Shown: positions 1 through 64,000 of the stretch, in pieces
Layout: every line of letters starts with the position of its first letter
Position numbering within the stretch: position 1 is the stretch's first letter
Origin: Stenotrophomonas sp. SAU14A_NAIMI4_8
GTDB lineage: Bacteria; Pseudomonadota; Gammaproteobacteria; Xanthomonadales; Xanthomonadaceae
NCBI RefSeq assembly: GCF_003086695.1
Contig: NZ_CP025999.1
Location: 2,893,680-2,957,679, forward strand
Length of the DNA stretch: 64,000 nucleotides
Direction: 5' to 3'
Made by a program: the position numbers and the translations under genes
The notes under the pieces: generated by a model
Told to the model about the DNA's origin: nothing
Seen by the model: only the letters and a program-made list of their open reading frames with translations
Database searches by the model: none

Positions 1-2453
1 TCCACCAGCGCGGCGTTCTGCTGGGTCACGCCATCCATCTGCACGATGCTCTGGTTGACCAGTTCGATGCCCGCCGCCTGTTCCTGGCAGGCATGGGCGA
101 TCTCGCCCACCAGCCCGCCCAGTTCGGTCACCGAGGCAACCACGTTCTGGATGGTGCGCCCGGCATCGCCGGCCAGTACGTTGCCTTCGGCCACGCGGGC
201 CACCGATTCTTCGATCAGCCCCTTGATCTCCGCCGCCGCCAGCGTCGAGCGCTGTGCCAGTGCGCGCACCTCGCTGGCGACCACCGCGAAGCCGCGGCCG
301 TCCTCACCGGCGCGTGCCGCTTCGACGGCGGCATTCAGGGCCAGGATGTTGGTCTGGAAGGCGATGCCATCGATCACCGTGATGATCTCGGCGATGCGCC
401 GCGAGGCCGCATCGATCTGGCCCATCGTCGCTTCCATCGCGGCCATGGCCGCGCCCCCGCGCCCGGCCACCTGCGCCGCCTCGGTCGCCAGGCGGTCCGC
501 GCGGCGTGCGTGGTCGGCGTTCTGCCGCACGGCCGAGGTCATTTCCTCGATCGAGGCGGCAGACTCTTCCAGGTTGGCAGCCTGCTGTTCGGTACGGCGG
601 GACAGATCATCGTTGCCGGCAGCGATTTCCGCAGCGGCCGTGCTGACCGCAGCGGCGGCCTGCTGGATGCGGCCGACGATGCCGGCCAGGGCGCCCACCG
701 TTGCATTGGCATCCTCGCGCATGCGCGCGAACACCCCCTGCGACTGCCCGTCGATGCGGTGCCGCAGGTCACCTTCGGCCAGGTTGCGCAGCAGGCCCGA
801 CAGCGCCAGCAGGTTGTCATCGGCAGTAGCCATCACGCTGTTCAGGCCCTGCACCATCTGCTGGAAGTCATTGGCGAAGGCCTGCGCATCGCCGCGCACG
901 CTGAAATCACCGCTCGCCGCCGCCGCAACCAGGCGCTTGATCTCGCCGTTGATGCCCTGCAGCTTGCCGCGCACGCCGTTCAGCGCCTGCGTGATCGCCG
1001 CCTGTTCGCCGGGCAGTACGTCCATGGTCTGCTGCAGATCGCCTTCGGCGTAGCGCTGGACCAGGGCCACCATGCGCTGCTGGGTCTGCAGGTGCGCCGC
1101 CACCAGCGCGTTGGTGCCGGCCACCATGGCGCGGAACTCACCCTCGAAGGCCTGCTCGTCGATCCGGTGGCTGACCGCGCCCGCCGCATGGCGTTCGCTC
1201 ATGGTGGCCTGCGCCTGCAGGATCTCGCGCAGCTTGGCGCGCATCTGCTGCAACGACCCCAGCAGACGACCGACCTCGTCATCGCGGCTGCTGTCGATTT
1301 CGCGGTCCAGGCGCCCGCTGGCCACATCGCGGGCGACCTGCGCCGCTGCGGCCAGCGGACGACCCAGCAGGCGCCGCACCACCAGCACGATCAGCACGAC
1401 CACGGTGGTCAGCGCCAGCACGGAAATCAGCGCGATGCGCAGCATCAGGCCATTCAGCACCTGTGCCAGCACCGATTCCGGCTCCAGGCCGATCACCAGC
1501 CATTGCCAGGCGCCGTAGCGCTGCGCCGCCGCGAACCAGGCCTGCTCGGCGCCACCATCGGCCGGGCGCAGATGCAGACGCGCCTGCGTGCTGCGGCCAT
1601 CCAGCAGCGCCCGCAAAGCCGGCAGATCCGCCGCGGCAACGCGTTCCTGCAGCAGGCCACCTTCGCCATCGGCGGCGGCCAGCACGCGGCCATGGTCCTT
1701 GCCCTGGCGCGTGTCGACCACGATGAAGCGGCCCTCGCGGCCCAGCGTCGCCTCGCGCAGGCGCGTCTTCAGCGCGGCCAGGCCCTGCGAGTAGTCCTGC
1801 CCGACGAACGCGATGCCAGCCACGCTGCCATCGGCCGCCGGGATCGGCATGTAGTGGGTCATGTAATCGGTGCCGAACAGGTGTGCCGGCCCCGTGTAGC
1901 CCTGCCCCGCGCGCACCCGCGCATAGGCCGGGTTGGCGTGGTCCAGCACGGTGCCCAGCGCGCGTTCGCCCTGCGCGTTGCGCAACGAAGTCGCCACGCG
2001 GACGAAGTCTTCGCCGTCACGCACGAACACGGTGGCAACACCGCCGGTCGCCTCGGCGAAGCGATCAACCTCGGTCGATGCCGGGCCGATCACCTGCGTG
2101 CCCAGGCGCAGGGACGGCGCACTGCGGCCGGCCACGTCGATGGGCGCGGTGGCATCGGCCAGCGCCTCGCCCTGCGGCAGCATCGCGCGGAAGGTACCGG
2201 CGATGCGCTGGGTGCTTTCGCCCAGGCTGCGGTCATACAGCTGCACCGAATCGCGCATCAGCACCGTGCTGGTATCCAGGCCTGCAACCACGCGCTGCTG
2301 GTAGCTGTCCGCGGTATCGCGGTAGATCAGGATCGCCAGCGCGGCGAAGGCCACGGTGGTGATCGCCACCATCAGCAGCGCCAGGCGGGTTGCGATGGTC
2401 AGGGTCCGCTTCGGCGGCGAGGCGGAGAATCGGGATGCAGCCGGGGTCATCAT
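1..2453 (-). CDS. Methyl-accepting chemotaxis protein (C-terminus off window)
   Basis: Inner-membrane chemoreceptor that signals to CheA/CheW. Translating the minus strand from 2453 gives at least 817 residues, still open at the window edge. Visible parts in order: TM1 about residues 20-43, a large periplasmic Cache-like sensor to about 325, TM2 about 337-360, HAMP, a long linker of HAMP-like character, then the cytoplasmic coiled-coil domain. The hairpin tip [18 protein letters not shown] near residue 700 is diagnostic. Two adjacent ATG codons (2453, 2450) can start it and neither has a strong Shine-Dalgarno. The ligand cannot be told from sequence. A sigma-28 promoter lies just upstream, so it is probably co-regulated with flagella. 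Confidence 0.95.
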
Positions 2454-2496
2454 CAGGGGGAATATCCGTGGAAGGGAGCGCGCGAGGCGCACCCTC

Positions 2497-2523
2497 TTAA
2501 CGGCACCGTTCTGGTCCTCTTTA
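2497..2523 (-). promoter_or_regulatory. Sigma-28 (FliA) promoter of the chemoreceptor
   Basis: On the minus strand TAAAGAGG, an 11-nt spacer and GCCGTTAA match the FliA consensus TAAAGTTT-N11-GCCGATAA at 12 of 16 positions with exact spacing. It ends 44 nt before the chemoreceptor ATG, a normal distance. Chemoreceptor genes are classic FliA targets. The function is inferred from the match. Confidence 0.7.
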
Positions 2524-2573
2524 CGCCACCCGGCTTAGCCGCTTCAGGTTATTGACAGCGCCAAGCCCTTGAT

Positions 2574-2870
2574 TCACAAACCCCGTTCAGCTTCATTGGG
2601 GCCCGACACGGCCAGCACGGTACGCGGTCCGCGCAGGCCGTCTGCGCCCAGCATGGTCACCGCCAGCAGATGGTCCAGGCGGATGCGCTGCTCGCCGTCA
2701 TCGGCGTCCAGCAGCAGGAATTCCTCTTTGCCAGGCGTGCTCAGTGTGGTCCGCGCGCGGGCCACGAAGGTGCGGCCATCGGTCAGTTCCACCTGCAGCA
2801 GGGCGCGGTGCAGGCAGGCGATTTCCAGTACGTCGTGCAGGTCGCACGCGATGGGACGGTAGTCGGTCAT
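2574..2870 (-). CDS. rof: Rof-like Rho-binding antiterminator
   Basis: Small cytoplasmic protein of 98 aa that resembles Rof/YaeO, which binds Rho and blocks Rho-dependent termination. The N-terminus MTDYRPIACDLHDVLEIACL has the family's opening pattern (Y-x-P-I-x-C-D, then LE-x-AC), followed by a beta-rich Sm-like fold (LQVELTDGRTFVARA) and a C-terminal strand with IRLDHL. The ATG at 2870 is chosen because the homology begins there and GGAAG precedes it; an upstream in-frame ATG at 2975 would add 35 non-homologous residues. It stands alone between the chemoreceptor and tRNA-Ala. The family assignment is from pattern recognition, not a search. Confidence 0.75.
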   Translation of the reverse strand: MTDYRPIACDLHDVLEIACLHRALLQVELTDGRTFVARARTTLSTPGKEEFLLLDADDGEQRIRLDHLLAVTMLGADGLRGPRTVLAVSGPNEAERGL

Positions 2871-2926
2871 GGGGCGTCTTCCGGCAGTCAAGGCGCCCAG
2901 CCTGCCACGACTGCCGCCCACGCGGC

Positions 2927-2956
2927 TTGGCAAGCCCCCGGCGGCGGCGCTACACT
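2927..2956 (+). promoter_or_regulatory. Likely sigma-70 promoter of tRNA-Ala
   Basis: TTGGCA and TACACT are separated by 18 nt and end 11 nt before the mature tRNA-Ala 5' end. The placement fits a tRNA promoter. It is predicted from consensus only. Confidence 0.5.
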
Positions 2957-2967
2957 GGCTTCGCCGT

Positions 2968-3043
<76 letters not shown>

Positions 3044-3053
3044 TTTTCAGAGA

Positions 3054-3087
3054 AGCCCGCAGATCCCAGTGATCTGCGGGCTTTTTC
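3054..3087 (+). terminator. Rho-independent terminator of tRNA-Ala
   Basis: A perfect 12-bp stem AGCCCGCAGATC / GATCTGCGGGCT with a 5-nt loop is followed by a T-rich run, 10 nt after the tRNA CCA end. Confidence 0.9.
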
Positions 3088-3162
3088 TTTGGGCACGGAC
3101 TGCCGGGACCGATAGGATGAGGGTACCCGCGGCGCGGAGCGCCACATGCAGGAAGGGGTCCC

Positions 3163-3713
3163 ATGGACCATGCCTCGCTATCCGATCCACATCTGATTTC
3201 AACCCTCATTCCCGGCTGGAAGGGTCAATACATTCCCAGCTACGTCGCTGACGTCACTCATGGGCTGGGTCTTGAACAGGTGCGGCTGCAGGGAAGTCAG
3301 TTGCTCGTCGTTCTGCGCCTTCGCGAACTGTCTTACGACGGCATCCGGGAGAAGATCAGGATCGTGTCCGGGCACCGGGAACTGACGCCGCGCGCGTGGC
3401 CAAGGACGCGGCACTCCGCTGGCTTGCACAGCGCAGCAGCGAGGTGCGCCCCTACGGTTGCTGGCGCCCGATGCAAGATCAGCAATCATGGCCATCAGCA
3501 GCTAGGCTGTGGGAGGGCGTCCCTCTCTCCTCCTATCTGGCAGGCCCCTGGGACGGTACGGGGTACTGCGCGATCGAGGTCGCGGCCGCCATCCTGCCGA
3601 CCGCACCCGCCGATCCCATCAATCCTGCGCTGATCCAACAGATCGACATGCACGAACTCGCGGACTGGTTCGCAGACGTGGGCCGCGCCGCGCAGACGAC
3701 GCCGTCCGCGTGA
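3163..3713 (+). pseudogene. Frameshifted hypothetical protein gene
   Basis: An ATG at 3163 with a good ribosome site (AGGAAGGGG) opens a protein-like frame (IPGWKGQYIPSYVADVTHGL, then ELSYDGIREKIR). After about residue 75 this frame becomes Arg/Pro-rich noise. The coding character continues in another frame from about 3396 (VAKDAALRWLAQRS to FADVGRAAQTTPSA), ending at 3713. The switch falls in the run CCGCGCGCG, and removing one CG unit would join the frames through ELTPR-VAKDAALRW. This is a broken gene, a sequencing error, or less likely a programmed frameshift. I do not recognise the family. Confidence 0.55.
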
Positions 3714-3750
3714 CCCTGGCTGACTGAGCCTCGACCCGCCGATTTCCGGC

Positions 3751-3927
3751 TCAACCCGGCTCCTGGCCCCCATCCTTGCGTTGTGGTCGCCGCGTGTTCT
3801 CGTCATGCACCTTCTGATCGTTCTGGCCAGGGCGGCGCTTGGCCACGTCGTCCTGGTGCTGGTCCTGGCGGCTTTCCTGGGTACCGGCATCCTTTTCGGC
3901 GGCTGAAGGCGTGCGGGGAGTAGTCAT
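3751..3927 (-). CDS. Small hydrophilic hypothetical protein (58 aa)
   Basis: The frame starts at an ATG at 3927 (MTTPRTPSAAEKDAGTQESR) and is almost entirely polar: rich in Gln, Asp, Arg, Lys and Glu, with no Cys and no hydrophobic segment. It is probably disordered in the cytoplasm. It is divergent from the peroxiredoxin gene across a 213-nt gap that must hold both promoters. The longer in-frame extension to 4503 is the antisense shadow of the peroxiredoxin gene and was discarded. Function is unknown. Confidence 0.55.
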   Translation of the reverse strand: MTTPRTPSAAEKDAGTQESRQDQHQDDVAKRRPGQNDQKVHDENTRRPQRKDGGQEPG

Positions 3928-4140
3928 GGCGGGCTCCGCACCGGCACCGTGCCGGGCTTGCACGACCACCCTAGCGGCGCGGCCGTGAGTCCATGGTCGC
4001 GCTGCCGCGAGCGGCGCGTGCATACCCTGGTATGAGCGGCGGAAACCAAGGCGCAATGGGCAACCCGTCGCTACCGGCCGACGATGGCGCTGCCGATGCA
4101 GAACCCACCGCGCGCCATCCCATCCCGCCAGGAGCCCGCC

Positions 4141-4659
4141 ATGTCCTCCCTGCCCCGCCCCGAACCTGCGCATGCCCCGCTGCCGCCGGGAACGCCCGCC
4201 CCCGACTTCCGCCTGCCCGCCACGCCCGACCAGACCGTCACCCTGGCAGAGCTGCGTGGCCGCCCGGTCATCCTTGCCTTCTATCCCGCTGACTGGAGCC
4301 CGGTCTGCGGCGACCAGATGGCCCTGTACAACCAGTTGCTGCCCGAGTTCCAGCGACAGGGCGCGCAGTTGATCGGCATCTCCGTGGATGGTGTCTGGTG
4401 CCACGCCGCGTTCGCCGAACAGCGCCACCTGCATTTTCCGCTGCTGGCTGATTTCGAACCCAAGGGCGCCGTCGCCCGGCAGTTCGGTGCCTATCGCGAA
4501 CACGATGGGGTCTGCGAACGCGCGCTGTTCGTGATCGATGCGCAGGGCATCGTGCGCTGGAGCTACCTGTCGCCACTGGGCATCAATCCCGGTGCCGATG
4601 GCATTCTGGATGCCTTGTCACGCCTGCCGCGCACGGCGGCAGCGGAGGTGACCCCATGA
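4141..4659 (+). CDS. Peroxiredoxin, AhpC/TSA family
   Basis: A 172-aa cytoplasmic thiol peroxidase that would reduce H2O2 or organic peroxides. The thioredoxin-like fold is clear: PDFRLPATPDQTVTLAELRG, then the active-site strand PVILAFYPADWSPVCGDQM with peroxidatic Cys56. Later cysteines occur in VWCHAAF and GVCERALF; neither sits in a standard resolving motif, so the 1-Cys versus 2-Cys class is open. The ATG at 4141 has AGGAG at good spacing. The stop overlaps the next ATG (ATGA), so it is translationally coupled to the DsbA-like gene, which may act in its reduction (inference). Confidence 0.9.
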   Translation: MSSLPRPEPAHAPLPPGTPAPDFRLPATPDQTVTLAELRGRPVILAFYPADWSPVCGDQMALYNQLLPEFQRQGAQLIGISVDGVWCHAAFAEQRHLHFPLLADFEPKGAVARQFGAYREHDGVCERALFVIDAQGIVRWSYLSPLGINPGADGILDALSRLPRTAAAEVTP

Positions 4660-5174
4660 GCCGCCTGCACGTTCCCGTCAGTGCCAGCGACCATGCCAGT
4701 GGCCCGGCCGATGCGGCGGTCACCCTGGTCGAATATGGCGACTACCAGTGCCCGTACTGCGGCCAGGCCTACCCCATCGTGAAGGCCCTGCAGCAGGCAT
4801 TGGGCGATTCGTTGCGGCTGGTGTTCCGCAACTTCCCGCTCAGCGAAATGCACCCGGATGCCTTGAATGCCGCGCGCCTGGCCGAAGCCGCGGCCGACGC
4901 CGGACACTTCTGGAGCGCCCATGACCTGCTGTACGAACGCCAGGGTGCGCTGGCGCCGCACGACCTGCAGCGCTATGGCGAACTGCTGCAGTTGCCGCCG
5001 GAACGCGTGCGCGCCGCATTGGCCGGCGCCGACGATGCACGCATCGAGGCCGACTTCATGGGCGGCGTGCGCAGCGGCGTGAATGGCACGCCCTGTTTCT
5101 TCATCAACGGCGTGCGCCACGATGACAGCTGGGACTACGACACCCTGCTGCTGGCGCTGCAGCGCGCGATGTGA
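4656..5174 (+). CDS. DsbA-family thioredoxin-like protein
   Basis: A 172-aa protein with a DsbA-like thioredoxin domain: VTLVEYGDYQCPYCGQAYP holds the CPYC redox motif (Cys32/Cys35) and NGTPCFFING the cis-Pro loop, with a helical insert between them. There is no signal peptide, so it is probably cytoplasmic, unlike classical DsbA. It overlaps the peroxiredoxin gene by 4 nt in an apparent two-gene operon, suggesting a shared thiol-redox role (inference). Length fits the family. Confidence 0.88.
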   Translation: MSRLHVPVSASDHASGPADAAVTLVEYGDYQCPYCGQAYPIVKALQQALGDSLRLVFRNFPLSEMHPDALNAARLAEAAADAGHFWSAHDLLYERQGALAPHDLQRYGELLQLPPERVRAALAGADDARIEADFMGGVRSGVNGTPCFFINGVRHDDSWDYDTLLLALQRAM

Positions 5175-5217
5175 TTCTGCAACAACTGCCCAACCGCCGC
5201 GTGCAGGCGCCTACGGC

Positions 5218-5979
5218 TCAGGCCTGCACGCACTCGCGTACCGCGAACGGGTGTCCGCAGGCACTGCATTCGGAATGACCGAAGGCCAGTTCCAGCAGCT
5301 GTTCGGCGCGGATATCGCCATCGCCGCGCACCTGCTGCAGCAGCCACTCCTCGGCCACGCCCACCGGTTCACCGGGCAGCAGCGCCGACGTCGCCGACGG
5401 GGCACCGAATACCGGATCCTCATGGCAGACATACGGGCTTTCAACATCCAGCGTGCAGTACAGGTCGGCCGAACAGGCCACGCACTCACCCACGAGCTCG
5501 CCCTCGGCAAGCCGGTCCAGGTGCTGCGACCAGGCTTTTTCACCACTCAGCCCCAGCCACGCCTGGCGCAGCCAGCCACGCGGGCCATGCCCATCCCCGG
5601 ACAGCGGCACCGCCTCCCTGCCACTGCCCTGCAGGCGCTTGAGCACCTTGCTGCGCAGCGCCTGGATGACATCGCCGTGCGGCGCCAGGCCCGGGTCGCC
5701 CACGTCCGAGCCGGCAACGATCGCACCGGCCAGCAGCAGCGCGTCATCACCGTCGCTGCGCCCGGTCTGCCGCGCGATTGACAGCAGCACCGGCAGCGCA
5801 GCGTGGCTGGCAGGGTAGACCGTGCCCTGGTGGCACAGATGCGACCAGATGTCGTTCCAGTCCTGCTGGTGCTGCGGGTCCATCAGTGCGGCCAGCAGTG
5901 CACCCGCTTCAGAGGCGTCGCCATAGGCACACTGCAGCGCGCCCCAATCGATGGCATGAACGTCGGCGGTCCTCGGCAT
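5218..5979 (-). CDS. Hypothetical protein with C-terminal Cys pairs
   Basis: 253 aa, not recognised. The N-terminal two thirds look alpha-helical and resemble HEAT-type repeats (ALLAALMDPQHQQDWNDIWS, ALPVLLSIARQTG). The C-terminal third carries CVAC, a further Cys in ESPYVC, then CSAC and a final Cys, a spacing that could bind zinc. The start at 5979 (MPRTADVHAIDW) has GAAGGAC upstream, whereas an earlier ATG at 6015 has no ribosome site. It converges on the DsbA-like gene with a 43-nt gap. Function is unknown. Confidence 0.65.
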   Translation of the reverse strand: MPRTADVHAIDWGALQCAYGDASEAGALLAALMDPQHQQDWNDIWSHLCHQGTVYPASHAALPVLLSIARQTGRSDGDDALLLAGAIVAGSDVGDPGLAPHGDVIQALRSKVLKRLQGSGREAVPLSGDGHGPRGWLRQAWLGLSGEKAWSQHLDRLAEGELVGECVACSADLYCTLDVESPYVCHEDPVFGAPSATSALLPGEPVGVAEEWLLQQVRGDGDIRAEQLLELAFGHSECSACGHPFAVRECVQA

Positions 5980-6107
5980 GTCCTTCGCTGGTCGATGTGG
6001 TACGCGGCCCAGCATGCCCGATCATCGGGCCGATTGGACAGCGCGCTTGTAGCTGCAACCTACGCGCGGCCACAATCGGCACATCCACCGACGCACAAGG
6101 AAGCGCC

Positions 6108-6569
6108 ATGAATCGCCCCGCCCTGTTGGCCTCACTGCTGGTCCCACTGGTGCTGACGACCGGCTGCGCCCATCGCCTGGCTGCCGCGCCGCCGGTGCCC
6201 GGCTACATCGGCAACTACGAAGCCGTGCGTGCCGCGCAGGACGATCCAGCGCGCGGCATTTCCGGCACCTTCGCCATGAGCGTGCAGGCCGTCGGCAGCG
6301 ACGATGGCCGCATCTACCTCAACAGCGAACGCGACTACCGGCACCCGCTGAACATCACCCTCAGCATGGATGCCGCGCTGCGCCCCGCACTGGAAGAAGC
6401 GCTGGGCCTGAAGCTGGACTACCTGCAGAACCGCCGCCTGCTGGTGGGCGGCACCGCGCGCCGGGTCCGCATCGACTTCATCAATGCCAACGGCCAGCCC
6501 AGCGGCAAGTACTACTACCAGACGCAGATCAGCGTCAGCGATCCACGACAGGTGCGTTTCGCACCGTGA
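6108..6569 (+). CDS. Putative lipoprotein (153 aa)
   Basis: Starts at 6108 with AAGGAAG upstream. The N-terminus MNRPALLASLLVPLVLTTGC is a lipoprotein signal with the lipidated Cys at 20. The mature part has GTFAMSVQAVGSDDGRIYLN and IYLNSERDYRHPLNI, a beta-rich pattern without a named family, and ends at QVRFAP. It overlaps the next gene by 4 nt (GTGA), so the two are probably co-expressed. Expected location is periplasm-facing membrane. The role is unknown. Confidence 0.75.
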   Translation: MNRPALLASLLVPLVLTTGCAHRLAAAPPVPGYIGNYEAVRAAQDDPARGISGTFAMSVQAVGSDDGRIYLNSERDYRHPLNITLSMDAALRPALEEALGLKLDYLQNRRLLVGGTARRVRIDFINANGQPSGKYYYQTQISVSDPRQVRFAP

Positions 6570-7033
6570 GTACGCTTGGCAGCGCACTTCGGGCGCTTGA
6601 TTTCGACGCCGCCGACGGCAGCATCGGCCTGGGTGAGCTGCCGCTGAGGATCGGGCCGACGCTCACGCTGGCACAGGCATGCGCGGGTTTTGCCGCGCTG
6701 CTGCAGCACAGCCGCGACCTCGGCAACGGCTACCAGTGGCTGCACCTGCACGCCCTTCAGCTGCAGGGCGTGCCGGCGGCAGTCGCCCTGTGCTTCCACG
6801 GGCAGGCGCTGTCGATGCTGTCCATCGGCGTGCAGCTGCCCGGCGCGCCGATGGAAGACGGCTGGCCCACCCAGGCCGCCATCGATGCCGAAGTCGCGTT
6901 CATGCGCCGCGCCTTGGCCAAAGCACTGGGACGCCCGCTCAACGCCGGTCGCGCCCGTTTCGACTGGGGCGAGGCCTGGGCGGTGTTCGACCCGAAGGGC
7001 TTCATGGCCAGCAGTGGGTTGTCCTACCGCTAG
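6566..7033 (+). CDS. Hypothetical protein (155 aa)
   Basis: Starts at a GTG inside the stop of the preceding lipoprotein gene (GTGA overlap), which supports the start and translational coupling. The sequence is soluble and compact (MSTLGSALRALDFDAADGSI at the start, FDWGEAWAVFDPKGF near the end), without signal peptide, membrane segment or known motif. I do not recognise the family. Confidence 0.65.
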   Translation: MSTLGSALRALDFDAADGSIGLGELPLRIGPTLTLAQACAGFAALLQHSRDLGNGYQWLHLHALQLQGVPAAVALCFHGQALSMLSIGVQLPGAPMEDGWPTQAAIDAEVAFMRRALAKALGRPLNAGRARFDWGEAWAVFDPKGFMASSGLSYR

Positions 7034-7071
7034 TGCACCGCCCTGCCCGGCCGAATCGCCTTGGCAGGCTC

Positions 7072-7150
7072 AATCAAGCTTCACCACCCGCTTGCCGAAG
7101 CTGCGCCCCTGCAGCAGGCGGAAGCCCGCATCCCCCGCCCACCGGCGGCC
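7072..7150 (-). pseudogene. Remnant of a quinone-oxidoreductase-type gene 3' end
   Basis: The minus strand reads GDAGFRLLQGRSFGKRVVKL followed by D and a stop, which resembles the C-terminus of zinc-type or NADPH:quinone oxidoreductases. Upstream of about 7150 coding character stops, so only about 25 codons survive. The rest of 7034-7226 shows nothing recognisable. The assignment rests on a short tail. Confidence 0.35.
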
Positions 7151-7226
7151 TGCATTCCGCCGCGCACGCAGGATCAAGCACTTGCGCGCGCGCAGACGGC
7201 AATGTGAAGGTTTTTTGCCAAAACGC

Positions 7227-7255
7227 TTGCCGAATGCGGTCTACCTCCGTAACAT
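7227..7255 (+). promoter_or_regulatory. Likely sigma-70 promoter of the tRNA-Phe pair
   Basis: TTGCCG and TAACAT with a 17-nt spacer end 39 nt before the first tRNA-Phe. No competing promoter is apparent nearby. It is predicted from consensus. Confidence 0.5.
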
Positions 7256-7294
7256 GCGCGTCCTCGGCAGCGACCTCGCTGCAACGAAACAAGT

Positions 7295-7370
7295 GGCCGA
7301 GTAGCTCAGTTGGTAGAGCAGGGGATTGAAAATCCCCGTGTCGGCGGTTCGATTCCGTCCTCGGCCACCA
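7295..7370 (+). tRNA. tRNA-Phe(GAA), copy 1
   Basis: A 76-nt cloverleaf: acceptor GGCCGAG, anticodon stem GGGGA / TCCCC around TTGAAAA (anticodon GAA), T-loop TTCGATT, encoded CCA. Its mature sequence is identical to the second copy 46 nt downstream. A terminator-like hairpin lies between them. Confidence 0.97.
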
Positions 7371-7380
7371 CTTTCGAAGG

Positions 7381-7404
7381 CCTGCAGAAATGCAGGTCTT
7401 TTTT
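7381..7404 (+). terminator. Terminator-like hairpin between the tRNA-Phe copies
   Basis: CCTGCA-GAAA-TGCAGG is followed by TCTTTTTTTT. The same GAAA-loop hairpin recurs after copy 2, so tRNA and hairpin were probably duplicated together. Confidence 0.8.
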
Positions 7405-7416
7405 TTCCAGATACAG

Positions 7417-7492
7417 GGCCGAGTAGCTCAGTTGGTAGAGCAGGGGATTGAAAATCCCCGTGTCGGCGGTTCGATTCCGTCCTCGGCCACCA
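7417..7492 (+). tRNA. tRNA-Phe(GAA), copy 2
   Basis: Identical over 76 nt to copy 1, with anticodon GAA and encoded CCA. Only 46 nt separate the copies, as expected for a recent tandem duplication or gene conversion. Confidence 0.97.
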
Positions 7493-7500
7493 TGTATGAA

Positions 7501-7529
7501 GACCTGCAGAAATGCAGGTCTTTTTTTTT
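7501..7529 (+). terminator. Rho-independent terminator after tRNA-Phe copy 2
   Basis: GACCTGCA-GAAA-TGCAGGTC is an 8-bp perfect stem followed by nine T. Confidence 0.9.
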
Positions 7530-7609
7530 GCCCGCGCGCGGTTGACGAAACATTTACACCGCCGTGCATCGCGCCGCCTACGCTCGGGGTTCCCTGCCGG
7601 AGCCCGCCG

Positions 7610-8164
7610 ATGCACCTGCGCCCTGCCCTGCTTGCCTGCCTGTTGCTTATTACTACGCCCGCTGCCCTTGCGGCCGAACCGGTGCGCGCGGTCGATGCGC
7701 TGGATATCGATCGCTATGCCGGCCAGTGGCACGAAATCGCCCACCTGCCGGTGTCGTTCCAGAAGAAGTGCGTGGCCGACATCACCGCCACCTACGGCCT
7801 GCGCCAGGATGGCCGCATCAGCGTGCGCAACCGCTGCCGCACCGGCGAAGGCGACTACCTGCAGGCCGATGGCGTTGCACGCCCGGTGGCCGGCCAGCCC
7901 GGGCAGCTGGAAGTGCGTTTCGCTCCGGACTGGTTGAGCTGGGTGCCGCTGGTCTGGGCCGATTACTGGGTGATCGCCCTGGACCCGGACTACCAGTGGG
8001 CCGTGGTCGGTGAACCGGACCGCAAGTACCTGTGGATCCTGTCGCGCGAACCGCGCATGGACCGCGCCCTGTTCGAGCAGTTGAAGGCGCGGGCCGAGCA
8101 GATGGGCTACGACCTGGCGCCGCTGCGGATGATGGCGCCCCTGGTTGAGACCGCATCGCCCTGA
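7610..8164 (+). CDS. Lipocalin family protein (Blc-like)
   Basis: A 184-aa bacterial lipocalin expected to bind a lipid or other hydrophobic ligand at the envelope. A Sec-type signal (about residues 1-21, cleavable after ALA) precedes the lipocalin motif YAGQWHEIA with G38-x-W40. The barrel strands continue through VWADYWVIALDPDYQWAVVG and the LWILSREP segment typical of Blc. There is no lipobox Cys at the cleavage site, so it is probably periplasmic rather than lipidated as E. coli Blc. ATG at 7610 has GGAG upstream. It stands alone after the tRNA-Phe genes. Confidence 0.9.
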   Translation: MHLRPALLACLLLITTPAALAAEPVRAVDALDIDRYAGQWHEIAHLPVSFQKKCVADITATYGLRQDGRISVRNRCRTGEGDYLQADGVARPVAGQPGQLEVRFAPDWLSWVPLVWADYWVIALDPDYQWAVVGEPDRKYLWILSREPRMDRALFEQLKARAEQMGYDLAPLRMMAPLVETASP

Positions 8165-8289
8165 GCGTGGCGGTGACCGCAGCGCGCCATCTTCACGCGC
8201 TACCCTTGTGAAGGTCGCCAGCGGCGATCCATTCAACCATACGCCGTAGTATGCTTACTCCACGCACTGCTCCCAGAGGACCTGCGCCC

Positions 8290-8766
8290 ATGCTCCACCG
8301 CTTCCGTATCGCCTTGATCATCCTGTGCACCCTGGCCCTGGCTGCTTGCAGCGATGGCATCGTCAAGCGTGTTTCGGAACCGGCGGCCAGCCTGCAGCAG
8401 TTGACCGTGCGCGCCGACGGCGGCTGGACCGTGGCCCTGCGCCTGCAGAACTTCAGCTCCATGCCCATGACCTTCGATGACGTGGCCCTGGCACTGACCG
8501 TCGGCGACACCGAGGCGGGCACCCTGCAGGCCCGCCCGGCCATTTCCATCGGCGGGGTGTCGGCCGATGTGGTCACCCTTGAATTCACCCCCAGCGCCGC
8601 CGCGCGCCTGGTGGTGGCCGACGCGCTGGCCGGCAACCGCACCCTGGCCTACAGCCTGAAGGGCACGGTCGCGGCCACGCCCGAAGACAAGAAGCAGCGC
8701 AGCTTCGATATTTCCGGCCGCAGCACCCTGAACCAGGCCCCCGGCCTGCCCGGCGTGCTGCGCTGA
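8290..8766 (+). CDS. LEA14-like (WHy-type) lipoprotein
   Basis: 158 aa. The signal MLHRFRIALIILCTLALAAC ends in a lipobox with Cys20. The rest matches the layout of LEA type-2 (LEA14-like) proteins: LQQLTVRADGGWTVALRLQN, FSSMPMTFDDVALALTVGD and a closing strand LAYSLKGTVAA. The family is linked to desiccation and stress tolerance elsewhere, but this protein's role is not known. AGAGGAC precedes the ATG at 8290; an upstream ATG at 8251 lacks a ribosome site. The acyl-CoA dehydrogenase follows 58 nt downstream. Confidence 0.65.
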   Translation: MLHRFRIALIILCTLALAACSDGIVKRVSEPAASLQQLTVRADGGWTVALRLQNFSSMPMTFDDVALALTVGDTEAGTLQARPAISIGGVSADVVTLEFTPSAAARLVVADALAGNRTLAYSLKGTVAATPEDKKQRSFDISGRSTLNQAPGLPGVLR

Positions 8767-8824
8767 GTCCTTCCCTGCCGCGGCGCCCGTCGCCGCTCCC
8801 CGTTCCCTGATCGAGACGTACCCG

Positions 8825-10615
8825 ATGAGCAGCTATACCGCACCGCTTTCCGACCTCCGTTTCGCCCTGCACGACGTGCTCAAGGTGGAACCGCTGTTCG
8901 CCCGCCTGGGCTTCACCGACGCCACCGCCGACGTGGTCGATGCCGTGCTGGAAGAAGCCGGCCGTTTCAGTGCCAGCGTGCTGGCGCCGCTGAACAGCGT
9001 GGGCGATGAAATCGGCTGCGTGCTCGACCAGGCCAGCGGCGAAGTAACCACCCCGCCCGGCTTCAAGCAGGCATACGACCAGTTCGTGGACGGCGGCTGG
9101 ACCGGCCTGACCGCATCGCCGGAACTGGGCGGCCAGGGCCTGCCGCACACCCTGGGCGTGCCGCTGAATGAAATGATCAACGCCGCCAACCTGGCCTGGG
9201 GCAACTTCCCGCTGCTCTCGCATGGCGCCATCGAAGCGCTGAAGCAGCACGGCGAAGCGTGGCAGCACGACGCCTTCCTGAAGCCGCTGATCGAAGGACG
9301 CTGGACCGGCACGATGTGCCTGACCGAACCGCACTGCGGCACCGACCTGGGCCTGCTGAAGACCAAGGCCGAGCCGAACGCCGACGGCAGCTACGCGATC
9401 ACTGGCACCAAGATCTTCATCACCGCCGGCGAACATGACTTGACCGAAAACATCGTGCATCTGGTGCTGGCCAAGCTGCCCGACGCACCGGCCGGCGCCA
9501 AGGGCATCTCGCTGTTCGTCACCCCCAAGTTCAAGGTCGACCGCGACGGCAATGTCGGCGAGCGCAACGCACTGCGCTGCGGCTCGATCGAGCACAAGAT
9601 GGGCATCAAGGGTTCGGTCACCTGCGTGATGAACTTCGATGGTGCACAGGGCTATCTGGTGGGCCAGCCGCACAAGGGCCTGCAGGCCATGTTCACCATG
9701 ATGAACACTGCGCGCCTGGGCGTTGGCCTGCAGGGCATCGGCCTGTCCGAGCGCGCCTACCAGAACGCGCTGAAGTACAGCCGCGAGCGCCTGCAGTCGC
9801 GCGCCCTGAGCGGGCCGAAATTCCCGGAAAAGGCCGCCGATCCGATCCTGGTACACCCGGACGTGCGGCGCATGCTGCTGACCATCAAGTCGCTGGTGGA
9901 AGGCAGCCGCCTGCTGGCCCTGCATGCCGCCACCCTGATCGACGTGGCACACAGCGCCGACGATGCGGCCGAGCGCGAGCGCGCTGACACCCTGGTCAGC
10001 TTCCTCACCCCCATCTCGAAGGCCTGCCAGACCGAATGGGGCATCGAGAACACCTACAACGCGCTGCAGTGCTTCGGTGGCCACGGCTACATCCGCGAAC
10101 ACGGCATGGAGCAGCTGGCGCGCGACGCCCGCATCACCACGCTGTATGAGGGCACCACCGGCATCCAGGCGCTGGACCTGATCGGCCGCAAGACCGCCTC
10201 CAGCCAGGGCGCCGGCCTGAAGCTGATGCTGGCCGAGATCGAAGCCTTCGCCAAGGAACACGAAGGCAACGAGGCCCTGGCCGAGTTCATCGGCCCGCTG
10301 CGCGCCAAGGCCGCCGAATGGGGCAAGCTGACGATGGACGTACTGCAGCGCGCGGCCGGCAACCCGGACGAACTGGGCGCGGCCAGCTACGACTACCTGT
10401 TCTATTCCGGATACGTGGTACTGGCCTACTGGTGGGCACGCAGCGTGGCCGCCGCCGATGCCAGCGCACACGGCGCCGCCTTCGCCCAGGGCAAGCGCGA
10501 AACCGCACGCTTCTACTTCGCCCGCGTGCTGCCGCGCACCCTCAGCCACGCCGCCGCCATCCAGGCCGGCGCCGCCCCGCTGATGGCCATGGACGACGAA
10601 CGCTTCGGCGCCTGA
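8825..10615 (+). CDS. Acyl-CoA dehydrogenase (596 aa, long C-terminal-domain type)
   Basis: FAD flavoenzyme that would introduce the 2,3-double bond in an acyl-CoA. At 596 aa it belongs to the long subfamily with an extra C-terminal domain (DmdC-like), not the 380-aa type. Visible landmarks: MCLTEPHCGTDLGLLKTKA (FAD/substrate loop), ITGTKIFITAGEHDLTENIV, the helical domain GVGLQGIGLSERAYQNAL, and CFGGHGYIREHGMEQLARDA ahead of ITTLYEGTTGIQALDLIGRK, which contains the catalytic-Glu region. Substrate chain length cannot be told. It is cytoplasmic and seems monocistronic; palindromic repeats follow it. Confidence 0.95.
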   Translation: MSSYTAPLSDLRFALHDVLKVEPLFARLGFTDATADVVDAVLEEAGRFSASVLAPLNSVGDEIGCVLDQASGEVTTPPGFKQAYDQFVDGGWTGLTASPELGGQGLPHTLGVPLNEMINAANLAWGNFPLLSHGAIEALKQHGEAWQHDAFLKPLIEGRWTGTMCLTEPHCGTDLGLLKTKAEPNADGSYAITGTKIFITAGEHDLTENIVHLVLAKLPDAPAGAKGISLFVTPKFKVDRDGNVGERNALRCGSIEHKMGIKGSVTCVMNFDGAQGYLVGQPHKGLQAMFTMMNTARLGVGLQGIGLSERAYQNALKYSRERLQSRALSGPKFPEKAADPILVHPDVRRMLLTIKSLVEGSRLLALHAATLIDVAHSADDAAERERADTLVSFLTPISKACQTEWGIENTYNALQCFGGHGYIREHGMEQLARDARITTLYEGTTGIQALDLIGRKTASSQGAGLKLMLAEIEAFAKEHEGNEALAEFIGPLRAKAAEWGKLTMDVLQRAAGNPDELGAASYDYLFYSGYVVLAYWWARSVAAADASAHGAAFAQGKRETARFYFARVLPRTLSHAAAIQAGAAPLMAMDDERFGA

Positions 10616-10621
10616 GCCCTT

Positions 10622-10662
10622 GGGGTCAGAGCCCTTTCCCTGCGGGAATGGGCTCCGACCCC
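10622..10662. repeat. GGGGTCAG palindromic repeat, copy 1
   Basis: Imperfect 41-bp palindrome from GGGGTCAGAGCCC to GGGCTCCGACCCC, immediately after the acyl-CoA dehydrogenase stop. Other copies lie at 10689, 13604 and 46898. Its core differs from the GTAG-type SMAG repeats. Confidence 0.85.
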
Positions 10663-10688
10663 GACCGCGCCCCGCGGCGATTGGATCT

Positions 10689-10727
10689 GGGGTCAGAGCC
10701 CTTTCCTGCGGAAAGGGATCCGACCCC
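10689..10727. repeat. GGGGTCAG palindromic repeat, copy 2
   Basis: A 39-bp palindrome GGGGTCAGAGCCCTTTCC / GGAAAGGGATCCGACCCC, 26 nt after copy 1. The pair may act as the transcription end of the acyl-CoA dehydrogenase gene. Confidence 0.85.
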
Positions 10728-10820
10728 GGCCCGGCAGCCCCCGACCCTGTGTCTGGAGAAAAGCCCCCTTTTGTTAAAGGGGGCGCGCCGACAGGCGCGG
10801 GGAATAGGTGGAATGCGCGG

Positions 10821-10883
10821 ACCTGAATCATTGCAATTCGGGCATCGCCCAACGGGCGATACCCAAATTGCAATGATTCAGGT
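10821..10883. repeat. Long hairpin upstream of the HNH gene
   Basis: Positions 10821-10850 pair with 10854-10883 over 30 bp with two mismatches and an AAC loop. The outer 18 bp (ACCTGAATCATTGCAATT) are perfect and the inner part is GGGCATCGCCC / GGGCGATACCC. It ends 16 nt before the HNH start codon, overlapping where its promoter must lie. The rest of 10728-10820 shows nothing recognisable. Confidence 0.9.
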
Positions 10884-10899
10884 ATAAGCTGTTTTCCCG

Positions 10900-11565
10900 A
10901 TGGAGACAGACACTACACGCTTGGGTCTGATCGATACCGGAGCCTCGTTTTCTGCTCCGGGCGCCGAAGCATCGCCCAACGCAGGCACCCTGCACCGCCC
11001 GGGAACGGTCCGGCTGCTGTCCCTGGACGCCCACGGCCGTGTACTGGACTGGATCACCTGGCAGGACGCAGCCTGTCTCTACGCCCGCGACGCCGTGGCC
11101 TGGACCCTGGGCGATCCCTGCCTGCATATCCACGGTGGCACCAACCGGCTCAGCGGCACGCAGAGCGGCATGGACCTGCACCCGATCATCGCCGCACGTG
11201 GCCACGCCCGTTCGCGCGCCATCGACCCCACGCCGAACCTGACCAACCCGGCCCTGTTCGCCCGCGATGCACACCTGTGCCTGTACTGCGGCCAGCAGTT
11301 CAACCGTCCCACGCTTACCCGCGACCACGTCATTCCGCTGTCCAAGGGCGGTCTGGACTGCTGGGAAAACGTAGTCACCGCCTGCTTCCACTGCAATTCG
11401 CGCAAGAGCGACCGCACCCCGCAACAGGCCGGCATGCCCTTGCTGGCAGTACCGTACCGGCCCAGCTGGATCGAGCACCTGATCCTGTCCAACCGCAACA
11501 TCCTGGCCGACCAGATGGCCTTCCTGAAGGCACAGTTGCCCAAGCGTTCCAAGCTCAGCACCTGA
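10900..11565 (+). CDS. HNH endonuclease family protein
   Basis: 221 aa. The C-terminal half carries a complete zinc-type HNH nuclease: C127-LY-C130, RDHVIPLSKGG with Asp142-His143, the Asn in CWENVVTACFHC, and the second zinc pair C162/C165 followed by NSRKSDRTP. The N-terminal half (about 1-110) has the WQDAACLYARDAVAW segment seen in this HNH subfamily. Such stand-alone proteins are nonspecific or of unknown target; no methylase or other phage gene is near. The long hairpin sits directly in front of the ATG at 10900. dxs follows 105 nt later. Confidence 0.85.
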   Translation: METDTTRLGLIDTGASFSAPGAEASPNAGTLHRPGTVRLLSLDAHGRVLDWITWQDAACLYARDAVAWTLGDPCLHIHGGTNRLSGTQSGMDLHPIIAARGHARSRAIDPTPNLTNPALFARDAHLCLYCGQQFNRPTLTRDHVIPLSKGGLDCWENVVTACFHCNSRKSDRTPQQAGMPLLAVPYRPSWIEHLILSNRNILADQMAFLKAQLPKRSKLST

Positions 11566-11670
11566 ACACCGCCACCGGCAGCCGTCACTGTCCTGTCACG
11601 GATAGCGGCGTTTGCTTGCCCCACCCCCGATTGAGGGCGAAAATGGCCGTTCAGAACAAGTGCGAACACG

Positions 11671-13578
11671 ATGATCGACTCTGCCCGCTATCCCCGCCTC
11701 GCGCGCATCCGCACCCCGGATGACCTGCGCACGTTCGACGAATCCGAGATGCGCGCGGTCGCCGATGAACTGCGCGCCTACCTGATCGAATCGGTGGGCA
11801 AGAGCGGTGGCCACTTCGCCGCCGGCCTGGGCGTGATCGAACTCACCGTGGCGCTGCATTACCTGTACAAGACCCCGCACGACCAGCTGGTCTGGGACGT
11901 GGGCCACCAGACCTACCCGCACAAGATCCTCACCGGCCGCCGCGACGAGATCCACACCGTCAAGCAGAAGGACGGCGTCGCGCCGTTCCCCAAGCGCGAG
12001 GAAAGCGAGTACGACACCTTCGGGGTCGGCCATTCGTCCACCTCCATTTCTGCGGCGCTGGGCATGGCCATCGCGCGCCAGGCCGCCGGCGATGAACGCC
12101 AGGTGGTGGCGGTGATCGGCGATGGCGCCATGACCGCCGGCATGGCCTTCGAAGCGCTGATGCACGCCGGTGGCATGGACCCCGAACCGAACCTGCTGGT
12201 GATCCTCAACGACAACAACATGTCGATTTCCGAGGCTGTCGGCGGGCTGACCAAGATGCTCGGCCGCGCCACCGGCAGCCGCACGCTGAACGCACTGCGC
12301 GAAGGCGGCAAGAAGATCCTGGGCGACAAGAAGAACAATCCCGCGCGCTTCGTCAAGCGCTGGGAAGAACACTGGAAGGGCATGTTCGTGCCCTCCACGA
12401 TGTTCGAGGAAATGGGCTTCCACTACACCGGCCCGATCGACGGCCACGACATGCCGGCCCTGCTGTCCACGCTGAAGACGCTGCGCGCCTCCAAGGGGCC
12501 GAAGCTGCTGCACGTGATGACCACCAAGGGCAAGGGCTACGAGCCCGCCGAAGGCGACCAGATCGGCTATCACGCCGTGGGGCCGTTCGATCCGGACAAG
12601 GGCCTGGTGGCCAAGGCCGGCGCCAAGAAGCCGACCTACACCGATGTGTTCAGCGACTGGCTGTGCGATGCCGCCGCCGCCGAACCGCGCCTGTACGGCA
12701 TCACCCCGGCCATGCGCGAGGGCTCGGGCCTGGTGCGCTTCAGCAAGGAATACCCGCAGCGCTACTTCGACGTGGCCATCGCCGAGCAGCACGCGGTCAC
12801 CCTGGCCGCCGGCATGGCCACCCAGGGCGGCAAGCCGGTCGTGGCGATCTATTCCACGTTCCTGCAGCGCGCCTACGACCAGCTGGTGCACGACGTGGCC
12901 ATCCAGGACCTGGACGTGCTGTTCGCCATCGACCGCGCCGGCGTGGTCGGCCCGGACGGTGCCACCCATGCCGGCAACCTGGACCTGAGCTTCCTGCGCT
13001 GCGTGCCGAACATGGTGGTGATGGCACCGTCTGACGAGGCCGAATGCCGGCAGATGCTCAGCACCGGCCTGCAGCACCCGGGCCCGGCCGCGGTGCGCTA
13101 CCCGCGTGGCAGCGGCACCGGCGTTGCCGCCGGCACCGATCTGTCCACCTTGCCGATCGGCAAGGGCGAGCTGCGCGTGCAGGGCAGCCGCATCGCGCTG
13201 CTCGCCTTCGGCAGCACGGTTCCGGCCGCCGAGCAGGTGGGCCGCGAACTGGGCCTGAGCGTGGTCAACATGCGCTTCATCAAGCCGCTGGACCGCGAGC
13301 TGGTGCTGGCCATGGCCGCCCAGCACGACGGCCTGGTGACGATTGAGGACAACGTGGTGGCCGGCGGCGCCGGCTCGGCCGTGGGCGAGCTGCTGAATGC
13401 AGAAGACGTGCTGCGCCCGATCCTGCACCTGGGCCTGCCCGATGCCTTCCAGCACCATGCCAGCCGCGAAGACCTGCTGGCCGAGGCCGGGATCGACGCG
13501 GCCGGCATTCGCGCGGCGGTGCTCAAGCGCTGGCCGCAGTTGGCCAATGGCGCGGCGCCGTTGAGCGCGGCCAGCTGA
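11671..13578 (+). CDS. dxs: 1-deoxy-D-xylulose-5-phosphate synthase
   Basis: First enzyme of the MEP isoprenoid pathway: condenses pyruvate and glyceraldehyde 3-phosphate with thiamine diphosphate. 635 aa, the normal size. Landmarks: [38 protein letters not shown], the ThDP/Mg motif [20 protein letters not shown] through NDNNMSIS, and the transketolase pyrimidine domain [19 protein letters not shown]. The C-terminal domain ends at [11 protein letters not shown]. It is cytoplasmic and appears monocistronic. A SMAG repeat begins at the base after its TGA. Confidence 0.98.
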
Positions 13579-13601
13579 GTAGATCCACGCCATGCGTGGA
13601 T
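13579..13601. repeat. SMAG repeat after dxs
   Basis: GTAGATCCACGCCATGCGTG is followed by GAT; the stem is ATCCACGC / GCGTGGAT. GTAG starts at the base after the dxs stop codon. Confidence 0.85.
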
Positions 13602-13603
13602 AA

Positions 13604-13642
13604 GGGGTAGGATTCCTTTCCGCAGGAAAGGGCTCTGACCCC
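13604..13642. repeat. GGGGTCAG palindromic repeat, copy 3
   Basis: A variant opening GGGGTAGGATTCC and closing GGGCTCTGACCCC, with the central CCTTTCC-GCA-GGAAAGG hairpin intact. It sits between two SMAG repeats. Confidence 0.75.
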
Positions 13643-13657
13643 AACCTCGACGCCCCG

Positions 13658-13680
13658 GTAGACCCACGCCATGCGTGGAT
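13658..13680. repeat. SMAG repeat
   Basis: GTAGACCCACGCCATGCGTG followed by GAT, nearly the same as the copy at 13579 and in the same orientation. Confidence 0.85.
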
Positions 13681-13688
13681 GGCCGCCC

Positions 13689-13892
13689 TCAGCCGTAGCT
13701 GATCGCCTCGACAAATGCGCCGCTGGCTTCCACGCGCACGGCGGCGCGCTGGCCGGTGTCGGTGAAATGCAGGCGGGCCAGGGTTTCGGCGAAATCAAAG
13801 GCGCGTACGCCATCACGGAACCCGATCGGTTCGGGCCTGTCCGGGTGCAGCACGCGCCACTGGCGCTGCTCGCATTGCAGTCGGATCAACAT
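13689..13892 (-). CDS. Small hypothetical protein, paralogue of 14727-14933
   Basis: 67 aa, starting MLIRLQCEQRQWRVLHPDRP and ending EASGAFVEAISYG. It aligns without long gaps to the protein at 14727-14933: shared M-x-I-x-x-QC-x-x-QRW start, central F-x-x-G-x-x-AFD/F, H-x-x-x-TGQ, VRV-x-A-x-G and a YG/FG end. The size, aromatic spacing and conserved Gly suggest a small beta-alpha fold, but I know no name. A CRP/Clp-like box and a strong leader hairpin lie upstream. Function is unknown. Confidence 0.65.
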   Translation of the reverse strand: MLIRLQCEQRQWRVLHPDRPEPIGFRDGVRAFDFAETLARLHFTDTGQRAAVRVEASGAFVEAISYG

Positions 13893-13968
13893 GCGTTGCT
13901 CACTCCTTGGAACAGCGTATGAAACCGCGACGGAGGCGGGCCCTTCCTGGGCCGGGCAGCGACGCGGG

Positions 13969-13991
13969 CCGGGGCGTCCATGACGCCCCGG
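13969..13991. promoter_or_regulatory. Strong hairpin in the 13892 gene leader
   Basis: CCGGGGCGTC-CAT-GACGCCCCGG is a perfect 10-bp stem with a 3-nt loop, about 77 nt upstream of the start at 13892. It has no T-run. The paralogue has a comparable GC hairpin in its leader. Confidence 0.5.
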
Positions 13992-14015
13992 TTGCCGACA
14001 ATACGATGAAAAAAC

Positions 14016-14031
14016 TGTGATCGCTATCAGA
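14016..14031. promoter_or_regulatory. CRP/Clp-like box
   Basis: TGTGA-TCGCTA-TCAGA matches the CRP/Clp consensus TGTGA-N6-TCACA at 9 of 10 positions. It lies about 125 nt upstream of the small gene starting at 13892. Clp is the CRP homologue of Xanthomonadaceae. Binding is inferred. Confidence 0.5.
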
Positions 14032-14064
14032 TTTTTCTGATTCGCTCGCGATCCGGCACGCGCG

Positions 14065-14595
14065 TCAGTTCACCTGGAACTGCGCCCGGCAGCCATCGCT
14101 CACCCAGACCCCGCGACGGTCCCAGCCCCAGCTGCGGCCTTCAATGCAGGCGCTGCGCGATTCCTGCCGCACCAGGCGCACGCCGCGGCGCACCCGCGCA
14201 TCGCAGTACTGCTGGCGATGATCGTTGGAATGGCAGGCAATCACCTGGCCGCCGCCGTTACCACCGCCCCAGCCATGGCCGCCGCCCCATCCACCGCGGG
14301 ATTCACCGACGAACTCGGCACGGCAGCCGCGGGTCACCCACACGCCCGACCGCGACTGGCCCCAGGTATCACCTTCCACGCAGGGCGAGCCGGACAGCTG
14401 GCGGATCAAGCGCGCCCGCCCGTCCAGACGGCATTCGTTGCTGCGGCCCTTCACCGACTCGCAGCGCACGATGCCACTGCTGCCGCGATCGTCGTAACGC
14501 TCGTCGTAGCCATAGCGCTGGGCCTGCGCCGTGCCGGCCAGCGCCAGCAGGGGCAGCAGAGCGCCCAGCGTCCAACCACGCAGTTCCTTGCCCAT
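14065..14595 (-). CDS. DUF3011 family secreted protein
   Basis: 176 aa with a signal peptide (about 1-26, cleavage after AQA). The mature protein is two copies of the DUF3011 unit: residues 42-95 (GIVRCES to WVTRGCRAEF, Cys 45, 55, 72, 91) and 118-173 (VIACHSND to WVSDGCRAQF, Cys 121, 131, 150, 169), joined by a Gly/Trp-rich linker. Equal Cys spacing suggests two disulphides per unit in the periplasm. The start at 14595 has GGAGAAAGG upstream; the longer frame to 14916 has no support. The biochemical role of DUF3011 is unknown. Confidence 0.85.
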   Translation of the reverse strand: MGKELRGWTLGALLPLLALAGTAQAQRYGYDERYDDRGSSGIVRCESVKGRSNECRLDGRARLIRQLSGSPCVEGDTWGQSRSGVWVTRGCRAEFVGESRGGWGGGHGWGGGNGGGQVIACHSNDHRQQYCDARVRRGVRLVRQESRSACIEGRSWGWDRRGVWVSDGCRAQFQVN

Positions 14596-14726
14596 CCACC
14601 TTTCTCCACCTGAATACGATGGAGCCAAGCATCGGGGATTCGGCCCGGCGCGCACAGAGGGGGAAACGGCAGCGGTTCCTGATGCGTTCAAACAACCGAA
14701 CGCGACCTGACCGCCCGCTGGCCCGC

Positions 14727-14933
14727 TCAGTGCCCGAAGCGCAGGGCGTCGACCGCGCTGCCCAGCGCGGCCACCCGCACCGTGCTGCTCTGGCCGGTCC
14801 GGTGGTGGTGCTCGCTGGCGTGGGCGGCGGCCGTGTCGAAGGCGACTGCGCCGCTGTCGAAGGCCTGCACTTCCTGCGAGCGGGGATCGATGAACGACCA
14901 GCGCTGGGCGTGGCATTGGACGGTGATGACCAT
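14727..14933 (-). CDS. Small hypothetical protein, paralogue of 13689-13892
   Basis: 68 aa, starting MVITVQCHAQRWSFIDPRSQ and ending LGSAVDALRFGH. It shares the QC-x-x-QRW start, AFD core, HHHRTGQ and VRVAALG segments with the protein at 13689-13892, so the two are diverged duplicates separated by the DUF3011 gene. There is no signal peptide or membrane segment. Upstream are a perfect GC hairpin and a weaker version of the box found before its paralogue. Function is unknown. Confidence 0.65.
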   Translation of the reverse strand: MVITVQCHAQRWSFIDPRSQEVQAFDSGAVAFDTAAAHASEHHHRTGQSSTVRVAALGSAVDALRFGH

Positions 14934-14960
14934 CTCGAGCTCCTGCAGTTGGAAAATCCA

Positions 14961-14978
14961 GGTCGGGGAACCCCGACC
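14961..14978. promoter_or_regulatory. Leader hairpin before the 14933 gene
   Basis: GGTCGGGG-AA-CCCCGACC is a perfect palindrome 28 nt upstream of the start codon, close enough to influence ribosome access. It has no T-run. Confidence 0.45.
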
Positions 14979-15104
14979 GGTGCTATGGGGGATACGGTAG
15001 CCAGCGGTTCCGGGGACGCCTATCAGATTTGTCCGAAAAATCCGTACGCAAAGCGCGGGATGGCGGCCCCGTCACATCCCTGAGGACGTTTAGTGAAGAA
15101 AATT

Positions 15105-15120
15105 CGTGACCCTTGTCACG
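15105..15120. promoter_or_regulatory. Symmetric CRP/Clp-like box
   Basis: CGTGA-CCCTTG-TCACG contains the perfect core GTGA-N6-TCAC of the CRP/Clp consensus. It lies between the divergent small genes at 14933 (minus) and 15169 (plus). Binding is inferred. A weaker match, GGGGA-N6-TCAGA, lies at 15012-15027. Nothing else is recognisable in 14979-15168. Confidence 0.5.
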
Positions 15121-15168
15121 AAGTCGCAGTCGTTTCACACTATCCTCACCAACGGGGGCCCCTTCCAC

Positions 15169-15273
15169 ATGCGCACCTTGCTTTCCACCCAGCGTTCCAC
15201 GCTGCTGAAGTTCTATTTCGTTGCCTGCTACGTCGTGCTGATTGAAGAACTGCTGCGCGCTTCGTTGACATAA
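15169..15273 (+). CDS. Candidate 34-aa small membrane protein
   Basis: ATG at 15169 to TAA at 15273. The start is MRTLLSTQRSTLLKFYFVAC, followed by a short hydrophobic stretch YVVLIEEL. It could be a single-pass or peripheral membrane peptide. The ribosome site is weak. Support comes from the amino-acid pattern, the CRP/Clp-like box 49 nt upstream and the hairpin after the stop. It is too short for certainty. Confidence 0.4.
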   Translation: MRTLLSTQRSTLLKFYFVACYVVLIEELLRASLT

Positions 15274-15286
15274 GCGCTTGCCGATT

Positions 15287-15321
15287 GGCTTGAAAGCGCC
15301 TGAAAATGACGCTTTCAAGCC
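15287..15321. terminator. Hairpin after the 34-aa ORF
   Basis: GGCTTGAAAGCG and CGCTTTCAAGCC form a 12-bp stem with an 11-nt loop. No T-run follows, so it may be a Rho-dependent end, an RNA stabiliser, or a 5' UTR element of the lipoprotein starting at 15335. Confidence 0.4.
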
Positions 15322-15334
15322 TAGGGCCATCACC

Positions 15335-15616
15335 ATGCGTCTCGCCTTGCTGATCCCAGCGCTGTGCGCGCTGCTGGTGGCCTGTGCGCCGCCATCGACC
15401 ACCCCGGCCGAAAACACCGCCGCGCCGCCGGCACCCGCGCGGGTAGGTGGCGATCGCGACGAGCACGGCTGCATCGGCTCGGCCGGCTACCAGTGGTGCG
15501 CGCGCAGCCAGCGCTGCGAACGCCCGTGGGAACTGGCCCAGGCACAGGGTCTGGCCAACACGGCCGAGGCCATCGATGCCTGGTGTGCCGCGCCGCCGCG
15601 CCCGGCCCGCCCCTGA
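15335..15616 (+). CDS. Small Cys-motif lipoprotein (93 aa)
   Basis: The signal MRLALLIPALCALLVAC has a lipobox with lipidated Cys17. A Pro/Ala-rich spacer leads to DEHGCIGSAGYQWCARSQRC and then ERPWE (Cys 46, 55, 61), with a fourth Cys84 in DAWC. The GCxxSAGYxWC...CxRPWE signature recurs in small bacterial envelope proteins, but I know no assigned function. The start follows the leader hairpin. A DUF1653 gene comes 24 nt downstream in the same direction. Confidence 0.7.
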   Translation: MRLALLIPALCALLVACAPPSTTPAENTAAPPAPARVGGDRDEHGCIGSAGYQWCARSQRCERPWELAQAQGLANTAEAIDAWCAAPPRPARP

Positions 15617-15640
15617 CAGCAGCCCCCCACGAGATTCCCG

Positions 15641-15874
15641 ATGACCGAATTGTCCCCCCTGCCCGCCTTGGCCCCGGGCCGCTACCGCCACTTCAAGGGC
15701 GGCCTGTACCAGGTCGTGGATATCGTGCGCAGCAGCGAAACCCTGGAACCGATGGTGCTGTACCGCGCGCTGTACGGCGAAGGCGGACTGTGGGTGCGGC
15801 CCTACCCGATGTTCGTCGAGCAGGTGCCCGGCGCCGACGGCCCGCAGCCGCGCTTCGCCCGCATCGGCGACTGA
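15641..15874 (+). CDS. DUF1653 domain protein
   Basis: 77 aa made almost entirely of the DUF1653 domain: GRYRHFKGGLYQVVDIVRSS, then MVLYRALYGEGGLWVRPYPM and FVEQV. The domain is a small all-beta fold found alone or with enzymes; its role is unknown. It is cytoplasmic. It may share a transcript with the small lipoprotein upstream. Confidence 0.85.
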   Translation: MTELSPLPALAPGRYRHFKGGLYQVVDIVRSSETLEPMVLYRALYGEGGLWVRPYPMFVEQVPGADGPQPRFARIGD

Positions 15875-15949
15875 TCGCCGCGACCTCACGCGCTGCGCAC
15901 GGGCGCGCCGCGCATGCTGCAGGCGACTTCCTGCCGGATCGCCCTGCCC

Positions 15950-16705
15950 ATGCGCCGCCTCCTGATTCCGTGCCTGTGGCTGCTGGCCATGCCGGCCCTG
16001 GCCGACGAACTGCCGGCCTTTGATCGTCCCGGCCTGGGCTTCGGCACCGATACGGTGCCGCGCGGCGCGCTGGCAGTGGAAGTCGGCCTGCCCACCTGGC
16101 AACGCGACCGCGACCGCGACGGCGTGCGCACCCGCTCGCTGGCGGGCGACGTACTGTTGCGCACCGGGCTTTCAGAGCACCTGGAACTGCAGGTGTCGAC
16201 CACCCCATGGCAGCGCCAGAGCGTACGCAGCGCAGACCTGCCGGCGCAGCGCCAGCACGGCAGCGGCGATACCCAGCTTGCCGTGAAGTGGGCCGGCCCA
16301 GGCAGCACCGAGCGCACCGCGTGGGCGCTGCTGGCCAGTGCCGTGGTGGCACGTGGCGATGCCGATTTCAGCGATGGACGCCAGTATGCGCTCGCGCTCA
16401 GCGTGGAACAGGCGCTGGGCGAACGCTGGAGCGCGGCGCTGTATGCCAGCCACCAGCGTGGCGACGGCGAGCGCAGCACCACCTGGTCACCCAGCCTGTC
16501 GCAGGCGGCCACTGACCGCCTGAGTCTGTTTGTCGAAGCCGGCCTGACCCACAGCCGCGGCGCACCGGACCAGCGCGTGGCCGGTGCGGGGATCACCTGG
16601 ATGCTGCGCCCGCGCGTGCAGCTGGACGCCTCCTTCGACGCCGGCCTGGATGCCGACAGCCCGGATCTGCAGGTGGGCACCGGTCTGGCGGTCTACTTCG
16701 ACTGA
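15950..16705 (+). CDS. Outer-membrane beta-barrel, MetA-pathway transporter-like
   Basis: 251 aa with a signal peptide (MRRLLIPCLWLLAMPALA). The mature part has the alternating amphipathic strands of a small outer-membrane barrel: GALAVEVGLPTW, HLELQVSTTPW, DTQLAVKWAG, RWSAALYASHQ, and a closing VGTGLAVYF with terminal Phe-Asp. The layout resembles the phenol MetA-pathway transporter-like family. Substrate is unknown and nothing nearby indicates one. The TetR regulator follows 63 nt later on the same strand. Confidence 0.65.
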   Translation: MRRLLIPCLWLLAMPALADELPAFDRPGLGFGTDTVPRGALAVEVGLPTWQRDRDRDGVRTRSLAGDVLLRTGLSEHLELQVSTTPWQRQSVRSADLPAQRQHGSGDTQLAVKWAGPGSTERTAWALLASAVVARGDADFSDGRQYALALSVEQALGERWSAALYASHQRGDGERSTTWSPSLSQAATDRLSLFVEAGLTHSRGAPDQRVAGAGITWMLRPRVQLDASFDAGLDADSPDLQVGTGLAVYFD

Positions 16706-16768
16706 CCCGCACGGCGGTGCGGCGATGCCGCGCGGTATCATGCATACCGTCCAGTCGGTTTCTTCCGT

Positions 16769-17365
16769 ATGTCCGCCCCTTCTCCCCGTATCCGCCGCAA
16801 CGCGCCGGACAGCGTGCGCCAGGCGCTGCTGCTGTGCACCGCCCGCCTGATCGCCCAGCACGGCTTGGCTGCGCTGACCGTGCAGGACGTGGCCGATGCC
16901 GCCGGTGTCAGCAAGGGCGCGCTGTTCCACCACTTCGCCAACAAGCAGGCCTTGATCGACGCTGCCCTGGCCGCACTCACCGACGACTTCGAAGTGCACG
17001 TACGTTTCCTGCTCGAGCAGGATGACATCGCCTATGGCCGCTTCAGCCGCGCCTATGTGCGCGCCTGCTTCGATCACCTGCTGCAGCAGGAACAGGCCAA
17101 CGATATCGGCCTGAGCCTGGCCCATCTGCTTGAACCGGCCCTGCTGGCGCACTGGCGTGCGTGGATGCGGCGCCTGTTGGCCGAATTCCCCGCCGAGGCG
17201 TGCGACGCACGTCTGTACGCCGCACGTTGCGTGGCCGATGGCTACTGGGCCACGGCTTACGGGCAACCGCTCGGCGAGGAAGAGCGCCGCAGTGCCCTGG
17301 CCATGGCGCAGGAAGCACTGAAGCTGTGCCGCTCGCCGTCGGAGACCCTGTCGGCGGCAGCCTAG
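16769..17365 (+). CDS. TetR/AcrR family transcriptional regulator
   Basis: 198 aa, the typical size. The N-terminal DNA-binding domain is clear: [20 protein letters not shown], then [20 protein letters not shown] with the helix-turn-helix, followed by KQALIDAAL. The C-terminal ligand-binding helices show no identifiable pocket. Targets are unknown; the barrel protein gene upstream or the divergent surroundings are candidates. Its stop overlaps the end of the convergent DUF1328 gene. Confidence 0.93.
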
Positions 17366-17535
17366 GCGACCTTCTTGGCCACCTTCATGCCCAGCACGAA
17401 CAGGATCACGGCGATGATGATGCCGGCCCAGAACAGGAACTTGGCGATCCCCACGGCCGCACCGGCGATGCCGCCGAAGCCCAGCACGCCGGCAATCAGG
17501 CCGATGATGGCGAAAATGATGGCCCACTTGATCAT
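17362..17535 (-). CDS. DUF1328 family small membrane protein
   Basis: 57 aa, nearly all hydrophobic: [20 protein letters not shown], then the Gly-rich [12 protein letters not shown], a second segment [18 protein letters not shown] and a basic tail KVAKKVA. This is the YtjA/DUF1328 pattern of two transmembrane helices. The ATG at 17535 has AGGGGAAAGG upstream. It converges on the TetR gene and their ends overlap by 4 nt. Family members are often stress-induced, but the role is unknown. Confidence 0.88.
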
Positions 17536-17640
17536 GTCAAACCTTTCCCCTGCGGGGCGTTCATTGGTGTGATCAGGCTAGGCAAACGCCGATGCCAGGT
17601 ACGTGAACAGGCCGCACCTGCAGCGTGAAATCGCCGCGGC

Positions 17641-18279
17641 TCAGCGCGGCCGGAAGCGCAGCAGGGCCACGGCGAACGCCAGGAACACGGTGCCCACCAG
17701 GCGTTCGAACCAGCGCTGCGCGAACGGCCTGGCCAGCCAGCGGCGCAGGCCATGGCCACCGGCGGCGTACATCACATACCAGAACAGTTCGCAGCCAGCG
17801 AAGGTGGCCACCAGCACCGCGTACTGCATGCCCTGCGCACGTGCCGGATCGATGAACTGCGGCAGGAATGCTGCGGCGAACAGCAGCAGCTTGGGATTGC
17901 TCAGGCCCACCAGCAGGCCGCCGCGGAACACCGCCGCGTGGCCGTGCACCAGCGCCGGCAGCGGCGCGTCGCCAGTGCTTTCGGCACTCACCTGCAGGCT
18001 GTCACGCCAGGCCTTGATGCCCAGCCAGGCCAGGTAGGCCACGCCCAGGTAACGCAGTACGTCGAACACCAGCGGCGATGAGCGCAGTACCGCACTCAGG
18101 CCTGCTGCCGACGCGGCCAGCACCAGCAGCATGGCCAACAGGCAACCGGCCATGGCCGGCACGCTGCGGCGGAAGCCCAGCCCGACACTGCGGCCGAGGA
18201 TGTGCAGCATGTTCGGACCGGGTGTGCCACACAGCACGAATACGGTGGCCAGGAACCACCACCAGGTTTGCAGTGCCAT
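17641..18279 (-). CDS. LysE/RhtB family amino-acid exporter
   Basis: 212 aa inner-membrane protein with about six TM segments. The family start is plain: WWWFLATVFVLCGTPGPNML, with the conserved TPGPN, then AMAGCLLAMLLVLAASAAGL, the LRYLGVAYLAWLGIKAWRDS segment and FRGGLLVGLSNPKLLLFAAA, followed by FLPQF. RhtB-type proteins export amino acids such as threonine, homoserine or leucine by proton exchange; the substrate here is unknown. It is divergent from the racemase gene. Confidence 0.92.
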   Translation of the reverse strand: MALQTWWWFLATVFVLCGTPGPNMLHILGRSVGLGFRRSVPAMAGCLLAMLLVLAASAAGLSAVLRSSPLVFDVLRYLGVAYLAWLGIKAWRDSLQVSAESTGDAPLPALVHGHAAVFRGGLLVGLSNPKLLLFAAAFLPQFIDPARAQGMQYAVLVATFAGCELFWYVMYAAGGHGLRRWLARPFAQRWFERLVGTVFLAFAVALLRFRPR

Positions 18280-18429
18280 TGCTGTTCTCGACGCGGGAAG
18301 CCCACCAGCTTAAGGGTTGGCGCCGCGCGGCAGTACGTACAGCCCGGGGCGTGATCGACGGTTACAGAAGGCAGCCGGCAGGCGAGGGCCGGTCTGTGCT
18401 GCAATGCGGCTTCCAGCACGGAGACACGC

Positions 18430-19131
18430 ATGAAGACCTTGGGCCTGATTGGCGGCATGAGCTGGGAAAGCTCGGCGCAGTACTACCGCCTCATCAACGA
18501 GGATGTCCGCCAGCGGCTGGGCGGCGCGCACTCGGCGCAGCTGCTGCTGTGGTCGGTGGATTTTGCCCGCATCAAACAGCTGCAGCACGACGGCGACTGG
18601 GACGCGCTGGGCGCGGAGATGATCGACGCCGCCCGCCGGCTGCAGGCAGGTGGGGCCGACCTGCTGGTGGTCTGCACCAACACCATGCACAAGCTGGCCC
18701 CACAACTGGAAGCGGCCTGCCCGCTGCCGCTGCTGCATATCGCCGATCCGACCGCCAACGCCATCCTACGCGCCGACCTGCGCACGGTCGGCCTGCTCGG
18801 CACCGCCTTCACCATGGAAGAAGACTTCTACCGCAAGCGGCTGAGCGAGCGCTTCGGGTTGCAGGTGCTGGTGCCGGACGCCGACGACCGCCGCGACGTG
18901 CACGACATCATCTACCGCGAGCTGATTGCCGGCGTGGTGAGTGAAGCCTCGCGGCAGCGCTATGTGGAGGTGATCGCACGCCTGGTGGCGCGCGGCGCCG
19001 AAGCCATCATCCTGGGATGCACCGAGATCATGCTGCTGGTACGGGAACAGGACAGCCCGGTACCGCTGTTCGATACCACCACCCTGCACGCCCGTGCCGC
19101 GGTGGACGCCGCGCTGGCCGACGCTTTGTAG
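18430..19131 (+). CDS. Aspartate/glutamate racemase family protein
   Basis: 233 aa, PLP-independent racemase of the YgeA type. Both catalytic cysteines are present: Cys82 in LLVVCTNTMHK and Cys197 in IILGCTEIMLL. The N-terminal GLIGGMSWESSAQYYRLINE is the family signature. It would interconvert L- and D-amino acids in the cytoplasm. GGAGA precedes the ATG at 18430. Its TAG stop is also the TAG of a GTAG palindrome. The divergent LysE exporter may handle a related amino acid (inference). Confidence 0.92.
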   Translation: MKTLGLIGGMSWESSAQYYRLINEDVRQRLGGAHSAQLLLWSVDFARIKQLQHDGDWDALGAEMIDAARRLQAGGADLLVVCTNTMHKLAPQLEAACPLPLLHIADPTANAILRADLRTVGLLGTAFTMEEDFYRKRLSERFGLQVLVPDADDRRDVHDIIYRELIAGVVSEASRQRYVEVIARLVARGAEAIILGCTEIMLLVREQDSPVPLFDTTTLHARAAVDAALADAL

Positions 19132-19153
19132 CGTCGAGCGAGCTCGACGCTAC
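19128..19153. repeat. SMAG repeat overlapping the racemase stop
   Basis: A perfect 26-bp palindrome GTAGCGTCGAGCG / AGCTCGACGCTAC. The first TAG is the racemase stop codon, and the other end reaches the stop of the convergent gene at 19150. It could serve both genes as a transcription end. Confidence 0.9.
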
Positions 19154-19509
19154 GGCGCCTGGATTTCCAGCGCCGTTTCCAGCCACTCCATCACGGCGGG
19201 CGAATCGCACAGGAAGAACAGCGCATCGCCGCTGCGCGCTTCGGTCAACAACCGGTACACGCTGATGGCCACGCCGGACTGGCTGGCAATGAACACTTCG
19301 CCACTGCGCGGGCCCTCCACCTGCCGTGACAGGTGCTGCAGGGCCCGGCGCGCGGCCACGGTGTCGGCTGGCTCTGCCTCGCGGCTCAGCTCGACGCCGC
19401 GCAGGCCCCAGGACACGAACACGCGTTTGCCCTTGAACGTGGTGTCCAGGACCTGCACGCCGGCCGTGCCTTCGCCGGCCGAGCGATGAATGACGATACT
19501 GCTGATCAA
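19150..19509 (-). CDS. Hypothetical protein (119 aa)
   Basis: Soluble protein with segments VQVLDTTFKGKRVFVSWGLR, GEVFIASQSGVAISVYRLLT and DALFFLCDSPAVMEWLETAL; no signal peptide or named motif. I favour a TTG start at 19509 because AGGGGG lies 5-10 nt upstream. A GTG further upstream is possible and no ATG fits, so the N-terminus is uncertain. It converges on the racemase gene. Nothing is recognisable in the 185-nt gap up to 19694. Confidence 0.55.
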   Translation of the reverse strand: MISSIVIHRSAGEGTAGVQVLDTTFKGKRVFVSWGLRGVELSREAEPADTVAARRALQHLSRQVEGPRSGEVFIASQSGVAISVYRLLTEARSGDALFFLCDSPAVMEWLETALEIQAP

Positions 19510-19694
19510 CGCAACCCCCTGTGGTCGTCGTGGTCCGCACACCGCCTGCACGCCACTACGCCGCAACCCGGGGCTGGAAGCTCCAGCCCGCTGGCGCGGC
19601 GAAGAACGCGAAGGAATACCGATGCGATCGGATGTGCGGATGATGATACGGGAAGTACCCGAGCGTATGGGTCTGCACGCTGAACGGCAGGCGG

Positions 19695-20039
19695 TTACGC
19701 GCGTTGGCCTGTCCGCTCGGCCAGGCACGCGCCCACGCGCGTTTCCAGCAGCGCCATCAATGCCGGCTCCATGCAGGCGTAATCGTCAGGAATGTCCAGG
19801 CAGTGCAGCGGCGTGTGCAGCAGCAGACGCGCGAACTGCGCGTGCAGGCGATGCTGGTGCTTGGCTTCCATCACGAAGATCACATCGGCCCAGCGCAGAT
19901 CCTGCACGCTGATGGGCCGCGGTGCATGCGGACTGGTGCCGGCCGAGCGCGCGTTGAAGCCCGGCCGCCGTCGCCAGATGGCTTCGGCGGTGGGGCTGCG
20001 CAACTGGTTGCGGCTGCAGACGAAGAGCAGGTTGATCAT
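19695..20039 (-). CDS. Low-molecular-weight protein tyrosine phosphatase-like
   Basis: 114 aa. The P-loop MINLLFVCSRNQLRSPTAEA has the C-x5-R-S active site of low-molecular-weight phosphatases (Cys8, Arg14, Ser15) and the arsenate-reductase-like fold. A late acidic loop LDIPDDY stands where the DP general-acid motif would be. It is shorter than classic enzymes (about 150 aa). Substrate is unknown. The start overlaps the stop of the gene upstream (ATGA). Confidence 0.8.
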   Translation of the reverse strand: MINLLFVCSRNQLRSPTAEAIWRRRPGFNARSAGTSPHAPRPISVQDLRWADVIFVMEAKHQHRLHAQFARLLLHTPLHCLDIPDDYACMEPALMALLETRVGACLAERTGQRA

Positions 20040-20236
20040 GGCTGCTCCAGCTGCTGGCGCACGCTCTGGATGGGATAGACGAAGCCCAGTTGCCGTGCAC
20101 GCGCAAGCTTTGCGCTGCGCAGGTACATCAGCTTCCAGTTCTTTTCGGGCTTGATCAGCGCCACGCGCGTTGCGCGATCGCCGCCATGCAGGCGCGCCGT
20201 GGCACGACGCCAGGCGCGGTTTCGGGGGTGGTACAT
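20036..20236 (-). CDS. Small basic hypothetical protein (66 aa)
   Basis: MYHPRNRAWRRATARLHGGD and LIKPEKNWKLMYLRSAKLAR give a strongly basic, Trp/Arg-rich protein. It overlaps the phosphatase-like gene by 4 nt (ATGA), so translation of the two is probably coupled and they may work together. There is no known motif. It could bind nucleic acid by charge alone, which is speculation. Confidence 0.6.
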   Translation of the reverse strand: MYHPRNRAWRRATARLHGGDRATRVALIKPEKNWKLMYLRSAKLARARQLGFVYPIQSVRQQLEQP

Positions 20237-20310
20237 GCAGTGTTCTCGTAAGGACCGGGGTCAGCAGCCGCGGTGATACGAGTGGCGCGCAGCATACACC
20301 GGCGCAACAA

Positions 20311-20340
20311 AAAAGCCCACGCTGTGATGCGCGGGCTTTT
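20311..20340 (-). terminator. Bidirectional terminator after tRNA-Pro
   Basis: AAAAGCCCACGC and GCGCGGGCTTTT form a stem with one mismatch, with A and T runs on both sides. It ends the thrS-to-tRNA-Pro transcript on the minus strand and could act in the other direction too. Confidence 0.85.
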
Positions 20341-20356
20341 CGGTTCATTGCAGTAA

Positions 20357-20433
20357 TGGTCGGGACGGCCGGATTCGAACCGACGACCCTCTGCCCCCCA
20401 GGCAGATGCGCTACCAGGCTGCGCTACGCCCCG
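20357..20433 (-). tRNA. tRNA-Pro(GGG)
   Basis: A 77-nt cloverleaf on the minus strand with acceptor CGGGGCG / CGTCCCG, anticodon loop CTGGGGG (anticodon GGG), T-loop TTCGAAT and encoded CCA. It follows the merR-like gene with no terminator between, so it is probably the last gene of the thrS-to-merR transcript. Confidence 0.96.
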
Positions 20434-20501
20434 ACTGATGCTGCAATGTGCCCGCCTGTGTGGCGGGCCGTGAAGTATAGCGGATTACTTGGAAAAAAGG
20501 T

Positions 20502-20858
20502 TCAGCGTCGCAGCAGTTGCAGCACTTCTTCCAGTTCCATCCGCACCTGCTTGATGATCTGGTTGCTCAGCGCCGATTCCTCGCGCGCATCCGGACCGTC
20601 CAGGCGCAGGCGCGCGCCGCCGATGGTGTAACCCTGTTCGTACAGCAGGCTGCGGATCTGCCGCACCATCAGCACGTCGTGGCGCTGGTAGTAGCGGCGG
20701 TTGCCACGGCGCTTGGCCGGCTCAAGGCTGGGAAATTCGGTTTCCCAGTAGCGCAGCACGTGCGGCTTGACGTCGCACAGCTCGCTTACTTCACCAATGG
20801 TGAAGTAGCGCTTGGCCGGGATCGGCGGAAGTTCGCGGTTACTGCCCGGATCCAGCAT
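20502..20858 (-). CDS. MerR family transcriptional regulator
   Basis: 118 aa with an N-terminal MerR winged helix: [27 protein letters not shown] and [20 protein letters not shown]. There is no ligand-binding Cys set, and the C-terminus is a short dimerisation helix. This gene regularly follows ihfA in gamma-proteobacteria such as pseudomonads and xanthomonads. It overlaps the end of ihfA by 20 nt. Confidence 0.92.
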
Positions 20859-21138
20859 AAGCTTCCACCCTCTCCTTGAGCTTCTGGCCCGGACGGAAGG
20901 TGACCACCGTACGGGCGGAAATGGGAATTTCCTCGCCGGTCTTGGGGTTGCGACCCGGGCGCTGGCTCTTGCGCCGCAGATCGAAATTACCGAAGCCCGA
21001 CAGCTTCACCTGACGTCCCTGTTCCAATGCTTCACGCAGCACATCGAAAAACGCGTCGACGAATTCCTTGGCTTCCCGCTTGTTCAGACCGACTTCGTCG
21101 AACAACTTTTCCGCCATCTCCGCCTTGGTCAATGCCAT
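20839..21138 (-). CDS. ihfA: Integration host factor subunit alpha
   Basis: 99 aa nucleoid protein that bends DNA as a heterodimer with IhfB. It shows the full HU/IHF pattern: [54 protein letters not shown] and the DNA-intercalating arm [20 protein letters not shown]. The gene follows pheT by 27 nt, as in E. coli. Its last 20 nt overlap the merR-type gene. Confidence 0.97.
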
Positions 21139-21165
21139 TGCCTGCTACCCCCGAGTGCTGCCCGC

Positions 21166-23547
21166 TCAGCCGCGGATCCGGGCGTGATGTTCACGCTCGA
21201 TGGCAGTGACCGCCTCGGCCACCACCGCTTCCACGTCGCGGTCCGTCAGAGTGCGCGACTTGTCCTGCAAAATCAAGCCCATAGCGAGACTCTTGAACCC
21301 CGGCTCGACCCCCTGCCCGACGTAACGGTCGAACAGGTTCAGCTCGCGCAGCAGCGGCCCGGCGGCCTGGCGGATGGTGGCAGCCAGGTCGCTCCAGGCC
21401 ACCTGTTCAGGCACCAGGAACGCCAGGTCGCGGCGCACCGCCGGGAACCGCGACAGCTCGCCGGCCCGCGGCAGTGCACGGGCACTGAGCGGCTCCAGGT
21501 CCAGCTCGAACGCATAGACATCCACTTCGATGTCCATGGCCTTGGCCAGGCGCGGGTGGATCTGGCCGATCCAGCCGATCGCCACGCCGTCGCGATGGAT
21601 CTCGGCCGAACGGGCCGGATGGCCGAACGGGCGCTGTGACGGACGGAATTCGAGCACCGCGCCGCTGGCGGCCGCCAGCGATTCCAGGTCGCCCTTCAGA
21701 TCATGGAAGTCGACCTTGCGGGTCGGCAGGCCCCACTGCACGGCCTGCGCATCGCCACACACGGCGGCGGCCACGCGCGGGGTTTCCAGCGGGGCCGGCT
21801 GGCCTTCGCCGTCCTGCTGGGCGAACACCCGACCCACTTCGAACAGGCGCACGCGCGCCAGCTGACGGGCGGCATTGCGGCCCAGGGTGGCGACCAGGCC
21901 CGGCAGCAGCGCCGGGCGCATCACCGCCAGCTCGGCCGACAGCGGGTTGGCCAGCGGCACCAGGCTCTCGCGCAGCTGCCACTGGGTCAGCAGGGCATCG
22001 TCGACGAAGGCGAAATTCAGGGTTTCCTGCAGGTCGCGGGCGATCAGCTGGCGGCGCACGCTCAGCACGTCCAGCTGGGTCTCGGTCGGCATGGCCACGC
22101 GTGCAGCACCGCCCGGCAGGGTGGTCGGAATCTGCTCGTAACCGTGGATACGGGCCAGTTCCTCGATCAGGTCTTCTTCGATGGCGATGTCGAAGCGGCG
22201 GCTCGGCGCGGTCACCTGCCAGCCTTCGCCGGCCGCGGTCACGCCCATGCCCAGCGCGCGCAGGATGCGCTCGACTTCGGCGTCTTCAATGGTGATGCCC
22301 AGCACGCGGGTGATGCGTGCGCGGCGCAGGGTGATCGTTGCCGCCTGCGGCAGGTCCGCCTGGTTGACTGCCTCGGTGACCGGTGCCGGGGTACCGCCGG
22401 CCAGATCCAGCACCAGACGGGTGGCGTACTCGATGGCGGTGCGCGGCAGTGCCGGGTCCACGCCACGTTCGAAACGGTGACCGGCATCGGTGTGCAGGCC
22501 CAGCTTGCGGCCGCGGCCCATGATGGCGGCCGGGGCGAAGTGCGCGGCCTCCAGGAACACCGCGGTGGTGTCGTCGGTCACGCGGGTGTCGAAGCCGCCC
22601 ATCAGGCCGGCCAGGCCGACCGCGCGGTCAGCATCGGTCACCACCAGGAAGCTGTCGTCCAGCACCGCATCGCGGCCATCGAGCAGCTTGATCGTTTCAT
22701 TGGCGCGCGAACGGCGCACGCCGATGCTGCCCTGCAGGGTGCCCAGGTCGTAGGCATGCATCGGCTGGCCCAGTTCCAGCATCACGTACTGGGTGATGTC
22801 GACCAGCAGCGACACCGGGCGCACGCCACTGCGGCGCAGGCGCTCGGCCATCCACAGCGGGGTCTTGGCGGCGGCATTCACGCCTTCGATCACGCGGCCC
22901 AGGTAGCGCGGCGCTTCAGCGCCGGCAGCAAGGGTGATGGCGAGTTCGCGGCTGCCAACCGGGGCAATCGCCTCGGCGGCGAACGCCAGCACTTCGCTGC
23001 GGGTGGCGGCGGCCACGTCGTAGGCGATGCCGCGCACGCTGAAGCAGTCGGCGCGGTTGGGGGTCAGCTTGATCTCGATGCTGGCGTCCGGCAGGCCCAG
23101 GTACTCGACCAGGGTCTGGCCGACCGGCGCGTCATCGGGCAGTTCCAGCAGGCCCGAGGCATCGTTGTCCAGGCCCAGTTCCTTGGCCGAGCACAGCATG
23201 CCGTTGGATTCCACGCCGCGCAGCTTGGCCGGCTTGATCTTCAGGTCACCGATCTGCGCGCCGACCATCGCCAGCGGCGCAACCAGGCCCGGGCGCGCGT
23301 TGGGCGCACCGCAGACGATCTGCAGCAGCTCGCCCTGCCCCGCATCGACCTTGCACACCTGCAGGCGATCGGCTTCGGGATGGCGCACGGCCTCGACGAT
23401 GCGTGCCACGACCACGTGCTGCAGATCGTTGCCGAGCGCGGTCACCTCTTCCACTTCCAGACCGATGGCGGTCAGCACCGCGCTCAGTTCATCGCGCGAG
23501 GCGGAGGTCGGGACGTGGCTGCGCAGCCAGTTTTCGGAGAATTTCAT
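21166..23547 (-). CDS. pheT: Phenylalanyl-tRNA synthetase beta subunit
   Basis: 793 aa. With PheS it forms the alpha2-beta2 enzyme that charges tRNA-Phe. Segments: MKFSENWLRSHVPTSASRDE, the tRNA-binding OB domain (VVVARIVEAVRHPEADRLQV, GAPNARPGLVAPLAMVGAQI), the B3/B4 editing domain, the B5 domain, and the C-terminal anticodon-binding ferredoxin-like domain (AVRRDLAFLVPEQV, LFDRYVGQGVEPGFKSLAMG). The start at 23547 matches the family N-terminus. The 100-nt gap to pheS holds a SMAG repeat. Confidence 0.98.
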   Translation of the reverse strand: MKFSENWLRSHVPTSASRDELSAVLTAIGLEVEEVTALGNDLQHVVVARIVEAVRHPEADRLQVCKVDAGQGELLQIVCGAPNARPGLVAPLAMVGAQIGDLKIKPAKLRGVESNGMLCSAKELGLDNDASGLLELPDDAPVGQTLVEYLGLPDASIEIKLTPNRADCFSVRGIAYDVAAATRSEVLAFAAEAIAPVGSRELAITLAAGAEAPRYLGRVIEGVNAAAKTPLWMAERLRRSGVRPVSLLVDITQYVMLELGQPMHAYDLGTLQGSIGVRRSRANETIKLLDGRDAVLDDSFLVVTDADRAVGLAGLMGGFDTRVTDDTTAVFLEAAHFAPAAIMGRGRKLGLHTDAGHRFERGVDPALPRTAIEYATRLVLDLAGGTPAPVTEAVNQADLPQAATITLRRARITRVLGITIEDAEVERILRALGMGVTAAGEGWQVTAPSRRFDIAIEEDLIEELARIHGYEQIPTTLPGGAARVAMPTETQLDVLSVRRQLIARDLQETLNFAFVDDALLTQWQLRESLVPLANPLSAELAVMRPALLPGLVATLGRNAARQLARVRLFEVGRVFAQQDGEGQPAPLETPRVAAAVCGDAQAVQWGLPTRKVDFHDLKGDLESLAAASGAVLEFRPSQRPFGHPARSAEIHRDGVAIGWIGQIHPRLAKAMDIEVDVYAFELDLEPLSARALPRAGELSRFPAVRRDLAFLVPEQVAWSDLAATIRQAAGPLLRELNLFDRYVGQGVEPGFKSLAMGLILQDKSRTLTDRDVEAVVAEAVTAIEREHHARIRG

Positions 23548-23616
23548 GGTGTCACCCTGGTGGGCCCGGCGCATGCGCCTGGGCCTGCGAATTTAGGAGC
23601 AGTCGATTCAGGAAAA

Positions 23617-23637
23617 GTCGAGCAAGCTCGACTCTAC
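23617..23637. repeat. SMAG repeat between pheS and pheT
   Basis: GTCGAGCAAGCTCGAC followed by TCTAC; read on the minus strand it begins GTAGAGTCGAGC. A repeat inside the pheS-pheT gap may adjust RNA stability. Confidence 0.8.
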
Positions 23638-23647
23638 GGGCCGGCGC

Positions 23648-24793
<1,146 letters not shown>

Positions 24794-24829
24794 CTACCTG
24801 ACACCGTTCACCGTGAACGGAAACGGCAT
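24794..24829 (-). CDS. Candidate Phe leader peptide (11 aa)
   Basis: ATG at 24829 to TAG at 24794 encodes MPFPFTVNGVR, with Phe at codons 3 and 5. It starts 11 nt after the rplT stop and ends 10 nt before the terminator hairpin. That is the position of pheM in E. coli, whose leader is also Phe-rich. The ribosome site is weak, but ribosomes leaving rplT could reinitiate. Two Phe in 11 codons is suggestive, not proof. Confidence 0.55.
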   Translation of the reverse strand: MPFPFTVNGVR

Positions 24830-24839
24830 CGGGAAGGAC

Positions 24840-25199
24840 TTATGCCGCCAGTGCGCCCTTGGCCTTTTCGGCCAGCGCAGCAAAACCGGCTGCGTCGTGC
24901 ACGGCGATATCAGCCAGGACCTTGCGGTCCAGGGTGATGCCGGCCTTCAGCAGGCCGTTCATGAAGCGGCTGTAGCTCAGGCCGTTGATGCGGGCAGCCG
25001 CATTGATACGGGTGATCCACAGCGAACGGAAGTTGCGCTTCTTCTGCTTACGGCCGATGTAGGCGTACTGCTGTGCCTTGATGACGGCCTGCTTGGCAAC
25101 GCGGAAGACCTTGCGACGGGCGTTGTAATAGCCCTTGGCCAGATCCAGAATTTTCTTGTGGCGGCGACGCGCCTGTACGCCACGCTTAACTCGTGCCAT
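24840..25199 (-). CDS. rplT: 50S ribosomal protein L20
   Basis: 119 aa, with [20 protein letters not shown], then [40 protein letters not shown] and [20 protein letters not shown]. It binds 23S rRNA early in 50S assembly, and in E. coli L20 also represses its own operon. It follows rpmI by 11 nt. The stop lies just before the Phe leader. Confidence 0.99.
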
Positions 25200-25210
25200 T
25201 TTTCAGTTCC

Positions 25211-25408
25211 TCAGAGGTAAGGGAGCATACGATCCAGACGGCCGGCGTCTTCTGCACGGACGTGGTTCGTCTGACGCAGGTTACGCTTACGCTTGGTCGC
25301 TTTCTTCGTGAGGATGTGGCTACGGTTGGCGTGGCCGCACTTGTACTTGCCCGAGGCGGTCTTGCGGAAACGCTTGGCCGCTGCCCGGTTGGTCTTGATC
25401 TTGGGCAT
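25211..25408 (-). CDS. rpmI: 50S ribosomal protein L35
   Basis: 65 aa with [40 protein letters not shown] and [20 protein letters not shown]. The start at 25408 is set by the universal MPKIKT N-terminus. It lies between infC and rplT. The 254-nt gap to infC holds a strong hairpin at 25591-25615 and otherwise nothing recognised. Confidence 0.99.
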
Positions 25409-25590
25409 TGCAATGTCCTTGATGGGGGTGACCCTGGTTTCTGACTGATCTGGCGGTGGCCATTGCCACTCTTTCCGTCCTGCCATGATCGGCGTACGAC
25501 CCGTCCTGGGTGGGTCGAGCCGGGCATGATACAGGCAAATCCGCCCCGCCACCAGCCCTTTCAACCGTTTCCGTACCTTGCGGCAAAAGC

Positions 25591-25615
25591 AAAGGGGCGC
25601 CCGCGGCGCCCCTTT
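25591..25615 (-). promoter_or_regulatory. Strong hairpin between infC and rpmI
   Basis: AAAGGGGCGCC-CGC-GGCGCCCCTTT is a perfect 11-bp stem. On the minus strand only TGCTTTTG follows, a weak U-run. It could be a partial terminator, an RNA processing site, or part of an L20-type control element as known upstream of rpmI in E. coli. Confidence 0.55.
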
Positions 25616-25662
25616 ACCCTGAACCGTTCAGCCAGGCGCCCCGAAGGGCGGCCTGCCAGGCC

Positions 25663-26190
25663 TCAGGTCTTCTTCTTCGGCGCGATCATCATCACCATCT
25701 GGCGCCCTTCCAGACGCGGACGGCTTTCGATGACGATGTCCTCGCCCAGATCGGCCTCGATGCGGTTGGCCATTTCACGACCCAGTTCCTGGTGGCTCAT
25801 TTCACGGCCACGGAAACGGATGTTGACCTTGATCTTGTCACCGTCTTCAAGGAAACCACGCATCTTGCGCAGCTTGATCTGGTAGTCGCCCTCGTCCGTG
25901 ACCGGACGGAACTTCACTTCCTTGATCTCGACCTGCTTGGTCTTCTTCTTGGCCTCGCTGGCCTTCTTCTGCGCTTCGAACTTGAACTTGCCGAAGTCCA
26001 TGATCTTGCAGACCGGCGGATCGGCCTGCGGCTGGATTTCGACCAGGTCCAGGCCTTCATCTTCGGCCATGGACAGCGCTTCGTCGCGCGACAACACGCC
26101 GATCATTTCTCCGTCACTGCCGATCACGCGGACGCGCGGCACACGGATTTCCTGATTCCTGCGGTTCTGTTTGTTGTCAGGGGTGCTGAT
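25663..26190 (-). CDS. infC: Translation initiation factor IF-3 (ATC start)
   Basis: 175 aa. IF-3 binds 30S subunits and rejects wrong start codons. The N-domain ([20 protein letters not shown], then [20 protein letters not shown]) and C-domain ([20 protein letters not shown], ending APKKKT) are complete. I place the start at an ATC (26190), because GGGAG stands 8 nt before it and the protein family starts near [12 protein letters not shown] at 26205 is in frame but lacks a ribosome site and itself overlaps that Shine-Dalgarno. Rare non-AUG starts let IF-3 repress its own translation in other bacteria. Confidence 0.95.
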
Positions 26191-26253
26191 ATTACGTTCT
26201 CCCAAGGGTATCGAACCGGCCCGGGTGCCTATGCCCCCGGACCGGACCTTTGC

Positions 26254-28155
26254 TTACGCGCCCTCGGCCTGCAGCCGCTCGATGAAGGCCTGCAGACTCA
26301 TGCTGCCCAGGTCTTCGCCAGAACGCGTACGCACCGCCACAGCCCCATTTTCCTTCTCGCGGTCACCGATGACCAGCAGGTAAGGCACGCGCTGCAACGT
26401 ATGCTCGCGGATTTTATAGCCGATCTTCTCGTTACGCAAATCCGAGCTGACGCGGAAGCCTTGCTCCGCAAGGGTTTGGGTCACGCCCGTGACGTATTCA
26501 GCTTGGGCATCGGTGATATTGGCCACCACTACCTGGGTCGGCGCCAGCCAGGCCGGGAACTGGCCGGCGTGGTGCTCGATCAGGATGCCCAGGAAGCGCT
26601 CCATCGAACCGACGATGGCCCGGTGCAGCATGACCGGGTGCTTCTTCTGGCTGTTCTCGTCCACGTACTCGGCACCCAGGCGGCCGGGCATCATGAAATC
26701 GACCTGCATGGTGCCCAGCTGCCAGGTGCGGCCGATGGCGTCCTTCAGGTGGTACTCGATCTTCGGGCCGTAGAAGGCACCCTCGCCCGGCAGCTCCTGC
26801 CATTCCACGCCACAGCTGGACAGCGCCGAGCGCAGCGCGCCTTCGGCCTTGTCCCAGGTGGCGTCGTCGCCCAGGCGCGATTCCGGACGCAGCGCGATCT
26901 TGATCTGGATCTCGTCGAAGCCGAAGTGCTGGTACACCGCCAGCGCCTGCTGGTGGAACGCGGTCACTTCCGATTCGATCTGGCTTTCGGTGCAGAACAC
27001 ATGGCCGTCGTCCTGGGTGAAACCACGCACGCGCAGGATGCCGTGCAGCGCGCCGGACGGCTCGTTGCGGTGGCAGGAACCGAATTCACCGTAGCGGATC
27101 GGCAGGTCGCGGTAGCTGTGCAGGCCCTGGTTGAACACCTGCACGTGGCCCGGGCAGTTCATCGGCTTGACCGCGTAGGTGCGCTTCTCCGATTCGGTGA
27201 AGAACATGTTGTCCTGGTAGTTGTCCCAGTGGCCGGACTTCTTCCACAGGCTCACGTCCAGGATCTGCGGGCAGCGCACTTCGCCGTAGCCGCTGCTGCG
27301 GTAGACCTTGCGCATGTACTGCTCGACCACCTGCCACAGTGCCCAGCCCTTGGGGTGCCAGAACACCAGGCCCGGCGCTTCTTCCTGCAGGTGGAACAGG
27401 TCCTGCTGCTTGCCGATGCGGCGGTGGTCGCGCATTTCGGCTTCTTCGATGCGCTTGATGTAGGCCTCGAGCTGCTTCTTGTCGGCCCAGGCAGTGCCGT
27501 AGATGCGCTGCAGCTGTTCGTTCTGCGCATCGCCGCGCCAGTACGCGCCGGAAATGCGGGTCAGCTTGAAGGCCTTCAGGAAGCGCGTGTTCGGCACGTG
27601 CGGGCCGCGGCACATGTCCACGTATTCCTGGTGGTAGTACATGCCCATGGCCTGGATGTCGTCGGACATATCCTCGATCAGGCGCAGCTTGTAGTCCTCG
27701 CCACGCGCCTTGAAGATCTCGATCACTTCCGCGCGCGGGGTCATCTTCTTGATGACGTCGTAATCCTGGGCGATCAGCTCACCCATGCGCTTTTCGATGG
27801 CGGCCATGTCTTCCGGCGTGAACGGGCGCTCGGAATAGATGTCGTAGTAGAAACCTTCGGCAATGACCGGGCCGATCACCATCTTCACGTCCGGGTACAG
27901 CTGCTTGACCGCGTGGCCGACCAGATGGGCGCAGGAGTGGCGGATGATTTCCACGCCCTCCTCGTCCTTGGCGGTGATGATGCGCAGGCTGGCGTCCTTG
28001 GCGATCACGTCGCTGGCATCGACCAGCACGCCATCGACCGAACCGGCGATGGTGGCCTTGGCCAGGCCGGCGCCAATCGACTGGGCGACGTCCATGACGC
28101 TGACGGGGTTTTCGAATTCGCGGCGGCTGCCGTCGGGAAGGGTGATGTTGATCAT
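26254..28155 (-). CDS. thrS: Threonyl-tRNA synthetase
   Basis: 633 aa class II synthetase that charges tRNA-Thr. Domains: N-terminal TGS ([20 protein letters not shown]), the editing domain with [20 protein letters not shown], the catalytic core ([50 protein letters not shown]) and the anticodon-binding C-domain ([20 protein letters not shown]). The start at 28155 fits the TGS domain. It heads the thrS-infC-rpmI-rplT-pheS-pheT-ihfA operon and is preceded by a Thr-codon leader and terminator. Confidence 0.98.
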
Positions 28156-28200
28156 CGATAGGGCTTCGTGCGGGGCCCGCGCTGCGGGCTGGAATGCAGT

Positions 28201-28218
28201 CCCGGGCGGACGCCCGGG
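28201..28218. promoter_or_regulatory. GC hairpin in the thrS leader
   Basis: CCCGGGC-GGAC-GCCCGGG forms a 7-bp stem between the attenuator terminator and thrS. It may block or guide ribosome entry, or protect the RNA. Confidence 0.5.
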
Positions 28219-28222
28219 CAAT

Positions 28223-28243
28223 AAAAAAGCGCCACGAGGGCGC
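28223..28243 (-). terminator. Attenuator terminator upstream of thrS
   Basis: On the minus strand GCGCC-CTCGT-GGCGC is followed by six T. It lies 25 nt after the stop of the Thr leader peptide and 68 nt before thrS. The stem is short but all G-C with a clean U-run. Confidence 0.75.
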
Positions 28244-28268
28244 CTGGAACAGGGCCTTCGGGGGCAGA

Positions 28269-28295
28269 TCAGCGATGGGCGGTGGTAGTGCTCAT
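28269..28295 (-). CDS. Thr leader peptide (8 aa, three consecutive Thr)
   Basis: ATG at 28295 to TGA at 28269 encodes MSTTTAHR, with ACT-ACC-ACC as codons 3-5. It lies between a plausible promoter and the terminator ahead of thrS, the arrangement of a ribosome-mediated attenuator. Low charged tRNA-Thr would stall ribosomes on the Thr codons. The Shine-Dalgarno is weak. Function is inferred from position and codon content. Confidence 0.7.
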
Positions 28296-28354
28296 GTCGC
28301 ACGCTCGGCCGGCGCATGGGCGCGGGCCACCTTGTTCCAGAGGGTCAGGCACTG

Positions 28355-28383
28355 ATCTTAAACCAGCGCACGACAAAGCCCAA
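28355..28383 (-). promoter_or_regulatory. Likely thrS operon promoter
   Basis: On the minus strand TTGGGC and TAAGAT are separated by 17 nt. Transcription would start near 28348, about 53 nt before the Thr leader ATG, giving a leader RNA of about 190 nt. Confidence 0.45.
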
Positions 28384-28427
28384 GCGCCTGCGCGCTGGAC
28401 TGAATGGGACCTGCTGGCGGGGTGAAA

Positions 28428-28442
28428 TAGCAATGATTACCA
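28428..28442 (+). promoter_or_regulatory. Fur-box-like site
   Basis: TAGCAAT-G-ATTACCA matches the 7-1-7 Fur consensus TGATAAT-N-ATTATCA at 10 of 14 positions. It is the nearest AT-rich element upstream of the DUF3325-DUF3649-PepSY genes. Iron control is an inference from the match and from these families. Confidence 0.45.
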
Positions 28443-28578
28443 TGTGCGGTCGGCGCAGCCGATGCCCGCCCGCCCCGCTTGCCCAGGACCCCGTGATGCG
28501 CCACCCGCCTCGACCGGCCGTCGCCGGCCCCGCCAGTGTCCCGCAGCTGTCGGTCCCGCGCCAGCACGGGAGCCGCCG

Positions 28579-28875
28579 ATGATCACCGTGGCTCTGTCCA
28601 GCCTGGGCTTCTGCAGCCTGGGCCTGCTGGCGTCGATGTTCTCTGCCGTGGCCTTCTACGCCGCCTCGCCGCACTGCCGCTGGCCGCGCCTGCGCCGCGC
28701 CGGGCGACTGGGCCGGCAGATCGGCCTGGTGGCGGCCGCTGCCGCGCTGTGGCTGTGGATGGCCGAACTGGGCTTCGCCACCGGACTGGTGGTAATGCTG
28801 TGCGCGTGGATTCTGACCGCCCTGCTGCTGCCGGCGCTGGCCGCCTGGCACCGGCCCGGCGTGGAGCCGCGCTGA
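28579..28875 (+). CDS. DUF3325-like membrane protein
   Basis: 98 aa with three hydrophobic segments: VALSSLGFCSLGLLASMFSA, LVAAAAALWLWMAELGF and LVVMLCAWILTALLLPALAA. Size, topology and position beside DUF3649 and PepSY genes fit DUF3325, a small partner found in iron-uptake loci of pseudomonads. GGGAG precedes the ATG at 28579. Its stop overlaps the next start (TGATG). The role is unknown. Confidence 0.65.
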   Translation: MITVALSSLGFCSLGLLASMFSAVAFYAASPHCRWPRLRRAGRLGRQIGLVAAAAALWLWMAELGFATGLVVMLCAWILTALLLPALAAWHRPGVEPR

Positions 28876-29138
28876 TGTGGATGCGCGCCTTCGCTGGACT
28901 GCTGGCCGGATTCCTGCTGGCCGCCGCGGCCACCGGCCTGTTGACCTGGCTGCCGCCCGGGCCGTGGACCAGTGCGCTGGTTCCAGGCCTGATCGCCTTC
29001 GTGCCCCTGTGGATGCTGGCGGCGTTGTGGGCCTTCAGCTTCCGCTCGCCCACCCGCGCCTGGCTGGTCCTGTCGGCGTGCGCCGCCGCCGGCTTCCTTG
29101 CCCTGTGGCTGCTGCGCCTGACCGGCGCGGTGCAGTGA
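28875..29138 (+). CDS. DUF3649-like iron-uptake-associated membrane protein
   Basis: 87 aa with hydrophobic segments AGLLAGFLLAAAATGLLTWL, LIAFVPLWMLAALWAFSFRS and LVLSACAAAGFLALWLLRL. The central VPLWMLAALWAFSFRSPTRA resembles DUF3649. The ATG shares one base with the stop of the upstream gene, so translation is coupled, and the PepSY gene follows 10 nt later. Confidence 0.7.
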   Translation: MWMRAFAGLLAGFLLAAAATGLLTWLPPGPWTSALVPGLIAFVPLWMLAALWAFSFRSPTRAWLVLSACAAAGFLALWLLRLTGAVQ

Positions 29139-29148
29139 GACTTCCCGC

Positions 29149-30711
29149 ATGAAATTCAGTTCGCAGACCCTGCGCACCTTCACCACGCTGCATACCTGGG
29201 TCGGCCTGGTGGCCGGCTTCGGCCTGTTCGTGGCCTTCTACGCTGGCGCACTGACCCTGTTCCACCACGATCTGCCGCTGTGGCAGACACCGGGCGCCGC
29301 CTCGGCCCTGCCGGCCGGGCTGGACGATGCGCAGTACCTGCTCGATGACGTGCTGGCCCAGCACGCCGAGGCCCGACGCCATGTCGGCATGACCTTCCCC
29401 GGTGACGACCACCCGCGGCCGCTGGCCTATTGGCAGGCCGGCGATGGCAGCTGGCGCTATGCCTGGCCGGGCCACACCGGCGGCAGCGCCACGCCGCCAC
29501 AGACCGGCCTGGCCGAGCTGGTGAACGAGCTGCATTACAGCCTGGGCCTGCCGGTGGCCGGCCTGTACGTGATGGGCATCGTCAGCCTGCTGTACGGCAT
29601 GGCCCTGCTCAGCGGCCTGGTCATCCACCTGCCCAAGCTGCTGGGCGATCTGTTCGCGCTGCGGCCGGGCCGCAACCTGAAGCAGATGTGGCAGGACGCG
29701 CACAACGTGATCGGCGTGCTCAGCCTGCCCTTCCATCTGATGTTCGCGGTGACCGGCGCCCTGCTGTGCCTGGTGTTCATCCAGATTGCGCTGCTCAATC
29801 CGCTGATCTACGACGGCAAGGCGCTGCAGGCGGTGCCTGCGGCCATGGATACGGCGCCGGTGCGCGAGGCCAGCGGCGTGCCGGCCGCGCCGGGCAGCCT
29901 GCGCCTGCTGCATGCGCGCGCCGTGGAAGCGGCACGCGCACAGGGCGTGACCGATTTCGAACCGGCGTACCTGAAGCTGGCCAACGGTGGCGACAGCCGG
30001 GCCACTATCGAGATCACCGGCGAATCCAGCGGCACCCTGGGCCCGCTGGGTTCGGTCGCGCTGGACGTGGCCAGCGGCGAGGTCCTGGCCACCCAGTTGC
30101 CGGGGCGTCGCGATGCCAACCACGCCACGCTGAGCGCGGCCTATGCCCTGCACTTCGGCGAATTCGGCAACGGCGTGGTGGTCTGGCTGTACTTCCTGCT
30201 GGGGCTGGGCGGCGCGTTCCTGTTCTATTCGGGCAACCTGCTGTGGATCGAATCGCGGCGCAAGCGGCGCCAGGTCGAGCAGCCGCGTTCGGGGGTGAAC
30301 ATGGCGCGGGCGACGGTGGGCGTGTGCATCGGCCTGTGCGTGGCAATCTCGGTCGCCTTCATCACCGCGCTGGTGCTGGAACGGGTGGCCCCGGCCAGCG
30401 TGGACCACGGTATCCGCTGGGCCTGCTTCGGCACCTGGGCGGCGTGCGCACTGTGGGCGGCACTGCGTCGCCCGGCACAGGCCGCGCGCGAACTGCTGTG
30501 GGCCGCGGCGATCAGCACCGCGCTGGTACCGGTGGCGCATGGCGCGCTCAACGGCGATTGGCTGTGGCTGGCCGCCGGGCGCGGTCACTGGCCGCTGTTC
30601 TGGATCGACGTGGTGGCCCTGGCCATGGCCGCCGGCTTTGCGCGGCTGGCAGTGGCCAGCCAACGCCGCGCCCGCAGCGGCGACCCCAACAGCGTCTGGG
30701 CGAATGGATGA
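29149..30711 (+). CDS. PepSY-associated TM protein (iron-regulated type)
   Basis: 520 aa inner-membrane protein. It begins LRTFTTLHTWVGLVAGFGLF, the usual first TM of PepSY_TM proteins, followed by a periplasmic segment with LNELHY-type HYSLGLP, further TMs (YVMGIVSLLYGMALLSGLVI, NVIGVLSLPFHLMFAVTGAL) and a C-terminal cluster of helices. Relatives sit in siderophore loci and some act as ferrisiderophore reductases, with conserved His in the TMs (several His are visible here). Third gene of the Fur-box operon; no TonB receptor is adjacent. Confidence 0.85.
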   Translation: MKFSSQTLRTFTTLHTWVGLVAGFGLFVAFYAGALTLFHHDLPLWQTPGAASALPAGLDDAQYLLDDVLAQHAEARRHVGMTFPGDDHPRPLAYWQAGDGSWRYAWPGHTGGSATPPQTGLAELVNELHYSLGLPVAGLYVMGIVSLLYGMALLSGLVIHLPKLLGDLFALRPGRNLKQMWQDAHNVIGVLSLPFHLMFAVTGALLCLVFIQIALLNPLIYDGKALQAVPAAMDTAPVREASGVPAAPGSLRLLHARAVEAARAQGVTDFEPAYLKLANGGDSRATIEITGESSGTLGPLGSVALDVASGEVLATQLPGRRDANHATLSAAYALHFGEFGNGVVVWLYFLLGLGGAFLFYSGNLLWIESRRKRRQVEQPRSGVNMARATVGVCIGLCVAISVAFITALVLERVAPASVDHGIRWACFGTWAACALWAALRRPAQAARELLWAAAISTALVPVAHGALNGDWLWLAAGRGHWPLFWIDVVALAMAAGFARLAVASQRRARSGDPNSVWANG

Positions 30712-30750
30712 AACCGTCGGGCATGGCCCGGCGCGCCACGCCTCGCCCCG

Positions 30751-30827
30751 GTGGCGTCGAGCTTGCTCGACTGCTGTTGCATTCGATACACATCGCGCCA
30801 AGAGCAGTCGAGCAAGCTCGACTCTAC
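30751..30827. repeat. SMAG dimer after the PepSY gene
   Basis: Two facing SMAG units: GTGGCGTCGAGC...CTCGAC at 30751-30771 and GTCGAGCAAGCTCGAC plus TCTAC at 30807-30827, with a 35-nt spacer beginning TGCTGTTGCATTCGATACAC. The same dimer and spacer recur in the tandem array at 31393-32311. Confidence 0.9.
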
Positions 30828-30896
30828 AAAGGCGGGTTTGTGGCCCACACGCATTACACGGCATATCGGGTCCGGGGCGCGGCCCGGCGCTACCGG

Positions 30897-31289
30897 TCAT
30901 CCGGCGTCGGGATAACGACTGACTTCGATCAGGTTGCCGTCCGGATCGCGGAAGTACACCGACTCGATCGGCCCCAGCGCGCCGGTCCGTGCAACCGGCC
31001 CCTCCTCCACGACAACGGCCTGTGACTGCAGATGGGCCAGTACATCGGCCGTTGCCACGCGCGTGACCAGGCACAGGTCGGCACTGCCCGGCATGGGTTG
31101 TGCGGCATGTGGCTGCAGTGGCGCACTGGCAGGGTGGAGATTGATCTTCTGCTGGCCGAACTGCAGCGCCGTGCGGCCGGCACCGAAGCGCACGACGTCC
31201 ATGCCCAGCACGCGCTGGTAGAAATCGCAGCTGTGCTCGATATCGGCAACGGTAATGACCAGATGGTCGAGGCGGTCGATGGTGATCAT
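30897..31289 (-). CDS. VOC (glyoxalase/dioxygenase) superfamily protein
   Basis: 130 aa with two beta-alpha-beta-beta-beta modules: MITIDRLDHLVITVADIEHS (metal His near residue 9), YQRVLGMDVVRFGAGRTALQ, then PGSADLCLVTRV and PIESVYFRDPDGNLIEVSRY with the metal Glu. The fold binds a divalent metal in lyases and dioxygenases. The substrate is unknown; close relatives are often annotated VOC family virulence protein without biochemical proof. The gene is flanked by homologous SMAG-dimer sequence on both sides. Confidence 0.9.
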   Translation of the reverse strand: MITIDRLDHLVITVADIEHSCDFYQRVLGMDVVRFGAGRTALQFGQQKINLHPASAPLQPHAAQPMPGSADLCLVTRVATADVLAHLQSQAVVVEEGPVARTGALGPIESVYFRDPDGNLIEVSRYPDAG

Positions 31290-31357
31290 GCCCGCAGCTT
31301 AGCGCGACGGCCGCAGGTCCGATGTGCGCGGTTGGGCCGCTGGCCTTGCGCCATTCT

Positions 31358-31381
31358 GCCGGGCATGGCCCGGCGCGCTAC
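31358..31381. repeat. SMAG repeat before the tandem array
   Basis: GCCGGGCATGGCCCGGC followed by GCGCTAC; read on the minus strand it begins GTAGCGCGCC. A near copy stands at about 30717 before the other SMAG dimer. Confidence 0.75.
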
Positions 31382-31392
31382 GGCTCGCCCCG

Positions 31393-32345
31393 GTAGAGTC
31401 GAGCTTGCTCGACTGCTGTTGCATTCGATACACATCGCGCCAAGAGCAGTCGAGCAAGCTCGACTCTACAAAGGCGCGTTCGTGGCCCAGAAGCATCAGA
31501 CGGCACGCCGGGTCCGAGGGCGCGTCCATTCGCTGCCGGGGCGGCTCAATCGCCGACGCGGGCCTTCTGCCACGGCGATGCCCCGGTAGAGTCGAGCTTG
31601 CTCGACTGCTGTTGCATTCGATACACATCGCGCCAAGAGCAGTCGAGCAAGCTCGACTTTACAAAGGCGCGTTCGTGGCCCAGAAGCATCAGACGGCACG
31701 CCGGGTCCGAGAGCGCGATCACCACAAGCGCCGGCTCAATCGCCGACGCGGGCCTTCTGCCACGGCGATGCCCCGGTAGAGTCGAGCTTGCTCGACTGCT
31801 GTTGCATTCGATACACATCGCGCCAAGAGCAGTCGAGCAAGCTCGACTCTACAAAGGCGCGTTCGTGGCCCAGAAGCATCAGACGGCACGCCGGGTCCGA
31901 GGGCGCGTCCATTCGCTGCCGGGGCGGCTCAATCGCCGACGCGGGCCTTCTGCCACGGCGATGCCCCGGTAGAGTCGAGCTTGCTCGACTGCTGTTGCAT
32001 TCGATACACATCGCGCCAAGAGCAGTCGAGCAAGCTCGACTTTACAAAGGCGCGTTCGTGGCCCAGAAGCATCAGACGGCACGCCGGGTCCGAGAGCGCG
32101 ATCACCACAAGCGCCGGCTCAATCGCCGACGCGGGCCTTCTGCCACGGCGATGCCCCGGTAGAGTCGAGCTTGCTCGACTGCTGTTGCATTCGATACACA
32201 TCGCGCCAAGAGCAGTCGAGCAAGCTCGACTCTACAAAGGCGCGTTCGTGGCCCAGAAGCATCAGACGGCACGCCGGGTCCGAGGGCGCGTCCATTCGCT
32301 GCCGGGGCGGCTCAATCGCCGACGCGGGCCTTCTGCCACGGCGCC
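31393..32345. repeat. Tandem array of five 193/190-bp units (A-B-A-B-A)
   Basis: Five near-identical units begin with GTAGAGTCGAGCTTGC at 31393, 31586, 31776, 31969 and 32159, spaced 193, 190, 193, 190 bp. Each contains a SMAG dimer with the 35-nt spacer, the text CAAAGGCGCGTTCGTGGCCC, a variable 25-30 nt part, and CAATCGCCGACGCGGGCCTT. A units carry GGGCGCGTCCATTCGC and GACTCTAC; B units carry GAGCGCGATCACCACA and GACTTTAC. The unit end equals the last codons of the adjacent chitinase gene, which forms the end of the fifth unit. The 1-kb gap 31290-32311 holds no other gene. Confidence 0.95.
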
Positions 32346-33502
32346 AGCATGGCATTGAGCAGGCTGGCCTGTTCGTCGTCGCCGGTCAGCTCCCACATGA
32401 ACACGCCGGCCAGGCCCTGCGCACGCGCGAACTGCGCGCGCAGGCCGATCGAACGCGGGTCTTCGTAGCTGATGAACACCTTCTGTTCGGCGTTGTACAA
32501 CCAGGGGCTCTGTGCCTGCGGCTGCCAGTGCTTCGCCCACCCGGGCTGGTCCAGATAACGCGCCTTGATCACCCGCCAGTCGCCGGCATCGGCCGGTGCG
32601 CTATAGGTCTGGTACAGGCCGTCGGCGGCATCGCCGGTGACCTTGAAGCCGCGACCATAGAACGGCACGCCCAGCACCAGCTTGTGCGCCGGCACGCCGT
32701 GTTCGCGGTAGTACTGCACCGCGCCGGCCACGTTGTTCCAGCGCCGCAGTTCCGGTGCCAGCGGGTCGGCCGGCACTTCATGCAACGGCGCATTGAAGGT
32801 GGACACCGCCGAGAAGCCCGTGCCCATGTCATAGCTCATCAGGTTGATGAAATCGAACACCGCGGCCAACGCCGGCAGGTCATAGCTCGCCGCCGGGTCG
32901 TAGGGCCCATCGGTCTGCAGGCGACCGGCGGCCAGCGCCGCGGTCAGCAGCATCGGCTGCCCTGCCTTGCGGCCGCGCGCATCCAGCGCCACGCGGAAGG
33001 CCTGCGCCAGCAGGGTCAGATTGGCGCGATCCTGCGGGCGATGGGCCAGCTCCTTCGGTCCACCGCTGACCGGGAATTCCCAGTCGATGTCCACGCCATC
33101 GAAGCTGCCTGCATGGCGTTCGAAGAACAGCGCCATGCATGAATCGACCAGGCGCTTGCGGCTGGCCGCGGTCAGCGCCGCGTCGGAGAACCCGCCCGCG
33201 CCCCAGCCGCCGATCGAGATCAGCGTGCGCAGGTGCGGATGGGCTTTCTTCAGCTCGGCCAGTGCGGCGAAGTTCTGCGGCGCTTCCGCGCCGACCGTGC
33301 AGCGCCCGTCCTCGATGGTGGAGAACGCGTAGAACAGGTGGGTCAGGCGCTCGGCCGGAATGCGCGACACCGGGTAGCGCTCGGCCGAGCCACCGGGATA
33401 GTACGCGCCGAGAACAGGCGGCTGTGCGGGCGCGGCCCATGCAACCGTGGGCAGTGCGCCGGCAATCAGCACGGCAAGGACGGCGACGGACTGGCGGAAC
33501 AT
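32312..33502 (-). CDS. Secreted glycoside hydrolase family 18 chitinase
   Basis: 396 aa with a signal peptide (about 1-23, MFRQSVAVLAVLIAGALPTV). The GH18 barrel is complete: LTHLFYAFSTIEDGRC, LRTLISIGGWGAGGFSDAAL and the catalytic motif FDGVDIDWEFP (134-144, acid/base Glu142, Asp138 and Asp140 present). It continues with FINLMSYDMGTGFSAV, KLVLGVPFYGRGFKVTGDAA and GVFMWELTGDDEQASLLNAM. It would cleave chitin or chito-oligosaccharides outside the inner membrane by substrate-assisted catalysis. No chitin-binding domain is visible. Its 3' end is copied through the tandem array. Confidence 0.95.
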   Translation of the reverse strand: MFRQSVAVLAVLIAGALPTVAWAAPAQPPVLGAYYPGGSAERYPVSRIPAERLTHLFYAFSTIEDGRCTVGAEAPQNFAALAELKKAHPHLRTLISIGGWGAGGFSDAALTAASRKRLVDSCMALFFERHAGSFDGVDIDWEFPVSGGPKELAHRPQDRANLTLLAQAFRVALDARGRKAGQPMLLTAALAAGRLQTDGPYDPAASYDLPALAAVFDFINLMSYDMGTGFSAVSTFNAPLHEVPADPLAPELRRWNNVAGAVQYYREHGVPAHKLVLGVPFYGRGFKVTGDAADGLYQTYSAPADAGDWRVIKARYLDQPGWAKHWQPQAQSPWLYNAEQKVFISYEDPRSIGLRAQFARAQGLAGVFMWELTGDDEQASLLNAMLAPWQKARVGD

Positions 33503-33701
33503 GGAATCTCCCGGATCAATGACGCAGCCACGTTAGCAAACGCTTGGCACTGCAGCGCGGATGTCCGGTGATGTCGTCCGCTGGACATGCGCGGGTTGCC
33601 GCGAGCAGCCAGAGGCGGGGCCGGCCCGCGCAGAAAACCGGTCACTGCAGGACAGCATGCGACCCGCCTGCGCTATGGTGGCGCTGGAATTTCAACGGCA
33701 C

Positions 33702-34685
33702 ATGGACATGACCGCAGACCACCCCACAGACGGCGAACTGCTGGACGACAAAAACCTGGAGAAGCTGCAGGCACTGGAAGCGCGTGCCTATGCAGCGTTC
33801 GACGACGGCGACCTGCGCTATGCAGCCAGCCTGTTCGGCGAACTCGTCGAACAGACGCCCGAGATTTCCCATCTGCACTACATGCGCGGATTGGCCCACA
33901 AATACCTGCGTGACTGGCACGCGTCGCTGCGCGACAACCTGCAGTCGGAACAACGGCGCGATGCGTTTGACGAAGCCACTGCGTGGAATGCCGCTATTGC
34001 CGCGACCGGCGCCGGCGACTGGGTTGAAGCACGCCGGCAGTGGAACCGCTGTGGCATCACCCTGCCGGAAGGCGAAGGCCCGATCGAAGGCAACTTCGGC
34101 GTGGCCTGCGTACGCCTGGCGCCCTGGTCGGACGCCGAAGTGGTGTACATGACGCGCATCGATCCGGTGCGGGCACGCATCGACAACGTTCCACTGCCCG
34201 AAAGCGGCTTCCGCTTCGGCGACATCGTGCTGCATGACGGCGCATCGACCGGCCATCGCACCTACGGCGGACAGGACGTGCCGGTGTTCAACGCCATGCA
34301 GCGCCTGCAGCGGTCGGACATGGCGACCTTCACCGTGTTCGTGCACTGCGATTCAGCCGATGACATCGCTGCCCTGGAGGCGATGACGCTGCCTGGCATC
34401 GGCATGGTCGAGGACTGGACTGCCAACATCCGTCGGTTGTGCCGCCGCTGCAGTTACGGCACCCCGCACCAGCACGACAGCGAGGCAACGCCAGCTGATG
34501 ACGGCACCTGGAAGCGCGAGCGCGATCTGGGCGTCGCCGCGCAGGGTCGGGCTGCGGTGGAGAAGCTGCTGGCAACGTGGACGGCGGCGGGGCCGGGGCG
34601 CGTGCTGGAGGCCATCGAACAGCGCGAGCAGTCGCTGAGTGATCCCGCGCCGGGCCAGGTCTGGTGGCTGGGGGAGGACGCGTAG
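33702..34685 (+). CDS. TPR-like hypothetical protein (327 aa)
   Basis: The first 150 residues look like tetratricopeptide helices: LEKLQALEARAYAAFDDGDL, YAASLFGELVEQTPEISHLH, YMRGLAHKYLRDWHASLRDN. The rest is a compact domain with paired cysteines (LCRRCSYGTPHQHD) and no known motif. It has no signal peptide. The ATG at 33702 is preferred; ATGs at 33675 and 33708 are possible. Its TAG stop is part of a SMAG repeat. The second domain's role is unknown. Confidence 0.7.
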   Translation: MDMTADHPTDGELLDDKNLEKLQALEARAYAAFDDGDLRYAASLFGELVEQTPEISHLHYMRGLAHKYLRDWHASLRDNLQSEQRRDAFDEATAWNAAIAATGAGDWVEARRQWNRCGITLPEGEGPIEGNFGVACVRLAPWSDAEVVYMTRIDPVRARIDNVPLPESGFRFGDIVLHDGASTGHRTYGGQDVPVFNAMQRLQRSDMATFTVFVHCDSADDIAALEAMTLPGIGMVEDWTANIRRLCRRCSYGTPHQHDSEATPADDGTWKRERDLGVAAQGRAAVEKLLATWTAAGPGRVLEAIEQREQSLSDPAPGQVWWLGEDA

Positions 34686-34748
34686 CGTCGAGCTTGCTCG
34701 ACTGCTGTCGGCGCAATCTCAAGGGCAGTCGAGCAAGCTCTACGCTAC
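34682..34748. repeat. SMAG dimer overlapping a stop codon
   Basis: GTAGCGTCGAGCTTGCTCGA opens the first unit and its TAG is the stop of the TPR-like gene. The second, inverted unit ends GAGCAAGCTCTACGCTAC at 34748. It may form one long stem in RNA. Confidence 0.88.
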
Positions 34749-34854
34749 CTGCAGAGGCCCGCCACACCGGGCTTTCAGAATTCTTCAGCCGGATTTCCAG
34801 CACTTCAGACGGCACGCTGGCCGAATCAGGGCTCCCTTCAACGGAGCCTTGCCG

Positions 34855-35907
34855 ATGCGCACGATCACCCTTCTCGTCCTGCTGCTGTGCACCACCCTGC
34901 CCTGCACCGCAGCCCCCTTGGATACGGCGCGCCTGAAGGCGCTGGAACAGGCCATCGCCAGCGATGAGCTCAAGCAGGTGCGCAGCGTGCTGCTGCAGGT
35001 CGAAGGCAAGGTGGTCTACGAGGGCTACTTCAACGGTGCCGACGCGCAGACCCTGCATGACGTGCGTTCGGCCAGCAAGAGCGTGACCGCACTGCTGGTC
35101 GGCGCGGCCATCGGCCAGCACCGGCTTCCGGGCGTGCAGGCCCGCGTGTACGACTACTTCCCGGCCTACACCGCCAGCCACAGCATTGACCCCCGCCTGC
35201 GCGCCACCACCGTGCAGGACCTGCTGACCATGAGCAGCCTGTGGGAATGCGACGACGAGAATCCGTTCTCGGCCGGCAACGAGGAACGCATGTACGTGGG
35301 CGAACGCTGGCTGGACTTTGCCCTGGGCCTGCCGGTGAAAGGCTTCGCGCCGTGGATGCAGCGCCCGCAGGACAGCCCGCACGGCCGCGCGTTCGCCTAC
35401 TGCACCGCCAATTCCTTCGTGCTGGGCGCGGTGCTTGAACAGGCCACCGGGCAGCCGCTGGCCGACTTTGCCGCCACTGCGCTGGAGCGCCCGCTGGGCA
35501 TTACCGAGCGCCACTGGAACCGTTCACCGGAAGGCATCGGCATGGGCGGCGGCGGGACCCGCTACCGCAGCCGCGATCTGGCCCGGCTTGGGCAGCTGGT
35601 GCTCGACCGGGGCCGCTGGCAGGGCCAGCAGCTGGTTCCGCAGGACTACATCGAGGCGATGGTGCAGGCGCAGGCGACCACCTCCGATGGCAGCGATTAC
35701 GGCTACCAGTGGTGGGGCCTGAAACTGGACGCGCAGGGTGCACCGCGCACGGTGTGGGCGATGTCCGGCAACGGCGGTAACTACGTGTTCGTGCTGCCCG
35801 AGCAACGCGCGGTGGCGGTCGTCACGACCCAAGCGTTCAACCGCAGCTTCGCCCACCCGCAATCGCGGCGCATCCTTACCGAGTTCCTGCTGCCGGCGCT
35901 GCACTGA
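34855..35907 (+). CDS. Serine hydrolase, beta-lactamase class C-like
   Basis: 350 aa with a signal peptide (MRTITLLVLLLCTTLPCTAA). The nucleophile motif is SASK (Ser72, Lys75) in DVRSASKSVTALLVGAAIGQ. The second motif region reads FAYCTANSFVLGAVL, where YCT stands in place of the usual YxN. GNGGNYVFVLPE near the C-terminus may occupy the KTG-like strand. It probably acts in the periplasm as an esterase or peptidase on cell-wall or small substrates, not as a true beta-lactamase. It ends 32 nt inside the convergent regulator gene. Confidence 0.88.
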   Translation: MRTITLLVLLLCTTLPCTAAPLDTARLKALEQAIASDELKQVRSVLLQVEGKVVYEGYFNGADAQTLHDVRSASKSVTALLVGAAIGQHRLPGVQARVYDYFPAYTASHSIDPRLRATTVQDLLTMSSLWECDDENPFSAGNEERMYVGERWLDFALGLPVKGFAPWMQRPQDSPHGRAFAYCTANSFVLGAVLEQATGQPLADFAATALERPLGITERHWNRSPEGIGMGGGGTRYRSRDLARLGQLVLDRGRWQGQQLVPQDYIEAMVQAQATTSDGSDYGYQWWGLKLDAQGAPRTVWAMSGNGGNYVFVLPEQRAVAVVTTQAFNRSFAHPQSRRILTEFLLPALH

Positions 35908-37444
35908 GGCTGGCCAGGTCATCTGGCCGCCAGGCGGCGGCCAGTACCTGCGCGCGCTGGCGGGCGATGTCGGTTTCCAGGCGCTGCAGCAGTGCCGGCC
36001 AGCCGGGTGCGCCGCGCAGGGGCACGAACAGCGGCGTGGTACGCAGCCAGGCCACGTCGCGGAAACCGTCGTCGACGGCCTGCTGTAGTGCCGCCACGGC
36101 GTGGTCCGTCTGGCCCAGGGCCTGCAGCAGCAGCGCCCGCTCGATGGCGGCATCGGGCCAGCCATCCCCTGCCCCTGCCTGGTCACCCAGTTGCTGCAGG
36201 CGCTGGCTGATCCATGCCGCCTGCGCCGGTTGCGCGCCATGCAGGGCCGCCAGGGTCTGGCCGAGCGACTGCTGCGGCCGCAGTTGCCGGCCCAGCTCGA
36301 AGGCCTGGGCCGCTGCTGCGGGGTCACCGGCCAACAGCGCCAGTTCCCCCTGCAGGCGGCGCAGCTGCGGGTGCGGCGTGCCACGTGCCAGGGCTTCGTC
36401 CAGCGCCTGCCGCGCCTGCTGCGGTGCGCCGGCCAGGTACAGGCTGCGCGGCCAGGCGATGTTCGAAAAGACATTGTCCGGGTACAGCTGGAAGTTGCGC
36501 GCGTGACGCTGCCCCGCCGCCTGGGTGAAGCCGAGCAGTTCCAGTTCGCGCGCGACCTGTACGTCACGGAAGCGCACGCGTTCGGGCGCCTTCAACGACA
36601 GGTTCTGGCGCAGTGCGGTGGCCAGCTCGCCGCGCTCCTGCTGCAGGTAGGCCAGCGACGCGCGGCTGCGTTCGTCGCCAGGGTCCAGCTCGATGGCGTG
36701 GCGGTAGCCGGCCATGGCCTGGCGCATGTCACCCAGGCAATCCTGCGCGTAGCCCCAGAGTGCATGCGTGGCGGCCTCGCGCGGCGCGCGCCGGCGCTCC
36801 TGCTCGGCCAATGCCAGCGCCTCCCTCATCTGCGCAGGGCTGCCATTGAACAGGCAGCCCTGCGCCGACAGCGCGCGTGACAGGCCGCGCCGGGCCGGTG
36901 TGGATTCCGGATCGGCCTGCAGGGCCTGCCGGTACAGACTGATCGCCCGTTCGTTGTTGCTGGCCTGGCCGATGCCGGCGTAATAGTCGGCGCGCTGCAG
37001 CAGCGACTGCGCGGCGCCTTGCGGCGCAGGCCGTGACCAGAACAACAGTCCGACAGCGACCGCCAGCAACGCGGCCATCGAGGCGAACAGCGCGGCCCAG
37101 CGGCGCCAGCGGGCGCGCGGCGTGGGGGCCTGGACCGGCAGCGGCGGCGCACACAGCTGGTAGCCGCGCGCGCGCACCGAGCGGATGTAACGGGGATTGC
37201 GGCCGTCGTCACCGAGCGCCTGGCGGAGCAGCTTCACCCGCTGGCTGATCGCGTCTTCGCCCACCACGGCCGGCGCCCATACCTGGGCGGCCAAGGTGTC
37301 GAAATCCACGACGTCGGTGCCATGGGCCAGCAGCACGTCCAACAGGGTCCAGCTCAGGCCGCTGACGGGCAGTACCTCGCCGTCACGACTGACCCGTTGC
37401 GACGGGCGATCGATCTCCAGGTCGAGCAGGCGCAGGCTGTCCAT
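35876..37444 (-). CDS. CadC-like winged-helix regulator with TPR domain
   Basis: 522 aa. Residues 3-97 are an OmpR/PhoB-type winged helix (WTLLDVLLAHGTDVVDFDTL, AISQRVKLLRQALGDDGRNP, YIRSVRARGYQL). A single TM follows (about 116-136, AALFASMAALLAVAVGLLFW), then a periplasmic TPR array (LYRQALQADPESTPARRGLS, ALWGYAQDCLGDMRQAMAGY). This is the membrane-bound one-component architecture of CadC. The ligand and targets are unknown. The start at 37444 fits the winged helix. Its 3' end overlaps the convergent serine hydrolase gene by 32 nt. Confidence 0.88.
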   Translation of the reverse strand: MDSLRLLDLEIDRPSQRVSRDGEVLPVSGLSWTLLDVLLAHGTDVVDFDTLAAQVWAPAVVGEDAISQRVKLLRQALGDDGRNPRYIRSVRARGYQLCAPPLPVQAPTPRARWRRWAALFASMAALLAVAVGLLFWSRPAPQGAAQSLLQRADYYAGIGQASNNERAISLYRQALQADPESTPARRGLSRALSAQGCLFNGSPAQMREALALAEQERRRAPREAATHALWGYAQDCLGDMRQAMAGYRHAIELDPGDERSRASLAYLQQERGELATALRQNLSLKAPERVRFRDVQVARELELLGFTQAAGQRHARNFQLYPDNVFSNIAWPRSLYLAGAPQQARQALDEALARGTPHPQLRRLQGELALLAGDPAAAAQAFELGRQLRPQQSLGQTLAALHGAQPAQAAWISQRLQQLGDQAGAGDGWPDAAIERALLLQALGQTDHAVAALQQAVDDGFRDVAWLRTTPLFVPLRGAPGWPALLQRLETDIARQRAQVLAAAWRPDDLASLSAAPAAGTR

Positions 37445-37487
37445 GGCCGCAGCATAGCGGCAAGAACGGGGCGGAGCGCAGACAAAG

Positions 37488-37513
37488 AAAAAGCGGGCCG
37501 AAGCCCGCTTTTT
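37488..37513 (-). terminator. Bidirectional terminator after pnp
   Basis: AAAAAGCGGGC-CGAA-GCCCGCTTTTT is an 11-bp perfect stem with a tetraloop and A/T tracts. It ends the minus-strand rimP-to-pnp transcript just before the CadC-like gene. Confidence 0.85.
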
Positions 37514-37536
37514 CATGATTGCGATGCCAGCGGTGG

Positions 37537-37603
37537 GGTGTCAACCAAGGTTGACACCTACCGGGGTGGCGGCGGTGGGGTGTCAACCACGGTTGACACC
37601 TAC
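37537..37603. repeat. Pair of SMAG repeats after pnp
   Basis: Two units with stems GGTGTCAACC / GGTTGACACC at 37537-37561 and 37579-37603, each ending CTAC, i.e. GTAG on the minus strand. They are separated by 17 nt in direct orientation. Confidence 0.88.
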
Positions 37604-37623
37604 CGTCATCGACCGGAGGTCGA

Positions 37624-39732
37624 TTACTCGGCGCTGGCGCCTTCGCCTTCTTCCACGGCCTTCATCGACAGGCGGATACGGCCCTGCTTGTCGACTTCCA
37701 GCACCTTGACCTTGACCACGTCGCCTTCCTTCAGCACGTCGCCGACCTTCTCGACGCGATCGCTGGAGATCTGCGACACGTGGACCAGACCGTCCTTGCC
37801 CGGCAGGATCGTGACGAACGCACCGAAGTCCATGATCTTGGCGACCTTGCCTTCGTAGATGCGGCCCGGCTCGACGTCCGAGGTGATCTGCTCGATGCGG
37901 GCCTTGGCGGCCTGGGCAGCGATGGCATTGACCGAGGCGATGACGATGGTGCCGTCGTCCTGGATGTCGATCTGGGTGCCGGTTTCCTTGGTGATGGCCT
38001 GGATGGTCGAACCACCCTTGCCGATCACTTCGCGGATCTTGTCCGGGTGGATCTTGATGGTCAGCAGACGCGGCGCGTAGTCCGACAGCTCTTCGCGCGG
38101 AGCGGTCAGGCCGTGGGCCATTTCGCCCAGGATGTGCAGACGGCCAGCCTTGGCCTGCTGCAGCGCCTGCTTCATGATCTCTTCGGTGATGCCTTCGATC
38201 TTGATGTCCATCTGCAGGGCGGAGATGCCCTCAGCGGTACCGGCCACCTTGAAGTCCATGTCGCCCAGGTGATCTTCGTCACCCAGGATGTCGGACAGGA
38301 CGACGAAGCGATCGCCTTCCTTGACCAGACCCATGGCGATACCGGCCACCGGGGCCTTCACCGGCACGCCGGCGTCCATCAGGGCCAGCGACGAGCCGCA
38401 GACCGAGGCCATCGACGAGGAACCGTTCGACTCGGTGATTTCCGAGACGACGCGGATGGTGTACGGGAAGGCTTCCAGCGACGGCATGACAGCCAGCACG
38501 CCGCGCTTGGCCAGGCGACCGTGGCCGATTTCACGGCGCTTCGGGCCCATCATGCGGCCGCACTCACCCACCGAGAACGGAGGGAAGTTGTAGTGGAACA
38601 GGAAGTTTTCCTTGTACTCACCGGCAACGGCGTCGATGACCTGGCCGTCACGGGCGGTGCCCAGGGTGATGGTCACGATGGCCTGGGTTTCGCCGCGGGT
38701 GAACAGCGAGGAACCGTGGGTACGCGGCAGCACGCCGGTCTTCACGGCGATCGGGCGGACGGTGTCCAGCGCACGGCCGTCGATGCGGACCTTGGTGTCC
38801 AACACCGAGTCACGCATGGTGCGGTATTCCAGCTCGCCGAATTCCTTCGACAGCTCGGCCGGGTTCCAGCCCTCGGCGGCCACGCGGCCAGCCAGGCTTT
38901 CGACCACGTCCTTCTTGATCGCCGAGATGGCGTCGCGGCGCTGCAGCTTGTCGCGCACCTGGAAGGCTTCGCCCAGGCGCGGGCCGATGGCTTCCTTCAG
39001 GGCGCCGATCAGCACGTCGTTCTTGGCCGGGGCTTCCCAGGTCGACGGCTTGGTGCCGGCTTCGACGGTCAGCTCGTTGATCGCGTTGATGACCTTCTGC
39101 ATTTCGCGGTGACCGAAGGTCACGGCGCCCAGCATCACTTCTTCGGACAGCAGCGCGGCTTCGGATTCAACCATCAGCACGGCGTTGGAGGTACCGGCGA
39201 CGACCAGTTCCAGCTGCGAGTCAGCCAGTTCGCTGACGGTCGGGTTCAGGATGTACTCGCCGTTCTTGTAGCCGACCTTGGCAGCGCCGATCGGACCCAT
39301 GAACGGGGTGCCGGCCAGAGCCAGGGCAGCCGAGGCGCCGATCAGGGCCGGGATGTCGCCGTCCACGTCCGGGTTCAGCGACATGACCGTGGCGATGATC
39401 TGCACTTCGTTCTTGTAGTCTTCCGGGAACAGCGGGCGGATCGGACGGTCGATCAGGCGCGAGATCAGGGTTTCCTTCTCGGTCGCACGGCCTTCACGCT
39501 TGAAGAAACCACCCGGGATACGGCCGCCGGCGTAGAACTTTTCCTGATAATCGACGGTCAGCGGGAAGAAGTCCTGGCCTTCGCGCGCGCTCTTGGCGGC
39601 GACGGCGGTGACCAGCAGTACGGTGTCGTCCATCTTGACGATGACGGCGCCGCTTGCCTGGCGGGCGACTTCGCCGGTCTCAAGCGTGACGGTGTGCTTG
39701 CCGTACTGGAAGGTTTTGGTGATTTTTGCCAC
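37624..39732 (-). CDS. pnp: Polyribonucleotide nucleotidyltransferase
   Basis: 702 aa trimeric 3'-5' phosphorolytic exonuclease, part of the degradosome. Two RNase PH domains ([60 protein letters not shown]), a KH domain ([20 protein letters not shown]) and a C-terminal S1 domain ([29 protein letters not shown]) are all present. It follows rpsO as in E. coli, with a terminator between the two genes. Confidence 0.99.
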
Positions 39733-39837
39733 GGAGGGTGTCCTTGGGGATGCTGTCTGCGAATTGGACCGTCGGCGACCCTTGCCGCCTGCGGGTGGCC
39801 GGATCGTTCCGGCCTGAATCGGGGATTGCGGTGCTAC

Positions 39838-39870
39838 AAAACAAAACCGCGGCGCATCGCTGCGCCGCGG
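39838..39870 (-). terminator. Terminator between rpsO and pnp
   Basis: CCGCGGCGCA-TCGC-TGCGCCGCGG is a perfect 10-bp stem; on the minus strand it is followed by TTTTGTTTTG. Partial termination here would raise S15 over PNPase. Confidence 0.85.
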
Positions 39871-39882
39871 GGGATTCGTTGC

Positions 39883-40143
39883 TTAGCGACGCAGGCCAAG
39901 CTTTTCAATCAGGGCCTTGTAACGCTCGACGTCCTTCTTCTTCAGGTAGTCGAGCAGGCTGCGACGGCGGTTGACCATCTGCAGCAGGCCGCGGCGGCTG
40001 TGGTGGTCCTTCTTGTGGGTCTTGAAGTGGCCGGTCAGCAGCTCGATGCGGGCGGTCAGCAGGGCGACCTGCACTTCCGGGGAGCCGGTGTCAGCCGAGC
40101 TGCGCTTGTTGTCTTCAATGACCTTCTGGGTGTCGATCGACAT
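39883..40143 (-). CDS. rpsO: 30S ribosomal protein S15
   Basis: 86 aa with [60 protein letters not shown] and [20 protein letters not shown]. It binds 16S rRNA early in 30S assembly, and in E. coli represses its own translation. The start at 40143 is fixed by the family N-terminus. The 173-nt gap to truB shows no clear element. Confidence 0.99.
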
Positions 40144-40316
40144 TTCTTTTTTCTCTGTGATGCGTGGCCGGCAGGAACGCGCTTCGCGCACCGCCAGGCT
40201 CGCCGTGGACTACGAGGATGAAACCTGCCGGAGCAGGCTGCCGGAAAACGGCCGCGAAATTGTAACGGTCGGGGCCCGGCGGAACAAGGACCGGGGCTGA
40301 ATGCGCCCCGCCCCGG

Positions 40317-41225
40317 TTACAGGTTGAAGCGGCGCTGCGGCGCCAGCAGGCCACCGGCATCCACCTGTCCCAGGCCCTGCGGGGTGCCATCGGGCCCGTA
40401 TACGGCCACCAGCCCCGGGGGCCAGGCGGCATCGCGCTGGCGCTGCCCGACACAGAAGCGGTGGGCCTGTTCGGCATCCAGTTCGACCCGGGGGTACTCG
40501 GCCAGGCCGGCCGCCAGCGGCAGCAGCAGCGCCTCCATGCCGGCCTCGTCGCCGGCCTCGACCATGGCGCGCAGCTGGTCCAGGGTCACCATCACCGGAT
40601 CACGGAACGGTTCGACCCAGAGCCGGCGCAGCGCACTGATATGCGCGCCGCAGCCCAAGGCCTCGCCCAGGTCACGGGCCAGGCTGCGGATGTAGGTGCC
40701 CGAGCCGCAGGTCACGCGCAGGCGCAGGCGCTCGGGCTGCTGCTCGAGCACCTCGATGGCATGCACCTGGACCTCACGCTCCGGGGCTTCGATGGCCTCG
40801 CCGCGGCGGGCCTTCACATACAGCGGCTCGCCGCCCTGCTTCAGCGCCGAATAGATCGGTGCGCGCTGGCGGATGCTGCCGGTCAACGGGGCCAGCGCGG
40901 CCTGCAGGGCGTCGGCGCTGATGGCCGGCACCGGGCGCTGCAGCAGCACCTGGCCTTCGGCGTCATCAGTGTCGGTGGTCTGGCCGAGCACGACCTCGGC
41001 GTCATAGGCCTTGGCAGAGCCCAGCAGCAGGCCAGCGATCTTGGTCGCTTCGCCAAAGCACAGCGGCAGCAGGCCGGTGGCCAGCGGGTCCAGGCTGCCG
41101 GTGTGGCCACCCTTCTCGGCACGGAACAGGCGGCGCGCCACCTGCAGGGCGGCGTTGGAGCTCATGCCGGTCGACTTGTCGAGCAGCAGGATGCCATCCA
41201 GACGGCGGAACTGAATTCGGGTCAT
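40317..41225 (-). CDS. truB: tRNA pseudouridine(55) synthase
   Basis: 302 aa. It makes pseudouridine 55 in the T-loop of tRNAs. Motifs: [40 protein letters not shown] with the catalytic Asp of [29 protein letters not shown] and [22 protein letters not shown]-terminal PUA-like domain ends at [15 protein letters not shown]. It lies between rbfA and rpsO, as in E. coli. Confidence 0.98.
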
Positions 41226-41251
41226 GACGTTGATGTCGGCGGACGCCGCCG

Positions 41252-41274
41252 GTAGCGCCGGGCCATGCCCGGCG
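41252..41274. repeat. SMAG repeat between rbfA and truB
   Basis: GTAGCGCCGGGCCATGCCCG followed by GCG; the stem is CGCCGGGC / GCCCGGCG around CAT. Confidence 0.85.
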
Positions 41275-41290
41275 TGCGCGCAATGCGCGG

Positions 41291-41674
41291 TTATTCTTCG
41301 TCGCTCTTGCGACGCTTCTCTGCGGCCAGCGTATCGGGCAGGTCGCGCAGGATGTTGTCGATGTGCTCACCACGATCGACCGAGTCGTCGTAGTGGAAAT
41401 GCAGCTCAGGCACGTGGCGCAGCTTCATCGCCCGGGCCAGGTCCATGCGCAGGCGATAGCCCAGCTCGCGCAGGCCCTTCACTGCTTCGGCCGAACGTTC
41501 CGGCATCAGCGCGGTGACGAACACCTTGGCATGGGCCATGTCGCGGGTGATTTCCACGTCGGACACGCTCACCGAGGGCAACCCATGCTCGCGCACGGCG
41601 TTGTGCACCAGGGTGCCGAGTTCACGGCGCAGCTGGGCGGAGACACGGTCGGTTCGATGGAAGGTTTTGGGCAC
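41291..41674 (-). CDS. rbfA: 30S ribosome-binding factor RbfA
   Basis: 127 aa KH-like assembly factor for late 30S maturation. Pattern: [60 protein letters not shown] and [21 protein letters not shown] choose the GTG at 41674 (VPKTFHRTD), which matches the family start and has AAGAGC upstream; an ATG at 41710 adds residues not typical of RbfA. It follows infB across a gap with two SMAG repeats. Confidence 0.95.
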
Positions 41675-41700
41675 GCGGTCAGGCTCTTGATTTGAATGTG

Positions 41701-41757
41701 ACCCGACCAAGGTCGGGCACTACCAGGGATGGTAACCCGACCAAGGTCGGGCCCCAC
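41701..41757. repeat. Pair of SMAG repeats between infB and rbfA
   Basis: ACCCGACCAAGGTCGGGCAC plus TAC at 41701-41723 and ACCCGACCAAGGTCGGGCCC plus CAC at 41735-41757. They are direct copies inside the 126-nt infB-rbfA gap. Confidence 0.88.
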
Positions 41758-41800
41758 CGGGTTGGCGGACCGGTCCGTGAAGACCGGCCACCTTGCAGCA

Positions 41801-44446
<2,646 letters not shown>

Positions 44447-44538
44447 TCGGATCCTATGATCTTGTGGGCGCCCCCCCGCAGATGGAGGTGGCGCGGATTC
44501 TACGCCCTGATCGGCTCAGGGCCCTGTTCATTGCCGGC

Positions 44539-46050
44539 TCATTCGCCGCGTTCCAGTCGGGCGATCTCCTCGGCACGCGCGGCCAGGATCAGCGCCGCGG
44601 CGCGCTCCTGGTCCAGCCCTTCAATGCCGAAGTCCATGACCTCGTCGGCGGCCAGGTCGGAAAGCTCCTCGCTGGTACGCACGCCGTGGCCGGCCAGCGC
44701 ATACGCGGTGGCTTCGTCCATGCCCTTCAGGGACAGCAGGTCCTGCGCCGGCTGGCCGTCTTCAAGGCCTTCTTCGACTGCCAGGGCCTCATTGAGCAGC
44801 GCATCGCGGGCACGAGCGCGCAGCTCTTCGACGATGTCTTCGTCGAAACCTTCCACGGCCAGCAGTTCGCCGACCGGGACATATGCAATTTCTTCGACCG
44901 TGCCAAAGCCTTCGGTCACCAGGATGCCGGCGATTTCCTCGTCCACTTCCAGCTTGTCCATGAACAGCTGGCGGGCCGATGCCTGCTCGGCTTCCGACTT
45001 GGCGGTGACCTGGTCCTGGGTCATCACGTTCAGCTGCCAACCGGTCAGGCGGCTGGCCAGGCGCACGTTCTGGCCACCCTTGCCGATGGCCTGGGCCAGG
45101 CGGTCTTCGGCCACGGCCAGGTCCATCGAGTGCTTGTCTTCATCGACGATGATCGACTGCACTTCGGCCGGCGCCATGGCGTTGATGACGAAGTTGGCCG
45201 GGCTCTCGTTCCACAGCACGATGTCCACGCGCTCGCCATTGAGCTCGTTGGACACGGCCTGCACGCGCGAACCGCGCATGCCGATGCAGGCACCGATCGG
45301 ATCGGTACGGGTATCGTGAGCCAGCACGGCGATCTTGGCGCGGTCGCCCGGATCGCGGGCACAGGCCTTGATTTCCACCAGGCCCTGGCCGACTTCCGGC
45401 ACTTCCAGCTTGAACAGCTCGATCATGAATTCCGGTGCGGCGCGGCTGATGAACAGCTGCGGGCCGCGGGGCTCCGAACGCACTTCGGCCAGGTAACCGC
45501 GCACGCGGTCGCCGGCGCGCAGCACGTCGCGCGGAATGCCCTTGTCCTTCGGAATGAAGCCTTCGGCGTTGCCGCCCAGGTCCACGTAGATGTTGCCGCG
45601 CTCGGCGCGCTTGACCACACCGGTGATCAGCTCACCCACGCGGTCCTTCCACGCATCGACCACCTGCTGGCGCTCGGCTTCGCGCACGCGCTGCACGATC
45701 ACCTGCTTGGCGGCCTGGGCGGCGATACGGCCGAAATCGGGGTTTTCGATCTGCTCTTCGATGTAGTCGCCGACGTCCACGCCTTCGGCTTCGTCGACGG
45801 CGTCCATCAGGCGGATCTGCCGGTCCGGCGACTCCATGACCACGTCATCGGCCACCACTTCCCAGCGGCGGTAGGTTTCGTAGCTGCCATCCTTGTGGTC
45901 GATGACCACGCGGGTCAGCACTTCCTCGTCGGGATAGCGCTTCTTCGCTGCCGAGGCCAGGGCGGCCTCGATGGCATCGAAGATCACTTCACGCGGCACG
46001 CCCTTTTCGTTGGCGACCGCGTCCACTACCAGCAACAGTTCCTTGCTCAT
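44539..46050 (-). CDS. nusA: Transcription termination/antitermination factor NusA
   Basis: 503 aa RNA polymerase-binding factor controlling pausing, termination and antitermination. It has the N-terminal domain (MSKELLLVVDAVANEKGVPR), S1 (GVVKRAERGNIYVDLGGNAE), two KH domains (IGACIGMRGSRVQAVSNELN; AIGKGGQNVRLASRLTGWQL) and two C-terminal acidic repeats (LAVEEGLEDGQPAQDLLSLK). The start at 46050 fits the family, 4 nt after rimP. Confidence 0.99.
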   Translation of the reverse strand: MSKELLLVVDAVANEKGVPREVIFDAIEAALASAAKKRYPDEEVLTRVVIDHKDGSYETYRRWEVVADDVVMESPDRQIRLMDAVDEAEGVDVGDYIEEQIENPDFGRIAAQAAKQVIVQRVREAERQQVVDAWKDRVGELITGVVKRAERGNIYVDLGGNAEGFIPKDKGIPRDVLRAGDRVRGYLAEVRSEPRGPQLFISRAAPEFMIELFKLEVPEVGQGLVEIKACARDPGDRAKIAVLAHDTRTDPIGACIGMRGSRVQAVSNELNGERVDIVLWNESPANFVINAMAPAEVQSIIVDEDKHSMDLAVAEDRLAQAIGKGGQNVRLASRLTGWQLNVMTQDQVTAKSEAEQASARQLFMDKLEVDEEIAGILVTEGFGTVEEIAYVPVGELLAVEGFDEDIVEELRARARDALLNEALAVEEGLEDGQPAQDLLSLKGMDEATAYALAGHGVRTSEELSDLAADEVMDFGIEGLDQERAAALILAARAEEIARLERGE

Positions 46051-46054
46051 TGGC

Positions 46055-46645
46055 TCACTCCGCGCGCGGCTTCTTTGCCGCCGGCTCGTTGGAAGAAGAA
46101 TTCTTGTCCGTCTTCGGACGCTTCGGCGCCGGGCCGGTCGGCTTGCTCGGGGCCAGGCCCAGGGCAACCCAGTCCGGCATGATCCGGGCCTTGTCGATGT
46201 TGTCGGCCGAGACCACCACTTCCGTCTTGTCGACGATGAAGGTGATGGTGTCTGCGGCCTCGTCGGTCGCCTCGATGCGGCCCTGCAGGCGACGACGGTT
46301 GTCCTGCGGCAGCTTCAGCACGACCTTGGCCATTTCGCCCAGGTGACGGCCGAACTGTTCCAGGTTGAACAGCGGGCGATCAACGCCCGGCGAAGATACT
46401 TCCAGCGTGTAGTTGCCGCTGATCGGGTCTTCCACGTCCATCTGTGCGGACACTTCGCGGCTGACGCGCTCGCAGTCGTCCACGTTGATGATGCGCTCGG
46501 GCTGCTCAGCCAGCGGCACGTCGATGTAAAGACGCAGGGTTGCACCGCCGGGGGCCGGCAGATATTCAACGCCCAGCAGCTCCAGGCCCAGCGACACAAC
46601 GGTCGGGGCGAGCAGATTCGCGATGTCGGTTGCCTTGTCGCTCAC
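46055..46645 (-). CDS. rimP: Ribosome maturation factor RimP
   Basis: 196 aa factor for 30S maturation. The RimP core is visible: [80 protein letters not shown]. The protein is about 45 residues longer than E. coli RimP because of a Lys/Pro/Ser-rich tail ([20 protein letters not shown]), probably disordered. First protein gene of the cluster, after the initiator tRNA genes. Confidence 0.97.
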
Positions 46646-46713
46646 AGCCTGCCTTGATCTCTTGGTTGGGTGCCGGCCACGGCCGGCGGGGAAACATGAC
46701 GCCCCGGAAACGA

Positions 46714-46737
46714 CAAAGGGCCCGCAGGGCCCCTTTT
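46714..46737 (-). terminator. Hairpin upstream of rimP
   Basis: AAAGGGCCC-GCA-GGGCCCCTTTT forms a GC stem with one unpaired position and A/T flanks. It lies between the tRNA-fMet genes and rimP. It may be partial, since the tRNA and rimP can share a transcript in E. coli. Confidence 0.6.
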
Positions 46738-46897
46738 CCGGAAAGACTCCGGTGACTGGATTCCGGTTGCAGCACCGTGTGTCAGCGAGCTGCGGCCCTC
46801 CTTCCGGGTCCGGACTCCCGATGGGAGACCGCCTTCAGGGGTAATGCTAGGCCGCTGATGATAGCGGTTGCACCGCGCTGGTGCAAGGTTCGGGCCA

Positions 46898-46938
46898 GGG
46901 GTCAGATCCCTTTTCCTCTGGAAAAGGGATCTGACCCC
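46898..46938. repeat. GGGGTCAG palindromic repeat, copy 4 (perfect)
   Basis: GGGGTCAGATCCCTTTTCC-TCT-GGAAAAGGGATCTGACCCC has a 19-bp perfect stem. This is the cleanest member of the family also found at 10622, 10689 and 13604. It lies in the 367-nt gap 46646-47012, which otherwise holds two terminator-like hairpins and no gene. Confidence 0.92.
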
Positions 46939-46965
46939 AACCCAGCGAAAACGACGCAGACCACC

Positions 46966-47001
46966 AAAGAAAAACGCCTTCGAAGCAGGACTTCGAAGGC
47001 G
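46966..47001 (-). terminator. Terminator of tRNA-fMet copy 1
   Basis: CGCCTTCGAAG-CAGGA-CTTCGAAGGCG is an 11-bp perfect stem followed on the minus strand by TTTTTCTTT, 12 nt after the tRNA. Confidence 0.88.
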
Positions 47002-47012
47002 ATCTCTTTACT

Positions 47013-47089
47013 TGGTAGCGGGGGCAGGATTTGAACCTGCGACCTTCGGGTTATGAGCCCGACGAGCTGCCAGACTGCTCCACCCCGCA
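47013..47089 (-). tRNA. Initiator tRNA-fMet(CAT), copy 1
   Basis: A 77-nt cloverleaf with anticodon CAT in loop CTCATAA, three G-C pairs in the lower anticodon stem (GGG/CCC) and an unpaired 1-72 position, both initiator hallmarks. Here positions 1 and 72 are U and U rather than the E. coli C and A. CCA is encoded. The mature sequence is identical to copy 2. Confidence 0.95.
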
Positions 47090-47100
47090 TCAGAAGCGGA

Positions 47101-47129
47101 ATTATGAGCGATGACTTCAAAACATGCAA
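47101..47129 (-). promoter_or_regulatory. Promoter of tRNA-fMet copy 1
   Basis: On the minus strand TTGCAT and CATAAT with a 17-nt spacer end 12 nt before the tRNA. It is a strong sigma-70-type match, so each copy has its own promoter. Confidence 0.65.
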
Positions 47130-47171
47130 GCCTTCCCTCGTTCATCAAACCGGTTGGCGCCGATATGAAGT

Positions 47172-47248
47172 TGGTAGCGGGGGCAGGATTTGAACCTGCG
47201 ACCTTCGGGTTATGAGCCCGACGAGCTGCCAGACTGCTCCACCCCGCA
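47172..47248 (-). tRNA. Initiator tRNA-fMet(CAT), copy 2
   Basis: Same 77-nt sequence as copy 1, 82 nt further upstream in transcription order, with the same U-U at 1-72, GGG/CCC anticodon stem and encoded CCA. Confidence 0.95.
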
Positions 47249-47343
47249 CCGGAAGTGTTTGAACTGCTGCCCTGCTCTTTCGAGGAGGGCTACCGCAACG
47301 ATGTTCTGGCTGAACCGCTGCAGTGACAACTCAGGCTGCGCAT

Positions 47344-47372
47344 ATTACACGAATCGCGCAGCTTTGTGTCAA
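47344..47372 (-). promoter_or_regulatory. Promoter of tRNA-fMet copy 2
   Basis: On the minus strand TTGACA, 17 nt, TGTAAT: a perfect -35 and a 5/6 -10, placed 96 nt before the tRNA and starting just after the nuoN stop. Confidence 0.6.
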
Positions 47373-47375
47373 CTT

Positions 47376-48839
47376 TTATGCAAGATGCGCAAAAGCCTTC
47401 TGGCACCACAGCATGATCGGGTTCCAGGACAGGCCCAGGGCCAGCAGTGCCAGGGCGTTCACGCCCAGCACCACGCCCAGCACGCGGTCGTTGCTGCGCG
47501 GCATGGCCTCGCCCACCGGCTCATCGAAGTACATGACCTTGATGACACGCAGGTAGTAGAAGCAGCCCACCACGGCGCACAGCACGCCCAGGATGGCCAG
47601 CCACAGCAGGCCGCCGTTGATGGCAGCGCCCAGCACGGCCAGCTTGGTCCAGAAGCCCAGGAACGGCGGAATGCCGGCCAGCGACGCCATGATGCACAGC
47701 ACCAGGCCGGCCATCCACGGGTTGCGGGCGTTCAGGCCCTTGAAGTCTTCGATGTTCTCGGCTTCAAAGCCCGCACGCGACAGGGCGATGATCGCGCCGA
47801 AGGCGGCGGTGGACATGATGGCGTAGGCCAGTGCGTAGAACAGCGCGGCGGCATAGCCCTGCGCACCGCCACCGGCAATACCCATCAGCAGGAAGCCGAT
47901 GTGCGAGACGGTGGAGAAGGCCAGCATGCGCTTCAGGTTGCTCTGCGCGATTGCCATCAGGTTGCCCAGCACCAGCGACACCGCGGCCAGGCCGCCGATC
48001 AGCATCTGCAGCTCGGTGGACAGCGGGCCCACGCCCATTTCCAACAGGCGGTAGGCCATGCCGAACGCGGCCAGCTTCGGTGCCGAGCTGATGAACAGCG
48101 CGATCGGGGCCGGGGCACCCTGGTACACGTCGGGCAGCCACATGTGGAACGGCGCGGCACCGAGCTTGAAGGCGACGCCGGCGATCATGAACACCGCACC
48201 GGTGATCAGCAGCACGCGCTCTTCCGAGTGCGGGATGGCGTCACGGATGACATCCAGGTGCAGGCTGCCGGTGGCGCCGTAGATCAGCGACATGCCGTAC
48301 AGCAGCAGGCCAGAGGCCAGCGAACCGAGGACGATGTACTTCATCGCCGCTTCCGAGGCCAGGCCGTTGTCGCGGTTGCTGGCCACCAGGGCGTAGGAGC
48401 ACAGGGCCAGCAGTTCCAGGCCCAGGTAGACCATCAGCAGGCTGCCGGCCGAGACCAGGATCATCATGCCGGCGGTGCCGAACAGGATCAGCACCGGGAT
48501 TTCGCCCTGGAACAGGTTGCGGTCACGCAGGTAGCGCCAGCCGTAGACCAGGGTCAGGCCGCTGAGCAGCACGATGCCGGTCTTCATGACGTCGGCCGCC
48601 GTGTCGCGCACGAACATGCCGTGGAAGACCTCGCCCTGCCCGCCCACGCCGGTAGCCAGCATGAACAGCACCACGGCCAGCGCCGCGAGCGAGAACAGAT
48701 GGGTGACGATCTTGTTCCGGTTGCTGACGAACAGGTCGAGGATCATCAGGGCGAAGGCGCTGCCGATCAGCACCAGCTCGGGGGCGAGCGGTGGCAGGTC
48801 GGCGGCGGTCAATGGCAGCAGCGGCGAGGTGGTCATCAT
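47376..48839 (-). CDS. nuoN: NADH-quinone oxidoreductase subunit N
   Basis: 487 aa proton-pumping membrane subunit of complex I with about 14 TMs. The antiporter-like core is clear: YLGLELLALCSYALVASNRD, AGVAFKLGAAPFHMWLPDVY, LKRMLAFSTVSHIGFLLMGI with the conserved Lys in VAFKLG. Adjacent ATGs at 48839 and 48836 follow AGGA. Last gene of the nuo operon. Confidence 0.98.
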   Translation of the reverse strand: MMTTSPLLPLTAADLPPLAPELVLIGSAFALMILDLFVSNRNKIVTHLFSLAALAVVLFMLATGVGGQGEVFHGMFVRDTAADVMKTGIVLLSGLTLVYGWRYLRDRNLFQGEIPVLILFGTAGMMILVSAGSLLMVYLGLELLALCSYALVASNRDNGLASEAAMKYIVLGSLASGLLLYGMSLIYGATGSLHLDVIRDAIPHSEERVLLITGAVFMIAGVAFKLGAAPFHMWLPDVYQGAPAPIALFISSAPKLAAFGMAYRLLEMGVGPLSTELQMLIGGLAAVSLVLGNLMAIAQSNLKRMLAFSTVSHIGFLLMGIAGGGAQGYAAALFYALAYAIMSTAAFGAIIALSRAGFEAENIEDFKGLNARNPWMAGLVLCIMASLAGIPPFLGFWTKLAVLGAAINGGLLWLAILGVLCAVVGCFYYLRVIKVMYFDEPVGEAMPRSNDRVLGVVLGVNALALLALGLSWNPIMLWCQKAFAHLA

Positions 48840-48851
48840 CAAATCCTGGAA

Positions 48852-50360
48852 TTACAGCAGCTTGCTGGATGCGATCTGCATGGCCAGCTTGGCGATCGAG
48901 GGCTCCATCAGGTCGGTCAGCGGCTTGGGGTAGATGCCCAGAGCCAGCACGCCGACGGCGAACACGCCCAGCACCAGCCATTCGCGGCCGTTGATGTCCT
49001 TCAGTTCGGCCACGTGGCTGTTGGCCACTTCACCGAAGAAGATGCGCTTGTACAGCCACAGGGTGTAAGCCGCACCGATGATCAGGGTGGTGGCCGCGCC
49101 CAGGGCAATCCACGGGTTCCGCTGGAAGGCCGACAGGATGACCATGAATTCACCGACGAAACCGCTGGTGCCCGGCAGGCCTGCATTGGCCATGAAGAAC
49201 AGCATGGCGAAGGTGGCGAACCAGGGCATGACATTCACCACGCCGCCGTAATCGGCGATGCGGCGGCTGTGCATGCGGTCGTACAGCACGCCCACGCAGG
49301 AGAACATCGCGCCGGACACGAAGCCATGCGAGATCATCTGCACCATCGCACCCTGCAGGCCCAGGCGGGCGGCGTCGGCGTTGCCGGCCTCACGCACCAG
49401 CCACAGTGCAATGAAGGTGCCCAGGGTGACAAAGCCCATGTGCGCGATCGACGAATAGGCGATCAGCTTCTTCATGTCGTCCTGCACCAGGGCGACCAGG
49501 CCGACGTAGATCACCGCGATCAGGGACAGGGCGATGACCAGCCAGGCCCACTCGTTGGACGCGTCCGGCACGATCGGCAGGTTGAAGCGCAGGAAGCCGT
49601 AGCCACCGATCTTCAGGGCGATGGCGGCCAGGATGACCGAACCGGCGGTCGGCGCTTCCACGTGCGCGTCCGGCAGCCAGGTGTGCACCGGGAACATCGG
49701 CACCTTCACCGCGAAGGCGATCAGGAAGGCGAAGAAGATCCACGTCTGCTCGGTGGCCGACAGCTGCAGCGCGTACAGGTCGGCCAGCTGGAAGCTGCCG
49801 CCCTTCATGTACAGGTAGATCAGCGCCACCAGCATCAGCACCGAGCCGAGGAAGGTGTACAGGAAGAACTTCAGCGCTGCGTAGATGCGGCGCGGGCCGC
49901 CCCAGACACCGATGATCAGGAACATCGGGATCAGCATCGCTTCGAAGAACACGTAGAACAGCATCGCGTCGGTGGCAGCGAAGATGCCGACGGTGACGCC
50001 TTCCAGGATCAGGAAGGCCGCCACGTACTGGTTCACGCGCTTGTTGATCGCGCTCCAGGCACCGATCAGGGCGAGCACGCTGACCAGCGTGGTCAGCAGG
50101 ATCAGCGCCACGGCGATGCCGTCCACGCCCAGGTTGTAGCCGATGTTGTACGCCGGGATCCACGCGTGGGTCTCGACGAACTGCAGGGCATCGATGCCCG
50201 GATCGTAGCCGGCCAGCAGCGGCAGGCTTGCCGCGAAGGTCAGCAGCGCGACGCCCAGCGACGCCCAGCGGGCGGTCTGCGCATCACGGATCGCAAGAAT
50301 CAGGGCACCGCCGATGATCGGCAGCCAGATGAGGACACTGAGTAGGGGCCAGTTCGACAC
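48852..50360 (-). CDS. nuoM: NADH-quinone oxidoreductase subunit M
   Basis: 502 aa proton-pumping subunit. Core: FFEAMLIPMFLIIGVWGGPR with the membrane Glu, AFAVKVPMFPVHTWLPDAHV, VEAPTAGSVILAAIALKIGG, MKKLIAYSSIAHMGFVTLGT. 12 nt separate it from nuoN. Confidence 0.98.
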   Translation of the reverse strand: MSNWPLLSVLIWLPIIGGALILAIRDAQTARWASLGVALLTFAASLPLLAGYDPGIDALQFVETHAWIPAYNIGYNLGVDGIAVALILLTTLVSVLALIGAWSAINKRVNQYVAAFLILEGVTVGIFAATDAMLFYVFFEAMLIPMFLIIGVWGGPRRIYAALKFFLYTFLGSVLMLVALIYLYMKGGSFQLADLYALQLSATEQTWIFFAFLIAFAVKVPMFPVHTWLPDAHVEAPTAGSVILAAIALKIGGYGFLRFNLPIVPDASNEWAWLVIALSLIAVIYVGLVALVQDDMKKLIAYSSIAHMGFVTLGTFIALWLVREAGNADAARLGLQGAMVQMISHGFVSGAMFSCVGVLYDRMHSRRIADYGGVVNVMPWFATFAMLFFMANAGLPGTSGFVGEFMVILSAFQRNPWIALGAATTLIIGAAYTLWLYKRIFFGEVANSHVAELKDINGREWLVLGVFAVGVLALGIYPKPLTDLMEPSIAKLAMQIASSKLL

Positions 50361-50383
50361 GTCTTCTTATTCCGTACAGGTCA

Positions 50384-52561
50384 TCAACGCAGGTAATGCA
50401 TCAGCACGCCCAGCAGGGCAATCAGGCCGATGATCATCGCGAAGGCGTAGTGATAGAGGAAACCGGATTGGGTACGACGCAGCACGCCGGCTGCGACGTC
50501 CACAACACGTGCCGAGAGATTGACCACGCCATCGACGATGTTGCTGTCGATCCAGCGCGACACCTTGCCAAGCTTGACGCTGCCGCCGGCAAAGCCATCG
50601 ATCCACAGCTTGTCGAAGCCGTACTTGTTTTCCAGCACCGACACCAGCGGGGCGAAGGTCTTGCGTGCCTTGCCCGACAGGTCCGGCTTCCACAGGTAGA
50701 ACAGCGCGGCCAGCAGGAAGCCCGCCAGGGTCAGCCAGAACGGCGGCAGCATCATGCCGTGCAGCGCGAACGCCACCGGGCCATGGAACTCTTCACCCAG
50801 GAAGGCCACGGTGTTCTTGGCCGGATCGTAGAAATCGACGATGCCGGTGAAGAACGTGTTGACCTGGCCCTTGATGGCCGCGTGCGCGTGGTGGCCGGCC
50901 CAGTCGGTGCCATGCAGCATCGGACCGATGCTGAAGAAACCGATGGCGATGGACGGAATGGCCAGCAGGATCAGCGGCAGGGTCACCACCCACGGGGTTT
51001 CGTGCGGCTCATGCGGACCGTGGCCATGGCCGTGGTCGTCATGGGCATCGCCGTGGTGCGCATCAGCATGATGGGCATCGGCCGCGTGGTGATCGTCATG
51101 GCCGTGGCCATGGTCGTCGTGGTGCGCGTCACGGAAGCGCTCCGGACCGTGGAAGGTCAGGAACAGCAGACGGAAGCTGTAGAAGCTGGTGACCAGCACG
51201 CCACCCAGCACTGCCCAGTAACCGTAGGTGGCCACCCAGGTGTGCTGCATGTGGGCGTGGATCTCGGCCGCCTCGATGATGGTGTCCTTCGAGTAGAAGC
51301 CGGAGAAGAACGGCGTACCGACCAGGGCCAGCGTACCGATCCACATGGTGATGAAGGTGATCGGCATGTACTTGCGCAGGCCGCCCATCTTGCGCATGTC
51401 CTGCTCGTGGTGCATGGCGATGATGACCGAACCGGCACCCAGGAACAGCAGCGCCTTGAAGAAGGCGTGGGTCATCAGGTGGAACACGGCGGCCGAATAA
51501 GCCGACACGCCCAGTGCCACGGTCATGTAGCCCAGCTGCGACAGGGTCGAGTACGCGACCACGCGCTTGATGTCGTTCTGCACGATACCGATCAGGCCGG
51601 TGAAGAAGGCCGTGGTGGCACCGATGAACAGGATGAAGTTCAGCGCGGTCTGCGACAGCTCGAACAGCGGCGACATGCGGGTGACCATGAAGATACCCGC
51701 GGTGACCATGGTCGCGGCGTGGATCAGTGCCGAGATCGGGGTCGGGCCTTCCATCGAATCGGGCAGCCACACGTGCAGCGGAACCTGGGCCGACTTGCCC
51801 ATGGCACCGATGAACAGGCTGATGCAGATGACGGTGGCGATCGACCAGACCACCGGCGCGCTCAGCAGCTGCATGCCGAACAGGGTGCCGTCCCAGATCT
51901 GCATCTTGGCTTCAGGGCTGGCCAGCACGCCGGCCTGCGAGAACACCTGCGAATAGTCCAGGGTGCCGAACACCCACAGCACGCCGGCGATACCCAGCAG
52001 GAAGCCGAAGTCACCGACGCGGTTGACCAGGAACGCCTTCATGTTGGCGAAGATCGCGGTCGGGCGCTTGAACCAGAAACCGATCAGCAGGTACGACACC
52101 AGGCCCACCGCTTCCCAGCCGAAGAACAGCTGCAGGAAGTTGTTGCTCATCACCAGGGTGAGCATCGAGAAGGTGAACAGCGAGATGTAGCTGAAGAAGC
52201 GCTGGTAGCCCGGGTCTTCTTCCATGTAGCCGATGGTGTAGATGTGCACCAGCAGCGACACGAAGGTGACCACCACCATCATCATGGCGGTGAGCTTGTC
52301 GACCATGAAACCGACGTGGGCCGAGTACTGGCCGACTTCGAAGAAGGTGTACAGGTTCTGGTTGAACGGCTGCGCGCCGCCCCACAGCAGCTGGTACAGC
52401 GTGTACATCGACAGGGCGCAGCTGATGGCCACGCCGAGGATGGTGACGGTCTGCGCGCCGAAGCGCTTGACCTGGCGACCGAACAGGCCGGCGATGATGC
52501 TGCCGAACAGCGGTGCAAGCACCACTGCGATCAACAGACTCTTGGAGAGAGTGATTTCCAT
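50384..52561 (-). CDS. nuoL: NADH-quinone oxidoreductase subunit L
   Basis: 725 aa, the largest membrane subunit, with the long C-terminal lateral helix. Antiporter core: FFGWEAVGLVSYLLIGFWFK, AMGKSAQVPLHVWLPDSMEG, MVTAGIFMVTRMSPLFELSQ, IKRVVAYSTLSQLGYMTVAL. At about residues 472-520 there is an insertion extremely rich in His and Asp (AHHDDHGHGHDDHHAADAHH and more), which makes it longer than E. coli NuoL (613 aa). Confidence 0.98.
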   Translation of the reverse strand: MEITLSKSLLIAVVLAPLFGSIIAGLFGRQVKRFGAQTVTILGVAISCALSMYTLYQLLWGGAQPFNQNLYTFFEVGQYSAHVGFMVDKLTAMMMVVVTFVSLLVHIYTIGYMEEDPGYQRFFSYISLFTFSMLTLVMSNNFLQLFFGWEAVGLVSYLLIGFWFKRPTAIFANMKAFLVNRVGDFGFLLGIAGVLWVFGTLDYSQVFSQAGVLASPEAKMQIWDGTLFGMQLLSAPVVWSIATVICISLFIGAMGKSAQVPLHVWLPDSMEGPTPISALIHAATMVTAGIFMVTRMSPLFELSQTALNFILFIGATTAFFTGLIGIVQNDIKRVVAYSTLSQLGYMTVALGVSAYSAAVFHLMTHAFFKALLFLGAGSVIIAMHHEQDMRKMGGLRKYMPITFITMWIGTLALVGTPFFSGFYSKDTIIEAAEIHAHMQHTWVATYGYWAVLGGVLVTSFYSFRLLFLTFHGPERFRDAHHDDHGHGHDDHHAADAHHADAHHGDAHDDHGHGHGPHEPHETPWVVTLPLILLAIPSIAIGFFSIGPMLHGTDWAGHHAHAAIKGQVNTFFTGIVDFYDPAKNTVAFLGEEFHGPVAFALHGMMLPPFWLTLAGFLLAALFYLWKPDLSGKARKTFAPLVSVLENKYGFDKLWIDGFAGGSVKLGKVSRWIDSNIVDGVVNLSARVVDVAAGVLRRTQSGFLYHYAFAMIIGLIALLGVLMHYLR

Positions 52562-52568
52562 CTGTGGA

Positions 52569-52874
52569 TCAGCCCTTCAACGAATCGACTTCGCCGACAT
52601 TGATCGTGCGGCGGGTACGGAACAGGGTCACCAGGATCGCCAGGCCGATGGCGGCCTCGGCAGCGGCGACGGTCAGGATGAAGAACACGAACAGCTGGCC
52701 GGACGGATCACCCAGCTGGCGGGAGAACGCAACGAAGTTCACGTTCACCGACAGCAGCATCAGTTCGATCGACATCAGCAGCACGATGACGTTCTTCCGG
52801 TTCAGGAAGATGCCGGCCAGGCTGATGGCGAACAGCACCGCGCCCAGCGCAAGCATGTGGCCAAGGGTAATCAC
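52569..52874 (-). CDS. nuoK: NADH-quinone oxidoreductase subunit K
   Basis: 101 aa, three TMs: [40 protein letters not shown] with the key membrane Glu, and [20 protein letters not shown] with the second Glu. The start overlaps the nuoJ stop by 4 nt. Confidence 0.98.
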
Positions 52875-53527
52875 GGCTGGGTCTCCTCGCCGGCGGCCGG
52901 CTTGCTGTTGCTGTGCACGACCGGCTGCTCTGCGCCCATCTTGACCATGCGCAGGCGGTTGCCGGCCTTGACCATGGTCTGGTCGCCCGGGTTCTGGCTC
53001 TTCACGCCGGTACGGCGGCGCAGGGTCAGCATGACGGCGGCCACCACGGCCACGGTCAGGATGACGGCGGCGAACTCGAACGGCAGCAGGTATTCGGTGA
53101 ACAGCGTGCGTGCCAGCCAGGTGATGTTGGAGCTGTCAGCCGCCAGCGCGGCGGCGTTGTCGGCCGGGAAGGCGTTGACCGCCCTGCCCTTCACGCCGAT
53201 CAGGATGAGCATCTGCACCAGCATGGCCACGGCAACCACCAGGCCCACCGGCAGGTAACGCACCCAGCCTTCGCGCATCTTGCTGGGGTCGATGTCCAGC
53301 ATCATCACCACGAACAGGAACAGCACCATCACCGCACCCACGTAGACCAGCACCAGCGCCACGCCGAGGAATTCGGCGCCCACCAGCAGCCACACGCAGG
53401 CAATGGAGAAGAAGGTCAACACCAGGCAGAGCACGGCGTGAACCGGGTTGCGCACGCTGATCACCGCACCGGCCGAAACCGTTGCCGCGATGGCGAACAC
53501 CCAGAAAGCGATATTTACCCAATCCAT
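52871..53527 (-). CDS. nuoJ: NADH-quinone oxidoreductase subunit J
   Basis: 218 aa, five TMs: [60 protein letters not shown] and [14 protein letters not shown]. The C-terminal tail after the last TM is basic then polar. It overlaps nuoK by 4 nt. Confidence 0.98.
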
Positions 53528-53536
53528 CTCTCGACC

Positions 53537-54028
53537 TCAGCGGTAAGCGGCATCGGCGGCACGACGCTCGGCGATCTCGGTTTCGAGACGGTCGCCCAGG
53601 GCCAGCAGCTGCGGCTTGGTAACGATGTTTTCGCCACGCTTCTCGAAGTGGTACTCGAGGATGTGGGTTTCGACGATCGAGTCCACCGGGCAGCTTTCTT
53701 CGCAGAAGCCGCAGAAGATGCACTTGAACAGATCGATGTCGTAGCGGGTGGTACGGCGGGTGCCGTCTTCGCGCTTGGCCGAGTCGATGGTGATGGCCAG
53801 CGCCGGGCAGACCGCCTCACACAGCTTGCAGGCGATGCAGCGCTCTTCGCCGTTGGGGTAACGGCGCAGCGCGTGCAGGCCACGGAAGCGCGGCGACTGC
53901 GGGAACTTCTCCATCGGGTACATCATCGTGTACTTCGGCTTGAAGCTGTACTTCAGCGTCAGCCAAAGACCGGCCAGCAGTTCGAGCAGCAGCAGGCTCT
54001 TGAAGTAATGGGTAATCCTGTTCATCAC
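53537..54028 (-). CDS. nuoI: NADH-quinone oxidoreductase subunit I
   Basis: 163 aa ferredoxin-like subunit in the peripheral arm. Two [4Fe-4S] motifs: [12 protein letters not shown] (Cys 64, 67, 70, 74) and [12 protein letters not shown] (Cys 103, 106, 109, 113), binding clusters N6a and N6b. The N-terminal amphipathic helix [18 protein letters not shown] sits at the membrane. Directly follows nuoH. Confidence 0.98.
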
Positions 54029-55123
54029 TTAGACGCCCTTTTGAATCACGCCGAAGAACACCATGACGGCGGTAACCGCGATCCACAGAATGGCCAGCGG
54101 AATGAAGACCTTCCAGCCCAGGCGCATGATCTGGTCATAGCGGAAGCGCGGGAAGCTGGCACGGAACCAGATGTAGGCACTGGCGAAGAAGAACACCTTG
54201 ACGAACAGCCACGGTGCACCGCCCTTCCAGATCCAGTCGACCAGCGGCGAGATGTTGCCCAGGTCGACCCAGCCCTGGATCGGGCTCAGCCAGCCGCCGA
54301 GGAAGAAGATCGAGATCAGGAAGCTGATCAGGATCATGTTCGCGTATTCGGCCAGGAAGAACAGCGCGAAGGCGCCGCCGGAGTACTCGACCATGTGGCC
54401 GGCCACGATTTCCGATTCGCCTTCCACCACGTCGAACGGCGCGCGGTTGGTTTCAGCCACGCCCGACACCCAGTAGATGACGAACAGCGGGAACAGCGGC
54501 AGCAGGAACCAGTCGAAGAAGCCGGAGCTGCCGGCCTGCGCCATCACGATGTTGCTCAGGTTCAGGCTGCCCGCCGCGATCATCACGCCGACCAGGGCGA
54601 AGCCCATGGCGATTTCGTAGCTGATCATCTGCGCCGAGGCGCGCATGGCACCCAGGAACGCGTACTTCGAATTGGATGCCCAACCGGCCAGGATGATGCC
54701 GTAGATGCCCAGCGAGGTCATCGCCAGCAGGTACAGCAGGCCGGCATTGGCGTTGGACAGCACGATCTGCGAATCGAAGGGCACCACCGACCAGGCCGCG
54801 AAAGCCGGGGCCAGGGTGATCAGCGGCGCCAGCAGGAAGATCGCCTTGTTGGCGCTGCTCGGCTGCAGCACTTCCTTGAACAGCAGCTTGAAGACGTCGG
54901 CGAAGGCCTGGAAGATGCCCATGCCCACGTACATCGGGCCGTGGCGGACGTGCATCCAGCCGATCAGCTTGCGTTCCCAGACCACGTAGAAGGCCACCGA
55001 GACGATCACCGGCACGGCGATCACCAGGATCTTCAGGATGATCCAGATCAGCGCGCCGATGTCACCCAGGGCAAGCAGCCACTGGTGCAGCGGGTCGACC
55101 GCGTTCAACAGCAATTCGTTCAT
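54029..55123 (-). CDS. nuoH: NADH-quinone oxidoreductase subunit H
   Basis: 364 aa, eight TMs, forming most of the quinone chamber. Motifs: [95 protein letters not shown] end ([20 protein letters not shown]). Overlaps nuoG by 4 nt. Confidence 0.98.
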
Positions 55124-57354
55124 GCAGCCACCACCGATACGCGAGCGGCACCCAGCGGCGCGGTCGCGCCGTGGCCCGATTCAATCCAGACCGAACCCGC
55201 AGCGACGCGGGCGTCGACCACCACCGGCAGGGTGGCCTTGCCGGCATCGGTGCCGACCTTGGCCATCTGCCCTTCCTGCAGCTGCAGGCGCGCGGCATCT
55301 TCAGCGTTCAGCACGATGCGCGGGGCGTTGTTCAGCGGGTGCGACTGCAGCGCCGGCGCGCGGCGGACCACCGCATCGGTGCGGTAGATCGCAGCGGTCG
55401 AAGCCACTTCCAGGCCTTCGCCGGCAACGGCCGGCTGGGCCGAAGCGGCCACGGCGACCGACACCGGGGCCAGGCTGGCGCGCAGGCCGGCCAGGTCGGT
55501 GAAGTCGAAACCGGCCAGGGCCATGTCACCGCCCAGCGCACGCAGCACGCGCCAGCCTTCACGGGCCTCGCCCGGCAGCTTGCCGCCGGCACGGGCCGAC
55601 TGCTCGCGACCATCGAGGTTGGTCAGGGTGGCGTCGATTTCCGGCAGCGCGCCGATCGGCAGGATGACGTCGGCAACGTCGCGGGTGGAAACACAGGCGA
55701 ACTGGCTGAAAGCCACCACCTTGGCACCGACCAGCGCCTTGCGCGCGGCCGGGGCGTCGGCAAAGTCCAGGCCCGGTTCCAGGCCGTACACCACGTAAGC
55801 CTGGCGCGGCTGCGCCAGCATGGCGGCCACGTCCTTGCCGGCCGGCAGCACGCCGGCGCGGGTCAGGCCCACGGCATTGGCGCCCTGCGGGATGCGGCAC
55901 AGCTTGGCGCCGGTGGCGGCAGCGAAATCACGCGCAGCGGCGCGGATCGCGGCGGCCTGCGGGTGGTTTTCGGCGATGCCACCGACGATCAGCACGGTGT
56001 TGCTACCGCCCTGCACTGCCGAACGCAGCTCGGGGTCGGCCAGCGCCTCGACGAACTTCGACGGGGCCACGATCTGCTTGCCGGCGATGCCGAAGGCGAA
56101 ATCGAAATCAACCGGGTTGATGACGTGGATCTTCGCGCCCTTGGTGGTCTGCGCCTTGCGCAGGCGGGCGTGCAGCAGCGGCAGTTCGTGGCGGATGTTG
56201 CTGCCCAGAACGACGATGCGGTCGGCGCCTTCGATCTCGGCCAGCGGCAGGCCGAAGACTTCCGCGGTGGCGGCGTCGGAGAAGTCGCGGTTGTTGATGC
56301 GGTGGTCGATGTTGTTCGAGCCCAGGCCCTTGGCCAGGCGGGCCAGCAGCGCGCCTTCCTCGTTGGAGGTGGACGGATGCACCAGCACGCCCAGGTGGTC
56401 ACCCTGGTGGGCCTTGAGGATCTCGGCAGCCGCGGCCAGGCCTTCAGCCCAGCTCACTTCCTTCCACTCGCCATTGACCTTGCGCAGCGGCTTGACCGCA
56501 CGGTCTTCGCTGTACAGGCCCTGGTGCGAATAGCGGTCGCGGTCGGACAGCCAGCACTCGTTCACCGCTTCGTTGTCGCGCGGCACGGTGCGCAGCACTT
56601 CGCCGCGACGCACGTGCAGGAACAGGTTCGAACCCATCGCGTCGTGGTAGCCCAGCGATTCGCGCGCGGTCAGTTCCCACGGGCGGGCGCGGAACTGGAA
56701 CACCTTGTTGGTCAGCGCGCCAACCGGGCAGACGTCAACCACGTTGCCGGACAGCTCGGTGGTCAGCGGCTTGCCGTCGTAGGTACCGATCTGCAGGTTC
56801 TCGCCGCGGTACATGCCACCCAGTTCATAGGTGCCTGCCACGTCGGCGGTGAAGCGCACGCAGCGGGTGCACTGGATGCAGCGGGTCATTTCGGTGGCGA
56901 CCAGCGGACCCATGTCCTCGTCGGGCACCACGCGCTTGCGCTCGTTGAAGCGGCTGACCGAACGGCCATAGCCCAGCGAAACGTCCTGCAGCTCGCATTC
57001 GCCGCCCTGGTCGCAGATCGGGCAGTCCAGCGGGTGGTTGATGAGCAGGAACTCCATCACCGAACGCTGGAACTTGAGCGCCTTCTCACTGCGGGTGGCG
57101 ACCTTCATGCCGTCCATCACCGGGGTGGCGCAGGCCGGCGCCGGCTTCGGCGACTTCTCCACGTCCACCAGGCACATGCGGCAGTTGGCGGCGATCGGCA
57201 GCTTCTCGTGGTAGCAGAAGCGCGGAATGGAGATGCCGGCCTTGTCGGCGGCCTGGATGATCATCGAGCCCTTGGGCACGACCAGCGACTTGCCATCGAT
57301 CTCGATGGTGACGTGATCGGGTGGGACGCTCGGATTTACGGGTTGCGCGCTCAT
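55120..57354 (-). CDS. nuoG: NADH-quinone oxidoreductase subunit G
   Basis: 744 aa subunit of the peripheral arm with a chain of Fe-S clusters. N-terminal [2Fe-2S] ferredoxin ([28 protein letters not shown]), the His-Cys3 cluster ([20 protein letters not shown]), and the N6-type region [20 protein letters not shown]. The rest is a molybdopterin-oxidoreductase-like fold without the cofactor. It overlaps nuoF by 4 nt. Confidence 0.98.
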
Positions 57355-58691
57355 GCAGCGGCTGCCTCCACCTTCTTGCCGTCAACCATCGAATGACCGT
57401 TGACGATGTAGTACTCGAACTCGTCCCAGAACTGGCGCAGGAAGCCCTGGATGGGCCATGCAGCCGCTTCGCCGAACGCACAGATGGTGTGGCCTTCGAT
57501 CTGGCCGGCCACTGCCTTCAGCTGGTGCAGGTCTTCCATCGTGGCCTTGCCGGCGACGATGCGCTCCAGCACGCGGTGCATCCAGCCGGTACCTTCGCGG
57601 CACGGGGTGCACTGGCCACAGGATTCCTTGTGGAAGAACTGGCTGATGCGGCAGGCGAACTTGACGCAGCACACGCTGTCATCCAGCACCACGACGGCGC
57701 CCGAACCCAGGCCGGAGCCCAGCGCACGGATGGTGTCGTAGTCCATCGGCAGGCCCTTCAGCTCGGCCGCGGTCAGCACCGGCATGGACACGCCGCCCGG
57801 AATCGCGCCCTTCAGGGTGCGGCCCGGACGCAGGCCACCGGCCATTTCCAGCAGGTCGTCGAAGGTGGTGCCCAGCGGCACTTCGAAATTGCCGCCGTTC
57901 TGCACGCAACCGGACACCGAGAAGCACTTCGGGCCGCCGTTGCCGGTCAGACTCAGCCCCTTGAACCACTCCGGGCCGTTGCGGATGATCGCCGGCACCG
58001 AGCCGTAGGTTTCGGTGTTGTTGATGGTGGACGGCTTGCCGTACAGGCCGAAGTTCGCCGGGAACGGCGGCTTGTAGCGCGGCTGGCCCTTCTTGCCTTC
58101 CAGCGATTCCATCAGCGCGGTTTCTTCGCCGCAGATGTAGGCGCCGGCGCCCAGGGCACCGTAGATGTCGATGTCCACGCCCGAGCCCATCACGTTCTTG
58201 CCCAGCCAGCCATTTGCATAGGCGTCGGCCAGGGCCTGTTCGAAGTGCTCGAACGGCTCGTGGTGGAACTCACCGCGCAGGTAGTTGTAACCCACGGTCG
58301 AGCCGGTGGCGTAGCAAGCGATCGCCATGCCTTCCACCACCGAATGCGGGTTGTAGCGCAGGATGTCGCGGTCCTTGCAGGTGCCCGGCTCGGATTCGTC
58401 CGAATTGCAGAGGATGTACTTCTGCATGTTGCCCTTGGGCATGAAGGACCACTTCAGGCCGGTCGGGAAGCCAGCGCCACCGCGGCCGCGCAGGCCGGAG
58501 GCCTTGACCATCTCGATGACCTGCTCCGGCGGGATCTTCTCTTCGAGGATCTTGCGCAGGGCGGCGTAGCCACCGGTCTTCAGGTAGCTTTCGTACGACC
58601 ACGGGGTGTCGTAATGCAGGGTGGTGTAGACCACCTGGTGCGGCAGCGGCGCGGGGCCGACCGGACCCTTGGATTCGTGGTGATGTGCCAT
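57351..58691 (-). CDS. nuoF: NADH-quinone oxidoreductase subunit F
   Basis: 446 aa NADH-oxidising subunit with FMN and cluster N3. Motifs: [20 protein letters not shown] (NADH/FMN site), [20 protein letters not shown], and the [4Fe-4S] motif [20 protein letters not shown]. nuoE lies 4 nt upstream. Confidence 0.99.
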
Positions 58692-58695
58692 GCCC

Positions 58696-59223
58696 TTACT
58701 CCAGCCCGTCCAGCAGCTCGTCGACCTTTTCCAGGGTCAGACGCTCATGGTAGTGACCGTTGATGACCATCATCGGTGCGCCACCGCAGCCCGCCAGGCA
58801 CTCTTCCTCGCGCTTGAGGTAGACGCGGCCGTCCGGGGTGGACTGGCCGTGCTTGATGCCCAGCTTCTTCTCGCAATGGCGCACGATGTCTTCGGCGCCA
58901 TTGAGCCAGCAGCTGATGTTGGTGCAGATGGCCACGTTGTTGCGGCCCACCTTCTCGGTCTCGAACATCGAGTAGAAGCTGGCCACTTCGTAGGCCCACA
59001 CCGGCGGCAGGTCCAGGTACTTGGCCACGCCGGCGATCAGCTCGTCGGTCAGCCAGCCCTCGTTCTGCTCCTGGGCCGCATGCAGGCCCTGCAGCACGGC
59101 AGAGCGCTTGCGGTCCGGCGGGAACTTGGACAGCCAGTGATCGATGTGAGCGCGGGTCTTGTCGCTCAGCACCACCATCGGGTCGACGTCGCGCGCCGCC
59201 TCGAAATTACCTGTCGCCTTCAT
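58696..59223 (-). CDS. nuoE: NADH-quinone oxidoreductase subunit E
   Basis: 175 aa thioredoxin-like subunit with the [2Fe-2S] cluster N1a. Ligands: Cys100 and Cys105 in [13 protein letters not shown], Cys142 and Cys146 in [20 protein letters not shown]. Helical N-terminus [20 protein letters not shown]. The 97-nt gap to nuoD has a small GC hairpin and nothing else recognised. Confidence 0.98.
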
Positions 59224-59320
59224 CGGCCGACCTCAGCGAAATGCATAACGTGAAATTCCAGAGACTGCGGCGCCGGCTTGCGCCGGCTGCCTGCAGCGGG
59301 CGTTGGCGTGGCGGACGGCA

Positions 59321-60628
59321 TTACCGGTCAACCTCGCCGAACACCAGATCGTAGGTACCGATCATGGCCACCACGTCGGCCAGCATGTGGCCGCGCACGA
59401 TCGAATCGATCGAGGACAGGTGGGCGAAGCCGGGGGCACGCAGGTGCACGCGGAAGGGCTTGTTGGCGCCGTCGGAGACCAGGTAGCAGCCGAACTCACC
59501 CTTCGGGGCTTCCACCGCCGAATAGGTTTCACCGGCCGGCACGCAATAGCCTTCGCTGAACAGCTTGAAGTGGTGGATCAGCGCTTCCATGTCGTCCTTC
59601 ATGTCCTCGCGCTTGGGCGGAGCGACCTTGAAGTTCTTCACCATCACCGGGCCCGGGTTGGCCTTCAGCCACGCCACGCACTGCTTGATGATGCGGTTGG
59701 ATTCGCGCATTTCGGCAACGCGGACCAGGTAACGGTCGTAGCAGTCGCCTTCCTTGCCCAGCGGGATGTCGAAATCGACGGCATCGTACTTGGCGTACGG
59801 ACGCTTCTTGCGCAGATCCCAGGCAACGCCCGAGCCGCGCAGCATCACGCCGGTCATGCCCCACTGGTGGGCCAGTTCCGGGCTGACCACGCCGATGCCG
59901 ACCGTACGCTGCTTCCAGATACGGTTGTCGGTCAGAAGGGTTTCGTATTCGTCAACGCGACCCGGGAACTCGTTGGTGAAGTTCTCCAGGAAGTCCAGCA
60001 GCGAGCCTTCACGCGAAGCATTGAGCTGCTTCAGCGCCTTGCCCTTGTGCCAGCGCGATTCCTTGTACTTGGGCATGTGGTCCGGCAGGTCGCGGTAAAC
60101 ACCGCCCGGACGGTAGTACGCCGCGTGCATGCGCGCGCCGGAGACCGCTTCGTAGCAGTCCATCAGCTCTTCGCGCTCGCGGAAGGCGTACAGCATGACC
60201 GCCATGGCGCCCAGATCGAGCGCGTTGGAGCCCAGCCACATCAGGTGGTTCAGGATGCGGGTGATTTCGTCGTACATGGTGCGGATGTACTGCGCGCGCT
60301 CGGGCGCTTCGATACCCATCAGGGTTTCGATCGCGCGCACGTAGGCGTGCTCGTTGCACATCATCGACACGTAATCCAGGCGATCCATGTAGCCGATCGA
60401 CTGGTTGAACGGCTTGGACTCGGCCAGCTTTTCGGTACCACGGTGCAGCAGGCCCACGTGGGGGTCGGCACGCATGATGGTTTCGCCGTCCATTTCCAGG
60501 ATCAGGCGCAGCACACCGTGGGCGGCCGGATGCTGCGGGCCGAAGTTCATGGTGTAGTTGCGGATTTCCTGCCGGCTTTCGGCGGGGTTGCTGGCGAAGG
60601 CTTCGCCAGCCTGGTGTACGTGGCTCAC
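59321..60628 (-). CDS. nuoD: NADH-quinone oxidoreductase subunit D
   Basis: 435 aa quinone-site subunit related to NiFe hydrogenase large subunits. Motifs: [20 protein letters not shown] with the quinone-site His, [27 protein letters not shown]-type [20 protein letters not shown], and the C-terminal GSIDP-like [32 protein letters not shown] end. Overlaps nuoC by 4 nt. Confidence 0.99.
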
Positions 60629-61374
60629 TTCACTGCCTCCTGCGCGCGCTCACCTTCTGCGGTCTGCAGACGGGCGTCGTCGCGGATCACGCGCGGCACG
60701 CCGACGCGCGGCTCCACCGAGGTGACCGGTTCGTAGATCACGCGCTTCTTTTCTTCGTCGTAGCGGACTTCGACGTTGCCGATCAGCGGGAAGTCCTTGC
60801 GGAACGGATGGCCGACGAAACCGTAGTCGGTCAGGATCCGGCGCAGGTCCGGGTGACCTTCGAAGATCACGCCGTACAGGTCGAACGCTTCGCGCTCGAA
60901 CCAGTTCAGGCCCGGCCAGATGCCGGTCAGCGAGGACACCACCGGCAGTGCTTCGTCAGGGGCGAAGCAGCGCAGGTGCAACATCAGGTTGTGCTGGTAC
61001 GAGCGCAGCTGGGCGACCACGGCGAAACGCTGGGTCGGCATGTGCTGCGGGCGGGCGCCATCGGCACCGTTTTCTTCGCTGGGGAACTCGCCCCAGGCGA
61101 AGCGGCCCTGCGCCTTGCCTTCCACGCCACGACTGAAGCCCTGCGAGGAAACGTCGGCGGTGTCCCATTCGTCCGAGCCGTAGCCCAGGTAATCGACGCC
61201 GCACAGGTCCACGGCCTGCTCGAAACCAAACTCGTCACGCAGCGCCAGGGCAGTGGCGTGCCACTGAGCCGCAGGCACCTCCAGCGTCACTTCGCCGCGG
61301 GGTTCGACCACGATGACCTTCGCACCAGCGAAACGTGCGGAGAGTCGGTCGATGAAGGATGCTTGCTCTGCCAT
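60625..61374 (-). CDS. nuoC: NADH-quinone oxidoreductase subunit C
   Basis: 249 aa, separate from NuoD rather than fused as in E. coli. Motif: [20 protein letters not shown], then [20 protein letters not shown] and [20 protein letters not shown], the family signature. A longer internal loop ([20 protein letters not shown]) precedes it. The start at 61374 matches the family; upstream in-frame codons are noise. Confidence 0.98.
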
Positions 61375-61408
61375 GGGGGCTTGGCGCGCTCTTGTCAGGT
61401 GAAAAGGG

Positions 61409-61963
61409 TCAGCGGGCGATGGTCTGTGTACGCCAGATCTTCTTCTGCAGCTGCAGGATCCCGTACACCAGCGCCTCGGCGGTCGGCGGGCAGCCCGGGA
61501 CATAGACGTCCACCGGCACCACGCGATCACAGCCGCGCACGACAGAATAGGAGTAATGGTAGTAGCCGCCGCCATTGGCGCAGCTGCCCATCGAGATGAC
61601 CCACTTCGGGTCCGGCATCTGGTCGTAGACCTTGCGCAGCGCCGGGGCCATCTTGTTGACCAGGGTGCCGGCCACGATCATCACGTCGGACTGACGCGGC
61701 GACGGACGGAACACCACGCCGTAGCGGTCAAGGTCCAGACGCGCCGCACCGGCGTGCATCATTTCCACCGCACAGCAGGCCAGACCGAAGGTCATGGGCC
61801 ACATGGAGCCGGTGCGTGCCCAGTTCAGCAGAGCATCGACACTGGTGGTGACAAAGCCCTTTTCCAGCAGGGGGTTGTCGCCTTCCGGCCGCAGGATGTC
61901 ATCCACCCGCCCTTCCGGGACCGGGTTGTTCATGAGGCCATCGAGAGTCTGAATCACTCCCAT
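61409..61963 (-). CDS. nuoB: NADH-quinone oxidoreductase subunit B
   Basis: 184 aa subunit carrying cluster N2, the last Fe-S centre before quinone. Ligands: Cys63-Cys64 in [20 protein letters not shown], Cys128 in [11 protein letters not shown] and Cys158 in [20 protein letters not shown]. The start at 61963 overlaps the end of nuoA by 10 nt. Confidence 0.99.
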
Positions 61964-62310
61964 TCCAGCGCTCCCTTCTTCCAGACGTAAATGAAACCGA
62001 GGAACAGCATGCCGACGAACAGGCCCATGGTGACGAGCGAACGGGCGCCCAGCTCCATGAAGACCTGGGTCCACGGCACGATGAAGATGATTTCCAGGTC
62101 GAAGACGATGAACTGGATCGCGATCAGGTAGTAGCGCACGTCGAACTTCATGCGCGCGTCTTCGAAGGCCTCGAAGCCGCATTCGTACGGCGACAGCTTT
62201 TCCAGATCGGGGCGGCGGGGGCCGAGGAATCGACCAATCAGCATCAGCGTGATGCCGATACCGGTGGCGACGATCAGAAACAGCAGAGACGGCAAATATT
62301 CGGCCAGCAC
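61954..62310 (-). CDS. nuoA: NADH-quinone oxidoreductase subunit A
   Basis: 118 aa, three TMs: [20 protein letters not shown], the loop [20 protein letters not shown] with the conserved Cys, then [20 protein letters not shown]. The start is a GTG at 62310 (VLAEYLPSL) with GAGAG upstream; the longer ATG frame to 62388 adds a basic tail not seen in NuoA. First gene of the complete nuoA-N operon. Confidence 0.96.
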
Positions 62311-62420
62311 AGCGATTCTCTCTTGCCTCTGCCGCCGCGCCTGCAGGCGCTTTGGCATGGGGGAGTGGACGGGAAACGGCTGGTGCATTGCGCGCCAGGA
62401 GAACCCGCTTTACTTACAAA

Positions 62421-62505
62421 TGGTGCCCAAGAGGGGACTCGAACCCCTACGACCTAAGTCGCTACCACCTCAAGGTAGTGCGTCTACCAATTCCGCCACC
62501 TGGGC
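62421..62505 (-). tRNA. tRNA-Leu(GAG)
   Basis: 85-nt class II tRNA with a long variable arm. The anticodon stem CTACC / GGTAG encloses TTGAGGT (anticodon GAG); the acceptor is GCCCAGG / CTTGGGC; CCA is encoded. It lies between secG and nuoA on the same strand. Confidence 0.96.
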
Positions 62506-62556
62506 AAACGATCACATCAGACCAACATCCCGATGCGCCGCGTATTGTAACCGGCT

Positions 62557-62994
62557 TCAGTCTTTCTGGGAGCCTTCGGACGGCTTTTCTTCACCAGAAG
62601 TGGAAGTTTCCGCCTGAGCCGGCACAGTGGCGGCCGGAACCGGTGCCGCCGGGACCTCCGCAGCCTTCGGCGCGGCCGGCAGTTCACCCGCCGGGACGGC
62701 CGGGGCGCTGGCCGCCGGGGCGGACATCAGGCCCAGGTCCTGGTCGGCCGCCGGACGGGTGCCATGGCCGGCGTACCAGGCCATGAACAGGCTGATGCCG
62801 AAGAACACCACGGCCAGCCACTTGGTGGACTTGGACAGGAAGTTGGACGCGCCGCGCGCGCCGAACACAGTCCCCGAGGCGCCGGCACCAAAGCCCGAGC
62901 CCGCCGCCGCGCCCGAGCCACGCTGCATCAGGATCAGCGCGATCATGGCTACGGCCACCAGCACGTAGACGACATTGAGGATCAACATCAGCAT
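62557..62994 (-). CDS. secG: Preprotein translocase subunit SecG
   Basis: 145 aa inner-membrane partner of SecYE. Two TMs: ILNVVYVLVAVAMIALILMQ followed by the SecG hallmark RGSGAAAGSGFGAGASGTVF, and STKWLAVVFFGISLFMAWYA. The tail from about residue 85 is Ala/Pro-rich and then Glu/Ser-rich (KAAEVPAAPVPAATVPAQAE), longer than in E. coli (110 aa) and probably disordered. It follows tpiA by 50 nt. Confidence 0.97.
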   Translation of the reverse strand: MLMLILNVVYVLVAVAMIALILMQRGSGAAAGSGFGAGASGTVFGARGASNFLSKSTKWLAVVFFGISLFMAWYAGHGTRPAADQDLGLMSAPAASAPAVPAGELPAAPKAAEVPAAPVPAATVPAQAETSTSGEEKPSEGSQKD

Positions 62995-63044
62995 TGGAAA
63001 CCCGCCCTCGGACTGTTATGCCGACGCTGAGCCGGCTGTCTTGA

Positions 63045-63800
63045 CTAAATGTGTGCCGCCGCCTGCGCGATGGCCAGGAAATCCGCGGCCACCAGCGAGG
63101 CGCCGCCGACCAGCCCACCATCGACATCCGGCTGCGCGAACAGTTCCCCGGCATTGTCGGGTTTCACGCTACCGCCGTAAAGAATGGGCAGTGAATCGGC
63201 GATTCTAGCATCCATGCGCGCGACTTCGCCACGAATGAAGGCGTGCACCTGCTGGGCCTGCTCCTTGCTGGCGGTCTTGCCGGTACCGATGGCCCAGACC
63301 GGCTCGTAGGCCACTACGGCATTGGCAAACCCCTCGGCGCCGACGCGCTCGAGCACCGGTGCCAGCTGGCTGGCGATGACCGCCTCGGTCTGCCCGGCTT
63401 CGCGCTGCTCCAGGGTTTCACCCACGCACAGCACCGGCACCAGGCCGGCGTGCAGGGCTGCGGCGAACTTGCGGGCGACCAGCTCGCTGCTTTCCTGGTG
63501 GTACTGGCGGCGCTCGGAGTGGCCGACCAGGCCGTAGCGGGCGCCGACCTCGTGCAGCATGGCTGCACAGACTTCGCCGGTGTAGGCGCCCTTTTCATTG
63601 CTGCTGACATCCTGGGCCCCGAACACCAGGCCGGTCTCGCCGAAGTCCTCGACCAGTTCGCCCAGGTACGGCAGCGGCGGCAGGATGACCACATCCACCC
63701 CGGCCTTGGGCAGCCCGGCGGCCACCTGGCCGAGCAGCTCGGTGGCGAATTGACGGCTGCCGTGCAGCTTCCAGTTTCCGGCGACGATCTTGCGGCGCAT
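63045..63800 (-). CDS. tpiA: Triosephosphate isomerase
   Basis: 251 aa glycolytic enzyme that interconverts dihydroxyacetone phosphate and glyceraldehyde 3-phosphate. Catalytic residues are in place: Lys11 in VAGNWKLHG, His94 in YGLVGHSERRQYHQES, Glu166 in AYEPVWAIGTGKTAS, followed by the phosphate loop LYGGSVKPDNAGELFAQPDV. The start at 63800 is the usual MRRKIVAGNWK. A LacI-type operator lies 64 nt upstream. Confidence 0.99.
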   Translation of the reverse strand: MRRKIVAGNWKLHGSRQFATELLGQVAAGLPKAGVDVVILPPLPYLGELVEDFGETGLVFGAQDVSSNEKGAYTGEVCAAMLHEVGARYGLVGHSERRQYHQESSELVARKFAAALHAGLVPVLCVGETLEQREAGQTEAVIASQLAPVLERVGAEGFANAVVAYEPVWAIGTGKTASKEQAQQVHAFIRGEVARMDARIADSLPILYGGSVKPDNAGELFAQPDVDGGLVGGASLVAADFLAIAQAAAHI

Positions 63801-63863
63801 GGCGGTGGCTCCTGTATGAACTCAGCCGCCCATGATACCCGCTATGGCAAAAATCCGTTTCCG

Positions 63864-63877
63864 TGTAAGCGGTTACA
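63864..63877. promoter_or_regulatory. LacI-family operator-like palindrome
   Basis: TGTAAGCGGTTACA has TGTAA/TTACA arms around a central CG, matching the LacI-family pattern TGTAA-N-CG-N-TTACA. It is 64 nt upstream of tpiA and may instead serve a divergent gene beyond the window. The final bases of the window (TGTAAG at 63995-64000) could be the start of a second site. Confidence 0.5.
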
Positions 63878-64000
63878 TGGATTTTCAGCCAACGGCGCAG
63901 CCCCTCGTGGCGGGGTTGGTCGCGAACGGCCCGGTGGGTTTTATTGGGTTGGCCGGGCGGGTGGGCCGCGCAGGGGACGCTGCAAGTACGTCCATGTAAG

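Follow-up and report, generated by a model that had tools for sequence, protein, structure and literature searches.

A Candidate Threonine-Codon Attenuator Upstream of thrS in Stenotrophomonas, Xanthomonas, and Their Relatives

Introduction

The threonyl-tRNA synthetase gene thrS of a Stenotrophomonas genome is preceded by a short open reading frame (ORF) rich in threonine codons and by a GC stem followed by six U, which raises the question of how expression of the gene is tied to the supply of charged tRNA-Thr. Gene and leader lie within a 64-kb stretch of DNA that was analyzed as a whole (the window). An earlier note had read the leader as a ribosome-mediated attenuator of thrS, a reading that gains support here: the Thr codons and the terminator are kept among relatives and an antiterminator is possible. 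The leader is most probably a ribosome-mediated transcription attenuator that senses how much charged tRNA-Thr is available. If this is true, thrS in Stenotrophomonas, Xanthomonas, and their relatives is under a further, widely conserved control by tRNA-Thr charging, beside translational repression in Escherichia coli and the Gram-positive T-box.

Organization of the thrS Leader

The controlled gene thrS (26254..28155, minus strand, ATG at 28155) encodes a threonyl-tRNA synthetase (ThrRS) of 633 aa, and the closest ThrRS among the named loci is that of Stenotrophomonas maltophilia (98% identity). All leader elements lie upstream on the same strand. The most distal is a promoter-like site, TTGGGC-17-TAAGAT (28355..28383, with TTGGGC at 28383-28378 and TAAGAT at 28360-28355). 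The plausible promoter of the earlier note is present to this extent, but it is weak and a consensus scan returned no promoter match at 28383-28355. Across the 127 leaders compared below, -10-like matches are concentrated 60-69 nt upstream of the leader ATG (85 out of 101 matches), and a promoter score of at least 8/12 was reached in 41 out of 127 leaders versus 21 out of 635 shuffles.

Segment 1 (UCUGGAACAAGG, 28330..28341) overlaps the leader Shine-Dalgarno (SD) sequence AAGGUGG (28327..28333) and pairs with segment 2. Between the SD and the AUG lies a hairpin, P1 (28307..28328), which displays covariation in aligned leaders, and GAGCGUGCGAC is found just 5' of the AUG (28296..28306). The leader ORF (28269..28295) reads ATG AGC ACT ACC ACC GCC CAT CGC TGA and encodes the eight-codon peptide MSTTTAHR, confirming the eight codons and the three consecutive Thr codons (ACU ACC ACC, 28289-28281) noted earlier. 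Past the ORF follow segment 2 (CGAAGGCCCUG, 28250..28260), whose pairing with segment 1 runs on to 28243, and segment 3 (CAGGCGCCCUCG, 28235..28246), the antiterminator partner of segment 2. The GC stem and six U that had been described past the ORF are likewise present as an intrinsic terminator (segments 3:4, 28223..28245), with the stem AGGCGCC-CUCGU-GGCGCUU (28245-28227) starting 23 nt after the stop codon and the six U at 28228-28223. The earlier note had mentioned neither the hairpin P1 nor the antiterminator, nor that the SD segment can pair with the post-stop segment.

The leader terminator is the sole terminator-like site within 27900-28700 (shuffles contain a mean of 0.3). Under a rule that requires an ATG start, 5-25 codons, at least two Thr codons (20% or more), and a terminator beginning 5-85 nt past the stop, the leader ORF is the only terminator-linked Thr-rich mini-ORF on either strand of the window, and GTGYGACATGNNNACNACC occurs as a single copy in the 4.48-Mb genome, at the leader site. 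The likely genes beyond the promoter (ORFs from ~28444 on) read on the plus strand, so the terminator probably does not close a minus-strand gene lying upstream. Seven gathering-level covariance-model matches were obtained in the window, all of them tRNAs, and two weak unrelated matches were returned at the leader in Rfam evalue mode. No covariance model of the known Rfam leader families (Thr_leader and the like) fits the leader. A T-box was rejected: 28100-28480 contains no match to one, even with E allowed to reach 5.

The region 23648-28155 (minus strand) contains ORFs read as thrS, infC, rpmI, rplT, and pheS, close together and in the same direction. Because infC, rpmI, rplT, and pheS-like ORFs follow thrS, the switch may also touch the supply of IF3 and ribosomal proteins. 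A strong intrinsic-terminator-like stem of 12 pairs (AUGGGGAAGG..CCUUCCCCAU then UCUUUUUU, 24784-24748, minus strand) lies between the rplT- and pheS-like ORFs and may be either an operon end or a pheS attenuator. Elsewhere in the window, a tandem array (31387-32343) consists of five copies of ~190-bp units, with a 383-bp super-unit present in 2.5 copies at 100% match and an internal inverted repeat around GTAGAGTCGAGCTTGCTCGAC.

Leader Classes and Their Distribution

The upstream regions of thrS were surveyed at 170 loci (L005-L084, which are named, L085-L114, and L115-L174), a survey that among 101 genomes covers 60 out of 61 of the genus (the window genome is included and G014 is not) and 30 out of 40 of the remaining order. 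One of two leader cores was identified in 137 of the 170 loci; among the 33 loci with neither core are distant outgroups, 18 loci from related families, and loci where upstream DNA is scarce or missing. Class I leaders were found by the core GTGYGACATG or by one of two variants, a GATATG form close to it and a single degenerate form, and class II leaders by CACGATCACSATGACG. Since the cores were used for finding the leaders, the core letters (including GUGYGAC within the stretch just 5' of the AUG) and the codon 2 Thr of class II owe their conservation to the search itself, and Thr codons 3-5, the stop codon, P1, and the terminator are independent of the class I core. The distinct leaders comprise 115 of class I, including a degenerate one (L073) that was dropped later to leave 114, and 13 of class II.

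Named genera with class I leaders include Stenotrophomonas, Xanthomonas, Pseudoxanthomonas, Luteimonas, Lysobacter, Thermomonas, Arenimonas, Dyella, Rhodanobacter, and Tahibacter, and the leader of Dokdonella belongs to class II. Within the family, a strict pattern of the class I core was present in 51 out of the 60 genomes sampled. In a sample of the whole taxonomic class it was present in 18 out of 369 genomes, three of them within the family and 15 in unrelated contexts, and viewing of these 15 matches revealed no P1 and no thrS leader. By eye, a tRNA gene whose anticodon loop reads TTGACAT lies directly upstream of thrS in many outgroup loci and in L017, L038, L048, L051, and L069. A stretch of this upstream tRNA gene, GAGCACTACC, is identical to class I leader letters, possibly by coincidence.

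Conservation of the Leader Peptide

All distinct class I leaders but the degenerate L073 have Thr at codon 3 (114 out of 115). This codon is ACU in 109 of the 115, indicating that a nucleotide-level constraint is also acting. Codons 3 and 4 are both Thr in 104 out of 114 leaders and at least three Thr codons are present in 65 out of 114, so that of the three consecutive Thr codons whose conservation was in question the first two stand, and the third (codon 5) is Thr in only 64 of the 115. Strong conservation of only two Thr codons, at the very start of the peptide, counts against the attenuator reading. An in-frame stop follows 5-8 codons past the ATG in all 114 class I leaders (a peptide of 6-9 codons), compared with 0/114 and 1/114 in the other two frames, and AGGUG, AGGAG, GGUGG, or AGGA is found at the place of the SD in 114 out of 114. 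Judged by these sequence patterns, the leader ORF is under selection, and the leader possesses the short ORF with cognate codons that marks a leader-peptide attenuator.

Hairpin P1 and Ribosome Entry

P1 was aligned in 64 leaders (the window and 63 of the 114, picked for diversity). All seven pairs display two-sided changes and 96.6% of 444 cells are paired, a result as high as in none of 500 shuffles. By eye, class II leaders carry a different hairpin in the place of P1 (UCGUaGUUC..GAACaCGA, also in GUCC/GGAC and GCCC/GGGC versions), and relatives with a plain SD (GAGGUGGCAC-AUG; L047, L158, and L159, for example) are without a hairpin and keep the SD letters, the AUG, and the Thr codons. The build of the leader is unusual, with a covarying hairpin between SD and AUG and an SD that is at the same time segment 1 of the switch. 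On the simplest reading, P1 lets the distal SD serve the AUG. A role of the GUGYG before the AUG as an RNA-polymerase pause was considered and set aside as no more than an idea: Y-1 and G+1 fit, but the G that should be at -10 is found at -11, and the distance to the end of P1 is 8 nt (a hand count on the alignment) versus the 11-12 nt given in PMC12288461. For an alternative pause at AU/G the hairpin spacing fits and G-10 does not.

Terminator and Mutually Exclusive Helices

A terminator follows the leader ORF in 105 out of 114 class I and in all 13 class II leaders (118/127 overall, compared with 50 out of 635 shuffles) and is absent by the criterion used in nine class I leaders. The expectation that the terminator would be conserved is thereby borne out, and an intrinsic terminator stands between ORF and gene in the window (28245-28223) as in these 118 leaders. 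Folding predicts three mutually exclusive helices for the window RNA: 1:2 (duplex energy -17.4 kcal/mol), the antiterminator 2:3 (-11.9 kcal/mol), and the terminator stem 3:4 (-9.9 kcal/mol).

The pairings were compared with those of partners swapped between leaders. For 49 representatives of the 105 leaders, native partners pair better than swapped ones for both 1:2 (p = 0.0046 and 0.0019 for two widths) and 2:3 (p = 0.0001 and 0.003), and the controls P1:segment 3, ORF:segment 3, and ORF:post-stop segment display no effect (p = 0.33, 0.79, and 0.80), p-values that are optimistic because the representatives are related. With 19 representatives the values were 0.035 and 0.0046 for 1:2, 0.044 and 0.25 for 2:3, and 0.093, 0.78, and 0.93 for the controls. 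Measured against shuffled post-stop segments of the 19 representatives, the signal is weak (2:3, mean z = -0.44, 13/19 negative; 1:2, mean z = -0.51, 10/19 negative).

The consequence of ribosome position was modeled by masking. The 5' arm of the terminator is predicted to be sequestered to 0.68 when the leader is masked up to a stalled ribosome and to 0.58 when the ribosome has reached the stop codon. This difference exceeds that of shuffles (p = 0.003) and holds in 34 out of 55 leaders (78 out of 118 in a fuller set), and it is gone (0.60 versus 0.62) once the assumption that the stalled ribosome holds the SD is dropped. The loss of the contrast implies either that the stalled ribosome shields segment 1 or that a ribosome at the stop codon produces it by masking segment 2; segment 2 starts no more than 11 nt past the stop in 43 out of 55 leaders, within reach of a terminating ribosome.

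Proposed Mechanism and Alternative Explanations

From the parts of the leader, their conservation, and the mutual exclusion of the helices, all established in silico, we infer translation, stalling, readthrough, the direction of control, and the response to Thr-tRNA as follows. Transcription would start shortly 5' of the SD, and a ribosome would load on AAGGUGG, with P1 bridging SD and AUG, and begin MSTTT. When Thr-tRNA is short, the ribosome would stall at codons 3-5, adjoining the start, leaving segment 2 (28260-28250) free and segment 1 probably still held or shielded. With segment 2 free and segment 1 blocked, the antiterminator 2:3 could form and thrS would be transcribed. When Thr-tRNA is ample, the ribosome would reach the UGA and cover the start of segment 2, which after ribosome release would pair with the SD (1:2). 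In either state of segment 2, covered or in 1:2, the helix 3:4 could form and transcription would end at the run of U. A further effect of 1:2 would be to mask the leader SD from a second ribosome.

The leader peptide might instead govern translation or mRNA stability of thrS through stalling, with a stem that is no working terminator. The nine out of 127 leaders without a U-tract terminator by the rule used would fit such a function, as would the 1:2 pairing that hides an SD. However, the hidden SD is the leader's own, at least 94 nt separate the leader ATG from the thrS start in each of 63 measured loci, and the retention of stem and U tract well beyond the shuffles (118/127 versus 50/635) makes this explanation unlikely. 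It is very unlikely that ThrRS itself binds the leader, either in autogenous repression of the E. coli type or in control of the leader start, with the peptide being incidental. P1, a strongly conserved structured RNA adjoining the leader start, speaks for such binding, but by eye it is missing from the plain-SD and leaderless-looking relatives that keep the Thr codons and the terminator. A mimic of the tRNA-Thr anticodon arm near the thrS start, the mark of an E. coli-type thrS operator, was identified within the last 75 nt before thrS in 0/64 class I and II loci, 0/18 related-family loci, and 12/68 other loci of the taxonomic class by a strict rule (loop YUNGURN, stem of at least four pairs) that describes a single mimic shape and undercounts in outgroups. 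In whole leaders, a 4-bp mimic was found in one of 127 (L022). Shuffled sequences gave a mimic in 7 out of 1360.

Two further explanations retain hardly any probability. Short ORFs and terminator-like stems are common, and a tRNA gene lies upstream in some relatives (by eye), so a housekeeping terminator might stand beside a random short ORF in GC-rich DNA; this is refuted by the conservation of frame, codons, P1, and terminator, and the arrangement is the sole instance in the window with a single genomic copy of GTGYGACATGNNNACNACC. The conserved block might also encode the N-terminus of a longer ThrRS, as the thrS frame of the window is open through the leader (a 687-aa ORF). Neither the open frame nor the phase of leader to thrS is conserved, which refutes such an extension: only 16 out of 63 loci keep the frame open across the leader ATG, and the distance from leader to thrS ranges from 94 to 635 nt with remainders modulo 3 of 0, 1, and 2 in 18, 31, and 14 loci.

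Threonine Leaders beyond the Two Classes

The earlier note had suggested a comparison of thrS leaders within the Xanthomonadaceae; leaders are found there, but the distribution is wider and includes related families and betaproteobacteria-like genomes. A terminator-linked ORF with at least two Thr codons (20% or more) is present in 12 out of 18 loci without cores from related families of the same order, versus at most 3 out of 18 for other amino acids under the same rule. Their peptides include MIIATRTFTG, MARNTRTTTA, MNVSFRTTT, and others, and by eye several of these leaders are apparently leaderless, with a TACAAT-like box just before the AUG. Elsewhere in the taxonomic class, at least one of 68 loci (drawn from 112 matching genomes outside the family) carries a Thr leader; the script found none, having misread the start of L232 (same genome as L268), and other such misreadings among the 68 are possible.

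The genome of L232 (G207) appears to be betaproteobacterial, because GGTTATGACACCGCGAACT is shared with the named Aquincola locus L046. Within the order of G207, GGTTATGACACCGCGAAC occurs exactly in 7 out of 120 genomes, in all seven cases upstream of thrS together with a terminator. A search of 50 genomes of this order for thrS yielded 30 loci, 27 of which were parsed (L278, L294, and L297 were left out). A Thr-rich ORF by the same rule is present in 6 out of 27, one of which (L290) is spurious, since its peptide reads from tRNA sequence, and an Arg-rich one in 7 out of 27. An Arg codon CGA directly before Thr (CGA ACN) was observed in L279, L287, L288, L296, L301, L160, L161, L163, L171, and L172, leaders whose builds differ widely.

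Tentatively, and with more doubt than confidence, an old thrS-attenuation module may be common to the Lysobacterales and betaproteobacteria-like lineages. It would have kept a Thr core (often Arg-Thr, CGA ACU) and a terminator and swapped ribosome entry among SD-hairpin-AUG (with two unrelated hairpins), plain SD, and leaderless AUG; in the SD-hairpin-AUG form, where the SD is segment 1, a ribosome stalled at codons 3-4 would still sit on the SD and block 1:2. The leaders form a natural series of initiation designs around a single sensor, with the SD across a hairpin, a plain SD, or no leader at all, and through this series the effect of initiation geometry on attenuator sensitivity becomes testable.

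Comparison with Known Systems

Attenuation is known in kind and apparently new for thrS in this lineage. In keeping with the earlier note, no description of this leader was found in the open-licence full-text literature searched, although a 2004 survey of proteobacterial attenuators cited in PMC1262725 may mention it; a thrS leader peptide as such was already proposed in Streptomyces lividans (PMC8079986). In the accessible portion of a survey of 5' terminators (PMC2965389), the single mention of Xanthomonas concerns rpsL.

The proposed thrL of S. lividans shares a Thr-containing leader peptide ahead of thrS and differs in being leaderless (MKRVRPFLETTPGFVPAR) with two Thr and no clear terminator, and its peptide is dissimilar by eye (PMC8079986). 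The uORFC-8-2 motif before cysS in the Rhodobacterales shares two conserved cognate codons, a short peptide, a synthetase gene, and a terminator, although its Cys codons are usually codons 14-15 and lie inside the first stem, and both RNA and taxon are different (PMC8632094). Attenuation of synthetase genes is likewise shared with trpS and leuS of Streptomyces and pheST of the gamma-proteobacteria, systems for other amino acids for which the portion of PMC1262725 that was accessible does not mention an SD-hairpin-AUG arrangement. The thrS operator of E. coli shares control in relation to tRNA-Thr; it is described (PMC8058203) as a translational, protein-binding tRNA mimic, which is absent by the strict rule from the 64 class I and II loci. 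With the E. coli trp, his, and thr attenuators (PMC1183508), the leader has in common a cognate-codon peptide, exclusive 1:2, 2:3, and 3:4 helices, and an intrinsic terminator before the gene. Unlike in these attenuators, the gene concerned here encodes an aminoacyl-tRNA synthetase, the leader SD upstream of the ORF doubles as segment 1, SD and AUG are separated by a hairpin, and the Thr codons are codons 3-5 of an eight-codon peptide.
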